Assembly: GCA_003284275.1 (NCBI GenBank)
Contig: QBVU01000003.1
Span: forward strand, 56,818 to 120,817
Length of the DNA stretch: 64,000 nt
DNA from: Pelagibacteraceae bacterium AG-313-A04
GTDB taxonomy: Bacteria > Pseudomonadota > Alphaproteobacteria > Pelagibacterales > Pelagibacteraceae
Reading direction: 5' to 3'
Part shown: positions 1 through 64,000 of the stretch, one piece after another
Layout of the letters: the number at the start of each line of letters is the position of its first letter
Numbering within the stretch: the first letter of the stretch is position 1
Notes under the pieces: generated by a model
Databases searched by the model: none
Told to the model about the DNA's origin: nothing
Seen by the model: only the letters and a program-made list of their open reading frames with translations
Position numbers and translations under genes: made by a program

Positions 1-77
1 CCATCTAATTCTGCTTGTTTTTTTATTTTTGATTTTGCAATTTTAAGGCGAGTTTTAAAATCTTCGGGAATGGTCAT
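1..77 (-). CDS. 5' end of a CDS running off the window (MTIPEDFKTRLKIAKSKIKKQAELDG...), possibly an AtpZ/AtpI-like small protein
   Basis: Reverse complement opens with ATG and is open to the window edge; only about 25 aa visible, so identity is a guess. Confidence 0.3.
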   Translation of the reverse strand, partial: MTIPEDFKTRLKIAKSKIKKQAELD

Positions 78-88
78 TTTTTTTTAAT

Positions 89-2533
89 CTATGCAACTAA
101 TTCTTCAGCTTTTTGTAAATCAACAGAGACTAGCTGACTAACACCCTGTTCTGCCATTGTTACACCGTACAGTCTATGCATTCTGGACATTGTTAGAGCA
201 TGGTGAGTAATTATAATAAACTTTGTTTTTGTTATTTTAGTAAGTTCATCAAGTAAGGCACAAAATCTTGTGACATTAGCATCATCTAAAGGGGCATCTA
301 CTTCATCTAAAACACAAATTGGCGAAGGGTTCACCAAAAATACAGCAAAAATTAATGATAAAGCCGTTAAAGCTTGTTCTCCACCAGATAAAAGTGTGAT
401 TGATTGCAATCTTTTGCCTGGAGGAGATACAAACATTTCCAAACCAGCTTCTAAAGGATCATCTGAGTCTACCAGTTCGATCTTTGCATTCCCTCCGTCA
501 AATAATTTTGTGTATACTTCATTAAATTTTCTATTAACTTTTGTAAAAGCTTCGAGAAGCCTTTCCCTTCCTTTTTGATTTAATTCTTCGATACTTGTTT
601 TTAATTTAACGATTGCTGAAAACAAGTCAGCTCTATCATCTTCCATCTTTTGAATTTCAGTTTCATATTTTTTTGTTTCCTCATCAGCTCTTAAATTAAC
701 TGAACCAAGGGACTCTCTTTGTTTTTTAATTTTTTCAGTTTTTTTAGTTTGATCTTCTAAAGACGGGAGACTCTCAGGTGAAACGTTGTTTAAATCGGAT
801 TGAGGTAATATCGATCCTTCATTTTCAATGTTTAATTCACTTTTTATCGAGTATAATAGATCTTTCTTTCTATTTTCTATTCCTTCTATTGTTGCTTCAT
901 TTCTTGCTTTATTTTCTTTCAAATCAGAGAGCTTAGATTGAATTTCCTTTATATTTTGGTTTATAGAATTGTATTTTTTCTCAGCTTCAATTAACTCATT
1001 TTCTATTTCTTCGTTTCTTTTTTTAGTATTTTCCAAATTTTGAAGATTTTGTCCTTTTGAAGTTGCAATCCTTTCTGGATTTTTTTGATTTTCATTTATT
1101 TCTACTAGTAATTTTTCTTTTCTATTTGTAAGCTCAGATATCATTTTTTCAGAATTAGACTTGAGACTTCCCCAATTTTCTAACTCTACATCTATATTCT
1201 TAATTCTTTCTTTTCTTTTAATCGAATCACTTTGAATAGATTTATTTTTACCAAATTTTTCTGCATAATCTTCTTGTGAAGAAGTAATAGTTTTAACTAG
1301 TTTTCTCAAATCTTGAAATTTTGCCTTTGATAATTTTTTTTCTTCATCAATATCCTTTTCAATTTGGTCCAATATATTATCAAGTTTATTTTGAAGGTTA
1401 TCTAGTTGACTTTTCGACTCCCTTAGTTCCTTTGATGAATTAGCTTCAACTTGTAAAAGACTGCTCTCCGTGTTTAAAAGCTCCCCTTTCTCTTTTGAAA
1501 TTCTTTTTTCATTTAAATCTGCATCTAAAGAAATACTTTTTTCTCTTTCAAAATCTGAATCGATTGTTTTTACAGATTTTTCTAATTTTTCTTGTAGTGA
1601 TTTTACTCTAGACTCCTCTTCCTCCAGGCTAGTTATGTCTAAATTTAATTTTTGTAAACTAGCTGCACTCTCCATCTTTTTATCTCTCAAGGGTGCGAGT
1701 TTTTTGTTTTCTTCATCTAATAATGAATTATTGTGATTAAAATCAATATTAATTGCACTTATGTCATCTTCTAATTCACCTAATTTTTCTTGAATTTGCT
1801 TTTTCTCTTTTTCAATTTCTCTTAATTTTAAATAATATAGACCTGCTTCAGCTCTTTTGATTTCTTTCGATATTTCTTTGTATCTTGTTGCTTCCTCAGC
1901 TTGTTTTTTTAAACTGTCTAATTGTTTTTGTTGTTGCTTTTTAAGTTCATCCGCTCTCTTTAAGTTGTTTTCAGCAGCATTTAATCTTGTCTCAGCTTCT
2001 TGTCTTCTTGCATGTATTCCAGAAATCCCCGCTGCTTCTTCCAAAATTGATTTTCTTTCAATTGGTTTAGCTGTAACAATCTGACCAATTTTTCCTTGAC
2101 TTATTAAAGAAGGTGAGTGCGCACCAGTTGATAAATCTGCAAAAAGTGTTTGAACATCTCGTGCTCTTACTTCTTTTGCATTTATGTAATATTTCGAACC
2201 CTTATCTTTTTCTATCTTCCTTCTTACAGTCACCTCATCAAATTCTTTAAACTGTGCAGGACCTTCTTTATTTTTATTATCCAATAGTAAAGATACCTCA
2301 GAAATATTTTTCGAAGGTCTATTAGAAGTTCCAGAAAAAATTACATCCTCCATTCCAGAACCCCTCATACTTTTTGCTGAATTTTCACCCATACACCATC
2401 TTAAAGACTCAACGATGTTTGATTTTCCACATCCATTAGGGCCGACTATTCCGGTTAAACCATCCTCAAGTAAAAAAGTAGTTTTATCTGAGAATGATTT
2501 AAATCCAGTAATGTCTAACTTCTTAAATTTCAT
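89..2533 (-). CDS. smc: Chromosome segregation ATPase SMC, short form (814 aa)
   Basis: Walker A GPNGCGKSN, signature LSGGEQALTALSLIF, Walker B ICVLDEVDAPLDDANV, long coiled coil between heads. Confidence 0.93.
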   Translation of the reverse strand: MKFKKLDITGFKSFSDKTTFLLEDGLTGIVGPNGCGKSNIVESLRWCMGENSAKSMRGSGMEDVIFSGTSNRPSKNISEVSLLLDNKNKEGPAQFKEFDEVTVRRKIEKDKGSKYYINAKEVRARDVQTLFADLSTGAHSPSLISQGKIGQIVTAKPIERKSILEEAAGISGIHARRQEAETRLNAAENNLKRADELKKQQQKQLDSLKKQAEEATRYKEISKEIKRAEAGLYYLKLREIEKEKKQIQEKLGELEDDISAINIDFNHNNSLLDEENKKLAPLRDKKMESAASLQKLNLDITSLEEEESRVKSLQEKLEKSVKTIDSDFEREKSISLDADLNEKRISKEKGELLNTESSLLQVEANSSKELRESKSQLDNLQNKLDNILDQIEKDIDEEKKLSKAKFQDLRKLVKTITSSQEDYAEKFGKNKSIQSDSIKRKERIKNIDVELENWGSLKSNSEKMISELTNRKEKLLVEINENQKNPERIATSKGQNLQNLENTKKRNEEIENELIEAEKKYNSINQNIKEIQSKLSDLKENKARNEATIEGIENRKKDLLYSIKSELNIENEGSILPQSDLNNVSPESLPSLEDQTKKTEKIKKQRESLGSVNLRADEETKKYETEIQKMEDDRADLFSAIVKLKTSIEELNQKGRERLLEAFTKVNRKFNEVYTKLFDGGNAKIELVDSDDPLEAGLEMFVSPPGKRLQSITLLSGGEQALTALSLIFAVFLVNPSPICVLDEVDAPLDDANVTRFCALLDELTKITKTKFIIITHHALTMSRMHRLYGVTMAEQGVSQLVSVDLQKAEELVA

Positions 2534-3127
2534 TTATAAATTTTTTTCAATAATTTTTTTAAATTTTTCGTATTCTATTTTGCCAGTGTATTCTTTTTCA
2601 TTCACCACAATTGTAGGTGTGGACTTGATTTTATATTTTTTTTGAGCCTCTATTCTTTGATTAAGTATATTATCTTGAGCATCACTACTTTTTAAACAAC
2701 TATTCATATTATTTTCGGATAAATTTAAGTCAGAACCAATTTTTTTGATCAAGTCATTAATTTTATTGATATCTGAGCCAACAGCCCAAACTTTTTGCTG
2801 GTTATACATTTCATCAAGTAGTTCAAATTTTTTTTCATTACTTGATGCGCATCTTACAATTACTTCAGCATTTAGTGCAGCGAGGTCTAAAGGGAAAGCA
2901 TGATGTTCAAATTTTACTAAACCTTGATCAATATAGTCTTTTTTTAGTTTATCAAAAACTGTGATGTGGAAGTTAGCACAATGAGGACATGTTAAAGAAG
3001 AAAAAACTTTTACTGTTACTTTTGCATCAGCATTGCCTAAGCTTAAAATTTTGCCTTTAGCTTCTACAGTCATGGTAATCAAAAATATAAAAACTGATGT
3101 ATAAAAAATTTTAATTATTTCTTTCAT
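2534..3127 (-). CDS. DsbA-like periplasmic thiol:disulfide oxidoreductase
   Basis: Signal peptide, CPHC motif (SSLTCPHCANFH), thioredoxin-like cis-Pro region (STPTIVVN). Confidence 0.85.
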   Translation of the reverse strand: MKEIIKIFYTSVFIFLITMTVEAKGKILSLGNADAKVTVKVFSSLTCPHCANFHITVFDKLKKDYIDQGLVKFEHHAFPLDLAALNAEVIVRCASSNEKKFELLDEMYNQQKVWAVGSDINKINDLIKKIGSDLNLSENNMNSCLKSSDAQDNILNQRIEAQKKYKIKSTPTIVVNEKEYTGKIEYEKFKKIIEKNL

Positions 3128-3593
3128 TAAATGCCTTTAAAAAATTATTTAGTGAACTTTTTAACGTATCATCATTAACTTTACTCATTTTATCTTCAAT
3201 TTTTGAAAAATTTTTTATTTTCGGAAAACTCTTTTTTGGTTTGACTGTATTTTGCGCAATTTTTAGTACTACATTGCTTATACATTTATATCCAAAAAAA
3301 CTATTTATTTTATCCATGATTTCATTTTTTTCGTACTCAACTTCCAGTTCTTTGCCGTGTATAACATTCAAAACTAAAGTTCCTTCTCTCATTTCTTTTT
3401 TCATTTTCACTGTAACTGGATAACAAGCATCAGCAATTTTTTTACTTACCATTTTTGTCCAATTATCCACTATGTTCGAATAATTGTATCCACCTTTTCT
3501 AAGATGTTTTTTTAAAGTCTTAGGTATAGAGCTCGAAAAAGGCCTAAGCCCTTGAATGTAGGTTTGTGATTTATTATTATTTTTACTATGCAT
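3111..3593 (-). CDS. DUF721/DciA-like protein
   Basis: N-terminal 'W..MV..KIA..CYPV' pattern of DUF721; neighbour of mutY, dsbA and smc as in other alphaproteobacteria. Confidence 0.7.
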   Translation of the reverse strand: MHSKNNNKSQTYIQGLRPFSSSIPKTLKKHLRKGGYNYSNIVDNWTKMVSKKIADACYPVTVKMKKEMREGTLVLNVIHGKELEVEYEKNEIMDKINSFFGYKCISNVVLKIAQNTVKPKKSFPKIKNFSKIEDKMSKVNDDTLKSSLNNFLKAFNERNN

Positions 3594-4586
3594 TTAGATA
3601 CAACTTTATCAAAAAAAATTCTAGCATGGTACGATAATAGCAAACGTGATCTACCATGGCGTGTGAGCAAAAAGTCGCCAAAAAAGCTTTATTACAGGTT
3701 ATTGAGTGAATTTATGCTGCAGCAAACACAGGTAAAAACCGTATTACCTTACTTTAAAAAATTTACTAAAAAATTTCCAACGCTGGAGTCACTCTCAAGA
3801 AGTAACGAAAAACAAATTTTAAAAATGTGGGAAGGACTAGGTTATTACAGGCGAGCTAGAAATCTTTATGCATGTTCAAAGCAGCTAATAACTCTTTATA
3901 AAGGAAAATTGCCAAAAACCTTAGATGAAATAAAAAAACTTCCAGGTATTGGTGATTATACTGGGAGTGCTTTGCTAGGTTTAGTGTACGATCAGCCTAG
4001 AATAGCTGTAGATGGAAATGTAAAAAGACTATTCGCAAGAAATTTAAATAAAAAAGAAGCTAAAATTGATTTTAACAAATTAGTTAATTCTAACTCAAAG
4101 ATGCTTTTCAGTAATAAAAGAAATGCGGATTTTGTTGAAGCACTTATGGAATTCGGGGCATTAATTTGTAAGCCAAAAGACCCAAAATGTTTTGTTTGCT
4201 GTTTGAACAAAACTTGTAAGTATTCTAAATCTTCTAAAAAAATTAAAGCTACATCTAAAAAAATGATTAAAAATAAAAACTATGATATTTTTTGTTTTTT
4301 AAATAATAAGAGACAAATTGCTTTAACTAAAAAAAACAATATTGGATTTTTAAAAAATTTTAATTTACCTATGATTAAAGAATCAAAAGAAAATAATACT
4401 AGAAGCTGGAAGTTGTTAAACAATTATAACAATTCCATATCTAATTTAAAATTAAATATAAATTTATATTACAAGTTCTCTAATAAGATTCCATCAGAAT
4501 ATATTTGGTATTCTTTAGACGATAAGAAAGAATTTATACCCACTTTCACAAAAAAAATATTTAGACAAATTTCAAATTTATTTTAA
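3588..4586 (+). CDS. mutY: A/G-specific adenine DNA glycosylase
   Basis: HhH-GPD core (LPGIGDYTGSALLG), C-X6-C-X2-C-X5-C Fe-S loop (CKPKDPKCFVCCLNKTC). Confidence 0.93.
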   Translation: MHLDTTLSKKILAWYDNSKRDLPWRVSKKSPKKLYYRLLSEFMLQQTQVKTVLPYFKKFTKKFPTLESLSRSNEKQILKMWEGLGYYRRARNLYACSKQLITLYKGKLPKTLDEIKKLPGIGDYTGSALLGLVYDQPRIAVDGNVKRLFARNLNKKEAKIDFNKLVNSNSKMLFSNKRNADFVEALMEFGALICKPKDPKCFVCCLNKTCKYSKSSKKIKATSKKMIKNKNYDIFCFLNNKRQIALTKKNNIGFLKNFNLPMIKESKENNTRSWKLLNNYNNSISNLKLNINLYYKFSNKIPSEYIWYSLDDKKEFIPTFTKKIFRQISNLF

Positions 4587-5719
4587 TGAAAAAAAAAATA
4601 GCAATCATTGGTGCTGGCATTGCAGGATTAACTCTTGCAAATTTATTAAAAAAACATACCGATCATGAATTCATGGTTTACGAAAGAGAAGAAAGTTTGT
4701 CTTTAGAGGAAGGTTACGGTATTCAATTGGCGACTAATAGTATTAAAATTTTGAATCAAATTAATTTCGATAAAATAAATAATGAAAAAATATTTCACCC
4801 AAAAACAATAGACTTTTATAATATTCAAAATAAAAAAATATGTGATTTAAACTTATCTAAGTTTAATAGCCCTGAAGCAAAATACACAACACTTCAAAGG
4901 TCTACTTTAATCGAATTTTTGAAAGAAGATATTTACACTCAGCATTTAAGATTTGGAAAAAAAATGAAAGAAGTCTCTGAACTTAAGAACAAAGTTTTTA
5001 TCAAATTTGATGACAACACAAATGATCTAGTAGATTTTGTTATTGCTGCTGATGGAATATTCTCAAACACTAGATCATTCTTTGAAATGAAAAAAAATGA
5101 GCCAAGATTTAAAAAAGCTATTGCAGCGAGAGTAATTCTAAAATCAAAATCAGAATTCGATATAAATGAGGATAATATAAGTTTAATGCTTGGAAGTAAC
5201 AGTCATATTGTTCTTTATCCAGTAAATAAAAAAAAAGAACTTAATATGGTTTGTATAATTCGATGTAAAAAATATGAACCTGACAATGTTAAACAGTTAG
5301 TTCAAGAAATAATTTTAAAACAAAATCCAAAATTTAAAAATATATTTGAAAATCAAATAAAAACATGGCCCTTATATTTTACACCAAAAATTATTCCATC
5401 CTCTAATAAAAAGGTATTTTATATTGGAGATGCTTTTAATGGGTTTTTGCCAACCCTTGCACAAGGTGCTGGACAGTCTATAGAAAGTGCTTTTGAAATA
5501 TTTAGTTTACTGGCAAAAGACAAGCTTGATAAAGAAAATAATTATTTTGAAATTAGATCAAAAAGGGCAAAAATTATTAGAGGTAGATCAAATTTTAATT
5601 TCTTTGCATTTCACTTTTCAAGTAAAATTATGCAAAATATAAGAAATCTATTTTTGAAGTTTTTGGTAAAACAAAAATTTTTTGTTAAAACATACTTAGG
5701 TAAAGTTTATAAGAATTAA
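4586..5719 (+). CDS. FAD-dependent monooxygenase (UbiH/salicylate hydroxylase-like)
   Basis: N-terminal GxGxxG (IIGAGIAGLTLANLL), GD motif (YIGDAFNGFLPTLAQGAGQSIESA). Confidence 0.82.
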   Translation: MKKKIAIIGAGIAGLTLANLLKKHTDHEFMVYEREESLSLEEGYGIQLATNSIKILNQINFDKINNEKIFHPKTIDFYNIQNKKICDLNLSKFNSPEAKYTTLQRSTLIEFLKEDIYTQHLRFGKKMKEVSELKNKVFIKFDDNTNDLVDFVIAADGIFSNTRSFFEMKKNEPRFKKAIAARVILKSKSEFDINEDNISLMLGSNSHIVLYPVNKKKELNMVCIIRCKKYEPDNVKQLVQEIILKQNPKFKNIFENQIKTWPLYFTPKIIPSSNKKVFYIGDAFNGFLPTLAQGAGQSIESAFEIFSLLAKDKLDKENNYFEIRSKRAKIIRGRSNFNFFAFHFSSKIMQNIRNLFLKFLVKQKFFVKTYLGKVYKN

Positions 5720-6789
5720 ACTTTTGTCTCAGTAATGAATTTTTGTCTTAAACTATCAATTACAACAGTAGATCCATTAATATTACAATGCCAATAAGTC
5801 CATCCATTATAGCTTTCAGCACCCATTATTCTTGCTGCCACTTTATGAATAGAACCTTCTGACTCTTTATATTTGATACTACCATCAGCCATAATTTTAG
5901 CATTAATCTTCTTTTTCGGATCAAATAGGGTAGTACCCGGCTTTAATATTCCTAGTTCAACAAGAGAACCAAAAGGTATTCTTGGTTTAGATTTATTATT
6001 TTCAATTGTATCTAAATAGTTATCTTCTATGGCTTTTGTTTTATTTATTCGTTCAATAGCTGCTTTAAAATATTTTTTGTCTCTTTCGATACCAAAGTAC
6101 TTTCTACCTAATTTTTTAGCAACTACCGCAGTTGTCCCAGTGCCTAAAAAAGGATCAAAGATGGTATCACCTTTGTTTGTAGTAGCTAAAATAATTCTAT
6201 GTAAAAGAGCCTCTGGTTTTTGTGTAGAATGAATTTTTTTTCCATTTCTCTTTAGTCTTTCTTTTCCGTTACAAATTGGCAATGTCCAGTCAGATCTCAT
6301 CTGCAAGTCATCATTTAAGCATTTTAATGATTGATAATTAAAAGTGTATTTTGATTTCTTATTTTTAGAAGCCCAGATAAGAGTTTCATGTGCATTAGTA
6401 AATCGTGTACCTCTAAAATTTGGCATAGGGTTGTTCTTTCTCCAGATAACATCGTTAAGTAGCCAGAAGTTCAAATTTTGTAGGTGGTAACCTAATCTAA
6501 AAATATTATGATATGATCCTATTACCCAAATACTTCCATTATCTTTTAGAATTCTTTTACATTCATTAAGCCAACCTATGCAAAACTCATCGTAATGTTT
6601 GAAACTATTAAATTGATCCCACTTATCATTTACACCATTCACTTTGCTTGCATCAGGTCGAGTTAGTTTTTCACCAATCTGCATGTTGTAAGGTGGATCA
6701 GCAAAAACTAAATCAAAAGACTTATCCGGAATTTTTTTAATTTCCTTTAAACAATCTCCATTAATGATTTGATTTGAGAATTTTAACAT
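5716..6789 (-). CDS. ccrM: Adenine-specific DNA methyltransferase, CcrM type (GANTC)
   Basis: DPPYNMQ motif, FDPFLGTGTT motif, C-terminal FGSLVELGILKPGTTLF... domain typical of CcrM; adjacent to rnhB. Confidence 0.93.
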   Translation of the reverse strand: MLKFSNQIINGDCLKEIKKIPDKSFDLVFADPPYNMQIGEKLTRPDASKVNGVNDKWDQFNSFKHYDEFCIGWLNECKRILKDNGSIWVIGSYHNIFRLGYHLQNLNFWLLNDVIWRKNNPMPNFRGTRFTNAHETLIWASKNKKSKYTFNYQSLKCLNDDLQMRSDWTLPICNGKERLKRNGKKIHSTQKPEALLHRIILATTNKGDTIFDPFLGTGTTAVVAKKLGRKYFGIERDKKYFKAAIERINKTKAIEDNYLDTIENNKSKPRIPFGSLVELGILKPGTTLFDPKKKINAKIMADGSIKYKESEGSIHKVAARIMGAESYNGWTYWHCNINGSTVVIDSLRQKFITETKV

Positions 6790-6867
6790 TCTCTGGATTC
6801 AACTCTAAATTGAATCTAGGGTCAAACCCTTTTGATAAAAAAATGAATGCTCTTGTGTTAGAGATTC

Positions 6868-7440
6868 TTAGTTCGACAATATCTTGTGTATTGGCTTGAA
6901 ACCTTTTCTATGATGTGAGGTTACACCATATTTCTTTAATCCATCTAAGTGAGCTTTAGTCCCATAACCAAAATTACTTTCCCAGGCATAATTTGAGAAC
7001 TTTTCAGAGAGTTTAATCATTAATTTATCTCTATATACTTTTGCAATGATTGAAGCTGCACTAATTACTTTAACTTTTTCGTCCCCGTTAATTATCGTTT
7101 TAAAATTTTTTAAACCACTTGGTGCAAAGTTACCATCTATTAAGGTTAAACCTGGTTTTACAGTCAATTGTTCTAAAGCCCTTTTCATCGATAACAATGA
7201 AGCTTGTAAAATATTTAAATCTAGAATTTCATCTACGGATGCTAGTCCAATAGCATAATAAGAATAAGATTTTATATGCTCTGAAATTTCTATTCTCTTT
7301 TTAAAAGAAATTTTCTTAGAGTCTTTTAAAAGATCTAGGTTTATTCCTTCTTTGAGTATTACAGCAGCAGAAACCACTGGCCCAGCAAGACATCCTCTGC
7401 CAACCTCATCAACTCCTGCAGTGATTAATTTATTTTTCAA
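6868..7440 (-). CDS. rnhB: Ribonuclease HII
   Basis: AGVDEVGRGCLAGPVVSAAVIL, DSKKIS, HRKGFKPIH. Confidence 0.95.
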   Translation of the reverse strand: MKNKLITAGVDEVGRGCLAGPVVSAAVILKEGINLDLLKDSKKISFKKRIEISEHIKSYSYYAIGLASVDEILDLNILQASLLSMKRALEQLTVKPGLTLIDGNFAPSGLKNFKTIINGDEKVKVISAASIIAKVYRDKLMIKLSEKFSNYAWESNFGYGTKAHLDGLKKYGVTSHHRKGFKPIHKILSN

Positions 7441-7448
7441 TTTATCTG

Positions 7449-8138
7449 TTAGATTTTTTTGTCTCTTATCATTTTTAAGTCAATCCAAGTCATCTTCTTT
7501 TGTGCTGGTTGTCTCATTAAAAAAGCTGGGTGAAATGTAATAATTACTGAAGTTTTGCAATTCCCAAATCTTTTTTCAATCCACTTACCTCTCATTTTAG
7601 ATATTACAACTTCATTTCCAATTAATGCGTTCATAGCTGTACTTCCAAGTAAGACTAATATTTTTGGACTTATAATTTCAATATGTTTCGTTATAAATGG
7701 AAGATATCTTTTAATTTCTTCATCGGTTGGTCTTCTGTTATCTGGCGGTCGGTAATTAATGATATTAGATATATAAACTTTTTTTCTATCTAAATCGATT
7801 GCAGTGAGCATTTTATCTAATAATGCTCCAGCTCTACCAACAAAAGGCAAACCCTCTTCATCCTCATTAGCGCCAGGCGCTTCCCCAATTAGCATGATTT
7901 TGGAGTTAGGGTTCCCGTCACTAAAAACGATATTTTTAGCATGTTTTTTTAGATCACAATTATTTAAACTTAAGATTGATTTTTTTAACTTATCTAAATT
8001 TTCAGCTTTAGTTCCCGATATCTTATAATTATCTTTTTTATACCTATTGATTGCTTTATTATTGTAAATTAAATTATAGTTAATAAATTTGTAAAATTTA
8101 ATTAATTTAATTGAATTAATAATATTTTTTTTATTCAT
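7449..8138 (-). CDS. Family-4-like uracil-DNA glycosylase with most Fe-S cysteines replaced; start trimmed to MNKKNIIN
   Basis: GEAPGANEDEEGLPFVGRAGALLDKML, VYISNIINYRPPDNRRP, HPAFLMRQP. Confidence 0.85.
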   Translation of the reverse strand: MNKKNIINSIKLIKFYKFINYNLIYNNKAINRYKKDNYKISGTKAENLDKLKKSILSLNNCDLKKHAKNIVFSDGNPNSKIMLIGEAPGANEDEEGLPFVGRAGALLDKMLTAIDLDRKKVYISNIINYRPPDNRRPTDEEIKRYLPFITKHIEIISPKILVLLGSTAMNALIGNEVVISKMRGKWIEKRFGNCKTSVIITFHPAFLMRQPAQKKMTWIDLKMIRDKKI

Positions 8139-8145
8139 TATATAT

Positions 8146-9840
8146 ATGTTTTTATCAAAAATTAAATTATTGAAGAGTATAAAACTAGTTTTTTTTGTCA
8201 TTATTATTTTATACACATCCCAAGTAAAATCGTTGGATAAGTTTAATAACGCAAGTAATATTTCAGACTATTTTACTGGGGTGCTATCACTTTATGAGAA
8301 TGAATACGATGAATCATTCAAATTTTTAAGAAAACTTAATGGGTTAGAGTCGAGTCATCCTGATTACTCTGTAAAATACATTTATTCACTTGTTAATTCA
8401 GGTAATTTGAGAGAAGCATACAATTACTCCAAAAAACTTGAAAAAAAAAATTTAGCTACTTTTGAGAGCTATCTGGTGATAGGAGTATATTACTTAAAGA
8501 TTTCAAAGTTAGATTTTGCTAAAGAATATTTTTTGAAAGCAAAAAAAACAAAAAGGTCAGTTCTGAATAATTATGTTTCAGAATCATTATATAATTGGGC
8601 TAACCTACCAACTAAGAACTTAAGCGATGCCACATCAGAAACAAAAAAATTAGATGAAAGATTTGAAAATTTTAAAAACATTCAAAATGTTTTACTTAAT
8701 TGTTATTTCAATAGTCCAAATACAAAAAATTTATATGTAAAACTAACATCAAACAAAAAAACAGATTTTTCGCGTTATAATTATTTTCACGCAATTTACG
8801 AAAAAAATCTTGGAAATATTAGTGAAGCAATAAATATCGTAAAATCCTCCCTTAAATCCTACCCAAGAAATTTAATACTAAATCAATTAAAGTTAGATTT
8901 GATTGATAATAAAAATATATCTTCATTTAGCTGTAAAAGTGAGTCGCATGTCAGTGCAGAGATACTTTATATAACTGCTAACGCCTTATCATCACAATCG
9001 ATTTTTCCTATATCAAATTTCTATTTAAATTTAGCAAAATCCTTAAATGAGAACTTTCATTCCTATGATACTTTAATGGCAGAAAATTATTATAATACTG
9101 GCAATTCGAAAAAGGCAAATAAAATATACTTATCATTAAGCAAAAAAGGTGAAGCATTTAAGTGGCATGCATCTAAGCAGCTTGCAAAAATTTATATACA
9201 AGATGATGATAAAGAAAGAGCGATCAAGACCCTTGAAAAGGCTTACAATGGTTTAGATCAAAAAGAAATTTATGAAATTTTCGACTATGCTGAATTCTTA
9301 AAAAATAACGAACAATTTAAAGACTCAATTTTTTTTTATACAAAAGTGATAGATGGAGTTGAAAAAAAAGATCCTTTATATGCTGAGTCAAAAGATGGAA
9401 GAGGTGTTGCATATGAGAGAATTGGAGAATGGGAAAAAGCTGAAAAAGATTTATTATCCTCTTTAGAAGCAAATCCTGATCAAGCTTATGTTATAAATTA
9501 TTTAGCTTACACCTGGATTGAAAAAGGATTGAAAATTGAAAAGTCGCTCAACATGTTAGAAAAAGCGAACAAGCTTAGATCAAATGATCCTTACATTACA
9601 GACTCGCTTGGCTGGGCTTTATACAAACTTAAGAGGTATAAGGAGGCTAAAGATTTTTTACAGCTAGCTGTAAGATTATTGCCGGGAGATCCTATTGTTA
9701 ATGATCATTATGGCGATGCTTTATGGAAGAATGGTAAAGAAATTCAGGCAAGATATTATTGGAATTTTGTTTTGAATCTTGAAAAAACCGAGCCAGATCT
9801 TAAAAAAAATATTGAAAAAAAATTATTAAAAGGCCTATAA
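8146..9840 (+). CDS. Secreted/periplasmic TPR-repeat protein
   Basis: N-terminal signal peptide-like segment; multiple TPR-like repeats (e.g. GRGVAYERIGEWEKAEKDLLSSLEANPD). Confidence 0.85.
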   Translation: MFLSKIKLLKSIKLVFFVIIILYTSQVKSLDKFNNASNISDYFTGVLSLYENEYDESFKFLRKLNGLESSHPDYSVKYIYSLVNSGNLREAYNYSKKLEKKNLATFESYLVIGVYYLKISKLDFAKEYFLKAKKTKRSVLNNYVSESLYNWANLPTKNLSDATSETKKLDERFENFKNIQNVLLNCYFNSPNTKNLYVKLTSNKKTDFSRYNYFHAIYEKNLGNISEAINIVKSSLKSYPRNLILNQLKLDLIDNKNISSFSCKSESHVSAEILYITANALSSQSIFPISNFYLNLAKSLNENFHSYDTLMAENYYNTGNSKKANKIYLSLSKKGEAFKWHASKQLAKIYIQDDDKERAIKTLEKAYNGLDQKEIYEIFDYAEFLKNNEQFKDSIFFYTKVIDGVEKKDPLYAESKDGRGVAYERIGEWEKAEKDLLSSLEANPDQAYVINYLAYTWIEKGLKIEKSLNMLEKANKLRSNDPYITDSLGWALYKLKRYKEAKDFLQLAVRLLPGDPIVNDHYGDALWKNGKEIQARYYWNFVLNLEKTEPDLKKNIEKKLLKGL

Positions 9841-9843
9841 TTT

Positions 9844-10680
9844 ATGGTCTTAAATTCTTATTCAAAAATTAATTTATCGTTATTAGTAAATTCTAAAAAT
9901 AAAAATAGATTTCACAATATACAATCTTATTTTTGCTTAATAAGCCTAAAAGATAGAATTAAAATTAAGAAAATTAATAAAAAAAAAGATATAATTAATT
10001 TTGAAGGTTCTTTTGCTAAATTTATAAATAAAAAAAATAATTCTATTAAAAATCTACTTATTTTATTAAGAAAATTGAAACTAACTTCATCATATTATTC
10101 AATCTCAATAGAAAAAAAAATTCCCGTTTTTGCTGGCTTAGGAGGAGGGACAAGCAATGCTGTCTCAATAATAAGATATATTGTGAAGACTGAAATAAAA
10201 AAAAAAAATATAGATCAAATCGAAAAAAAAATTGGCACTGATTTAAAGCTTTTTTTTTATAAGCAAGGCTTTTTAAAAAATTTAAGATCGATTGTTGATT
10301 TAAATACTAACCATAAATTCTATTTTGTTTTAATAAAACCCTCTTTTAAGTGCTCTACTAAAGAAATTTATTCCAAAGTTAAAAAATATTCGAAAAGAAC
10401 GACAATAATTAAAAAAGATATTACCAATAAAAAAGCGTTTTTAAATCTTTTATCTAATACTAGAAATGATTTACAATCAGTTGTTGAAAACAAATACCCT
10501 CAAATAAAAAAGATTATTTATGAAATAGGCATTCAAAAAGGTTGCTCTTTTTCAAGAATGACAGGTTCCGGTTCAGTTTGCTATGGATTATTTGATGATC
10601 AAAATTCTGCAAAAAAAGCCTTAAATAAATTAAAAATTAAATATCCAAAATTTTGGATCTCGTTAGCAAAAACTGTTTAA
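9844..10680 (+). CDS. ispE: 4-diphosphocytidyl-2-C-methyl-D-erythritol kinase
   Basis: GHMP kinase motif KKIPVFAGLGGGTSNAVSII; N-terminal SYSKINLSLLV; MTGSGSVCYGLF. Confidence 0.9.
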   Translation: MVLNSYSKINLSLLVNSKNKNRFHNIQSYFCLISLKDRIKIKKINKKKDIINFEGSFAKFINKKNNSIKNLLILLRKLKLTSSYYSISIEKKIPVFAGLGGGTSNAVSIIRYIVKTEIKKKNIDQIEKKIGTDLKLFFYKQGFLKNLRSIVDLNTNHKFYFVLIKPSFKCSTKEIYSKVKKYSKRTTIIKKDITNKKAFLNLLSNTRNDLQSVVENKYPQIKKIIYEIGIQKGCSFSRMTGSGSVCYGLFDDQNSAKKALNKLKIKYPKFWISLAKTV

Positions 10681-10716
10681 TTTTTGTGATTTATGATATA
10701 TCAAATTGCTTAGTAT

Positions 10717-10790
10717 TGGGGCATAGCCAAGCGGTAAGGCAGCGGTTTTTGATACCGCCATCCTAGGTTCGAATCCTAGTGCCCCAGCCA
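10717..10790 (+). tRNA. tRNA-Gln(TTG), CCA encoded
   Basis: Cloverleaf folded by eye: acceptor TGGGGC/GCCCCA, anticodon stem GCGGT-TTTTGAT-ACCGC, T-arm CTAGGTTCGAATCCTAG, ends GCCA. Confidence 0.95.
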
Positions 10791-10796
10791 TAAACT

Positions 10797-12056
10797 ATGT
10801 TGGAAAAAAGTCTTACTTTACTGAAAAAGATAAAAAGAAATTTTTTTCCTTTTTACAAAGACAAAGAGTTGAAATTTGTTTTTCAAAAACTTCAAGAAGG
10901 CTCACGCAGCGATAAAACGGTAGCAAGATTTGTAGGCGGTTGTGTAAGAAAATACCTTAACAATGATGAAGTTGATGATATTGATATAGCTACAATACTT
11001 AGTTGTAATGAAATTAAAGAAAGATTTTATAACACAAAGTTTAATATTGTTGATACCGGTATCAAACATGGAACAGTAACACTTGTATCAAGGAAACATA
11101 AACTAGAAATCACCACATTAAGAAAAGATATTGAAACTGATGGAAGGCATGCGGAGATTGAATATACTGATGATTGGAAAGTCGACTCTGAGAGAAGAGA
11201 TTTTACAATTAATGCAATCTATCTGGATATAAATGGAAAAATTTTTGATCCACAAATGGGAACAGTTGATTTAAAAAATAATAACGTAAAATTTATTGGA
11301 GATCCTCAAAAAAGAATTGAGGAAGATTATTTACGTATTATCAGGTTTATAAGATTTAAAATAATGTATGACAGCCAAGTTGAAGCAACAACAAATAATG
11401 CTATTAAACAGAACTTAATTGGAATTAAAAAGATTTCTAAAGAAAGAATTTTAATAGAGCTATATAAAATTTTATCTTTAAAAAATTTTATAAATTTAAA
11501 TGAAACAAGCTACTTGAGGGAAATTTTTAGTTTGATATTTCCAGAGTTTGCAAATTTAAATCGTTTAAAAAGACTTAAAAAAATAGTTTCTATCTCAGAG
11601 ATTAGCCTAACATTACTGTTAGCTGTTCTATTAATTGATAAAGAAAATAATCATGAGTATTTTTCTCACAAGTATAATGTGTCGAATGATGTTCGATCAG
11701 AACTAAATTTATTAGCTAAAAATTTAAAATTAGTTAAGAGTAACAAAGATTTTTTTACCAATGATATAGAAAAGTATATCTATTTGAATAATAAAAACCA
11801 CTTACTGAATCTAAATATATTAAATTTCGCTTTAAATCCAAATTGTAGCCTAAAATTTTTTTCAGAAACATTGACAGCAATTTTAAAATCAAAAACACAT
11901 CAGTTCCATATAAATGGAAAGTATTTAATGGATAAGGGCATGAGAGAAGGAGTTTTATTGGGTAAAGTTTTGAGAAAAATTGAGGATGAATGGATAAATA
12001 ATAATTTTAATATTTCAAGTGAGAGAATTCAAGAAATAATCAAGCTAAATTCTTAA
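10797..12056 (+). CDS. cca: CCA tRNA nucleotidyltransferase / poly(A) polymerase family
   Basis: RFVGGCVRKYL, DDIDIAT, RRDFTINAIYLD, RIEEDYLRIIRFIRF. Confidence 0.92.
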   Translation: MLEKSLTLLKKIKRNFFPFYKDKELKFVFQKLQEGSRSDKTVARFVGGCVRKYLNNDEVDDIDIATILSCNEIKERFYNTKFNIVDTGIKHGTVTLVSRKHKLEITTLRKDIETDGRHAEIEYTDDWKVDSERRDFTINAIYLDINGKIFDPQMGTVDLKNNNVKFIGDPQKRIEEDYLRIIRFIRFKIMYDSQVEATTNNAIKQNLIGIKKISKERILIELYKILSLKNFINLNETSYLREIFSLIFPEFANLNRLKRLKKIVSISEISLTLLLAVLLIDKENNHEYFSHKYNVSNDVRSELNLLAKNLKLVKSNKDFFTNDIEKYIYLNNKNHLLNLNILNFALNPNCSLKFFSETLTAILKSKTHQFHINGKYLMDKGMREGVLLGKVLRKIEDEWINNNFNISSERIQEIIKLNS

Positions 12057-12529
12057 ATATATTCGACATCAAGCACTTCAAAATTTTTCTCCCCAGATGG
12101 CGTTTTTACAGTTACCATTTCATCTTTATCTTTTCCTATTAATGCTTTGCCAATTGGGCTTTTAAAAAAAATAAGATTTTTTTTAATATCAGCTTCGTCT
12201 TGCCCAACTAATTTATAATTAATAATTTTTTGAGTTTCTAAATCTTTCAATTTAACTGTTGATCCAAAAATAATTTTTCCGTTATTTTCAATTTTAGTAA
12301 CATCAATCACATTTGCTCTTGCAATTAGGTCATTGATAGCAACAATACGACTTTCAATTAACGCTTGCTGTTCTTTTGCTGCATGGTATTCAGCATTTTC
12401 TTTAAGATCACCATGAGACCTTGCTTCAGCGATAGCTTCTACAACTTTTGGTCTTTGAGTATTTTTAAGGTCTTCTAATTCTGTCTTTAAATTTTTAAGA
12501 CCATTTATTGTAATAGGTTCTTTTTCCAT
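12053..12529 (-). CDS. greA: Transcription elongation factor GreA
   Basis: LKNTQRPKVVEAIAEARSHGDLKENAEYHAAKEQQ; SPIGKALIGK. Confidence 0.96.
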   Translation of the reverse strand: MEKEPITINGLKNLKTELEDLKNTQRPKVVEAIAEARSHGDLKENAEYHAAKEQQALIESRIVAINDLIARANVIDVTKIENNGKIIFGSTVKLKDLETQKIINYKLVGQDEADIKKNLIFFKSPIGKALIGKDKDEMVTVKTPSGEKNFEVLDVEYI

Positions 12530-12535
12530 AAATTT

Positions 12536-13318
12536 TTATCTCTTAAACAAATATCGAGAGGTAAAGTCTATTTTAAATAAATTCACATCTTTATTTTGAA
12601 AATACTCATCTACAGCTTTTTTCGATCCCTTCCAATATCCATAGTCATCTATAATCAAAATTCCATTTTTACTTAAAAGAGGAAAAAGAACTTCCAATTC
12701 AATTTTAGTGCTCTCATACCAATCTGTATCTAATCTTAACAAGCTAATTTTAGTAGGCAAATTTTTCTTAATTTTTAAAGTATTCTCTACTTCTCCCTTT
12801 ATGCATATTAAATTATCATTACTATCTGTATTCATTTCAAAGTTTTTTTTTACAGTTTCCAAGTCGCATTTACAAAAAAATATATTTTTTTCAGGGTCAA
12901 TTTTCTTTTTTTTAAGTGAGTTAATAATATCTTCAGCTTTTTCATTATTGATGTTTAAATCTGATTTACTTGGTTCACTTAATCCCGTGTAAGTATCGTA
13001 AGCAAATATTTTTCTATTATTTAACTTAAGTCTTTCGATCATTTTCTGAAATAAAATTAAATTTCCACCTTTCCACACACCACATTCAACAAAGTCACCA
13101 TCAATATTATCTATTTTGATTTGTTTAATTGCTTTCATTAAAAAAAACATTCTTTCAAATCCAGTCATAGAATATTTAGAAGCTATTTCTAAAGATTTTT
13201 TTTCGAATTCGCTAATTCCTACAAAATCATCATACCAGTTTTTTTTTTCTATTTTAATGAGTCTATATCCAAGTTTTTTGGATAAAGAATTTATAAGTTT
13301 AGCAAATTTATTTTTCAT
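12536..13318 (-). CDS. TylF/macrocin O-methyltransferase family protein
   Basis: GDFVECGVWKGGNLILFQKMIE, RLDTDWYESTKIELEVLFPLL, IDDYGYWKGSKKAVDEYF. Confidence 0.85.
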   Translation of the reverse strand: MKNKFAKLINSLSKKLGYRLIKIEKKNWYDDFVGISEFEKKSLEIASKYSMTGFERMFFLMKAIKQIKIDNIDGDFVECGVWKGGNLILFQKMIERLKLNNRKIFAYDTYTGLSEPSKSDLNINNEKAEDIINSLKKKKIDPEKNIFFCKCDLETVKKNFEMNTDSNDNLICIKGEVENTLKIKKNLPTKISLLRLDTDWYESTKIELEVLFPLLSKNGILIIDDYGYWKGSKKAVDEYFQNKDVNLFKIDFTSRYLFKR

Positions 13319-14143
13319 TTATTTCCATTTTGCCTCAGGTGGAAGTGACATTAAAATTGAGTCAATATTACCTCCTGAGTTTAATCCAAATTTTGTTCCT
13401 CTATCATATAATAAGTTAAATTCTACGTATCTTCCTCTTTTAAATAACTGTTTTTCTTTATCTTTTCTGGAGTATCTTAATTTTCTTTTTCTCTTTATTA
13501 TTTTGTTAGAAATATTAATAAAAGTTATCCCAAGTTCTCTTACAAATTTAAAATTTTTAATCCAATCTTTTGTCTCATAATCAAAAAATATACCCCCAAT
13601 TCCTCTAGCTTCTTTTCGGTGAGGTAAATAAAAATATTCGTCACACCACTTTTTATATTTTTTATAATCCTTTTTATTTTTTAAGCATACATTTTTTAAT
13701 TCATCATGAATTAATTTACTTTCTTTTCTATCTTCATGACTAGGTGTTGCATCCATTCCTCCACCAAACCATTCTTTAGAAGTAACAATAAATCTCGTAT
13801 TAAAATGCACAGCTGGAATTTTTGGGTTTTTCATATGAGCCACTACTGAAATGCCTGAAGCCCAATATTTACCCTTTTTTTCAGCTCCTAAAATCTTAGA
13901 TCTAAATTTTTTTGGAAATACTCCTGATACCGTTGATTTGTTAACTCCAACTTTATCGAAGATTTTACCTTCTGTTAAAAGATAAGAAGTTCCTCCGCCC
14001 TCAGATTTTTTTTTCTTTTTCCAATCTCTTTTTGTAAATTGCAACTTATTGTTTTCAAGTTGTTCAAATGATTTACAAATTTGCATTTGCAAATAGGAGA
14101 ACCAACTGTCTGTCATTTTTTTTCTAAATTCTGAATTAATCAT
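13319..14143 (-). CDS. hemF: Oxygen-dependent coproporphyrinogen III oxidase
   Basis: WFGGGMDATP, RGIGGIFFDY, GRYVEFNLLYDRGTKFGL. Confidence 0.95.
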   Translation of the reverse strand: MINSEFRKKMTDSWFSYLQMQICKSFEQLENNKLQFTKRDWKKKKKSEGGGTSYLLTEGKIFDKVGVNKSTVSGVFPKKFRSKILGAEKKGKYWASGISVVAHMKNPKIPAVHFNTRFIVTSKEWFGGGMDATPSHEDRKESKLIHDELKNVCLKNKKDYKKYKKWCDEYFYLPHRKEARGIGGIFFDYETKDWIKNFKFVRELGITFINISNKIIKRKRKLRYSRKDKEKQLFKRGRYVEFNLLYDRGTKFGLNSGGNIDSILMSLPPEAKWK

Positions 14144-14601
14144 TATTTCAATAAGTTATTCTGCCTAAGTGCTTCTGCCGAAATTATAGCTACACTCATA
14201 GCAACATTAAGTGATCGAGTTTTTTTGTTTATTGGAACTTTAATTCTATTTTTAATAGTTTTATGTAAATTTTCAGGTACTCCAGCACTTTCTCTACCAA
14301 ATAACATCATATCATTCTTTTTAAATTTAAATTTATGATAATATTTTTTTGCTTTAGTTGTCATTAAAACTATTCTTTTATCTTTATTTTTTTTCAGAAA
14401 AGCATCATAGTCTTCATATCTAAATATTTTGCTCACATTCATATAGTCCATCACCACTCTTTTAAATCTAGTGTCGTGTAAATTAAAGCCACAAGGTTCA
14501 ATAATATGAATTTTAAGATTTAAACAGGCTCCTAATCTTATTATTGCAGCAGTATTTTGGGGAATATCAGGTTTATAAAGAGCTATGTGCATTATTATCA
14601 C
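14143..14601 (-). CDS. trmL: tRNA (cytidine/uridine-2'-O-)-methyltransferase, TrmL-like (SPOUT)
   Basis: ALYKPDIPQNTAAIIRLGACL; LFGRESAGVPE; KKTRSLNVAMSVAII. Confidence 0.92.
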   Translation of the reverse strand: MIIMHIALYKPDIPQNTAAIIRLGACLNLKIHIIEPCGFNLHDTRFKRVVMDYMNVSKIFRYEDYDAFLKKNKDKRIVLMTTKAKKYYHKFKFKKNDMMLFGRESAGVPENLHKTIKNRIKVPINKKTRSLNVAMSVAIISAEALRQNNLLK

Positions 14602-14681
14602 TTGAATTATGTGTCATTCTGACCCTAGAGTATTTAAAAACATAGTTTAAATATTTAAATACATTATAAACACAAACTTTA

Positions 14682-15203
14682 ATGAGCAAAGAAGAAAAGA
14701 AAGTAAATCGAAGAGATTTTTTATTTACAGCTAGTTACGCTATTGGAGCAGTAGGAGTCGGAGCAGTAATTTGGCCAATGATAGACCAAATGAATCCAGA
14801 TAAAGCTCAACAAGCTTTAGCGACCACAGAAGTTGATATTAGTAGTATAGAACCTGGTAAATCTATTACTGTTTTATGGAGAGGAAAGCCAATATTTATA
14901 AAAAAAAGAACTTCAGAGGAAATAGCTGAGGCAAGGGCAGTAAAATTGGACGATTTGCCTGATCCTCAGAAAGATGAGGATAGAGTAAAAGCAGGAAAAG
15001 ATGAATGGTTGGTAATGCTAGGAGTATGTACACACCTTGGATGTGTTCCTCTAAAAGATAAAGGAGACTTCAATGGTTGGTTTTGTCCTTGCCATGGTTC
15101 ACATTACGATGTATCAGGCAGAATAAGAAAAGGGCCAGCTCCAACAAATATGGAAATACCAAAGTTTGAATTTGTTGATAGCAATACAATTAAAATAGGA
15201 TAA
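14682..15203 (+). CDS. petA: Ubiquinol-cytochrome c reductase Rieske iron-sulfur subunit
   Basis: N-terminal RRDFLF TAT-like motif; CTHLGC...CPCHGSHYD. Confidence 0.96.
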   Translation: MSKEEKKVNRRDFLFTASYAIGAVGVGAVIWPMIDQMNPDKAQQALATTEVDISSIEPGKSITVLWRGKPIFIKKRTSEEIAEARAVKLDDLPDPQKDEDRVKAGKDEWLVMLGVCTHLGCVPLKDKGDFNGWFCPCHGSHYDVSGRIRKGPAPTNMEIPKFEFVDSNTIKIG

Positions 15204-15209
15204 AAAATT

Positions 15210-16469
15210 ATGAGTGAGCACGAATACGTACCAAAATCTAAAGCAGGAAAATGGTTTAATGACCGTTTACCTTTGCTCACGCTTGGAGCACATCTAACAG
15301 ATTACCCAACTCCCAAAAATTTAAACTACTGGTGGACCTTTGGTGGAATTTTAACTTTTTGTTTGATCACTCAAATAGTTACGGGAATTGTTTTAGCAAT
15401 GCATTACGTCGCTCATGCAGATTTGGCTTTTGCAAGTGTGGAACACATAATGAGAGATGTAAATTATGGTTGGCTAATAAGATATATTCATAGCAATGGT
15501 GCATCTATGTTTTTTCTAGCAGTATACATACACATTTTTAGATCTTTATTTTATGGATCATATAAGTCTCCAAGAGAAGTAATTTGGATAATTGGTCTTA
15601 TGATTTATTTATTAATGATGGCAGCAGCTTTCATGGGTTACGTTTTGCCTTGGGGTCAAATGAGCTTCTGGGGTGCTACAGTAATAACTAACTTGTTTAG
15701 TGCGATACCATTAGTTGGAGACAGTATTACAACTTGGTTATGGGGAGCATATTCTGTAGACAACCCAACACTAAACAGATTCTTTAGTTTACATTATTTA
15801 ATCCCTTTTTTAATTTTAGGACTAGTAGTCTTACATATTTGGGCTTTACATGTTCCAGGGAATAATAACCCTGTAGGGATTGATATAAAGAAACCCTCTA
15901 AAGATACTGTGCCATTCCATCCTTATATAACAATTAAAGACGCTTTCGCGCTTTTAGTGTTTATGATTATATTTGCTGGATTTGTATTTTTCACTCCTAA
16001 TGTTTTGGGTCATTCTGATAATTATATTCCAGCTAATCCGTTAGTAACACCAGCACATATAGTGCCAGAATGGTATTTATTACCTTTCTATGCAATCTTA
16101 AGATCTGTTCCAGATAAATTAGGTGGAGTGATTTTGATGTTTGGAGCAATCTTTATTTTATTTGTTTTACCGTGGCTTGATACCTCTAAAGTTAGATCGG
16201 CAGTATTCAGACCAATATACAGACAATTTTATTGGATATTTGTTTTAGACGTTTTAATGCTTGGTTATGTTGGTGCGATGCCAGCTGAAGGAATTTACTT
16301 AGTATTAGCTAGAGTTGGAACTATTTACTATTTTGCTCATTTTATTATTGTAATGCCAGTAGTCGGATTATTAGAGAAAACAGATCCGGTTCCTATGAGC
16401 ATCTCCGAGCCAGTATTAACAGGAGGAGCAGAACCATCTTTAGCTAGGAAGGTTAATGATAAAGTTTAA
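15210..16469 (+). CDS. petB: Cytochrome b (bc1 complex)
   Basis: Multi-[36 protein letters not shown]. Confidence 0.97.
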
Positions 16470-17241
16470 TATAAAATTACTTGTATTACCTTTTTTTTTA
16501 TTACTTATCTCACTCAGACCACTACAAAGCGCTGAAATGGTGGATCCAATTAAAGTGGATTGGAGTTTTAAAGGTTTAACAGGGACTTTTGATAGAGCAT
16601 CACTTCAAAGAGGTTTTCAAGTTTATAAAGAAGTCTGCGCTTCTTGCCACTCAATGCAATATCTTAGCTATAGAAATTTAGGAGAGCCTGGCGGACCCGA
16701 GTTTTCAGAACAAGAAGTAAAAGCTATTGCTGCTAGTTTCGAAATAGAGGATGGTCCAGATTCTCAAGGAGAAATGTTTACTCGACCAGGAAAACCCTCA
16801 GATAAATTTAAAAGCCCATACCCAAATATTCAGGCAGCAACAGCTGCTAATGGTGGGGCATACCCTCCTGATATGTCAGTTTTAGTTAAAGCAAGAAAAG
16901 GAGGAGCTAATTACATTTATTCAGTTCTAGTCGGTTACGAAGACCCTCCACCAGGTGTAACTCTTGATGACGGTGTTTATTACAATAAATATATGGCCGG
17001 TAATAAGATAAAAATGCCAAATAATTTAATGGATGGCCTAGTTGAATATGCAGATGGCACCGAGTCTACGGTTGATCAAATGGCTAAAGACGTAACAACT
17101 TTTTTAGCTTGGGCTGCTGAACCTGAATTAGAAGAAAGACACAGAACAGGTGTAAAAGTAATTATTTATTTAATACTATTAACAACTTTAGTTTATCTAA
17201 GTATGAAGAAAATTTGGTCACGGGTTGACACGGAAGTATAA
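16456..17241 (+). CDS. petC: Cytochrome c1 (bc1 complex)
   Basis: [15 protein letters not shown] haem motif, [18 protein letters not shown]-terminal TM anchor. Confidence 0.96.
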
Positions 17242-18288
17242 AACATCTCCATCCTTAACTATATAGTCTTTACCTTCAATTCTTAGCTTTCCATTTTCTT
17301 TACATTTTTCTGCACTACCAAACTTTATAAAATCCTCACATGTAACAGCTTCTGCCCTAATAAAATTTTTCTCAAAATCAGTATGAATTACACTCGCTGC
17401 TTTTGGTGCAAGAGTATTTTTTTCTACTGTCCATGCCCGGCTTTCCTCTGGACCAGAGGTAAAAAAGGTATCGAGATTTAGGAGTTCGTATCCTTCTTTA
17501 ATTAATTGATTTAGACCCGTTTTATTTAGACCAATTTCTTTCATAAAAGTTTCTCTTTCACTGCTATCTAAGCCCATAATTTGATCTTCAATATCTGCGC
17601 AAATTGTTACCACTTTTTCATTCGAATATTTTTTCTTTACCGCTTCGGTAAAAGCATTACCATTTGCAAAACTCCCATCATCTACATTACAAACAATGAT
17701 TTTTGGTTTTATACTTAAAAGACCTAGTAAGGATAAGAATTTTTTTTCATCTGCATCCCTAACGGATATTTCTTTACCTTCATTTAATTGGTTAAGCTTT
17801 TCCTCTAAAATATTTATCTGTTTCTCCTCAAGGAGTTTTTTCTTCCCTTTTTCAAGCTTTTTCTGAATGATATCAATATCTGATAATATGATCTCAGTTT
17901 TTATAGTTTCTAGATCTTCAACTGGGTTAATTTTTGAATTAACATGAGCAATCTTTTCAGACTCAAAGCATCTAACTAAATGAATAATTGCATCAACTTC
18001 CCTGATGTGAGATAGGAATTTGTTGCCCAATCCTTCACCTTTAGAAGCACCTTTTACCAATCCCGCAATGTCTACAAAGGTTATATTGGTATAGATTTTT
18101 TTTTTTGAATTAGATAATTTTGTTAATTTATCCAATCTTTCATCAATTACATCAACTATTCCAATATTTGGATCGATAGTACAAAAAGGAAAATTGGCAG
18201 CTTCTGCATTCTTTGAAGCTGTAAGCGCATTGAATAAAGTGGACTTTCCAACGTTTGGAAGCCCAACTATTCCACATTTAAATCCCAT
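17218..18288 (-). CDS. ychF: Redox-regulated ATPase YchF (Obg family)
   Basis: GIVGLPNVGKSTLFNALT; FVDIAGLVKGASKGEGLGNKFL; TGS-like C-terminal region. Confidence 0.97.
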   Translation of the reverse strand: MGFKCGIVGLPNVGKSTLFNALTASKNAEAANFPFCTIDPNIGIVDVIDERLDKLTKLSNSKKKIYTNITFVDIAGLVKGASKGEGLGNKFLSHIREVDAIIHLVRCFESEKIAHVNSKINPVEDLETIKTEIILSDIDIIQKKLEKGKKKLLEEKQINILEEKLNQLNEGKEISVRDADEKKFLSLLGLLSIKPKIIVCNVDDGSFANGNAFTEAVKKKYSNEKVVTICADIEDQIMGLDSSERETFMKEIGLNKTGLNQLIKEGYELLNLDTFFTSGPEESRAWTVEKNTLAPKAASVIHTDFEKNFIRAEAVTCEDFIKFGSAEKCKENGKLRIEGKDYIVKDGDVLYFRVNP

Positions 18289-18850
18289 TAAGGTCTTGAT
18301 TAACTTTACTTGAAAAAAGATCTATCTTTTTCTCTATTAATGTAGGCAATTGTTTTACAATATTTTCTGTTATCTCGTTTATTTTCTCCTCTTCATCTTC
18401 TTTAAAATCTTCTAAAACGTGATTATTAACTTTTTTCTTTTGTTTTGGATGTCCTATCCCGATACGAACCCTAGAGTAATCTTTACCAATAAATTTATCT
18501 ATCGACTCAATCCCATTATGTCCAGCGCTGCTCCCACCAAATTTTGCTTTTATTTTTCCAAAATCAATATCCATATCATCGTGAAAAACAAAAACATCTT
18601 TTGCATCGATTTTAAAGTAGTCGATTAACTCTTTAATAGCTGTTCCTGAATTATTCATAAAAGTTAATGGTTTAATGGCGTAAATTTTCTTTTCATCAAT
18701 ATTTCCGGTGGTGAGCAAACCTTTAAATTTTGGTTTTTGTTTAGAAAGTTTAAAGTGAGCATTAATGGCATCAATTATTTTAAAGCCAATATTGTGTCTT
18801 GTATTAGTATAGTTGGATCCAGGATTTCCTAATCCGACGAGTAAAAGCAT
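18278..18850 (-). CDS. pth: Peptidyl-tRNA hydrolase
   Basis: LLVGLGNPGSNYTNTRHNIGF; KPLTFMNNSG; GSSAGHNGIES. Confidence 0.96.
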   Translation of the reverse strand: MLLLVGLGNPGSNYTNTRHNIGFKIIDAINAHFKLSKQKPKFKGLLTTGNIDEKKIYAIKPLTFMNNSGTAIKELIDYFKIDAKDVFVFHDDMDIDFGKIKAKFGGSSAGHNGIESIDKFIGKDYSRVRIGIGHPKQKKKVNNHVLEDFKEDEEEKINEITENIVKQLPTLIEKKIDLFSSKVNQDLNGI

Positions 18851-18855
18851 ATTAA

Positions 18856-19608
18856 TTATTTCTTTTCAGCAGGTTTCTTTTCAGCGGGTTTCTTTTCGTC
18901 AGGCTTTTTATCAGCACCTTCTTTAGACTTATCATCTTTCTTAGCTGGATCCCCATCTTTAGCAGCAGCTTCAGCACCTTCTGTTGGCGTCTCACCTTCT
19001 GCACCTTCTGCTGCAGCATCTCCCTCTGTTGGTTTTTCTGGTTCTTTTATTACTGTTGGAGAAGCAACTGTTGCAATAACAAAATCACGATCTGAAATTG
19101 TTGGAATAATATTTTCCTCTAATTTTACGGAAGAAATCTTTATACTTGTACCAATGTCTGTACCTGCTAAATCAACAACTATTTCATCTGGAATATTTTC
19201 AGCGGGACATTTTAATTCAACTTTTCTTCTCACAATATTTAAAACCCCACCTCTTTTTAATCCTGGAGAGTCTGGGTGGTTAATAAACTTAACTGGTATC
19301 TCGAGAATAATTTTTTTTCCTGAAATAATTCTCATAAAATCAATGTGGATAGGCTCCTCTGATACTACATTGAATGCAACTTCTCTCGGAATGACTTTTT
19401 CTTTTTTACCATTAATTTCTAATTCTAAAACTTTTGATAAGAAAGTGTCAGAGTTAATTAAGCTCTTAACTTCTTTCTTTTGTATGGAAATATTTAGATT
19501 AGCATCCTTACCTCCATATAAAATGGCTGGTATAAAGCCATCAGATCTTAATTTATTGTTAGATCCAGAAGAGGTGCTCTCTCTTTTTATTGCCTTTAAA
19601 TTACTCAT
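18856..19608 (-). CDS. rplY: 50S ribosomal protein L25/Ctc with long Lys/Glu/Ala-rich tail
   Basis: GFIPAILYGGKDANLNIS; VDFMRII-like region (IHIDFMRIISGKKI); prs-rplY-pth-ychF order. Confidence 0.93.
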   Translation of the reverse strand: MSNLKAIKRESTSSGSNNKLRSDGFIPAILYGGKDANLNISIQKKEVKSLINSDTFLSKVLELEINGKKEKVIPREVAFNVVSEEPIHIDFMRIISGKKIILEIPVKFINHPDSPGLKRGGVLNIVRRKVELKCPAENIPDEIVVDLAGTDIGTSIKISSVKLEENIIPTISDRDFVIATVASPTVIKEPEKPTEGDAAAEGAEGETPTEGAEAAAKDGDPAKKDDKSKEGADKKPDEKKPAEKKPAEKK

Positions 19609-19657
19609 AATTTAATTGAAGAGGGTATATAACCCAAGATTAATATCAAAACAAGCG

Positions 19658-20590
19658 TTAATTAAATAAATCAGATACAGAGTTTGAATTTGCTATTCTT
19701 TTTATAGCCTCTGCCATTAAAGAGGATATAGATAATACCTCAATTTTATTGTTATTTTTTATTTTTTTTGAATTGTCAATTGTGTCTGTGATAATAAGTT
19801 TCTTTATTTTAGATTTTTTGATTTTATCAACTGCAGCACCACTTAAAACAGCATGAGTAATAAAAACATACACATCTATTGCGCCTGCTTTTTTTAAAGC
19901 CTCTACAGCGTTAACAATAGTTCCACCGCTATCAATTATGTCATCTACAATTATGCAAGTTTTACCTTTAACATCTCCAATAATGTTCATTACTTTTGAC
20001 TGACCAGGCCTTGGTCTTCTTTTATCTATAATCGCTAAATCAGCTTTTATTCTTGTTGCAAGACCTCTCGTTCTTTGAACACCACCAACATCGGGAGAAA
20101 CGCAGATCAATTTTTTACTTTTTAATTTTTTTTTAATATATTTTGCGAAAAGAGGAGTAGTAAATAAGTTGTCTACTGGCATATCAAAAAAACCTTGAAT
20201 TTGACCAGCGTGTAGATCTACTGTTACTACTCTACTTGCACCAGCGTTAGTTATCAAGTTTGCAACAACTTTTGCAGAGATAGATGTTCTTGGAGCAACT
20301 TTTCTATCTTGCCTTGCGTAGCCGTAATAAGGAATTACTGCTGTAATATTTTTTGCTGATGATCTTTTTAAAGCATCGATAACTAATAATAGTTCCATTA
20401 AATTATCGTTTGCAGGATTTGAAGTTGATTGAATTACAAAAACACTATTTCCTCTAATATTTTCATTTATTTCAATATAAATTTCTCCATCTGCAAATCT
20501 TTTTATATTTGTATTTACAAGCTTAAGCTTTAATTGCCTAGAAATATCCTTACTAAGTTTAAGATTACTAGTTCCAGATAAAATTTTCAT
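19658..20590 (-). CDS. prs: Ribose-phosphate pyrophosphokinase
   Basis: RFADGEIYIEINENIRG; PYYGYARQDRK; CIIVDDIIDSGGTI. Confidence 0.97.
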   Translation of the reverse strand: MKILSGTSNLKLSKDISRQLKLKLVNTNIKRFADGEIYIEINENIRGNSVFVIQSTSNPANDNLMELLLVIDALKRSSAKNITAVIPYYGYARQDRKVAPRTSISAKVVANLITNAGASRVVTVDLHAGQIQGFFDMPVDNLFTTPLFAKYIKKKLKSKKLICVSPDVGGVQRTRGLATRIKADLAIIDKRRPRPGQSKVMNIIGDVKGKTCIIVDDIIDSGGTIVNAVEALKKAGAIDVYVFITHAVLSGAAVDKIKKSKIKKLIITDTIDNSKKIKNNNKIEVLSISSLMAEAIKRIANSNSVSDLFN

Positions 20591-20631
20591 GAAATGTATT
20601 TACTTATACCTTATTTCTGTATCTTTTCAAA

Positions 20632-21393
20632 TTAATTTAGTTCAGGCATACTAACTGTAGATATACATCTACCATAATCTTTTTGCTTCAATTTACACGA
20701 TCTTCTATAACTAAAAAAATTACTTTTCTCAGCAAAAGTATCCCGATCTATTTGGTCTACTTTAATATTAGCTTTTACGAGTTTATCAGTAACAAATTTT
20801 CTTAAATTGAATAACTTTTTCATTTTATTTTTATTTGTAAAGTAAATTTTATTATTCCTAGATTTTGCCAAAAACATTTTATAAAAATCTTTATCTACCT
20901 CATAACTTTTTTTGCCTATACAAGGTCCGATACATCCATAAATTTTATTATTAGAACTTATTTTTTTAATTTTAGAAATTGTATTTTTAATTATACCCAA
21001 AAAGGCACCCTTCCAACCAGCGTGAATACAAGCAATAATTTCATTATTTACGTCATATAAGATAATTGGTACACAATCTGCCGTTACTACTCCAATGGCA
21101 AAACCTTTCATTTTTGTAATCATAGCGTCCGCAATAACTTTTTTTTCATAATTATTTTTTTTAATTTCCACTACTTTATTGCTATGAGATTGATGCATTA
21201 ATATTAATTTATTTTTTTCAACATTCATTTTTTTAGCAACGTAATTTAAGTTTTTTCTTATGTTTTGAGTTTTATCTTTTGATCCTTTTCCACAATTCAA
21301 ACTTTTATAAATACCCTTTGAAAAGCCATTCCTTCTCGAAAAAAAACAATGTTTTATTTGTTTTATCTTTTTAAGTTTTTTTGAAAAAAACAT
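20632..21393 (-). CDS. pgeF: Polyphenol oxidase/laccase-domain protein (PgeF/YfiH family)
   Basis: LMHQSHSNKVVEI; TADCVPIILYD; IHAGWKGAFLGI. Confidence 0.9.
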   Translation of the reverse strand: MFFSKKLKKIKQIKHCFFSRRNGFSKGIYKSLNCGKGSKDKTQNIRKNLNYVAKKMNVEKNKLILMHQSHSNKVVEIKKNNYEKKVIADAMITKMKGFAIGVVTADCVPIILYDVNNEIIACIHAGWKGAFLGIIKNTISKIKKISSNNKIYGCIGPCIGKKSYEVDKDFYKMFLAKSRNNKIYFTNKNKMKKLFNLRKFVTDKLVKANIKVDQIDRDTFAEKSNFFSYRRSCKLKQKDYGRCISTVSMPELN

Positions 21394-22457
21394 TATTCAA
21401 ACCCAGCAAAATTTTTATTTCGAGATTCGTAAGCCATAATGACCTTGAACAAATTTCCCATATAGCTAGACCCTAATAATCTGTTAAGCCTTACATAAAG
21501 GTCCGATTGTTCACTAAATTTCATTTTTTTTGAAATTATTTTAGCTCTTTGAATAATACCCATTTTTTCTAAAAATTCTTTTTGTGTAATTACGTCTTTT
21601 ACTTTTAAAGCATTTTTTTCAAAAAATTCTCTAAGAAGTGCAAAATTAACATGAGCGGTAATATCTGCTTTACCCAAGTTATGTAGTAAACTATTTCTTT
21701 TATGTTTCATTACTGATTGTAAAGTATTTTGATTATTTGGTTTTAAATACCCATAATCAATCATTAAAATACATCCAGTTAATTTAGAAATTTTTTTGCT
21801 TATCTTTTTTAGTTCTCGTAGACCAAATTGAGGAAATTCAATAAATTTTAAATCTTTTAATGACTTATAAGACTTGATAGTTCTAACGCTTATAGGTGAG
21901 GCTTTAGTAAATACTTCTCTAATTTTTTTATTTTTATCTAGTGTATAATTTTTTTCGAAAAAACTATTTTTTACTTTTTTAAATTGTTTTATAGGAATTG
22001 CATCAAAATATTCATTACCAAAAAAAATTATTGGTCCTTTCTTTATTACATCCAGGTTACTAATCCATTTAACATCTTTATTTGAAATTTTTTTTTTTTG
22101 AATCTTTCTCAAAAAAATACTTTTTTCCAATAAAAACATATTTTTAATTGAATCAAATTCAGGAAATTTTTTAAAAGATCTTATGAGAATATTTGCCAAA
22201 GTGCCATCACCTGGACCTAGTTCTACGATATTAAAATTTTTTGGCTTTCCAAATGACTCCCAAGTAGAAATAATCCAAATTGCAATAATTTCAGAGAAAA
22301 TACTTAAAATTTTAGGCGAGGTAATAAAATCTCCGTTTTTACCAAAAGGGATTTGTGAATTGTAATAACCAAATTTTTTATCATAAAGAACATTTTCAAA
22401 AAATTTATCAGTAGGCAAAATTTTGGATTTTTTAAAGAATATTTGATTAGTACTCAT
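21393..22457 (-). CDS. MidA/NDUFAF7-family SAM-dependent methyltransferase
   Basis: FGYYNSQIPFGKNGDFITSPKILSIFSEIIAIW; VELGPGDGTL; GNEYFDAIPIKQF; LMIDYGY. Confidence 0.88.
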   Translation of the reverse strand: MSTNQIFFKKSKILPTDKFFENVLYDKKFGYYNSQIPFGKNGDFITSPKILSIFSEIIAIWIISTWESFGKPKNFNIVELGPGDGTLANILIRSFKKFPEFDSIKNMFLLEKSIFLRKIQKKKISNKDVKWISNLDVIKKGPIIFFGNEYFDAIPIKQFKKVKNSFFEKNYTLDKNKKIREVFTKASPISVRTIKSYKSLKDLKFIEFPQFGLRELKKISKKISKLTGCILMIDYGYLKPNNQNTLQSVMKHKRNSLLHNLGKADITAHVNFALLREFFEKNALKVKDVITQKEFLEKMGIIQRAKIISKKMKFSEQSDLYVRLNRLLGSSYMGNLFKVIMAYESRNKNFAGFE

Positions 22458-23241
22458 TTTTTTTTCGTAAAATATTTAAAATAATTAATCCAGCTATAAT
22501 CATAAACACACTAAGAAGAGTTCCCATACTAATCAAGTTAAACAAATAACCTATTTGTATATCAGGTTGTCTAAAAAATTCTGATATAATTCTGAAGATC
22601 CCATAATAAATTAAAAATAAACATGAACAGGTTCCCATTATATATCTTTGTTTGAAAATTATACTATTTAATATTAAAAATAATATTGCACCCTCAAGAA
22701 CAGCTTCATATAATTGAGAAGGGTGTCTAGGTAAGCTATCTATAGCTGGAAAAATTACGCTCCAAGAGACTTTCGTAACTTTTCCTATCAGTTCACCATT
22801 GATAAAATTTGCTATGCGTCCTAAAAAAATTCCAATAGGTGATACACAAGCTATTACATCTAATAAAAATAAAGTTGGCACATTTTTTTTTTTAGAAAAT
22901 AAATACGTTCCAATTATTATTCCTAAAAGGGCACCGTGAAAAGACATTCCACCCTCCCAAACTTTTATAATATCTAATGGATTGTTAATGTAATAGCGTA
23001 GGTTATAAAATATTATGTAACCCAGTCTTCCTCCTATAATTATTGAGATAATTAAATATGTAATTAAATCGTCAAAATCTTTAATATTAAATTTAATATT
23101 TATATTTTTAAGAATGTGTTTGATTATTTTTTTCCCCAACCACCAACCTAAAATTATTCCAAAGATGTAAGCTAAAGAGTACCATCTGATGACAATAAAC
23201 CCAAAATCTAATAAAACAGGCTCTAAATTGTGGATGTACAT
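22447..23241 (-). CDS. lgt: Prolipoprotein diacylglyceryl transferase
   Basis: IRWYSLAYIFG; GGRLGYIIFYN; WEGGMSFHGALLG; GRIANFINGELIG; RHPSQLYEA. Confidence 0.96.
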   Translation of the reverse strand: MYIHNLEPVLLDFGFIVIRWYSLAYIFGIILGWWLGKKIIKHILKNINIKFNIKDFDDLITYLIISIIIGGRLGYIIFYNLRYYINNPLDIIKVWEGGMSFHGALLGIIIGTYLFSKKKNVPTLFLLDVIACVSPIGIFLGRIANFINGELIGKVTKVSWSVIFPAIDSLPRHPSQLYEAVLEGAILFLILNSIIFKQRYIMGTCSCLFLIYYGIFRIISEFFRQPDIQIGYLFNLISMGTLLSVFMIIAGLIILNILRKKNEY

Positions 23242-23293
23242 GATTTCTTATATCACATTTGAAATTAACGTTACCATCAAATAAGATATTTTT

Positions 23294-23539
23294 ATGAGTA
23301 ATTCTGAAAAAATTTTTAAATCTTTATCTAGTTTATTAGAAAACGGTATTTTAACATCTAAAGATATAAAAAAAGAAATTTCAACTGATTGGAAATTTAA
23401 AAAAGACAAACTAATTAAAAACCTTGATCTTGTGTCAAGAGAGGAATTTGAGGTTTTAAAAAAAATTGTTCAAAAACAAGATTTAATAATAAGAAAAATT
23501 GTTAAAAATAAAAAAACTAAAAAGGCAAAGAAACTTTAA
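23294..23539 (+). CDS. UbiK/BMFP-type accessory factor (short coiled-coil protein)
   Basis: 81 aa; LVSREEFEVLKKIVQKQ matches the BMFP C-terminal pattern. Confidence 0.65.
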   Translation: MSNSEKIFKSLSSLLENGILTSKDIKKEISTDWKFKKDKLIKNLDLVSREEFEVLKKIVQKQDLIIRKIVKNKKTKKAKKL

Positions 23540-24836
23540 CTAATAACCCTTTTTTTTTGCTTTTTCCTAATTGGACATTTCCACCGTGAGAGTTAATCAC
23601 ATCTTCAACGATTGCCAAACCAAGACCAACACCTGATTGGTTTAAACTTCTACTTTTATCAAGTCTAAAAAATGGCTTAAAAACATTCTTATATTGATCT
23701 TCTGGAATTCCAGGCCCATCATCTTCAAAAAAAATAATAGCTGATCTATTTCCTTTTTGAATTTCAACATTAACTTTATTTCCGTAAGTTAAGCCATTCA
23801 GTATAATATTTTCAAAAGATCTTTGTAAAGCTGTAAGCCTGCCTTTGAGTTCAATTAACTTGCTGTTTTTATAAAAAGTAAAATTATTATTATTAAATTT
23901 ATTTTCTATTGAAGAAAAAAGATCGTTTAAATTAATTGTTGTTGATGGCTCTTGGGCTTGTGTTTTCGCAAACTGCAAGTAATCATTTAACATTTTTTCC
24001 ATTTCATCGATATCTTTAGACATTTTTTCAGAAATTTCCTTTTGCTTTAACATTGCTAATTGTAATTTTAATCTTGTAAGGGGAGTTCTCAAGTCATGGC
24101 TAATTCCAGACAACATTTCAGCTCTTTGATTAAGATGTCGATTAATTCTTTTTGCCATTCGATCAAATTCAAATGCTGCTTTTCTAATTTCTTGTGAGCC
24201 TGATGCTCTGAAATCGTTTACATAATCTCCTTTACCAAATCTTTCAGCAGCTTTTGCAAGTTTTGCTAGAGGTTTAGTTTGATTTTTTAAAAATACTAAA
24301 GCAATTAAAATTAACACAAATGACGGAAGGGTAGTCCATAAAAAAAATAATCTAACAGAGGATGCTGAAACCATATCTTTTGGGACCAAAAATTCTATAA
24401 CATCACTCCCAGATTTTATTTTAATTTCAACAGCATTTTTAAATTTTGAGGTGCTGAACCAATAATTACGATTACCAAAAGCTGATTTGAGTTCTCTTCT
24501 CAATAATCTGTCCATCGGACTAAACTTACGTTCTCCGCTTATACTTGGAAAATCTTCTTGATTAATTCCAATTTCAAAATTGAAATTATTCTTATAGCTG
24601 TCTGTAAAAAAATCTAAATTTTTTTTATCATTTTTGTAAATTTCCTCAATAGTTTTGAGCTGCGCAACTAAAGATCTAGTTGTATTTTTGTTTGCTTTAA
24701 TCCAAACACTATCATAGAAAACAATCGTGATAATTATTTGGAGAATTATCGTTGGAGCAGCTACTATTATTAATGCTCTATAGAAAAGCCTTTTTGGTAA
24801 AATATACTTTATAAATTTATTCAACCCAAAGAACAT
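23517..24836 (-). CDS. EnvZ-like sensor histidine kinase
   Basis: TM-periplasmic-TM, HAMP, H-box LSGISHDLRTPLTRLKLQLAML, GPGIPEDQY, GLGLAIVEDVINSHGG. Confidence 0.93.
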   Translation of the reverse strand: MFFGLNKFIKYILPKRLFYRALIIVAAPTIILQIIITIVFYDSVWIKANKNTTRSLVAQLKTIEEIYKNDKKNLDFFTDSYKNNFNFEIGINQEDFPSISGERKFSPMDRLLRRELKSAFGNRNYWFSTSKFKNAVEIKIKSGSDVIEFLVPKDMVSASSVRLFFLWTTLPSFVLILIALVFLKNQTKPLAKLAKAAERFGKGDYVNDFRASGSQEIRKAAFEFDRMAKRINRHLNQRAEMLSGISHDLRTPLTRLKLQLAMLKQKEISEKMSKDIDEMEKMLNDYLQFAKTQAQEPSTTINLNDLFSSIENKFNNNNFTFYKNSKLIELKGRLTALQRSFENIILNGLTYGNKVNVEIQKGNRSAIIFFEDDGPGIPEDQYKNVFKPFFRLDKSRSLNQSGVGLGLAIVEDVINSHGGNVQLGKSKKKGLLVKVSLPF

Positions 24837-25494
24837 AACCTGCACCTCTTATTGTTTGTAAATATTTTGGACTCTTAGGATTTATTTCTAATTTTTGTCT
24901 CAGTCGTGTTATCATAACATCAATAGATCTTTCTTGTTTCATACCTAGGATTTTACCAATTTCATCTCTAGAATAAGTTTTTCCTGGATTGCCCAGCATT
25001 TCTATTAAAACCTTTTTTTCTGAATTATTAATTTTTTTTGTTTTATTATTTAAACTTACAGTCATCTTATTTAAATCAATTAAAGCATTACCTATGGTAT
25101 ATTTAGACTTTAAATCAATTTTATTTTTTTTATCTAAAATATTTTTAATTCTCAGTAAAAGCTCTTTGGGTTCGAAAGGTTTACCCAAATAATCATCAGC
25201 ACCAAGCTCTAAACCCTTTATTCTATTTTCCACCTCTCCTTTAGCAGTGAGCAATATTATTGGAACTTTAATATCTTTTTTAATTTCTTTAGTTAATTCA
25301 TATCCATTTTGACCAGGCATCATCACATCCAAAATAATAATATCAAACTTAATTATATTTATTTTTTCTTTTGCTTGAGCAGCATCTTCAGCTGTTGAAA
25401 CAATATATTGATTATCAGTTAAATAATCTTTTAAAAGAGCACGTATCCTGTCGTCGTCATCTACAATTAATATGTGATTTTTGTTATTTTCCAT
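24817..25494 (-). CDS. OmpR/PhoB-family response regulator (PetR-like)
   Basis: VDDDDRIR, LDVMMPGQNGYEL, GADDYLGKPF, winged-helix RSIDVMITRLRQKLE...IRGAGYVLWV. Confidence 0.93.
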   Translation of the reverse strand: MENNKNHILIVDDDDRIRALLKDYLTDNQYIVSTAEDAAQAKEKINIIKFDIIILDVMMPGQNGYELTKEIKKDIKVPIILLTAKGEVENRIKGLELGADDYLGKPFEPKELLLRIKNILDKKNKIDLKSKYTIGNALIDLNKMTVSLNNKTKKINNSEKKVLIEMLGNPGKTYSRDEIGKILGMKQERSIDVMITRLRQKLEINPKSPKYLQTIRGAGYVLWVE

Positions 25495-25924
25495 TAATTA
25501 TTTTTTTTAAAACATCTTTAAATTTAATTACCGAGTCTGAGCTTGAATTTTTTAAAGCATTAAAAATTCTTTTTTTCTGCGTGTTATATACTGCTTCAAA
25601 AAATATTTTACCTTCTTTATCTAAAAAAAGATTTTTTTTTCTAGTATCTTTATCATCTTGTACTTGTTTAATCATTCTAGCTTTTATAAGATCCCTTAAA
25701 ACTCTGTTTAAACTTTGTTTTGTCACTTTAAGTCTAAATATAAGTTCACCCAAATTAATACCTGGATTACCTTCTATTAGATTTAAAGCTCGCAAATGAG
25801 CAGGACCAAAAAATTTTTTAGATAAAATTTCTTTTGGATCAGAAAAAGTTTCTCTATAAGCATAATATAGTAATTGTATGAATTCCTTAATTTGTTCATC
25901 TTTTAAATATAGCAAATCTTTCAT
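25484..25924 (-). CDS. MarR-family transcriptional regulator (PetP-like)
   Basis: Winged-helix region INLGELIFRLKVTKQSLNRVLRDLIKARMIKQVQDDKDTRKKNLFL; overlaps the response regulator gene. Confidence 0.88.
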   Translation of the reverse strand: MKDLLYLKDEQIKEFIQLLYYAYRETFSDPKEILSKKFFGPAHLRALNLIEGNPGINLGELIFRLKVTKQSLNRVLRDLIKARMIKQVQDDKDTRKKNLFLDKEGKIFFEAVYNTQKKRIFNALKNSSSDSVIKFKDVLKKIINGK

Positions 25925-25998
25925 ATTGGTAAGTTATATTGACTTATTATAATTTTGAATATACTTTTTTAAATAAAAAAAATCTATATATTTACAAA

Positions 25999-26886
25999 AT
26001 GGAAAGTGTTCCCTACGACAAAAGATCAGGAAAAATTTGGTTCAATGGAGAAACTGTTGATTGGGCTGATGCAAATATTCATATACTTAATCATGGGCTG
26101 CATTATGCTAGCTGTGTTTTTGAAGGAGAAAGAGTTTATGAAGGTGAAATTTTTAAGTTAGAAGAGCACACTAAAAGACTGTTTTATTCTGCAGAAAGAA
26201 TGGGAATTAAAGTTCCTTACACAGAAAAAGAAATCAACGATGCTTGTAAAAAAATAATTAATATTCAAAAAGTTCAGAATGGATATGTAAGACCAATCAT
26301 TTGGAGAGGAAGTGAAATGATGGCAATATCAGCACAAAAAAATAAAATACATGTAGCAATTGCAACATGGGAGTGGGGATCATATTTTGATCCTAAATTA
26401 AAACTTAAAGGCATTAAACTTAATATTTCTAATTGGAGGAGACCTGCTCCAAACACTATACCCTGGGACACCAAGGCAGCAGGACTTTATATGATTTGTA
26501 CTTTGTCAAAACATGAGGCTGAAGCTCAAGGATATACCGATTCACTAATGTTAGATCACGAGGGAAATATTGCTGAAGCAACAGGTGCAAATATTTTTTT
26601 TAAAAACCAATCAGGTGAATTGCATACTCCTATACCAGACTCTTTTTTAGACGGGATCACCAGAAGAGAGGTGATTAAAATCGCGAAGTCAAAAGGAATA
26701 AATGTTGTTGAGAGAAAAATAAAACCTGAAGAAATGAAAAACTTTGTTGGCTGTTTTTTAACAGGAACAGCAGCAGAAGTAACACCAGTTGCCCAAATCT
26801 CAGATTATAAATTTGAAGTCTGTGAATTAATAAAAGACTTGAACGAGAGTTATCAGAATATTGTAAGAAAAAAATCAGCAGCTTAA
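25999..26886 (+). CDS. ilvE: Branched-chain amino acid aminotransferase; start trimmed to MESVPYDK
   Basis: LNHGLHYASCVFEGERVY; YVRPIIWRGSEMM; EATGANIFF; class IV aminotransferase. Confidence 0.93.
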   Translation: MESVPYDKRSGKIWFNGETVDWADANIHILNHGLHYASCVFEGERVYEGEIFKLEEHTKRLFYSAERMGIKVPYTEKEINDACKKIINIQKVQNGYVRPIIWRGSEMMAISAQKNKIHVAIATWEWGSYFDPKLKLKGIKLNISNWRRPAPNTIPWDTKAAGLYMICTLSKHEAEAQGYTDSLMLDHEGNIAEATGANIFFKNQSGELHTPIPDSFLDGITRREVIKIAKSKGINVVERKIKPEEMKNFVGCFLTGTAAEVTPVAQISDYKFEVCELIKDLNESYQNIVRKKSAA

Positions 26887-27626
26887 TTATTTTTAGCGAC
26901 TATAAGCGTAGACCAGGCAAATAATCTAAAAAACTTAATTTTAAAAAGAAGCTGATCAAATTTAACTAAAATTTTAAAAAGTCTTGAGTTTTTTGGAGAT
27001 TTGTAAAAGGGAAAAAAAACTAGCGTTAAAAAACCATAGTATCTTAATTTGACACTGTTAAACTTTGACTTAATAGCATTAAAGTCTTTTGCAACCAAAG
27101 GATGCTCATCTTTAGATCTAGATTTAGGAGTAAGCCATCTGTAAAGGTTAATCACAGGATTAGTTCCCAATGGCTCAATAAATACTAATGAACCATTCGG
27201 TTTTAAAATCCTGGAAATTTCATTTATACATTCGGCAGTCTGTAGGTGGTGTAGAATTCCTAAACCATAAACTAAATCAAATTTGTTATCATTAAATTTA
27301 GTTTTTTCACAATTATCTACAAGTAAATTTATTTTGCTTTCATAGTTTTTAAGTTTCTCTTTAGCTTTTTTAATTGAAACTTCGGAGATATCTATGCCAG
27401 TTATTTTTTTTGGATTAAAATTTATTACTTTTTCTATTACTGGCCCTATACCGCAACCATAATCTAAAACTTCAGCGTTTTTGACATTTAGATTTAAATA
27501 GTCATAAAAATCTTCCCAAGCATTTGCTATAGCTTTATAAAAAATGTTTTCAAACCTTCCTTCAGATTTTGCTTGTAATTTATTATGAAACTCTTTTTCT
27601 CTTATATTTTTTTCTGAAAGTTCCAT
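26883..27626 (-). CDS. Class I SAM-dependent methyltransferase
   Basis: VLDYGCGIGPVIEKV; DLVYGLGILHHL; SRILKPNGSLVFIEP. Confidence 0.85.
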   Translation of the reverse strand: MELSEKNIREKEFHNKLQAKSEGRFENIFYKAIANAWEDFYDYLNLNVKNAEVLDYGCGIGPVIEKVINFNPKKITGIDISEVSIKKAKEKLKNYESKINLLVDNCEKTKFNDNKFDLVYGLGILHHLQTAECINEISRILKPNGSLVFIEPLGTNPVINLYRWLTPKSRSKDEHPLVAKDFNAIKSKFNSVKLRYYGFLTLVFFPFYKSPKNSRLFKILVKFDQLLFKIKFFRLFAWSTLIVAKNN

Positions 27627-28214
27627 CTATTTATCTTCCATGTCTTGACTGATTGCATGATCAATGCCTTTTCTTAAATAATCATACCCGGTATACAATG
27701 TTAAAAAAGCAGAAAACCATAAAAGTATAATTCCAACAGTTTGTGCATTATAGTCTTGAAAATTTATTATTTTATTTCCACTTTCCCCTGTTAGTAAAAT
27801 TGCGATTGACAACATTTGTATAAATGTTTTTAATTTAGATAAGCTTGTAACTTGCATTGATATTTGACCTTTAGCGAGAAATTCTCTCAATCCCGATATT
27901 AATATTTCTCTAGTAAGAATAATTATCGCAGCAATTACTTCATAATTTTTAATTGTTCCATTCATCACAAGAAGAATTAAAGCTGCAGCAACAAGAATTT
28001 TATCAGCTATAGGATCCAGAAGTTCTCCAAGTTTTGATTCCTCTTTAAATAATCTTGCTAGTAAACCATCTAAATAATCAGTGAAACTCGCCAAAACGAA
28101 TAAAAAAAAGGGTATTAAATCACCAAAAAATCCAGGGATAAAAAATGTTAAAACAAAAATTGGAACGATAATTATTCGTCCAATCGTAAGTATATTTGGT
28201 ATTTTTAATTTCAT
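27627..28214 (-). CDS. pgsA: CDP-diacylglycerol-glycerol-3-phosphate 3-phosphatidyltransferase
   Basis: PNILTIGRIIIVP; CDP-alcohol motif DYLDGLLARLFKEESKLGELLDPIADK. Confidence 0.95.
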   Translation of the reverse strand: MKLKIPNILTIGRIIIVPIFVLTFFIPGFFGDLIPFFLFVLASFTDYLDGLLARLFKEESKLGELLDPIADKILVAAALILLVMNGTIKNYEVIAAIIILTREILISGLREFLAKGQISMQVTSLSKLKTFIQMLSIAILLTGESGNKIINFQDYNAQTVGIILLWFSAFLTLYTGYDYLRKGIDHAISQDMEDK

Positions 28215-28217
28215 AAT

Positions 28218-30056
28218 TTACTCGTGGAAATAATTATATATTTTGTTTGCAATGTTGTCTTCAATTCCTTCAATAGATTTAAGGTCTTCAAGACTTGCTG
28301 ATTCTACTGCTCGTGCCGAACCGAAATGATTTAACAAAGCCCTCTTTCTTTGTTTTCCAATACCTTGAATTTGATCTAAAAGAGATTTGCTTAAATTTTT
28401 CTTTCGTTTTGCTCTATGAGTGCTTATAGCAAATCTATGCGCTTCATCTCTAAGTCTTTGAATAAAAAATAAAAGAGGGTCGTTTTTGTTTAAGATAAAT
28501 TCTTTATTATTGTGATAAATTTTTTCTTCTCCTGCATTTCTTCTTTTACCCTTTGCCACGGCTAGAATAGGTAGATCGTGTAAACCAAGTTCATTTAAAA
28601 CCTCTCTACTTACTGAATATTGTCCTTTACCTCCGTCAATTAAAATCAAATCTGGTAAAGATAATGAACCTGATTTTTCTTTTATAGCTTTAGAAAATCT
28701 TCTGAATAAAACTTCTTTCATCATTCCATAATCGTCGTTTTTCACTTTCTCATCTTTAATATTAAATTTTCTATACCTTTTTTTTACAAAACCTTCATTG
28801 CCAAAACATATTAGGGCTCCAATAGAATCAGTTCCTTGAATGTGACTGTTATCGTAAACTTCTATGAGATCAATATTAGTATTAAGTTTAAACTTAGTAG
28901 AAAGAGAATCAATTAAATTATTATTTTTATCAGACTGGATAAGTTTTTGTTTTAAAGCTTGCCTAGCATTTTTTTCAGCTAGTTTTGAAATTGATACTTC
29001 ATTTTTTGTCTTAGCTTTTTTTATAGTAATCTGTTTATTTTCTTTTAAAGAAAATGTTTTTTCAAGAAGTTTTGTTTCTTTAGTTTCTGCGTTGGTTAAG
29101 ATTAAAGTAGGGATAGTTTTATTTTCGTAAAATTGAGGTAAAAAAGATGATAGAATTTCCTCAATTTTATCGTCAGTATCATGTTTCGGGTAAAATGCTT
29201 GGTTTCCCCAGTTTTGTTTTGACCTAAAAAAGAAAACCTGAATGCAAGTTTTTCCGGTTTCTTTATGGATACTTATTACATCTGCTTCATTTAAATTAGT
29301 TTGATTTATTTTTTGGGAAGTTTGTATTTGTGTTAAGGCTTTAATCCTGTCCCTCGCAATAGCTGCTTTTTCATAATCAAGCTCTTTACTCGCTTCTTCC
29401 ATTTCTTTAGATAGGTTTTTTTGAATTCTTCTTGATTTACCGGAAATAAAATCTATTGCATCGTTTACTGTAGATAAATAATCATTTTCATTAATATGCC
29501 CAACGCAAGGACCAGAGCATCTTTTAATTTGATAAAGAATACATGGGCGATCTCTATTTTTGAAAACTGTATCATCACAAACTCTTAATTGAAAAATTTT
29601 CTGTAGAATTTTGATTGTCCAATTAGCTGAACCTATCGATGCAAAAGGACCAAAATAATAACCTGTTTTAGATTTTTTTCCCCTTAATTTAGTAAGTTGA
29701 GGCCATTTATCTTTATTACCGATATATATGTATGGAAAAGATTTATCATCTCTCAACAAAATATTATACCGAGGTTTATGTTTTTTAATTAAGTTTGCTT
29801 CGAGTAATAGAGCTTCACTTTCATTACTTGTTGTAGTTGTCTCAAGGTTATGTGTAAGAGATAACATTCTCTCAGTCCTGATTGGAAGGTTTGAGTCTGT
29901 AACGTAACTTTTTAGTCTATTCGGAATATTTTTTGCTTTACCAATATAAAGTATTTCACCTGTAGAGCTTAACATTTTATATACTCCAGGATTTTTTGGT
30001 ACTAATGGTATCTTATCTTTTATTACTTTTTTGCCTAATTCTAAACTGTTAATCAT
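28218..30056 (-). CDS. uvrC: Excinuclease ABC subunit C
   Basis: [49 protein letters not shown]. Confidence 0.97.
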
Positions 30057-30448
30057 ATTTTTGTCTTTGATACTTCAATACCAACAGATTTTGTTTTTTT
30101 AAGGATATCTAATTTTTCTAATTTTAAGTTTATCTTTTTCACAAGTTTATTTTTAAAGATCATATTAAAAATATTTTCTGCTAAATCTTCAAGTAATTCG
30201 TGATGATATGAGTCGGTAAGTTGTTCGATTTTCATTACTACCTCTTCATAATTTAAAATTGAACTTAAATCTTTTCTATTTGGAGATACATAAGGATTTG
30301 TCAAAATTTCGATATTAAATTTTACCCTTTGTTTCTTTTTTTTCTCAAAGCTATGTATTCCAACTAAAATATTTAAAATAAGATCTTTTATAACAACTTT
30401 CCTTTTGTATCTAAATTTTTCCCTTCTTTTAAATTTAATTAATTTCAT
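30053..30448 (-). CDS. folB: Dihydroneopterin aldolase
   Basis: [36 protein letters not shown]. Confidence 0.88.
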
Positions 30449-31200
30449 TCTTTAGTATTAATTATATCGGGTGTTTGCCATGCAAGTCTTTGTCCACCAT
30501 CGATATTAATTATTTCTCCAGTTATACTTTTGCTTTCAATAAGAAATTTTACTCCATTACAGATATTATCTAAATCTACCTTTTTTCTTAATATTATAGA
30601 TTTCCATTGTTTTTTAAAATGTTTTTCAGATTGTCTATAGTTTTTTAAAGTAGGACCAGGTGATATACCGTTAACTCTAATATTAGGAGCTAGTTTCATA
30701 GCCGAGGTTTTTGTTAAAACTGCTAATGATGACTTGCTTAAAGTATATGAGAAAAAAAAGGGAGTAAGTTTCTCAACTCTTTGATCAATAATATTTACAA
30801 TACATCCTTCCTTATCTTTCATTACCTTATTAAAGTTTTGAGTTAAAATCGCAGGTGCTTTTAGGTTTATATTTATATGCTTTGTAAATGATTTTTCAGA
30901 GAAATTTTCAATATTATCATTTTCAAAAATAGAAGCATTATTAATTAGACAATCTAAACCTTTCATTTTTTTATGAGCAGTCTTAATTAAATTGTTAGTT
31001 TGCTTAAAATCATTTAAATCTGCCTTCAATAAATAAATCTCAGCACCCAGTTCCTCTAACTCTTTTTTCAATCTAAGAGCAGCACTTTTAGATTTATTGA
31101 AATGAATAATCATTTTTGTATCATAATTAACCAAGCTTTTTGCGATTGCGGCGCCTATCCTTGTGGCTCCACCGGTTATAATTATTTTTTTGGCTTCCAT
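30445..31200 (-). CDS. Short-chain dehydrogenase/reductase, PTR1/FolM-like
   Basis: [44 protein letters not shown]; overlaps folB. Confidence 0.88.
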
Positions 31201-33353
31201 TTTTTTACTGCTTTTTTAGGTTTTGTGCCTGGCATTCCCATCGTTGATCTCCCCTTTGGGTAAACCTTGCTTTTTAAATTATATTGAGAAATTTTTGGAT
31301 TTAAAGTTATTTCAAGTTCGCTTGCTTCCAATTTTCTCATTTCGTCTCTCAACTTTGCGGCCTCCTCGAACTCTAAGTTGGATGCAGCATCTTTCATTTT
31401 TCGATTCAATGCTTTTAAATGCTTTTTTAAGTTTCCACCTACGTTTGAACCTTCACTTATTTTTACATAATCTTTTTCATAAACAGACTCCAAAATATCA
31501 CTTATTCCTTTTTTTACAGACTCTGCAGTTATTCTATTTTTTTTGTTATACTCTAACTGCCTGTTTCTTCTTCTTTCAGTTTCTTTTATGGCTTTATCAA
31601 TACTTTTAGTGACTTTATCAGCATATAAAATTACTTTACCGTCTATATTTCGAGCAGCTCTTCCAATAGTTTGAATTAAAGAAGTTTCTGATCTTAAAAA
31701 ACCTTCTTTATCTGCATCTAATATTGCCACCAAAGCGCATTCTGGAATATCAAGTCCTTCTCTTAATAAATTTATTCCAACAAGAATGTCAAATACTCCC
31801 ATTCTTAAATCTCTAATAATTTCAATTCTTTCAAGGGTATCTATATCGGAGTGCATGTATCTTACTTTAAGACCATTTTCGTGCAGGTATTCAGTAAGAT
31901 CCTCTGCCATTTTTTTAGTAAGTGTTGTAGCAAGAACTCGGTAACCTTTTTTTACAATTTCTTTTGCCTCGTGCATTAGATCATCCACCTGAGTTTTAGC
32001 TGGCCTTATTTCAACTGGTGGATCTATTAAACCTGTTGGTCTAATGATTTGATCAATATGTTTATTGCTGGTTTGTTTGAGTTCCCATGGACCTGGAGTA
32101 GCAGACACAAATACAGTTTGTGTTCTCATTAAATCCCACTCTTCAAACTTTAAAGGTCTATTATCCATACAGGACGGAAGTCTAAATCCATACTCAGCCA
32201 ATGTACTTTTCCTTGTACGGTCCCCTTTATACATTCCATTCAATTGAGGAACAGTTACGTGACTTTCATCTACAAATATAATTGCATTATCTGGAAAATA
32301 TTCAAATAGAGTAGGTGGAGGTTCTCCAGCTTTTCTACCAGACAAAAACCTAGAATAATTTTCGATGCCTGCACAAGTTCCAGTCGCTTCAATCATTTCT
32401 AAATCAAATTTAGTTCTTTCCCTTAGTCGTTGCTCTTCTAAAAGTTTGTTATTTTCTCTGTGTTTTTTTAAAGTTTCAGCTAATTCAGATTTTATTTGTC
32501 TTATAGCTTGTTCGATAGTTGGTTTAGGAGTTATGTAGTGGCTATTTGCGTAAATTTTTATAATAGAGTAATCATTTGTTTTATCACCGGTAAGTGGATC
32601 AAATTCTTCGATTTTTTCTAATTTATTTAAATTGAAACTTATTCTCCAGGCTCTATCCTCTAAATGTGATGGGAAAATTTCTAAATTTTCTCCTCTTACC
32701 CTAAAAGTTCCTCTAAAAAAATTTTGATCATTTCTTTTGTACTGCAAATTTATAAAAGCTCTAATTAAATCATCTCGTTCATACTCATAATTCTTTTTTA
32801 AAGTAATTGTCATTTTTGAATAAGCCTCTACAGAACCTAAACCATAAATACATGATACACTCGCAACAATAATTACATCATCTCTTTCCAACAAAGATCT
32901 TGTTGCCGAGTGTCTCATACGATCAATTTGCTCATTTATTGAAGCTTCTTTTTCTATGTAAGTATCAGATCTAGGAACGTATGCTTCTGGGGTATAGTAA
33001 TCGTAATAAGATACAAAATATTCTACAGCATTATCTGGGAAAAAACTTTTAAACTCTCCGTACAATTGAGCAGCTAAAGTTTTATTTGGCGCTAGAATTA
33101 GGGCTGGCCTATTAGCCTTTTCGATAACTTTTGCCATTGTAAAAGTTTTACCCGATCCAGTAACCCCCAAAAGCACTTGTTCTTGTTTGTTATCTTTTAA
33201 GTTTTTTAATATTTGCTTTATAGCCTCTGGTTGGTCGCCGCTAGGTTGAAAATCACTTTTGATTTTAAAATTAATACCTCCCTCTAACTTCTTAATTTTT
33301 TTTGAGTTATTAACCTCTAGATCAGCTAATTTTTCTTGATAAGTATTTTGCAT
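31182..33353 (-). CDS. uvrB: Excinuclease ABC subunit B
   Basis: [34 protein letters not shown]-terminal UVR motif. Confidence 0.98.
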
Positions 33354-33391
33354 TTTGTGTTAATAATAAATTAATTATATTATAAATTTCA

Positions 33392-34579
33392 ATGAGCATA
33401 GTTTCCAATAGTTTAAAACGTATAAAACCGTCGCCTACAATAGCAGTTACCTCAAAAGCTAGAGAAATGCGAGCTGCTGGAAAGGATGTTATAGGTTTAG
33501 GGGCTGGAGAGCCTGATTTTGATACTCCAGATAATATTAAAGAAGCAGCAATAGAAGCGATTAAAAAAGGCGATACAAAATATACTGCAGTGGATGGAAC
33601 CCCAGCATTAAAAAAAGCTATACAAGCAAAATTTTCTAGAGAAAATGGTTTATCATATGAGCTTGATCAAATTTCAGTTGGAACTGGCGGAAAGCAAGTC
33701 TTATATAACGCTTTTATGGCAACCATAAATAAAGGTGACGAGGTAATTATTCCAGCTCCTTATTGGGTTTCTTATCCTGACATTGTTTTGTTAGCCGGGG
33801 GAAAGCCCAAAATAATCAAATGTGATGAAAAAAATAATTTTAAATTAACACCGGAAAAATTAACAAAAGCAGTTTCAAAAAAAACAAAGTGGATAATTAT
33901 TAACTCTCCATCTAACCCTACAGGCTCTGGCTATACTAAAGATGAGATAATCGCTTTATCAAAGATTTTAATAAAATTTAAAAATTTATATATTTTAAGC
34001 GACGATATTTACGAACATATTATTTATGATGGTTTTAAATTTTTTACAATTGCCCAAATTGAAAAATTAAAAAGCAGAACTTTAACCATGAATGGAGTGA
34101 GTAAATCTTACTCAATGACTGGCTGGAGGATAGGTTACGCTGCGGGCCCAAAAGAAATTATTAAAGCGATGGCTAAAATTCAATCTCAATCAACTAGTAA
34201 CCCCACATCTATAAGTCAAGCAGCTGCAGTAGAAGCTTTGAACGGAACACAAGACTTTATTTTAGAAAGATCAAATTCTTTCAAAGAAAGAAGAAATTTT
34301 GTTGTTGATAGTTTAAATAACATTAGAGGTATAAGCTGTTTAAGTCCTGAGGGAGCTTTTTATGTTTTTCCTAATTGCAAAAAATTACTGAACAATAAAA
34401 CTAAACTAAAAACTGATAAAGACTTTGTAGAAAAGTTGTTGGAAAAAGCCGAGGTGGCTGTAGTGCAAGGCTCTGCATTTGGTTTAGAAGGTTACTTTAG
34501 AATATCTTATGCCACATCAATGAATAATTTAAAGAAAGCAATGGAAAGAATTAAATCTTTTTGTGATAGCCTTAATTAG
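33392..34579 (+). CDS. aspC: Aspartate aminotransferase (class I)
   Basis: GAGEPDFDTPDNIK; NSPSNPTGSGY; NGVSKSYSMTGWRIGYAAG. Confidence 0.93.
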   Translation: MSIVSNSLKRIKPSPTIAVTSKAREMRAAGKDVIGLGAGEPDFDTPDNIKEAAIEAIKKGDTKYTAVDGTPALKKAIQAKFSRENGLSYELDQISVGTGGKQVLYNAFMATINKGDEVIIPAPYWVSYPDIVLLAGGKPKIIKCDEKNNFKLTPEKLTKAVSKKTKWIIINSPSNPTGSGYTKDEIIALSKILIKFKNLYILSDDIYEHIIYDGFKFFTIAQIEKLKSRTLTMNGVSKSYSMTGWRIGYAAGPKEIIKAMAKIQSQSTSNPTSISQAAAVEALNGTQDFILERSNSFKERRNFVVDSLNNIRGISCLSPEGAFYVFPNCKKLLNNKTKLKTDKDFVEKLLEKAEVAVVQGSAFGLEGYFRISYATSMNNLKKAMERIKSFCDSLN

Positions 34580-35522
34580 ACTCAGATAAATATTTTTCAG
34601 CCTCAAGTGCAGACATACAGCCCATACCAGCAGCTGTAACAGCTTGTCTGAAGATTTTGTCTTTCACATCACCCGCCGCAAATACTCCTGGAATATTTGT
34701 AGCCGTCGAGTCAGGTTGAGTTATAAGGTATCCTTCTTTATCCATTTTTAATTGATCTTTGAACAAAGATGTAGCTGGATCGTGACCTATAGCAATAAAT
34801 AAACCGTCAACTTTAAGATCTTTAATTTTATTATCTTTTACATTTTTAATTTTTAATGCGTTCACAGTTTTAGGCTCTTTTGTACCTAATACGTCTTCAA
34901 CAACACTATCCCAAATAATTTCTATTTTTTTGTTTGCCTTTAATTTTGCTTGAAGCATTTTTTCTGCTCTTAATTCATTTCTTCTATGAATTAGATAAAC
35001 TTTTGAGGCAAACTTAGTTAGAAACATTGCTTCTTCAACAGCTGCGTTTCCTCCGCCAACTACAGCTACCTCTTTTTCTTTAAAGAAAAATCCATCACAA
35101 GTAGCGCAAGCTGAAACTCCGAAACCTCTGAATTCCTGCTCAGACTTCAAATTTAACCATCTAGCTTGTGCGCCTGTTGAAATTATGAAACTATCTGCAG
35201 TATAAATTTGTCCGCTATCACCAGTTGCTGTGAAAGGTTTTTTCTTTAAATCAACTTTACTTATGTGATCTTGTATCATTTCTGTTCCAACAGCTTCCGC
35301 TTGCCCTTTCATTTCATCCATAAGCCATGGGCCCTGAATCACTTTTGAATATCCAGGATAATTTTCAACATCTGTGGTTGTAGTTAATTGTCCTCCCGGT
35401 TGAGATCCGTGTACAAGTATTGGTTTGAGCATAGCTCTAGCCGCATAAATAGCTGCTGTATAACCAGCCGGACCTGATCCAAGAATTAACACTTTTGTAT
35501 GTTTTGTTGATTTATTATTCAT
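34572..35522 (-). CDS. trxB: Thioredoxin reductase; start trimmed to MNNKSTKH
   Basis: GSGPAGYTAAIYAARA; CATCDGFF; GGGNAAVEEA; FAAGDVKD. Confidence 0.96.
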   Translation of the reverse strand: MNNKSTKHTKVLILGSGPAGYTAAIYAARAMLKPILVHGSQPGGQLTTTTDVENYPGYSKVIQGPWLMDEMKGQAEAVGTEMIQDHISKVDLKKKPFTATGDSGQIYTADSFIISTGAQARWLNLKSEQEFRGFGVSACATCDGFFFKEKEVAVVGGGNAAVEEAMFLTKFASKVYLIHRRNELRAEKMLQAKLKANKKIEIIWDSVVEDVLGTKEPKTVNALKIKNVKDNKIKDLKVDGLFIAIGHDPATSLFKDQLKMDKEGYLITQPDSTATNIPGVFAAGDVKDKIFRQAVTAAGMGCMSALEAEKYLSESN

Positions 35523-35545
35523 TATGTAAAGGTATATAGTAACTA

Positions 35546-36499
35546 ATGTTAGAATTAAAAGCACTTCTTTTAACGCAAGGTATGCACGGCATGGTTAGTC
35601 AAGTAGAGGGATTAGCCAAAGCACTTGGGTTAAGTTATAAACACCAGAAAATTGAACTGAAGTCTTTTTGGAATCTAGTTCCACCACGAATCAGTCCAAT
35701 ATCAGAAAATTTAGTAAAAGATAAATTTGTGTGTGATTGTAAAGTAATTATTTCATGTGGAAGAAAAAGCGTAATACCATCAATTGCTTTAAAAAAAAGA
35801 TTAGGAAATGAAATATTTAACGTTCATATACAAGACCCAAAAGTATCATTCAAACATTTTGACCTAATTATAAGCCCTGAACATGATAATTTAAAAGGAG
35901 AAAATATAATTAATACTACTGGCGCTATTCATTATTTAACTAAAAAAGAAATTATGGATAGCTCTCAATATTTAGAAATAGAAAAAGATAAGAGGAGGGA
36001 ATTAGTCGCTTTTATAATCGGCGGACCAAATAAATATTATAAATATTCTGAAAAACAAATTCACGAACTTTTTAACAAAGTGAAAACTGTATTTACACCA
36101 GATAAATTTAAGATTATTGTCATTCCTTCCTATCGTACACCTGAAAATATTTTAAAGATGGCATTCAATACTTTTCACGATGATCATCATGTTGTCAAAA
36201 CCATTGATAAAAAAGCTTATCTTTCTGCATTAGCAATATCTAATTATATTGTTGTTACATGCGACTCTACGTCAATGATTTCAGAAGCTGCCGTGACTGG
36301 AAAACCTGTTTATATTGCAATGATGAAGTCTTTTAAACCTACGTGGAGATTTAAAAAATTTTATTCACAATTAAGAGAATTAGGTATAACAAGAGAACTA
36401 AGAAATAGTGTTGAAAGTTGGAGCTACAACAGATTAAATGAAGTAGCTAGAATAGCTCCGACTGTAAAAGCAAAAATGAAAAAAAATGGAATTATTTAA
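35546..36499 (+). CDS. ELM1-family (mitochondrial fission ELM1-like) putative glycosyltransferase
   Basis: GMHGMVSQVEGLAKALGL; VQDPK-like segment (VHIQDPKVSFKHFDLIISPEHD); TCDSTSMISEAAVTGKPVYI. Confidence 0.85.
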   Translation: MLELKALLLTQGMHGMVSQVEGLAKALGLSYKHQKIELKSFWNLVPPRISPISENLVKDKFVCDCKVIISCGRKSVIPSIALKKRLGNEIFNVHIQDPKVSFKHFDLIISPEHDNLKGENIINTTGAIHYLTKKEIMDSSQYLEIEKDKRRELVAFIIGGPNKYYKYSEKQIHELFNKVKTVFTPDKFKIIVIPSYRTPENILKMAFNTFHDDHHVVKTIDKKAYLSALAISNYIVVTCDSTSMISEAAVTGKPVYIAMMKSFKPTWRFKKFYSQLRELGITRELRNSVESWSYNRLNEVARIAPTVKAKMKKNGII

Positions 36500-37151
36500 A
36501 TCTTTAGAATCAAGAACAAAAACATTTAGTGATCCGTTCAAACACTTTGAAATCAACGAGCCATTAACACAAAATGCTATAGATGAGATTTGCAGTGCTG
36601 ATATAGCAGATCCTAGAAAACAAAATTTAAACTATGATGGAACAAGAGCGCTTGACGGTGGAGAAGGAGCTTTTCGAGCAGGAATTAAAGATGGAGGCAA
36701 AGCAAAAAAACTTAGATGCTATGTTACTAAAGAAAACTCTAATCAATTTCCTAACCTAACAAAATTTATAGAAGAATTAAGATCTCCTGAAGTTTATAAA
36801 AAGATAGGTTCACTTATTGGAAAAGATTTAAGCAATTCTTTTGTAAGATTAGAGGTAATTTGTGACAGAGAGGGTTTTTGGCTTAAACCACATTGTGATA
36901 TTGAAGAAAAATTAATGTCTTCGATAGTTTTTGTCAATTTACATAACGAGTCAGAAAATCTAGGAACAGATTTTTACGATTCAAACCTTAACAAAGTTAA
37001 AACTGTTCCATACAAACACAATTATGGATACTTCTTTACAAGTGGACCAAATACTTGGCATGGCATGGAGAAAAAAGAGATTAAAAAAGAGAGAAGATGT
37101 ATCCAAATAAACTACGTAACTTTTGAGACTGATTGGAAAGTAAAAAGTTAA
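36486..37151 (+). CDS. 2OG-Fe(II) oxygenase family protein
   Basis: HxD ([11 protein letters not shown]), distal His (NTWHGM), Arg ([10 protein letters not shown]). Confidence 0.82.
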
Positions 37152-40100
37152 ATATCTTGCAAAGAAGTTACACTGATATCTCTTAGTTTTAGAGATTTTA
37201 TACCTTCCAAACAAACCTTTGCCGTGGACATATTAGTACAATATGGAACTTTATTAGCAAGAGTAGCTCTTCTCAAAGCTACCGCATCACTTAATTGCGT
37301 TTCACTATTTCCACCTCCAGTATTTATCACTAAAGCTATCTTTTTGGCGTTAAGAACATCAACAATATGAGGAGAGCCCTGATTAACTTTATTTATTTTT
37401 TTACAATGAATTCCATGTTGATTTATATAATCAGCAGTTCCACCGGTTCCGCAAAGTTTAAAATTCAATTTAATTAATTGTTTCGCTAATTCTACTCCCT
37501 CTTTTTTATGACTGTTTTTCAAAGAGATAAAAGCTAAGCCTTTTTTAGGAAGAGAGTTTGAGGCTGCGATTTGACTCTTTGCAAAGGCCATCCCAAAATT
37601 TTTATCAAAACCCATCACTTCACCTGTGGATTTCATTTCTGGTCCAAGTAAAAGATCACTATTTGGAAATTTATTGAATGGGAATACTGCTTCTTTAACT
37701 GCAAACATATCTTTCGTTTTACTTTTTAAGTTAAATTTAGTTAATTTTTCTCCAGCCATAACTCTTGAGGCTATCTTAGCAAGAGGTAAATTTTTTGCTT
37801 TTGAAACAAATGGAACAGTTCTACTGGCTCTTGGATTTACTTCGATCACATAAATTTTATCATTTTTAATTGCATATTGAACATTCATGAAACCTTTAAC
37901 CTTAAGCGCTAAAGCTAATTTTTTTGTTTGATTTTCAATTTCTTTAATTAAAAAAGATTTAATTGATACCGGCGGCAGACTACAAGCAGAGTCACCTGAG
38001 TGAATTCCAGCTTCTTCTATATGTTGCATAATACCAGCTACGAAAACATTTTTTCCATCTGATATAGCGTCAACATCAACTTCCATTGCATTATCAATAA
38101 ACTTATCAATTAAAATTGGATTTTTTTCTGCCACTTTAAACGCTTCTTTTACAAAGTTATTAAGCTGGCTTTTTTCATGAACTATTTCCATAGCTCTTCC
38201 TCCTAGCACATACGAAGGTCTTACCATTAAGGGCAATCCTATTTTATCAGCTATCTTAATTGCTTGAGGAAAAGTTTTTGCAATACCGCTCTCAGCTTGA
38301 TTTAAACTTAACTTTCTTAAAAGATTTCTAAATCTGTCTCTATCTTCGGCAAGGTCAATAGATGTATATTGTGTTCCTAAAATTGGAAGTTTATTTTCGT
38401 GTAAAAATTTTGCAAGTTTTATTGGAGTTTGACCACCGAATTGTGTGATTACACCTTTTACGTTACCTTTTGATTTCTCCTTTTTAATAATATTGAAAAC
38501 GTATTCATCCGTTAAAGGTTCAAAATATAATCTATCACTCGTATCGTAATCAGTTGATACAGTTTCTGGATTACAATTAACCATAATTGTTTCGTATTTA
38601 GCTTCTTTGAGAGCAAAACTAGCTTGGCAACAACAATAATCAAACTCAATACCTTGACCTATTCTGTTTGGACCTCCGCCAAGTATTATAATCTTATTTC
38701 TACCAGATGGATCAGACTCACATTCTGTATAAGAGGAGAAATTTCTTTGATAAGAAGAGTACATGTATGGAGTAAAAGATTTAAATTCTGCAGCACAAGT
38801 ATCTACTTTTTTATAAACTGGTAAAACTTTTAATGCAGTTCTTTTCTTTCTAATTAATGACTCCGAAGCATTTGTGAGTTCAGATAATTTTTTATCAGAA
38901 AATCCTATTGATTTAATATAATTGAATTCATTGAAAGTTTTTGGAATACCTTTCCTCTTTATTTTGATTTCATTATCTATGATTTCTTTAATTTGGCTTA
39001 TAAACCAAGGGTCTATTTTTGATAGTTTATGTATTTTGTTTAAGTTGATTTTTTTTCTTATAGCCTCTGCAACAAGTAAAATTTTATTAGGAATATTTTT
39101 TTTAAGTTTTTTTTCTATATTTTTTTTATTAAGATTAAATATTTGATCTAAACCCGAGAAACCTGTTTCCAATGAAACCAAAGCTTTTTGCAAGGACTCT
39201 TTAAAGTTTCTGCCTATTGCCATAGCCTCACCTACAGACTTCATTGACGTACCTAAAATTGCAGCTGAAGTTGAAAATTTTTCAAAGGTAAATCTTGGGA
39301 TTTTTGTCACTACATAATCTATTGTGGGTTCAAAAGAGGCAGGAGTTACTTTTGTAATTTCATTTTTTAATTCATCTAAAGTGTACCCAACCGCTAGTTT
39401 TGCGGCTACTTTTGCAATTGGAAACCCAGTTGCTTTAGAAGCTAAAGCAGATGACCTTGAAACTCTTGGGTTCATCTCAATAATTACCATCCTTCCATTT
39501 TTTGGATTGATCGCAAATTGAACATTAGATCCACCAGTTTCTACTCCAATTTTTCTTAGGCATGCAATAGAAGCATTCCTCATCACTTGATACTCTTTGT
39601 CTGTCAAAGTAAGTGCAGGAGCAATAGTAACGGAGTCACCAGTATGTATCCCCATAGGGTCTACATTTTCTATAGAACAAATAATAATGCAGTTATCATT
39701 TTTGTCTCTTACTACTTCCATCTCAAATTCTTTCCAACCCTCCAGACACTCCTCTACTAAAACTTGACTAACAGGTGACTCATGTAGTCCGTTCTTTATT
39801 ATTTTAAAAAACTCCTTTTTATTTTTAGCAATACCACCGCCTAATCCGCCAAGAGTGAAAGCTGGTCTAATTATTGCAGGTAAGCCGATCTGTTTTAGTG
39901 CCTGGGTGGACTGATTTAAATTATTTACAATTTTTGATTTAGGTAGATCTAAACCAATCTCAATCATGTTTTTTCTAAATTTTTTTCTATCCTCAGCATT
40001 AGATATTGCTTTTGAATTAGCGCCTATTAGTTCAATATTATATTTCTTAAGAATTCCTTTTTTTTCAGCTTCCATTGCTAGATTCAATGCAGTCTGACCT

Positions 40101-40372
40101 CCCATAGTTGGTAAAATTGCATCAGGTTTTTCTTTTATAAGAATTTTGTCAAGAACTTCTATTGTAATTGGTTCTATGTAAGTCTTATCCGCAACATTTG
40201 GATCAGTCATTATAGTTGCTGGGTTAGAGTTTACTAAAATTACTTTGAATCCTTCATCTTTTAATGCTTTACATGCTTGCGTTCCTGAGTAATCAAACTC
40301 ACATGCCTGACCGATAATTATTGGTCCAGCGCCGACAACTAAAATCTTTTTAATATCTTTTCTTTTTGGCAT
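37148..40372 (-). CDS. carB: Carbamoyl-phosphate synthase large subunit
   Basis: 1074 aa, duplicated ATP-grasp ([26 protein letters not shown]), MGS-like C-terminus. Confidence 0.98.
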
Positions 40373-41558
40373 AATTTTTCACACTGGTAATAAATTCCTC
40401 AAATAAATAAACACTATCCTGTGGGCCTGGATTTGACTCAGGATGATATTGAACAGAATAAACAGGTTTGTGTTTCAATTTTATTCCTTCAATACTGTTA
40501 TCAAAAAGAGATTGATGCGTAATTTGTATATTTTTTTTTAAACTACTTTTTACTACTTCAAACCCGTGATTTTGACTGGTAATTTCTACACTCCCATTTA
40601 TTAAATTTTTAACTGGATGATTAGCCCCCCTATGACCGAGACTCATTTTTTTAGTTTTTGCACCTAATGCTAAAGCAAGAATTTGATGACCAAGACAAAT
40701 ACCAAATATAGGTAAATTTTTTTTAATAAGATCTTTTACAATTGGTATGGCATATTTACCTGTTGCAGCTGGATCACCCGGACCATTAGATAGAAAGACA
40801 CCATTTGGTTTTAATTTAACTATATCTGAAGCTAGTGTTTTGCATGAGACTACTGTAACTTTACAATTATAATCTGAAAAATACCTTAAGATATTTTTTT
40901 TTACTCCATAGTCTATCGCAACAACATGGAATTTCTTTTTGTTATTTTTTACAAAACCCGACTCTTTTTTCCATGTTTTAAAACCTTTCCAGGTATAATT
41001 TTTTTTTGTCGATACTTTTTGAGCCAAATCTAAATCTTTAAGTCCGCTCCATTTTTGTGTTTGTCTTAAAAGTTTTTTTATATTTAGTTTAGTATTTTTT
41101 GAGAAAGATATGGTTCCTTTTGGAGCTCCGTTATCTCTTATAAAGTTAGTAAGATTTCTAGTATCAATTCCAGTTATTCCTACGATCTTATTTTTTTTAA
41201 GCCATTCATCTAAATGCTTGAGGGACCTGAAGTTAGAAGGACTAGTAATTTCAGAATTGATAATAACTCCTTTCGTCCATATTTTATCTGACTCATGGTC
41301 CTCTTTATTAGTTCCTACATTCCCTACATGAGGAAAGGTAAAATTTATTATTTGCTCAGCGTAAGAGGGGTCCGAAATAATCTCTTGATAGCCGGTTATC
41401 GAAGTATTGAAACATACTTCACCTGTGGCAGTACCTTGATAACCTAAACCTATGCCTTTAAAAAATTTGCCGTTTTGAAGGACTAAAATAGCAGTGGAAT
41501 CGATCTTATTAAGATTTTTAATTGAGTTTATATTTTGAATAGAAGGTTTCAAATACAA
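40350..41558 (-). CDS. carA: Carbamoyl-phosphate synthase small subunit
   Basis: GATase: [40 protein letters not shown]. Confidence 0.97.
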
Positions 41559-41680
41559 CTCATGAGTTAAAGTAAAAAACTTATAAACATGATTTTGCGC
41601 AACATATGAAATAGTAATAAAATCGTCAAGAAAGTTCTTTTTATTTTAGACAAGAATTGTGATTAAAATAATTTTTAAAC

Positions 41681-42136
41681 ATGTCTTTAAAAAAGCAAAT
41701 AGAAGAAAAACTTAACAAAGCACTTAAGGCAAAGGACAAGAGCACGTATCCAACCTTGAGGTTGGTGGTATCAGCCATAAAAGACGCTGAGATAGCAAGC
41801 CGAACTAAAGGACAGAAGGAGATGTCAGATAGCGAATTGACCGCTATTCTAAAAAAAATGATTAAGCAAAGAAACGAATCTTGTGAGGTGTACAAAAAGG
41901 CAGGGCGAAATGAACTTTTAGAAAACGAGACTAAAGAGATCGAGGTGATTAGCGCTTTTTTACCTAAACAATTAAGTGAAGCAGAGACTAAAAAAATATG
42001 TGAGGAAGCCATAAAATCTTGTGGCGCTTCTTCAATGAAAGACATGGGAAAAGTTATGGGGGTCTTAAAATCAAAACATGCGGACACTCTTGATTTTTCA
42101 AAAGTCAGCTCAATTATAAAAGGGTTTTTGAATTAA
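41681..42136 (+). CDS. GatB/YqeY-domain protein
   Basis: Family pattern: LRLVVSAIKDAEI, IKQRNESCEVYKKAGRNEL, FLPKQLSE. Confidence 0.92.
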   Translation: MSLKKQIEEKLNKALKAKDKSTYPTLRLVVSAIKDAEIASRTKGQKEMSDSELTAILKKMIKQRNESCEVYKKAGRNELLENETKEIEVISAFLPKQLSEAETKKICEEAIKSCGASSMKDMGKVMGVLKSKHADTLDFSKVSSIIKGFLN

Positions 42137-43924
42137 ATGAAATATCCTAAAGAATATCTCGATGAAATTAAATTAAGATTAAAAGTATCACACGTAATAG
42201 GGAAAACAGTTCAACTAAAAAAAAGAGGAAAAGAGTTTATTGGACTCTCACCTTTTAAAAATGAAAAAAGTCCATCCTTCACAGTTAATGATGAAAAAGA
42301 ATTTTATCATTGTTTTAGTAGCGGCGAGCATGGAAACATTTTTGATTTTTTGATGAAAACAAAATCTATCGGATTTGGAGAAGCTGTTAGGTCTTTAGCA
42401 GCTGAGGCAGGAATGCAGCCTTATAGATTTTCTAATTTTGATAAAAAAAAAGATATTAGATTTCAGACATATAAAAATATTTTTAAAGATTATTTAAATT
42501 ATTTTCACCATCAATTGTTTAGCTCAGATAATAAAGATGCATTAGAGTATCTTTTGAAAAGAGGTTTAAAGAAAAATACTATTGAAGAGTTTGAATTAGG
42601 ATATGTGCCTTGGAAAAATAACTTTTATGAAGAACTTTTAAAAAAATATTCTGAGGAGGAAATCAACTTAACAGGTTTACATTATAAAAATGATAAAACT
42701 GGCAAATATACAGATAGATTTAATTCAAGAGTAATATTTCCTGTAAACAATATAACAGGAGATACAATAGCCTTTGGTGGAAGAATTATTCGCGAGAGTA
42801 AATTAGCAAAATATATCAATTCACCAGAAACAGAATTCTATAAAAAAGGAAATATGATTTTCAATTTAGACAAAGCAAAAAACTCAAGATCAGAAACGGA
42901 TGAAGTTTTAATTGTAGAAGGTTATATGGATGTTGTGAGTGTCTACTCCTCTGGAGTCAAAAATGTAATTTCGAATTCAGGAACTGCTCTTACGGAAAGA
43001 CAAATAAGTTTAATATGGAAATTTTTTTCAAGTCCAATTATTTGTTTAGATGGTGATGAAAGTGGACAGAAAGCAGCTTTGAGAATAGCAGAAAAATTAT
43101 TCCCATTAATCAATGAGAAAAATAAAATTTATTTTTCCATTATGCCTGATGGAGTTGACCCAGATGATTATATAAAACAGAAAGGCAAAGATGGATTATT
43201 AAATTTGTTAAAAGAAAAAGAGATAATTCAATCTTTTATTTGGAATTTTCATTTAAGCAAAATAGACCAGAATAATCCTTATGAAATTTCCAAATTTGAA
43301 AAAGAAATTAAAACTTTGTCATATTCTATTCACGATGAAACACTCAAAAAATATGTTTTAGAAGATTTTCTGGAAAAAATTAAAAAATTAACTCCAATTC
43401 AATCTTCAAGACAAGATTTTAAATATTCACTTTATAAAAAGCAAAAAAATTATCAAATTCTAAAGGAAACAAAACTTCTACATCAAAAAAGAAAAGACCT
43501 ATCCAAAATACAAATAATTGAATTTTCTATACTATTCATTATTTTGAATTATCTAGATATAGCCTCTAAAAAATTAGAAGATTTGTCAGAAATAATCTTT
43601 TTGGCTGAAAAAAATGAGAGTTTAAAAAAAGAAATCACAGCACATTTGATTGATGGAAACGACAAGGAGTTTATCAATGAAAAAATTAATAATGATTATA
43701 ATAAGATTATTAGCGAAATAAATGAGAATTCAAATATTCAAATTATTATAAAAAATAAAAATAATGAGGAAGTCACAAATCTTCTTGATGAACTAATCAA
43801 AGATCACAAAGAACAAAGCAATTTAAGAAAAATAGAATCTTTAGAGCAAAAACTAATTAACAACCTAGATGAAAACTCCTATTCCGAACTTATTAAGCTC
43901 AAAAGTCAGCTAAATAGGGATTAA
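42137..43924 (+). CDS. dnaG: DNA primase
   Basis: TOPRIM EGYMDVVSVYSSG, GDESGQKAALR; N-terminal CHC2-like ISPFKNEKSPSFTVNDEKEFYHCFSSGEHGNIFDFLM. Confidence 0.97.
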   Translation: MKYPKEYLDEIKLRLKVSHVIGKTVQLKKRGKEFIGLSPFKNEKSPSFTVNDEKEFYHCFSSGEHGNIFDFLMKTKSIGFGEAVRSLAAEAGMQPYRFSNFDKKKDIRFQTYKNIFKDYLNYFHHQLFSSDNKDALEYLLKRGLKKNTIEEFELGYVPWKNNFYEELLKKYSEEEINLTGLHYKNDKTGKYTDRFNSRVIFPVNNITGDTIAFGGRIIRESKLAKYINSPETEFYKKGNMIFNLDKAKNSRSETDEVLIVEGYMDVVSVYSSGVKNVISNSGTALTERQISLIWKFFSSPIICLDGDESGQKAALRIAEKLFPLINEKNKIYFSIMPDGVDPDDYIKQKGKDGLLNLLKEKEIIQSFIWNFHLSKIDQNNPYEISKFEKEIKTLSYSIHDETLKKYVLEDFLEKIKKLTPIQSSRQDFKYSLYKKQKNYQILKETKLLHQKRKDLSKIQIIEFSILFIILNYLDIASKKLEDLSEIIFLAEKNESLKKEITAHLIDGNDKEFINEKINNDYNKIISEINENSNIQIIIKNKNNEEVTNLLDELIKDHKEQSNLRKIESLEQKLINNLDENSYSELIKLKSQLNRD

Positions 43925-43975
43925 AAAAAGTGTAGATTTTCTGAAACTAGTCATTATATATATCCCAGTTCTTTT

Positions 43976-45844
43976 ATGGCTGAAAAAATCATAACAAAAT
44001 CATTTGAAAGACTTCTCGATAAGGGTAAACACAGAGGTTTTATCACTTACGAAGAATTGGGAAAGTCTTTAGGAAAAAGAAATAGTACAAATGAGAATAT
44101 CGAACGTGCATTTTTAATTCTTGTAGATGAAAAAATAACTCTGGTAGAGAAGAAATCTCAATATCAGTCTAATAAGAAAAAAGAAATTGCTAATCAAACA
44201 GAAGATAAGACTTCTGAAAAAAGCGATGATCCAATCAGAATGTATCTTAGAGAAATGGGAGGTGTTGAACTTCTTTCAAGGGAAGGAGAAATTGCGATCG
44301 CTAAGAGAATAGAGGCAGGAAAAGATGTGATGATTAATGCTCTAACTCAAAGCCCAATAGTTGGAAAAAAAATCTTTGAATGGAAAGATCAAATTGAAAA
44401 TCAACAAATGTTAGTTCGAGATATTATCGATATCGACTCAACTTATGAAGATTTCGAGGCTTTAGACGAGAATGATGACTTAAAGATTAATAAAAAAACT
44501 TCTCAAAAAAATAATTTAAAAGAAAAAGAAGATGAAAGTAAAAAAGACGAAAATAATAATAGTAATGAAGAAGATGAATTTAACGTTTCTCTTGCTAAAA
44601 TGGAGGAAGAAATCAAACCAAAGATTATCAATATCTTAGATTCTTTAAACAAGAATTATTCCAAGTTGCAAAAATATCAAGTAGAAAAACTTGAGTGTTT
44701 ATTGGCTTCGAAAGAGTTATCAGTATCAAAGAATAAAAACTTTAAAAAAATACAAGAAATATTAGTAGATAACTTTAAAAATTTACAATTAGCACCTCAT
44801 GTTGTAGAGGAATTAGTTCAATCACATTACAAAGAAAATAAAAAAATCGTCTCGCTTGAGGGTGTTTTACTTAGATTAGCTATGGACAATAAAATATCAA
44901 GAGAAGAATTTTTAAAATATTATGTTGGAAATGAAATTAATCCAAAATTTGAGACATTTTTAAAAGAAAATCCAGTTTGGAAAGCTTTTTTTAAAAAATA
45001 CAAAAAAGATTTTACTGAAATTAAAGAGAGGTTGGTAGAATTTAGTAAAAAAATAGGTCTATCGGTAGGTGAGTTTAAAAAATTAGTAAGCAGAATTCAA
45101 AAAGGAGAGAGAGAGTCAAGAATTGCAAAAAAGGAAATGGTAGAGGCAAATCTAAGGTTAGTAATTTCAATTGCAAAAAAATATACTAATAGAGGCCTTC
45201 AGTTCTTGGATCTCATTCAAGAGGGAAACATTGGATTGATGAAAGCAGTTGATAAATTTGAATATAGAAGAGGATATAAATTCTCTACATACGCTACGTG
45301 GTGGATCCGTCAAGCGATCACCAGATCGATTGCTGACCAGGCTAGAACTATAAGAATTCCTGTTCATATGATTGAAACTATTAACAAAATTGTAAGAACA
45401 CAGAGACAAATAATGAGTGAATTTGGAAGAGAACCAACACCTGAAGAATTAGCTAAGAAATTAGCAATGCCTCTTGAAAAAGTTAGAAAAGTCTTAAAGA
45501 TTGCAAAAGAACCCGTCTCACTTGAAACTCCTGTTGGCGATGAAGAAGATAGCAGCTTAGGGGACTTTATTGAAGACAAAAATGCCCTTCAACCTTTAGA
45601 TACCGCTATTCAGTCTAACCTAAGCGAGTCTACTACAAAAATTTTAGCGTCATTGACGCCTAGAGAGGAAAGAGTTTTAAGAATGCGTTTTGGGATAGGA
45701 ATGAACACAGACCATACATTAGAAGAAGTAGGTCTGCAGTTTTCAGTCACAAGAGAGAGAATTAGACAAATAGAGGCGAAAGCTCTTAGAAAACTAAAAC
45801 ATCCAAGCAGGTCTAAACAATTAAAAAGTTTCCTAGAAAAATAA
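43976..45844 (+). CDS. rpoD: RNA polymerase sigma factor RpoD (sigma-70)
   Basis: [22 protein letters not shown]; region 2 [41 protein letters not shown]; region 4 [21 protein letters not shown]. Confidence 0.98.
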
Positions 45845-45871
45845 TTATTTATGATATAAGTTTACACCTTC

Positions 45872-45948
45872 GGGCCTGTAGCTCAGTTGGTTAGAGCAGT
45901 ACACTCATAATGTATTGGTCCCAGGTTCGAGTCCTGGCGGGCCCACCA
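45872..45948 (+). tRNA. tRNA with CAT anticodon, most like tRNA-Ile2 (lysidine-modified CAU); CCA encoded
   Basis: Acceptor GGGCCTG/CGGGCCC, anticodon loop CTCATAA, T-arm CCAGGTTCGAGTCCTGG, ACCA end; ACTCATAAT...TTGGTC resembles tRNA-Ile2. Confidence 0.88.
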
Positions 45949-45950
45949 AC

Positions 45951-46550
45951 TTAATCATTAACAAAATCCTCTAGTTTGTTAATTAAAATTTTTATATCAT
46001 TGTTATTAGAAATAAGAATTGAAGCAAACTCCTCTTTTTGCGTTCTAGCTAAACTCAATCCTTCTACAATTAAATCTCTAATTAGAGGTTTTTCAGGATT
46101 TTTTGTGTAAACTCTCCAGTCAATCTTAATTTGTGGACTTCCATCATCAGGTATTATTTTTGATTTTACTATAGTGTAGTTGTCACTTTTTCTTTCATTA
46201 CCTAAAACTTCAAATTTGCTTGAGGAGTAATCTGTCAATCTAGAAGTAAGACTTTTGAGAAAATATTTTTCGAAAGTTTTCTGATAATTTACAATGTCCT
46301 CTTTACTAGATGACTTTCTTAATTCGCCAAGTGTATAAAGGCCAAGAGCATTTATATCCACGTTTTTTAAAGCTAAATCTTCCACAAATGAAGCTTTTTG
46401 ATTTTTATCTAAATTTTCGTCAGCTAACTTTTCAATGGCATCGGTTACTAATTCATTAATAAAGTCTTTTGGATTTGAGCTGTAAGATGATAAAAGAGAG
46501 CTTTGAGAGAAAAAAAATATTAAACATAAATAAGTAAAAGTTTTTCTCAT
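45951..46550 (-). CDS. mlaC: MlaC/Ttg2D-family phospholipid-binding protein
   Basis: Signal peptide; YQKTFEKYFLKSLTSRLTDYS; IDWRVYTKNPEKPLIRDLIVEGLSLARTQKEEFASIL. Confidence 0.85.
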   Translation of the reverse strand: MRKTFTYLCLIFFFSQSSLLSSYSSNPKDFINELVTDAIEKLADENLDKNQKASFVEDLALKNVDINALGLYTLGELRKSSSKEDIVNYQKTFEKYFLKSLTSRLTDYSSSKFEVLGNERKSDNYTIVKSKIIPDDGSPQIKIDWRVYTKNPEKPLIRDLIVEGLSLARTQKEEFASILISNNNDIKILINKLEDFVND

Positions 46551-46559
46551 TTTTTTCTT

Positions 46560-47303
46560 TTAATTATCTAGGTTTCCCCATTCGTCTTGATCTTCAATTG
46601 AATTTCTAATTTTATTTTCTCTATCTTGTAAATAAACACTTTTTAAGGAAGAATATAGATCAATTGAGTTTTTTTCTAAACTCTCAAGACTTTTGTCATT
46701 ATCAGCCCTATAATCTACTGCTGTCATTCCTTTTACAGAATAATAATCTAACGCATTACCCGATGAACTTAAAATTTCATTTTCCCGAATAGTTACTTGG
46801 GCAAATGGATCAACAAAAGTATCAGCGATCAGACCAATAGAATCTCTTGCAGTTGTCGGTCCTAAGACAGGTAAAACAAAGTAACACCCGGGACCAATTC
46901 CCCAAGAACCCAAAGTTTGTCCTACGTCCTCTTTATTCGGTTTAAGCCCCATCTTTTCTGCTGGATTTAAGAAACCTAAAATGCCTACGGTTGTGTTCAC
47001 CGCAAAACTCCCAACTGAATGACCAACTTGTTTTAAATTCCCCTGAAGAATATTATTTGGAATTGATAATAATGTTGAGATATTTGAAGTAAAATTACTT
47101 GTGCCTTTTTTTAAAGGAGACGGTAATTTGTTATATCCTTTAGCTATTGGCTCCAAAATAATATCATCTAAAGCCATATTAAATTTAAAAATAACTCTGC
47201 TAGCCTTCTCAAAGCATTCATCTGTTGATTTTGCGTGAGAGGTTAATAAAGTTAACGCTAATAAAATTGTTAAAAAAAAGCTTAAATTTTTAAAATTTTT
47301 CAT
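46560..47303 (-). CDS. mlaA: MlaA/VacJ-family protein
   Basis: FNMALDDIILEPIAKGY; FAVNTTVGILGFLNPAEKMGL; EDVGQTLGSWGIGPGCYFVLPVLGPTTARD. Confidence 0.93.
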   Translation of the reverse strand: MKNFKNLSFFLTILLALTLLTSHAKSTDECFEKASRVIFKFNMALDDIILEPIAKGYNKLPSPLKKGTSNFTSNISTLLSIPNNILQGNLKQVGHSVGSFAVNTTVGILGFLNPAEKMGLKPNKEDVGQTLGSWGIGPGCYFVLPVLGPTTARDSIGLIADTFVDPFAQVTIRENEILSSSGNALDYYSVKGMTAVDYRADNDKSLESLEKNSIDLYSSLKSVYLQDRENKIRNSIEDQDEWGNLDN

Positions 47304-47397
47304 AAATGGTATATAACTAATTTTTACATATATTCTATATAAAATTTAGCTTAAAATTTGTCAAAAAAGACTTAGAATAAGATAACATCTTATTTTT

Positions 47398-48105
47398 ATG
47401 GATAAAATATTTAAAATATCTCCAAACTATTCAAAAAAACCTAGAAAAAAAAGGGAGATAGAATTTGTAATAATCCATTACACTGGCATGCAATCAGAAA
47501 TTGCATCCATTAAAAGGCTAACAGATCCAAGATCAAAAGTAAGTTGCCACTATTTGATAGGGAGAACAGGAAAAGTTGTTCAGATTGTAAGCGACCTATA
47601 TACATCTTGGCATGCCGGGAAGTCTAAGTGGAAAAATTTTAAAAATTTAAATGAAAAATCTATAGGTATTGAACTTGTAAATAAAGGTCATGGATTAGGG
47701 TATCAGAATTTTACTAAACGGCAAATCAGAAGCTTAATTCTTTTAAGCAGAAAACTAAAAAAAAAATATAAAATTAAATGTATTAATTTTTTAGGTCACT
47801 CTGATATTGCTCCTCTAAGAAAAATTGATCCTGGTGAGAAATTTCCCTGGAAAGAGTTAAGCCGTTTTAATCTGGGAAAGTGGTATCGTGATGATAAAAA
47901 GAAACTTAAATTTGACCAAAAAATAATGAATAAACTATTCTTTAAAAATTTAAGAAAAATAGGTTACAGATATTTTAATATTAACCGCAGTAACAGAAGC
48001 GATATAAAAATCATTAAATCTTTTCAAAGACACTATTTGCCTAAAAATGTGACTGGAAAAATAGATCAAAAAACCTACAGAATAAGCCATTATTTGACCC
48101 TTTAA
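47398..48105 (+). CDS. N-acetylmuramoyl-L-alanine amidase (AmpD-like, amidase_2)
   Basis: FVIIHYTGM; VSCHYLIGRTGKVVQIV; WHAGKS; GHSDIAPLRKIDPGEKFPW; C-terminal PG-binding-like region. Confidence 0.9.
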   Translation: MDKIFKISPNYSKKPRKKREIEFVIIHYTGMQSEIASIKRLTDPRSKVSCHYLIGRTGKVVQIVSDLYTSWHAGKSKWKNFKNLNEKSIGIELVNKGHGLGYQNFTKRQIRSLILLSRKLKKKYKIKCINFLGHSDIAPLRKIDPGEKFPWKELSRFNLGKWYRDDKKKLKFDQKIMNKLFFKNLRKIGYRYFNINRSNRSDIKIIKSFQRHYLPKNVTGKIDQKTYRISHYLTL

Positions 48106-48143
48106 TTTAAATTACCTTGATTTGATAGGTATTTTTAATTAAA

Positions 48144-48511
48144 AGTAATTGCCAGATAATTGGACTGTCGCTATTAGATTACTAATAGAGGAAAGTCCGG
48201 GCTCCGTAAAGACACAGTGCCAGTTAATAACTGGCGAAGGTGACTTCAGGGATAGTGCCACAGAAAATAAACCGCCTTATCAAGGCAAGGGTGAAACGGC
48301 GAGGTAAGAGCTCACCGGTTTTTTGGTAACAAAAAACGCAAGGCAAACCCCACTGGGAGCAAGGTTAAATAGAGAAGACAATGTGGAAACACAAAAAACA
48401 GTCTTTAGTTAGTCTTCTGGGTTAACCGCTTGAGCTTAAGTGTGAATTTGAGCCTAGAGAAATGACATCTTCAATGACAGAACCCGGCTTATAGATTATC
48501 TGGCAGTTACT
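48144..48511 (+). ncRNA. rnpB: RNase P RNA (bacterial A type)
   Basis: Conserved GAGGAAAGTCCGGGCTCC and ACAGAACCCGGCTTA; terminal helix P1 AGTAATTGCCAGATAAT / ATTATCTGGCAGTTACT. Confidence 0.96.
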
Positions 48512-48553
48512 GTAAATGTTCTCTATTTGTCCTTTTATTGATTTACAAACTTA

Positions 48554-48581
48554 TTGACTAATTCTTAAAAACCCATACTAT
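48554..48581 (+). promoter_or_regulatory. Predicted sigma-70-type promoter of mraZ/dcw (-35 TTGACT, 16-bp spacer, -10 TACTAT)
   Basis: Motif match by eye about 65-95 bp upstream of mraZ. Confidence 0.5.
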
Positions 48582-48595
48582 CCCACATAATCCCA
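48571..48595 (-). promoter_or_regulatory. Three MraZ-box-like TGGGN repeats (10-bp period) upstream of mraZ
   Basis: Plus strand aCCCAtactatCCCAcataatCCCA; minus strand TGGGA-N5-TGGGA-N5-TGGGT. Confidence 0.75.
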
Positions 48596-48646
48596 TAATG
48601 GAGGGTATGATGAAATATTTAAAAATTAAAAGGAATTTATTTAATA

Positions 48647-49108
48647 ATGTTTTTATCAAGTTACGAGAACAAAGTAGACAAAAAAGGAAGGGTGTCGGTG
48701 CCAGCAACTTTTAGATCTCACTTAAATTCTATGGGTTATAATGGTTTTATAAGCTATCCATCTTTTAACCATTCTGCTCTTGAAGCATGTTCACAAGATA
48801 GAATTGAAAAACTTTCAAACACTATTGACTCATTGAATCCATTTGAAGAGAAAAGAGATTTTTTTGCAACTTCAGTTCTTTCAGAAAGTGAAAACCTACA
48901 ATTCGACACCGAAGGCAGAGTTTCATTTTCTGAAAAATTACTAAAACATGCAAAGATTAAAAACAATGTCTTATTTGTTGGATTAGGCAAAACATTTCAA
49001 ATTTGGGAACCAAATAATTTCGAAAAATTTAAAATTTTAGCAAGAAAAAAAGCTTTTCAAAATAGATCTAATTTAAAGTGGGAAAACAAACAAAAGGGAG
49101 AACTATAA
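48647..49108 (+). CDS. mraZ: Transcriptional regulator/division protein MraZ
   Basis: VDKKGRVSVPATFR; second half FDTEGRVSFSEKLLKHAKI; GLGKTFQIWEP. Confidence 0.95.
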   Translation: MFLSSYENKVDKKGRVSVPATFRSHLNSMGYNGFISYPSFNHSALEACSQDRIEKLSNTIDSLNPFEEKRDFFATSVLSESENLQFDTEGRVSFSEKLLKHAKIKNNVLFVGLGKTFQIWEPNNFEKFKILARKKAFQNRSNLKWENKQKGEL

Positions 49109-50559
49109 TGAGTATAAATATTGGTGGAGGAGAACTTCAAGAATTAAAACCTAGAATACTAGTTTTAGGAGTTGGCGGCGCAGGCGGTAATGCAATCAAT
49201 GCAATGATTGACTCTGGAATGAAGGGTGTCGAGTTTGTTGCAGTAAACACTGACGCGCAAGATTTAAAGATGAGTAAAGCAGACGCTAAAATTCAGATTG
49301 GTATGAATTTAACCAAAGGTTTAGGAGCAGGGGCAAAACACGATATCGGCCAAGCTGCTGCAGATGAGTCACTTAATGAAATCACTAGCTATTTACAAGG
49401 TGCAAATATGGTTTTTATAACTTCTGGAATGGGAGGTGGAACTGGCACAGGAGCATCTCATGTAATAGCTAAAGCTGCTAGAGAATTGAATATTTTAACC
49501 GTTGGAGTAACAACTTTACCCTTCTCATATGAGGGCCCCAAAAGGATGAGAAGAGCAATTCAAGGTTTAGATGAATTCAAAAAACACTTAGACACTGTAA
49601 TAGTTGTACCAAATCAAAACCTTTTTAAAATTGCTAGTGAGACAACTACATTTGAAGAGTCGTTTAATTTATCAAACAACGTTTTAAAACACGGAGTACA
49701 GAGTGTAACTGACTTAATGGTAAGACCAGGGATGATTAATTTAGACTTTGCTGATGTTGAAACGGTAATGAGCTCTATGGGCAAAGCAATGATGGGAACT
49801 GGAGAAGCGGAGGGTGAAAATAGAGCAATGGCTGCTACAGAAATGGCTCTAAACAACCCTTTGATTGATGAATATTCTCTTCAAGGAGCAAAAGGCTTAT
49901 TAATAAATATCACAGGAGGCAATGATCTTACTTTATTTGAGGTAGATCAATCAGTTAACAAGATCAGAGCAGAAGTTGACCCAGAAGCTGAATTAATTTT
50001 CGGAGCAATTAAGGATGAAAGCATGACAGGTAAAATTAGAGTTTCTATTGTTGCAACATCACTAGATGGTGAGAAAGTTCAAAATAAAACAGTTTTAAAT
50101 ATGGTATCTAGAATTCAAAATAGAAATACTGGGTATTCAGAAAATTTATTTTCTCATAACCCAAGAGTAGATACTAATACATTAGGATCTATCGATGGAG
50201 CAACAGCGTTGAAACTTGATGAAAGTTTTGAAATCAAAGATGATTTACAAAATGATATTAATGATAATACTGCGAATAAAATAAATGAAGTTCCAGCTGG
50301 CATATCAATTGAAAGCGCTTCTTACATTGAAAACAATAATCAAGAAGATAATGATCAAAATTTTGAAAAAATAGGTAGCCATGAAGAAGAGGAATATACT
50401 CCAAAACTATTTTCTGAGGAGCATACCCCGGCGACAGAAGAAACCATTAATGAACTGAATGATCAAGCTAAAGAGGAAACTGACGAATTATTTGATCAAG
50501 ATGCCGGGGAAGAGGAAGAATTTGAGATTCCTGCATTTTTAAGAAAACAAAAGTTTTAA
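49108..50559 (+). CDS. ftsZ: Cell division protein FtsZ; start trimmed to MSINIGGG
   Basis: GVGGAGGNAINAMI, GGGTGTGASHVIAK tubulin signature, C-terminal peptide EEFEIPAFLRKQKF. Confidence 0.97.
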   Translation: MSINIGGGELQELKPRILVLGVGGAGGNAINAMIDSGMKGVEFVAVNTDAQDLKMSKADAKIQIGMNLTKGLGAGAKHDIGQAAADESLNEITSYLQGANMVFITSGMGGGTGTGASHVIAKAARELNILTVGVTTLPFSYEGPKRMRRAIQGLDEFKKHLDTVIVVPNQNLFKIASETTTFEESFNLSNNVLKHGVQSVTDLMVRPGMINLDFADVETVMSSMGKAMMGTGEAEGENRAMAATEMALNNPLIDEYSLQGAKGLLINITGGNDLTLFEVDQSVNKIRAEVDPEAELIFGAIKDESMTGKIRVSIVATSLDGEKVQNKTVLNMVSRIQNRNTGYSENLFSHNPRVDTNTLGSIDGATALKLDESFEIKDDLQNDINDNTANKINEVPAGISIESASYIENNNQEDNDQNFEKIGSHEEEEYTPKLFSEEHTPATEETINELNDQAKEETDELFDQDAGEEEEFEIPAFLRKQKF

Positions 50560-50577
50560 TGAAAAAATCATTTAATA

Positions 50578-51588
50578 ATGAACAATCATACATCATCACT
50601 GGAAACATCTCATTTTCCAGTGATGTTGAAAGAAGTTTTAAAAATAGTTTCACCATTTAATGGAGGTAAGTATATAGACTGCACATTTGGTGCAGGAGGC
50701 TATTCTAGAGAAATCTTAAAAATTCCGAACACTAACATAACGGCCATCGACAGAGATAATCATATTAAATCATTAGCTGATGAGCTTGAAAAAAAGTTTC
50801 CTAAAAGATTTAGATTTTATCAAATAAAATTCAGTCAATTAGATACTGTTTCAAGTGAAGATGTTGATGCAATTATTTTTGATTTAGGTTTATCTTCAAT
50901 ACAATTAAATAATCTTAACAGAGGTTTTTCATTTAAATCTGATAAAAGATTAAACATGGAAATGGGTCTAAACAAAGCATCAGCTTTAGATGCTATTAAC
51001 AACCTCAGTGAAATAGATTTAAAATCTGTAATTAAATTTCTAGGCGATGAAAAAGAAGCCTCAAAGATTGCAAAAAATATTGTGAAATCGAGAAATGATA
51101 AAAAAATAACTAAAACGAGTGATCTAGTTAAAATAATTGAAAAAAGTAAAAAAAAAAATTTCTCAAAAAAAATAAATCCCTGCACAAAAACATTCCAAGC
51201 TCTAAGAATTTTTGTAAACAAAGAGATAAGTGAATTAATTAATGGTGTGATAAAAGCAACAAAAAGATTAAAACCAGGAGGAAAAATCTTAGTAGTAACT
51301 TTTCATTCTATTGAAGATAAAATAGTAAAATATTTTTTTAACAATTTTTCAAAAAACAGATCAAGACCATCCAGATATTTTCCTGAAAATAAAATAGAGG
51401 AAATTACTTTATTTGAAGAGTATAGAAATAAAGTTTTAAGACCAACAAAAAGAGAGATAGACCTAAATAATAGATCAAGATCTGCAAAATTAAGGTATGC
51501 CACTAGGAGCAAATCTGAGTTTAAATATCCTCAAAAATTAATAGATAAATTCAAAAACTATTTAGATTTGGAGTCAGTTAATGTTTAA
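50578..51588 (+). CDS. rsmH: 16S rRNA (cytosine1402-N4)-methyltransferase RsmH (MraW)
   Basis: HFPVMLKEVLKIV; DCTFGAGGYSREIL; GGKILVVTFHSIEDKIVK. Confidence 0.96.
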   Translation: MNNHTSSLETSHFPVMLKEVLKIVSPFNGGKYIDCTFGAGGYSREILKIPNTNITAIDRDNHIKSLADELEKKFPKRFRFYQIKFSQLDTVSSEDVDAIIFDLGLSSIQLNNLNRGFSFKSDKRLNMEMGLNKASALDAINNLSEIDLKSVIKFLGDEKEASKIAKNIVKSRNDKKITKTSDLVKIIEKSKKKNFSKKINPCTKTFQALRIFVNKEISELINGVIKATKRLKPGGKILVVTFHSIEDKIVKYFFNNFSKNRSRPSRYFPENKIEEITLFEEYRNKVLRPTKREIDLNNRSRSAKLRYATRSKSEFKYPQKLIDKFKNYLDLESVNV

Positions 51589-51928
51589 TTCAAAATTAAT
51601 TTTTTCTATTACAATATTTATTATTTTTTTAATTATTACATCTGTTGTGAAAAATCAATCAAGAATGCTAGAAAAACAAATATTTAAGTTAAGCTCTAAA
51701 GTTTTATCTAGTGAGAAAAATTTAAGTGAAACAGAGCTTGAATTTTTTTATTTAACTTCTCCACAAGAAATTGAAAAAAGAATTATGATGAACGATTTAA
51801 ACGATTTTAAGCCAATCGATCATTCGAAAATATTTTTTGATATAAAAGATTTTATCATTTTGGAGAAAAAATTATCAAATCTTAAAAATAGAGATGAGAA
51901 AGAAAACAAAAAAAAACAAACAAACTAA
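51581..51928 (+). CDS. Small single-TM protein at the ftsL position
   Basis: Single N-terminal TM plus coiled coil, between rsmH and ftsI; ends with a conserved-looking LTSPQEIEKR segment; called by position. Confidence 0.6.
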   Translation: MFNSKLIFSITIFIIFLIITSVVKNQSRMLEKQIFKLSSKVLSSEKNLSETELEFFYLTSPQEIEKRIMMNDLNDFKPIDHSKIFFDIKDFIILEKKLSNLKNRDEKENKKKQTN

Positions 51929-53615
51929 TCAAACTAGTTTTTATTTTGAAGATTATTTGGAAACAAATAAAAAATCTAAATTATATAAAAAAATAAATAA
52001 TTTTGAGGATAGAATTTATTTACTATTTTTTTTGTTTTTTTCTTTAATAACAATTTTTTCATTTAAAATTATTCATGTATCTTTAAATCAGAAAGAAGTT
52101 TTAGGATTTAATAATGAAAATTCTAAATTTACTTTATTAAGGAGAGATATAGTTGACAGAAATGGTATTATAATTTCAAGAAATATAAATACTTATCATG
52201 CTGCGATTGATCCAAAATTAGTAAATGATAAAAAAAATTTTTTAATAAAGTTAAGACTAATTTTTCCCGATCTTCCAATTAATAGAATTAAACAAAAACT
52301 GAATACTAATAAGTATTTTCGTTTAAAGACAAGAATTACCCAAAATGAAAAACAGCAACTTTGGTCGCTAGGAGAAAAAGCGATTAAATTCGAACCCTTT
52401 CAAGCAAGAATGTACACACACGGAAGTCTATTTAGTCAAATTATTGGGCAGGTTGATTATGATAATTATGGAATTTCAGGGATTGAAAAATACTTTGACA
52501 AGGATCTGAAAGATAAAAGATTAATTAACAGCCCACTTGAGTTAACATTAGATAGTAATATTCAATATATCATAAGCAAAGAGCTTAGCGAGGCCATTAA
52601 AACTTTTAATGCTACTGGAGCTGCTGCTTTGTTAATGAACGTTAATAATGGCGATATAATTTCATTAGTATCTTTACCAAATTTTAATATTAATCAACGC
52701 GCAATGATAAAAGATAAAAAATTTATTAATAAAATTACTAAAGGAGTATATGAGCTTGGATCTATTTTCAAAACTTTTACAGTTGCATTAGCTCTTGAAA
52801 ATAACATTGTTAAAAAAAACACTGTAATTAAAAATATACCAAGTAAGATTAAATGCTCCATTCATGAAATAACTGACATGAAAGAGCATCCAAGCAATCT
52901 TTCTACCGAGGAAATTTTGGTAAGATCTTCTAATGTTGGATCAGTTATTTTAGCTCAAAATATAGGCGAGGATATTTTCAAAAATTTTATAATAAATACA
53001 AAATTAACAAAAAGTCCTGAAATTGAATTAGAGGAAGTTGGAACACCTCACAAATTGAAATGGGATAAGTGTAAAATCGAGACAATCTCCTTTGGTCACG
53101 GAATAACAACTACACCACTTCAAGCTACAGCATTATATGCGAGTATCACTAATGGTGGAAATTTAATTAAACCGAGTTTGATAAAAACTAGAAAAAAGAA
53201 TGAAACCAAAAAAATTATATCAGAGGAAACCAGTAAAGAAATAACGAGCATTTTGAGAAAAGTGGTTAGTAGTAAAAACGGGACAGCAAGTTTAGCTGAT
53301 AAAGATGGATATTATGTTGGTGGAAAAACGGGAACTGCAGAGAGTTATACTAATAATAAGCAAAGATTAAATTCATTTATATCCGTGTTTCCTACAAATA
53401 AACCAGCATACACTCTGTTTGTAATGTTGGAGAATCCTAAAATAAATAAAAACCTTGTTTATGATTATCGTGGGATAAAAACTAAAGCACCACACAATAC
53501 CTCTGGTTGGAATTCTGTTTATGTAGCGGGCAAAATAATAGAAAAAATTGGACCAATTTTAGCCATAAATAACGAAGAGTTTTCAAACCAGTATGTTGTT
53601 GAAAAATTTAATTAA
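51894..53615 (+). CDS. ftsI: Peptidoglycan D,D-transpeptidase FtsI (PBP3)
   Basis: SxxK (ELGSIFKTF), SxN (RSSNVGS), KTG (GGKTGTAES). Confidence 0.94.
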   Translation: MRKKTKKNKQTNQTSFYFEDYLETNKKSKLYKKINNFEDRIYLLFFLFFSLITIFSFKIIHVSLNQKEVLGFNNENSKFTLLRRDIVDRNGIIISRNINTYHAAIDPKLVNDKKNFLIKLRLIFPDLPINRIKQKLNTNKYFRLKTRITQNEKQQLWSLGEKAIKFEPFQARMYTHGSLFSQIIGQVDYDNYGISGIEKYFDKDLKDKRLINSPLELTLDSNIQYIISKELSEAIKTFNATGAAALLMNVNNGDIISLVSLPNFNINQRAMIKDKKFINKITKGVYELGSIFKTFTVALALENNIVKKNTVIKNIPSKIKCSIHEITDMKEHPSNLSTEEILVRSSNVGSVILAQNIGEDIFKNFIINTKLTKSPEIELEEVGTPHKLKWDKCKIETISFGHGITTTPLQATALYASITNGGNLIKPSLIKTRKKNETKKIISEETSKEITSILRKVVSSKNGTASLADKDGYYVGGKTGTAESYTNNKQRLNSFISVFPTNKPAYTLFVMLENPKINKNLVYDYRGIKTKAPHNTSGWNSVYVAGKIIEKIGPILAINNEEFSNQYVVEKFN

Positions 53616-56349
53616 AGAAATACCCAAAGATAGAAAAAATATTTCAATCGCTGGAATTTCAGCTAATAGCCAAGACGTGAAAAAAAATTTTATTTTTTTT
53701 GCCATTAAAGGAAAAAAAAAAAATGGAGAAGATTTTATAAATAATGCAATTGAAAAAGGAGCCACTGTCATCATTTGTTCAAAAAGATGTAATTTTAAAA
53801 ATAAAAATATTTTAATTATTAAAAAGAAAAATGTGAGAGATTTTTTTAGTAAAGTCGTATCAAATTTCTACAGATTAAAGCCAAAAAATATAATAGCTGT
53901 TACGGGGACTAATGGAAAAACTTCAGTGGCAGATTTATTTTACCAGATATTTAGATTGAATAATTTACCAGTTGCTTCAATTGGTACTTTAGGAATTAAA
54001 TACAATAATAAGATTATAAAAACAAATTTAACTTCTCCAGATGCATTGTCGTTACATAAAAATTTGAATTATTTAAAAAAACGGAAAATCGATAATGTTA
54101 TTATTGAGGCATCAAGTCATGGTTTAGATCAAGAAAGACTTAACCATATTAATTTTAAATTAGCTATTTTTACTAATTTTAGCCAAGACCATTTAGATTA
54201 TCATAAAAATATGAAATCTTATTTAAACTGTAAACTCAAATTATTTAACAAAATCTTAAAAAAAAAATCTACAATTATATCAGACACAGAAATAACACCG
54301 TTTAAAATTTTAAAAAAAATTTCTAAGAAACGACAATTAAAATTAATCGATATTAAGAGTGAGTTCTTAAAAGTTAAAAGTTATTTACCTGATAACCCAG
54401 ATTTTAAAAATAAAAATTTGACAATGGCAATTTTAGCCTCAAAAATTTGTGGTCTAAAAGAAAGTTATATTTATAGAAGTATAAATAAAGTTGAGGATGT
54501 AAATGGTAGACTTGAGTTAATTAGAAATTTTCCAAACGATATAAAAGTTTTTATAGATTATGCACACACTCCGGACGCTTTATTAAAAACGTTAAAAGCG
54601 TTAAAAAATAAGTTTGGAAAAAATATATCGTTAGTTTTTGGTTGCGGAGGAGAGAGAGACAAGAAGAAAAGACCAATGATGTCTAAGATAGCCAATAATT
54701 ATTGCAAAAAAGTTTATGTAACAGACGATAATCCAAGAAATGAAGATCCTAAAAAAATAAGAAACGAACTTTTAAAATATATTCTACCGAAAAAAAGTTT
54801 CAATATCGCAGATAGATCGACTGCAATAAAAAAAGCAATTAACTATGCTGATCCCCAAGAGATTATATTAGTTGCTGGAAAAGGGCATGAGGAAGTACAA
54901 ATTTATAAAAACAAGGTTTATAATATCTCTGATAGAAAAATTATTAAAAATTTAAAAATTAATTTCAAAATATTAAAAAAAAAAGAAATCATTTCTTTTG
55001 ACAACAAATCAATATTAAAAAAAATTACTAAATCAAATAATTCAGTTAAATTTAACGAACTCTCAATTGATACTCGATCAATTAAAAGAAATAATTTATT
55101 TTTAGCAATAAGAGGAAAAAAAAACAGCGGAAATAATTTTATAAAAGATGCTTTTAGAAAAGGAGCTGCTTGCGTTGTATCTGATGATAAAAAAGTATAT
55201 GGAAAAAAAGTGATTAAAGTGAACAATTCAATATCTTTTTTAAATTTGTTTGCTAAATTTAAGCGTGAAAATTCTTTAGCATCAATCATCGCCATTACTG
55301 GCAGTGCCGGTAAAACATCTTTGAAAAATTTATTGAGTCAATTGTTAAAAAATATTGGGAAAACTTATCATTCACCAAAATCTTTTAATAATCATTTAGG
55401 CGTCCCACTAAGTTTATCAAACTTAAACAATGACCATAAATACGGAGTTTTTGAGGTGGGTATGAGCAAATCAGGAGAAATAATGAATTTAACAAAACTA
55501 ATTCAACCACATATTGGAATAATCACTAATATTGGGGAAGCTCACTTAGAAAATTTTAAAAATATTAAAGGAATTGCTCAGGCAAAATCCGAAATTATAA
55601 GTAACATCAAAAAAGGTGGCACAATTATTTTAAACAGGGATGACAAGTATTTTAACTATCTTTCAAAGAAAGCAAATGATTATAATCTTAAAGTGCTAAC
55701 TTTTGGAAAAAATCAAAAGTCAGATGTGCAATTAAAAAAGATTATTCAAAAAAAAAATTATTCAAAATTATTTGTAAATATTGATAATCAGGTAATTATT
55801 TTTGAGATCAAGGATGTGAATATTTATAATGTTCTTGCTTCCTTAGCATTGTTAAAAGAATTAAAAATAAGTATAAAAAAAATTAAATCTAAATTTAAAA
55901 GTTTAGAGCCGTCAATTGGAAGAGGAAAAAAATATTCTATATCGAGATATAATAAAGATTTTAAATTTATAGATGAGAGCTACAATGCGAATCCTTTATC
56001 GGTAAAAAATGCTATTCTGAGATTTAGCTTTATTAAGAAAAAAAAATTTAAAAAGTACCTGATTTTAGGTGATATGCTCGAATTAGGGTCTAAATCAAAA
56101 AAATATCATGTAGAAATTTCAAGAGTTATTAACAATTCTGATATAGATAAAGTGTTCATTAAAGGAAAAAAAACTATTTTCACTTATAAACATTTAAATA
56201 AAAGCAAAAGAGGAAATATTTTGCAAAATATTGATGATATAGATCTAAGTTTAAGTAACATAATATCTAATAATGATTACCTAATGATTAAAGGTTCCAA
56301 CGCTACAGGTTTGAATAATTTTAGTAAAAATATGATTAGAGGATTTTAA
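53593..56349 (+). CDS. Fused MurE-MurF ligase (918 aa)
   Basis: MurE half: TGTNGKTSVADLF, TDDNPRNEDP (meso-DAP-type DNPR motif); MurF half: SIDTRSIKRNNLFLAIRG, ITGSAGKTSLKNLL, DESYNANPLSVKNAI. Confidence 0.95.
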   Translation: MLLKNLIKEIPKDRKNISIAGISANSQDVKKNFIFFAIKGKKKNGEDFINNAIEKGATVIICSKRCNFKNKNILIIKKKNVRDFFSKVVSNFYRLKPKNIIAVTGTNGKTSVADLFYQIFRLNNLPVASIGTLGIKYNNKIIKTNLTSPDALSLHKNLNYLKKRKIDNVIIEASSHGLDQERLNHINFKLAIFTNFSQDHLDYHKNMKSYLNCKLKLFNKILKKKSTIISDTEITPFKILKKISKKRQLKLIDIKSEFLKVKSYLPDNPDFKNKNLTMAILASKICGLKESYIYRSINKVEDVNGRLELIRNFPNDIKVFIDYAHTPDALLKTLKALKNKFGKNISLVFGCGGERDKKKRPMMSKIANNYCKKVYVTDDNPRNEDPKKIRNELLKYILPKKSFNIADRSTAIKKAINYADPQEIILVAGKGHEEVQIYKNKVYNISDRKIIKNLKINFKILKKKEIISFDNKSILKKITKSNNSVKFNELSIDTRSIKRNNLFLAIRGKKNSGNNFIKDAFRKGAACVVSDDKKVYGKKVIKVNNSISFLNLFAKFKRENSLASIIAITGSAGKTSLKNLLSQLLKNIGKTYHSPKSFNNHLGVPLSLSNLNNDHKYGVFEVGMSKSGEIMNLTKLIQPHIGIITNIGEAHLENFKNIKGIAQAKSEIISNIKKGGTIILNRDDKYFNYLSKKANDYNLKVLTFGKNQKSDVQLKKIIQKKNYSKLFVNIDNQVIIFEIKDVNIYNVLASLALLKELKISIKKIKSKFKSLEPSIGRGKKYSISRYNKDFKFIDESYNANPLSVKNAILRFSFIKKKKFKKYLILGDMLELGSKSKKYHVEISRVINNSDIDKVFIKGKKTIFTYKHLNKSKRGNILQNIDDIDLSLSNIISNNDYLMIKGSNATGLNNFSKNMIRGF

Positions 56350-57435
56350 ATGCTTTTTACTTTATTTACATCTTTAGTTGATCAATATTCATTTTTAAAT
56401 GTTTTCAAATACCTGACATTTAGAACTGGCCTTTCTGTTATTACATCTTTAGTAGTCGTTTTTATAATTGGAGCTCCTTTGATAAAATTATTTTCTGAGA
56501 AAATGATTACTGGACCTATCAGACAGGATGGACCAATTGATCATATTATAAAAAAAACTGGCACTCCTACTATGGGAGGAGTAATCATAATTATCGGAAT
56601 AATTTCAGGCACACTCCTCTGGGCTGATTTAAAAAATATTTACATATGGATACTGATATTTGTATCATTGTCTTTAGGAGGGTTAGGGTTACTAGACGAT
56701 ATTTTAAAAATTAAATACAAAAACTCTAGGGGGCTTAGGTCAATTTATAAATTTTCTGGTCAAGTTATCATCGGTGTAATTACTCTAGTTTTATTGATTG
56801 AATTTTCTAATCATGAATATCTTTATAATCTTTATTTTCCATTTTTTAAAAATTTAATCCTACACATGGGGTTATTTTTTATCCCCTTCGGTTTATTTGT
56901 AATTATTGGATCTTCTAATGCAGTGAATTTAACAGATGGTCTTGATGGATTAGCGACTGTACCAGTAATGTTGGTTGCTCTTTCATTCACATTAATTTCT
57001 TACGTGGTTGGTAATACAATTTTTTCAGAATATTTGCAGATACAATACATCCCAGACGTTGGTGAACTATCAATTTTTTGCGGGTCAATTGTGGGAGCCT
57101 GTTTAGGATTTTTATGGTATAACGCCCCACCAGCAAAAATTTTTATGGGAGATACAGGCTCACTATCTTTAGGTGGATCGCTTGCGGCTATAGCAGTTAT
57201 CGTTAAACATGAAATTGTTTTGGCTATAATTGGTGGGTTATTTGTTTTAGAAACGGTATCTGTAATTATTCAAGTTATATCTTTTAAACTAACAGGAAAA
57301 AGATTTTTTAAGATGGCACCGATTCATCATCATTTTGAAAAAAAAGGCTGGGCTGAGTCCACTATAGTAATTAGATTTTGGATCATAGCAATCATTTTGG
57401 CATTGATAGGACTAGCAACTCTAAAATTAAGGTAA
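56350..57435 (+). CDS. mraY: Phospho-N-acetylmuramoyl-pentapeptide transferase
   Basis: GTPTMGGVIII; NAVNLTDGLDGLA; FMGDTGSLSLGG; PIHHHFEKKGW. Confidence 0.98.
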   Translation: MLFTLFTSLVDQYSFLNVFKYLTFRTGLSVITSLVVVFIIGAPLIKLFSEKMITGPIRQDGPIDHIIKKTGTPTMGGVIIIIGIISGTLLWADLKNIYIWILIFVSLSLGGLGLLDDILKIKYKNSRGLRSIYKFSGQVIIGVITLVLLIEFSNHEYLYNLYFPFFKNLILHMGLFFIPFGLFVIIGSSNAVNLTDGLDGLATVPVMLVALSFTLISYVVGNTIFSEYLQIQYIPDVGELSIFCGSIVGACLGFLWYNAPPAKIFMGDTGSLSLGGSLAAIAVIVKHEIVLAIIGGLFVLETVSVIIQVISFKLTGKRFFKMAPIHHHFEKKGWAESTIVIRFWIIAIILALIGLATLKLR

Positions 57436-57436
57436 A

Positions 57437-58714
57437 ATGCTTAAAACTCCAAAGCTCAAAGAACACTCGTTCCTTGTTTATGGTTTAGGGCTAAGTGGTA
57501 GTGCGGTAGTAAAGTATCTTAAAAAGAATAATTTTTCAGATTTTAAAGTTTGGGACGATAAAGAAAAAAAACTTTTTAGAAAAAATAGAACAAAAAATTT
57601 AAAAAAAACATTAAAAGAGGTAGATTATATTATATTATCACCGGGTATAAGCTTACTTAAAAATAAAAATCTTAGAAAATTTGAAAAAAAAATTATTACA
57701 GACTTAGATCTATTCTATTCAATTAATGAAAACTTCAAAAGTATTGTTATTACCGGAACAAATGGAAAGTCGACTACTTGTAAATTATTATTTCATTTCT
57801 TAAAAAAGAATAAGTTCAAGTGTTCATTGGGAGGAAACATTGGCAATCCTATATTCAATTTAAATAAAGTTAATAATAGTTTTGTGATTATAGAGGCATC
57901 ATCTTTTCAACTTTCACATTCTAAATTTATTAAACCTGATTATGCTTTTTTTTTAAATTTTAAAAACGATCACCTAGATTGGCATGGAAACATGACAAAC
58001 TATTTAAACGCAAAGACAAAAATATTTAAAAAACAAAACAAAGATCAATTTGCATTAATTAATAAATCATTAAAAAAAACTTTTAAAAAAAAAAAATTTA
58101 AGAGTAAAAGAATATTTCCTGAAATAAAAAGATACAAAAAAATAAAATTTAAGATTAATAACGATTATTTAACCTCTGGTATTAACGATGAAAATATGAA
58201 TTTTGTTTACACATTCTCCAAGTTAATAAATGTTAGAGAAAAATCATTTATCAATTCAATGCAATCATTTAATGGTTTGCCTCATAGATTTGAAATTTTC
58301 ATGAGAAAAAAAGGCATTACGTTTATTAACGACTCTAAAGCCACTTCTTTCACAGCTGCAAGCTTAGCTATTTCAAGTTTAAAAAATATTTTTTGGATAC
58401 TAGGTGGCCTTCCAAAAAAAGGAGATAAAATTGAAATATCAAAATTCAAGAAAAATATAATCAAATCTTATATAATTGGTAAGCATATAAATTTTTTTAA
58501 AAAACAAATTAAAGGAAAAATTATTTATTCCATTTCTAAAGATTTAGAAAATGCCTTAAGACAAATATTTAAGGATTATAAATATTATAATATCGAGAAA
58601 TGCACTATCTTATTTAGTCCAGCCGCAGCATCATTTGATCAATTTGATAATTTTGAAATGAGAGGTATTAAGTTTAAAAAATTATGTAAAGTTTATGCAA
58701 GAAAATTCATTTAG
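57437..58714 (+). CDS. murD: UDP-N-acetylmuramoylalanine-D-glutamate ligase
   Basis: ITGTNGKSTTCKLL; LNFKNDHLDWHGNM; FINDSKATSFTAA. Confidence 0.94.
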   Translation: MLKTPKLKEHSFLVYGLGLSGSAVVKYLKKNNFSDFKVWDDKEKKLFRKNRTKNLKKTLKEVDYIILSPGISLLKNKNLRKFEKKIITDLDLFYSINENFKSIVITGTNGKSTTCKLLFHFLKKNKFKCSLGGNIGNPIFNLNKVNNSFVIIEASSFQLSHSKFIKPDYAFFLNFKNDHLDWHGNMTNYLNAKTKIFKKQNKDQFALINKSLKKTFKKKKFKSKRIFPEIKRYKKIKFKINNDYLTSGINDENMNFVYTFSKLINVREKSFINSMQSFNGLPHRFEIFMRKKGITFINDSKATSFTAASLAISSLKNIFWILGGLPKKGDKIEISKFKKNIIKSYIIGKHINFFKKQIKGKIIYSISKDLENALRQIFKDYKYYNIEKCTILFSPAAASFDQFDNFEMRGIKFKKLCKVYARKFI

Positions 58715-59822
58715 ATTTTTCATTTTAAATTATTGGAGAAGTATTGATAAAAAAATCTTGATTTGTTTTTTTATTTTATTTTGTTTAGGACTATTTTTTT
58801 CATTTTCTTCGACATCTTTTTTAGCCGGTGAAAGATTGAATAAGGATTATTATTTCTTTTTTATAAAGCATTTAACTTTCACAATTATCGCAATATCAAT
58901 TATGTTAATAATTTCATTAATTAAAACTGAATTATTAATTAAACTTGTTTTCCCTATTTTTTTTATTTCTTTCATTTTTCTTGCTATAGTTCCAATAATT
59001 GGAGTAGAGGTAAAAGGCGCTAAACGTTGGTTAAATTTATATTTTTTTAACTTTCAGCCAATTGAAATATTAAAACCATTTTTTATTTTAATGACTGTAA
59101 GAATTCTTACGTATAAAAATTTTCAAAATTCACATGCAAAATATCTCTTAAGTTTCACACTCCTATGTTCAATAATAATTTTATTAGTAGACCAACCAGA
59201 TTTAGGACAATCCATTTTAATAATAGGGAGTTGGATAGCTACAGTTTTTGTATCTGGTGTAAGTCTACTATATATAGCCATTTTTTTTGTAATTTTTATT
59301 GCATCTTTCAGTTCTATATTATTTTTCTTACCAGAAAAATTTGGTTATATTATCAATCGTTTAGTCTCATTTTTTGATCCTAATCATGGGGATAAATTCC
59401 AATCGTCATCTGCTCTTGATGCAATTAAACTTGGAGGTTTAACCGGCCAAGGAATGGGAGAGGGTATTTTGAAAGAAAGCGTTCCGGAGGCACATACAGA
59501 CTATGTGATTGCAGTTATTTCAGAAGAGTTCGGGGCTCTGGTCTCAATAATGATAATAGTAATATTTTTATACATTTCTTTTAGAATCATAAAAAATTGT
59601 TTCAGCCAAGATAATCAATTTATTAAAATCTCTCTTAGCGGCTTAGCATCACTTTTAATTTTTCAAACTTTTATACACGCTGGAGTTAATACGAATTTAT
59701 TACCTACCACTGGGATGACATTGCCTTTTCTGAGTTATGGAGGCTCTTCTTTAATTGGCAGTTCAGTTTTAGCAGGATTAGTTTTAAATTATACTAAAAA
59801 TAAAACATATTTATATGATTAA
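58695..59822 (+). CDS. ftsW: Lipid II glycosyltransferase/flippase-family protein FtsW
   Basis: SEDS family: GAKRWLNL, FQPIEILKP, PEAHTDYVIAVISEEFG, LPFLSYGGSSL. Confidence 0.95.
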   Translation: MQENSFRFFILNYWRSIDKKILICFFILFCLGLFFSFSSTSFLAGERLNKDYYFFFIKHLTFTIIAISIMLIISLIKTELLIKLVFPIFFISFIFLAIVPIIGVEVKGAKRWLNLYFFNFQPIEILKPFFILMTVRILTYKNFQNSHAKYLLSFTLLCSIIILLVDQPDLGQSILIIGSWIATVFVSGVSLLYIAIFFVIFIASFSSILFFLPEKFGYIINRLVSFFDPNHGDKFQSSSALDAIKLGGLTGQGMGEGILKESVPEAHTDYVIAVISEEFGALVSIMIIVIFLYISFRIIKNCFSQDNQFIKISLSGLASLLIFQTFIHAGVNTNLLPTTGMTLPFLSYGGSSLIGSSVLAGLVLNYTKNKTYLYD

Positions 59823-60912
59823 AAAAAAAATTCTGATTGCTACAGGTGGTACAGGTGGTCATATTTTCCCTGCATTAGGTATAGCAAATAATTTAATTAA
59901 AAATAATTATGATGTAAGGCTTACCATTGATGAAAGAGGGCTGTCATATCTTGATGATAATAATTCGATTTCATTTACGAAAATACCTTCATCACCTATT
60001 ATAAAAGAAAATATTTTTAAATTATTAAAGTCCTTGCTAATAATTTTTTCTTCAATAATAAAATCACTCTCTTTATTATTGTTTTTAAATAGACCTAATA
60101 TAATTTTAGGTATGGGCGGCTATGCTTCCTTTCCAGTTTGCATTGCAGCTACAATTTTAAGAATCAAATTTATTATTTATGAAAATAATTTAATAATAGG
60201 AAAAGCCAATAGATACCTATTACCTTTTGCAAAAAACATCTTTGTTTCTTATAAGGAATTGGAAGGAGTTAAAGAAAAAGAAAAAAAAAAAGTGATCGAG
60301 GTAGGAAATATAATCAGAGAGGAAATAATTGGTTTTAACTCAAAAAATGTTGCTAAAAATAATGATGGTATATTTAATATTTTGGTGTTTGGCGGTAGTC
60401 AAGGGGCAAAGATTTTTGCAGAAAAATTACCAGAGGTTTTTAGAAAAATGAAAAAAGATGGAATATCATTTAAAGTGTTTCAACAGTGTCAATTAAATCA
60501 GAATAAGGTGTTGTCTGATTTTTATAAAAAAGAAAATATAAATTTCGAATTATTTAATTTTACAAATAAAATTACAAATTTTTATTCAAAAGCAAATCTT
60601 GTAATAACAAGATCCGGAGCTTCTGCATTAGGAGAATTAATAAACGTCAAAATTCCATTTATAGCTATTCCATTACCAACCTCAGCTGACGACCATCAAT
60701 TCAAAAATGCAAAATATTATGAAAAAAAAGGAATGTGTTATCTTCTAGAGGAAAAAAATATCTCAGAACATTTATATAAGCTTATTAATTCAATTATTAA
60801 TAATAATGTGAAAATACAAAGAATTATTCAAAATCAAAGTCAATATTCTGACAAAGAAGTATTTAATCAGTTAAATAATAATATAGAAAAAATAATTAAT
60901 GAAAAAAATTAA
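59815..60912 (+). CDS. murG: UDP-GlcNAc-undecaprenoyl-PP-MurNAc-pentapeptide transferase
   Basis: TGGTGGHIFPALGIA; GMGGYASFP; GGSQGAKIF; ITRSGASALGELI. Confidence 0.96.
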   Translation: MIKKKILIATGGTGGHIFPALGIANNLIKNNYDVRLTIDERGLSYLDDNNSISFTKIPSSPIIKENIFKLLKSLLIIFSSIIKSLSLLLFLNRPNIILGMGGYASFPVCIAATILRIKFIIYENNLIIGKANRYLLPFAKNIFVSYKELEGVKEKEKKKVIEVGNIIREEIIGFNSKNVAKNNDGIFNILVFGGSQGAKIFAEKLPEVFRKMKKDGISFKVFQQCQLNQNKVLSDFYKKENINFELFNFTNKITNFYSKANLVITRSGASALGELINVKIPFIAIPLPTSADDHQFKNAKYYEKKGMCYLLEEKNISEHLYKLINSIINNNVKIQRIIQNQSQYSDKEVFNQLNNNIEKIINEKN

Positions 60913-62296
60913 TTTAGGTCAAAAGGACATAATCCATTTCGTGGGTATTGGAGGCATAGGAATGAGCGGGCTTGCCCAAATAATGAAAAATATGGGATTT
61001 AAAGTTCAAGGTAGCGATCAAAATAAAAATAAAAATATTATGTCATGCTCTAAAAATGGAATTAGAACTTATATAGGGCACTCAATAAAGAATATTAAAG
61101 GAGCAACTATTTTAGTAAGATCTACAGCCATAAAAGATAATAATATCGAAATAAAATCAGCAAAAAAAAATAATATTCCAGTTTACGAAAGAGCTGAAGT
61201 TTTAGCCGATGCAGTATCCAAAAAAAAAAATATTATTATTACAGGGTCTCATGGAAAAACTACCACTACTTCTTTGGTAGCAAAAATTTTAACAGATCAA
61301 AAATTAGATCCGACAATCATTAACGGTGGAGTAATTAATTTTTTTAAAAGTAATGCTAAACTGGGTAGAGGTGAATGGGCAATTCTAGAGGCTGATGAGT
61401 CAGATGGAAGTTTTTTAAAACTCCCATTAAATTATTCAGTTGTAACTAATATTGATTACGAACACATAGATTATTATAAAAACTATACAAACCTAGAAAA
61501 ATCTTTTATAGATTTTATTAATAAAACTCCACCAACCGGCAAAGCAATAATTTGTATAGATAACAATAATATTAAAAAAATTTTAAAGAAAATAAAAAAT
61601 AAAAATATAATTAAATATGGAGAAAATAATCAAGCAGACTTCAGAGTATCTAAAATAATATATAATTATGACAGCACAAATTTTAATTTAACTTTTAAAG
61701 ACAAATATAAAAAGTTGAAAACAATTAAAAATATTAATGTTAAACTATTAGGAAAACATAATGTGCTTAATGCAGCCGCAGCATTCGCAGTTTGCGTAAA
61801 TCTTGGTGTCAGTCAAAATATAGTAAAAAGATCTCTTAAAAATTTTTCTGGAGTTCAAAGAAGAATGACAAAGGTGTTCTCAAAAAATCAAAATGATTTT
61901 TATGATGATTACGCTCATCATCCTACAGAAATAAGTTCGGTTTTAGATGGCGTGAGAAATGTTAATAAAAAAAGAAAAATTATTAGCATTTTTGAGCCAC
62001 ATAGATATTCTAGAGTAATCTCATTAAAAAAAGAATTTTCAAAATGTTTTAAGAAATCAGACTTAGTTGTTATATGCCCGCTTTATGCTGCTGGGGAAAA
62101 AAGAAATTCGAAATTTAATATGATAAAATTTGCCAATTCCATTTCTAAAAATTCTAATAACCAAGTGATAATAGTTAAATGTGAAAAAGAATTAAGTAAT
62201 TTTTTAAAAAAAAACTTAATTAGTGACGAAATAATTATTGGTATGGGAGCTGGAATAATTTCTAAATGGATCGTAGGGCTTAAATTTTCTTTATGA
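60899..62296 (+). CDS. murC: UDP-N-acetylmuramate-L-alanine ligase
   Basis: FVGIGGIGMSGLAQI; ITGSHGKTTTTSLV; YDDYAHHPTEI. Confidence 0.97.
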   Translation: MKKINLGQKDIIHFVGIGGIGMSGLAQIMKNMGFKVQGSDQNKNKNIMSCSKNGIRTYIGHSIKNIKGATILVRSTAIKDNNIEIKSAKKNNIPVYERAEVLADAVSKKKNIIITGSHGKTTTTSLVAKILTDQKLDPTIINGGVINFFKSNAKLGRGEWAILEADESDGSFLKLPLNYSVVTNIDYEHIDYYKNYTNLEKSFIDFINKTPPTGKAIICIDNNNIKKILKKIKNKNIIKYGENNQADFRVSKIIYNYDSTNFNLTFKDKYKKLKTIKNINVKLLGKHNVLNAAAAFAVCVNLGVSQNIVKRSLKNFSGVQRRMTKVFSKNQNDFYDDYAHHPTEISSVLDGVRNVNKKRKIISIFEPHRYSRVISLKKEFSKCFKKSDLVVICPLYAAGEKRNSKFNMIKFANSISKNSNNQVIIVKCEKELSNFLKKNLISDEIIIGMGAGIISKWIVGLKFSL

Positions 62297-63198
62297 GTTA
62301 TTTAAATGATCTTATTAAAAAATTTGGCGACAGTTTATCGCAAAATGTAAAATTAGCAAATTATAGTTGGTTTAATCTTGGTGGAGACGCAGAATTTTTT
62401 TTTAAACCAAAAGATAAATTTCAACTATTAGAATTTTTAATAGAGGCAAAAAAAAATAATATCAAAACCACATTGCTGGGTGCAGGCTCAAATATATTGT
62501 TTAGAGATAACGGTGTAAGGGGAGCAGTTATAAAACTTGGAAAAAACTTTTCTTTCTGCAAATTAATAGAAAATGACATCATAGAAGTCGGTGCGGCAAC
62601 TTTAGATCGTAAGGTAGCTAACTTTGCAAAGGATAATTGTTTGGCAAATTTAGAATTTTTATCTTGTATTCCTGGATCAATAGGAGGTGCAATAATTATG
62701 AATAGTGGTTGCTATAATAATGATATTTCAAAAGTTTTACTTTCAGTTAAGGCAATAGATAAAAAAAAATGTACAGAAGTAGAAATTGACAAAAAGGATA
62801 TCAGATTTACGTATAGAGGATCAAATTTATCCGAAGACTTAATTTTTATTTCTGCAAAATTAAGGGGATCATTAGATAAAAAGGAAAAAATAGAGAAAAC
62901 ACAATCTGATTTTATCGATAGAAAAAAATTGTCTCAACCAAGTCAAGTTAAAACTTGTGGCAGCACTTTTAAAAACGTAAGTAAAGAAAAAAAAGCATGG
63001 ATGCTGATCAAAGAGTCTGGTTGTGAAAAATTTGAAGAGGGAGAAGCTGTAATTTCCAAAACACATTGTAATTTTTTTGTCAATAAAGGGAGCGCAAAAT
63101 CGTCAGATATTGAAAACTTAATTCAAAAAGTACAAAAACGAGTTTATGATAAAACAAAAATTAATTTAGAACTTGAAATTAAAATAGTTGGTGAGTAA
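62293..63198 (+). CDS. murB: UDP-N-acetylenolpyruvoylglucosamine reductase
   Basis: YSWFNLGGDAEFFFKP; GAGSNILFRDNG; IPGSIGGAIIMNSGCYN. Confidence 0.96.
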   Translation: MSYLNDLIKKFGDSLSQNVKLANYSWFNLGGDAEFFFKPKDKFQLLEFLIEAKKNNIKTTLLGAGSNILFRDNGVRGAVIKLGKNFSFCKLIENDIIEVGAATLDRKVANFAKDNCLANLEFLSCIPGSIGGAIIMNSGCYNNDISKVLLSVKAIDKKKCTEVEIDKKDIRFTYRGSNLSEDLIFISAKLRGSLDKKEKIEKTQSDFIDRKKLSQPSQVKTCGSTFKNVSKEKKAWMLIKESGCEKFEEGEAVISKTHCNFFVNKGSAKSSDIENLIQKVQKRVYDKTKINLELEIKIVGE

Positions 63199-64000
63199 AA
63201 AAAAATTTAAAAATATTTTAGTAGTTTTAGGTGGGTCTTCAGGTGAACGAGCAGTTAGCTTAGAAAGTGGTAAAGCTTGTATTAGTGCTTTAAAAAAGAG
63301 GAAGTACAAAGTTTCATCATTTGATCCAAAGAATAAAAATTTTAATTTAATTAATGCAAATAAAATTGACGCCATTTTTAACGCACTACATGGAAAAGAC
63401 GGCGAAGACGGCGTTGCTCAAAGCTATTTTGAGTTTCTAAAAATTCCATACACTCATTCGGGAGTAATAAGTTCATATAACGCAATGAATAAGTTGATTT
63501 CAAAGAGGATCTTTTTAAAGAATAAAATTAAAACACCTAAATATTTTTCAATAAATCAAGATTTTAAAATTTCATCAATTAACAAACACTTGAAGAATAA
63601 AAAAATTTATTACCCAATAATTGTAAAACCAATTAATGAGGGATCAAGTTTAGGTGTAGAATTATGTCATGATAAAAGTAATTTAATGAAATCATTAAAA
63701 AAATTATTAAAGAATTACGATCAATTAATGATAGAGGAATACATTGCAGGCCAAGAAATTCAAGTTGCAGTAATTAATGGAAAGCCATTAGGTGCAATAG
63801 AGCTAGTGCCTAAGCGCATGTTTTATGATTATAAAGCAAAATATACTAAAGCAGCTAAGACCAAACATATTATGCCAGCAAGATTATCAAAGTCTAAATA
63901 TGCTGAGGTTTTAAGTATCGCGAAAAAAACTCATAATGTTTTTAAATGCAGAGGTGTTACCAGAGCTGACTTTAAATTTTATAAAGGTAATTTTCATATA
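63191..64000 (+). CDS. ddl: D-alanine-D-alanine ligase, GTG start, truncated by window end (absent from the supplied ORF track in this frame)
   Basis: GTG AGT AAA... gives MSKKKFKNILVVLGGSSGERAVSLESG; ALHGKDGEDGVAQ; frame open to 64000. Confidence 0.93.
   Translation, partial: MSKKKFKNILVVLGGSSGERAVSLESGKACISALKKRKYKVSSFDPKNKNFNLINANKIDAIFNALHGKDGEDGVAQSYFEFLKIPYTHSGVISSYNAMNKLISKRIFLKNKIKTPKYFSINQDFKISSINKHLKNKKIYYPIIVKPINEGSSLGVELCHDKSNLMKSLKKLLKNYDQLMIEEYIAGQEIQVAVINGKPLGAIELVPKRMFYDYKAKYTKAAKTKHIMPARLSKSKYAEVLSIAKKTHNVFKCRGVTRADFKFYKGNFHI

Follow-up and report, generated by a model that had tools for sequence, protein, structure and literature searches.

A predicted MraZ operator and an overlapping leader reading frame at the mraZ-ftsZ-rsmH operon of SAR11 bacteria

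The window analyzed here is a stretch of 64,000 nucleotides from contig QBVU01000003.1 of Pelagibacteraceae bacterium AG-313-A04, a genome that has HIMB058 among its nearest named relatives, all of which are SAR11 Pelagibacteraceae. It contains an mraZ-ftsZ-rsmH operon preceded by a promoter, three phased MraZ boxes, and a short leader open reading frame (ORF) that runs into mraZ (Table 1). The stop codon of mraZ and the start codon of ftsZ share 1 nt within the sequence TAATG (49106-49110). On the 5' side of the promoter lie an amidase gene and the gene for RNase P RNA (48152-48507). A gap of 46 bp separates the end of the RNase P RNA gene from the mraZ -35 hexamer, and in L137 and L138, from the distant family f9, an rnpB-like sequence is likewise found 5' of mraZ-ftsZ-rsmH.

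Table 1. Features of the mraZ-ftsZ-rsmH locus, in window coordinates
Feature	Position	Strand	Basis
-35 hexamer TTGACT, mraZ-ftsZ promoter	48554-48559	+	direct reading; TTGAC in 170/172 unique family promoters
Predicted MraZ box 1, TGGGT	48571-48575	-	direct reading, shuffles, conservation
-10 hexamer TACTAT, 16-bp spacer from -35, between boxes 1 and 2	48576-48581	+	direct reading; TANNAT conserved
Predicted MraZ box 2, TGGGA	48581-48585	-	direct reading, shuffles, conservation
Predicted MraZ box 3, TGGGA	48591-48595	-	direct reading, shuffles, conservation
Shine-Dalgarno GGAGG of leader ORF	48600-48604	+	direct reading; conserved across most of genus
Leader ORF, ATG 48607 or 48610 to TAG 48712-48714, +1 register relative to mraZ; MMKYLKIKRNLFNNVFIKLREQSRQKRKGVGASNF	48607-48714	+	comparative
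mraZ, 153 aa	48647-49108	+	PF02381, E 6.6e-18
GTG codon 18 of mraZ, candidate internal restart just before leader-ORF stop	48698-48700	+	frozen in family
ftsZ, sole genomic copy; start overlaps mraZ stop (TAATG)	49108-50559	+	direct reading, profile search
rsmH (mraW)	50578-51588	+	PF01795

The first-pass annotation, made from the sequence of the window, had placed ftsZ second in the operon. This order was confirmed and is rare in the class. We surveyed 100 Alphaproteobacteria with mraZ and ftsZ on one contig and strand, where all counts are lower bounds. Among the matches listed, the two genes were 12-22 kb apart in at least 91 of the 100 genomes, and ftsZ lay within approximately 1 kb of mraZ in just four (at least). 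These four were the window genome, a second member of the same family (G275), and two genomes of family f9, in which the gene order was read directly. Adjacency of mraZ and ftsZ was found in families f1 and f2.

Upstream of mraZ, the plus strand carries CCCA at 48572-48575, 48582-48585, and 48592-48595, which reads as TGGG on the minus strand with a period of 10 bp. Three phased boxes had been proposed at this promoter, and direct reading bore this out. With one mismatch allowed, the triple-box pattern matched the window once, while 100 dinucleotide shuffles gave an expectation of zero. Throughout the 959-kb genome (87% complete), two-box units occurred at four places only, two of them being those at mraZ, and the same scan returned no second triple box. 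An MraZ regulon reaching past the mraZ operon was rejected for want of a further triple box in this 87% complete genome.

A consensus promoter scan was unconvincing by itself (3 hits versus 3.5 expected), so the promoter call rests on comparative conservation. The pairing of TTGACT with TACTAT at 16 bp, also claimed by the first-pass annotation, agrees with the family promoters, in which both hexamers are conserved. TTGAC was present in 170 of 172 unique promoters at 15-17 bp from TANNAT, with two at 19 bp, and the -10 frequencies were 1.00 (T1), 0.93 (A2), 0.91 (A5), and 0.97 (T6). One detail required correction: box 1 had been drawn over the -10, whereas the hexamer is nested between boxes 1 and 2, has a single base in common with box 2, and does not overlap box 1. 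The picture of promoter occlusion is unaffected.

The original reading had been tied to conservation of the boxes in close relatives, and this conservation proved deep. Three boxes were present at every locus of the genus that had upstream sequence and in all 12 family genera sampled, with ACCA as the first box in some (g5, g140, g142, and g146). In family f2, which belongs to the same order, mraZ is preceded by four to five boxes. The minus orientation singled out earlier is real and opposite to that of E. coli, but it is not peculiar to this genome. In a class-wide set, 108 of the 110 upstream box triplets among the matches listed were antisense to mraZ, the triplets of both orientations together coming from at least 64 genomes, which makes this orientation ordinary for Alphaproteobacteria. 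Orientation is not a defining feature of the site; the window boxes occupy the strand opposite to that in E. coli. We regard the site as a predicted MraZ operator on the mraZ-ftsZ promoter, deeply conserved in SAR11.

The operator itself is of a known kind. MraZ represses its own operon in E. coli (Eraso et al. 2014, as cited in PMC8475190 and PMC7761207), and M. genitalium MraZ is described in PMC8475190 as a repressor of a cluster that includes ftsZ. The Pmra promoter of E. coli MG1655 likewise has three TGGG boxes with a 10-bp period 5' of mraZ. These lie on the mraZ strand and, according to PMC7761207, downstream of the -10, whereas the SAR11 boxes occupy the other strand and lie on both sides of the -10. 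PmraBc of Burkholderia cenocepacia also has 10-bp-period repeats over the promoter and transcription start site; it differs in having four repeats, placed downstream of the -10, and the available part of the same source notes no overlapping leader ORF. Gene order differs as well: the second gene is rsmH in E. coli and ftsZ in the SAR11 window, and M. genitalium has mraZ-mraW-MG_223-ftsZ in place of mraZ-ftsZ-rsmH.

The most unusual feature of the locus is the leader ORF (48607-48714), which the first-pass annotation missed. GGAGG lies directly 3' of box 3, and a start codon approximately 5 nt further on begins a +1-register ORF whose overlap with mraZ is 66 nt in the window and 60-66 nt in the family. 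This start codon is mostly TTG in the genus, and most of the other genera have ATG. In a set of 168 unique leaders, ORFs that begin with ATG and continue open into mraZ were found in registers 0, 1, and 2 in 4, 129, and 4 cases, respectively, and 58 of the 60 leaders from outside the genus had such an ORF in register 1. None of 79 unique equal-length leaders had a stop in the leader-ORF frame; the other two frames were interrupted in 78 and 71 of them. As only 18-20% or so of shuffled leaders retained an open frame, these shuffles and the stops in the other two frames led us to reject chance composition as the source of the open frame.

Parsimony on a tree of 171 loci gave approximately 52 changes of leader length and five of register. 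The five consisted of three in-frame fusions and two one-base differences, the latter provisionally judged to be homopolymer errors. Substitutions in the leader part were spread over the three codon positions (121/151/162), indicating hardly any amino-acid constraint. Selection thus seems to fall on the act of translation and not on the peptide. RNA structure in the leader did not exceed chance (z 0.91). Start codon, ribosome-binding site, and open frame are all conserved across species, with selection on the frame beyond chance, and this comparative record strongly supports a leader ORF that is translated and under selection.

The overlap has left its mark on mraZ. T-ending codons that create +1 stops made up 13 of 467 (2.8%) in codons 2-21 and 1331 of 2433 (55%) after codon 23 of the same genes. 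A stepwise scan along the genes limited this avoidance to mraZ codons 2-21, and it was absent from ftsZ. Just four synonymous positions of mraZ are frozen at a codon other than the usual one, and three of these fall within the overlap (AAC8, GAC11, and GTG18). Nearly all family members have GTG18, against a GTG share of 8% among the Val codons of ftsZ. The +1 frame closes at +60 or +66 in all family members examined, with the exception of L085 and L112. Frame-0 substitutions in the overlap codons were distributed 29/30/200 by codon position, as in normal protein selection; both frames are therefore in use. Elsewhere in mraZ, Ser81 (48887-48889) is frozen outside the overlap, being AGT in 79 of 86 members of the genus. 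At Arg15 (48689-48691), the genus avoids AGA in favor of CGT, AGG, or CGG, and AGA makes up 84% of Arg codons in ftsZ.

Genomes with a different register offer a natural comparison. In three of them (L085, L112, and L131), the leader ORF is in register 0, in frame with mraZ. L085 and L112 have regained AAT8 and GAT11, with a +1 stop at codon 8; GTG18 was lost in L112 and kept in L085. L131 retains the old codons, as would be expected if its register change were recent. In family f2, the leader start is in frame with mraZ, +1 stops occur at codons 7-11, and the position of codon 18 holds GTT or GTA, with no GTG. The MraZ start in this family (L033-L050) is probably TTG after GAGG, giving a hydrophobic N-terminal extension of approximately 13 residues.

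Our preferred reading, to which we assign a probability of roughly 80%, is that an autoregulatory MraZ operator would control the SAR11 mraZ-ftsZ-rsmH operon, with the leader ORF adding a translational layer. MraZ oligomers would bind the three TGGG boxes, which recur once per helical turn on the strand antisense to mraZ, and so mask the -10 together with the predicted start point, excluding RNA polymerase. Such exclusion would lower transcription of mraZ and ftsZ alike; given that the two genes overlap at TAATG, autorepression should reduce ftsZ as well. We infer that MraZ represses both its own transcription and that of ftsZ. At the translational level, ribosomes would load near the 5' end of the mRNA on the +1-register leader ORF, which reads across the mraZ start codon and terminates 60-66 nt into the gene. 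Initiating ribosomes would be diverted from the mraZ start, keeping MraZ low relative to FtsZ, and stops before or early in mraZ would be selected against, as they would permit restart at the mraZ ATG. Diversion is the most likely role of the leader ORF, which is probably a conserved translational control element that sets the amount of MraZ. Restart at the frozen GTG18 may carry leader-ORF ribosomes on to ftsZ via TAATG.

Plain MraZ autorepression, with the open +1 frame a by-product of composition and of constraint on the MraZ protein, has very little probability in our estimation. Boxes and promoter would fully account for what the first-pass annotation observed, and the leader stop at +60 or +66 follows in part from the encoded A-S and F-R residues. 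Such a by-product does not fit a frame that stays free of stops in 79 leaders while the others do not, when shuffling leaves so few open. Nor does it fit a register retained through many changes of leader length, or a codon choice that is reversed in the overlap only and relaxed in L085 and L112. That the leader ORF encodes a functional microprotein is unlikely: the frame is kept open over 12 genera, but the ORF varies widely in length, its N-terminal part is nearly unconstrained, and residues of the overlapping part change with mraZ third positions. It is also improbable, somewhat more so than a microprotein, that MraZ activates this promoter. FtsZ is reported to rise on MraZ overexpression in M. 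gallisepticum (PMC8475190), yet the boxes here lie on the -10 and start region and not upstream of the -35.

Two further alternatives concern what happens to ribosomes in the overlap. A programmed +1 frameshift could join the leader ORF to MraZ, yielding an N-extended protein comparable to that of f2 and the three register-0 genomes. Only registers 1 and 0 are seen, save two register-2 cases that resemble homopolymer errors, and the f2 start is in frame with mraZ. However, the +1 frame stays open as far as codon 21, beyond the conserved frame-0 N-terminus, and an early shift would have no need of this. No conserved slippery sequence was seen, and the codon preceding the leader stop varies (NTT TAG). 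We consider such frameshifting improbable; it agrees less well with the conserved overlap. A prfB-like +1 fusion at the leader stop was rejected as a main model on account of the variable preceding codon. Termination followed by reinitiation at GTG18 is a possibility of more weight, though still a doubtful one. It would yield MraZ lacking residues 1-17 (along with the KGR loop), or send ribosomes onward to ftsZ. GTG18 is essentially invariant in the family despite the rarity of GTG among Val codons (8%), is located 8 or 14 nt 5' of the leader-ORF stop as counted from start to start, and is immediately preceded by an AAAGG-type sequence; it is absent in f2 and was lost in L112 along with the +1 frame. 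On the other side, the ribosome-site sequence is not frozen (the Gly14 codon varies), MraZ without its first strand may not fold, L085 retains GTG18, and its invariance could instead reflect a GCC codon in the leader frame.

Ribosome diversion as a simple brake does not account for GTG18, unless this codon serves for restart immediately ahead of the leader stop. A pure brake also does not predict N-extended MraZ from the same start in the register-0 genomes and f2. We tentatively suggest that mraZ is dual-coding over its first 22 codons and that restart at GTG18 might produce a DNA-binding-deficient MraZ, or pass ribosomes to ftsZ without making repressor, such that one mRNA would set the MraZ:FtsZ ratio translationally.

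The new part of this locus is the family-wide overlapping leader ORF. UpsM of Rhodobacter sphaeroides likewise includes a small, weakly translated ORF in an mraZ leader (PMC5089854), but that ORF is confined to R. sphaeroides, where the leader measures 268 nt and the ORF overlaps a terminator. The SAR11 leader ORF, in contrast, occurs throughout the family and extends into the mraZ coding region in a different frame. Our literature search, which covered mainly journals outside subscription and is weak evidence on this point, found no counterpart. The locus is a clear example of overlapping reading frames in bacteria, with codon-level evidence and a natural loss control. As SAR11 genomes are streamlined, a family-wide control element that restricts codon choice in a division regulator is informative. 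The prediction is that ftsZ, second in the operon, is under direct transcriptional control by MraZ together with a translational layer, and the locus thereby offers a concrete handle on division control in very abundant ocean bacteria.

A further motif lies upstream of the mraZ -35 (window, L076, and L283-L298). GTTC-N7-GTAC/GTGC occurs there in 100 of 111 unique promoters of the genus, and the window has GTTC-N7-GTCC at 48518-48532. The corresponding place in g5, g140, g142, and g146 holds GAAC-N7-GAAC, which is also present immediately upstream of lexA genes in the genus. This motif, which differs in form among genera, may provide a LexA/SOS input to mraZ-ftsZ, or it may belong to the 3' end of rnpB.
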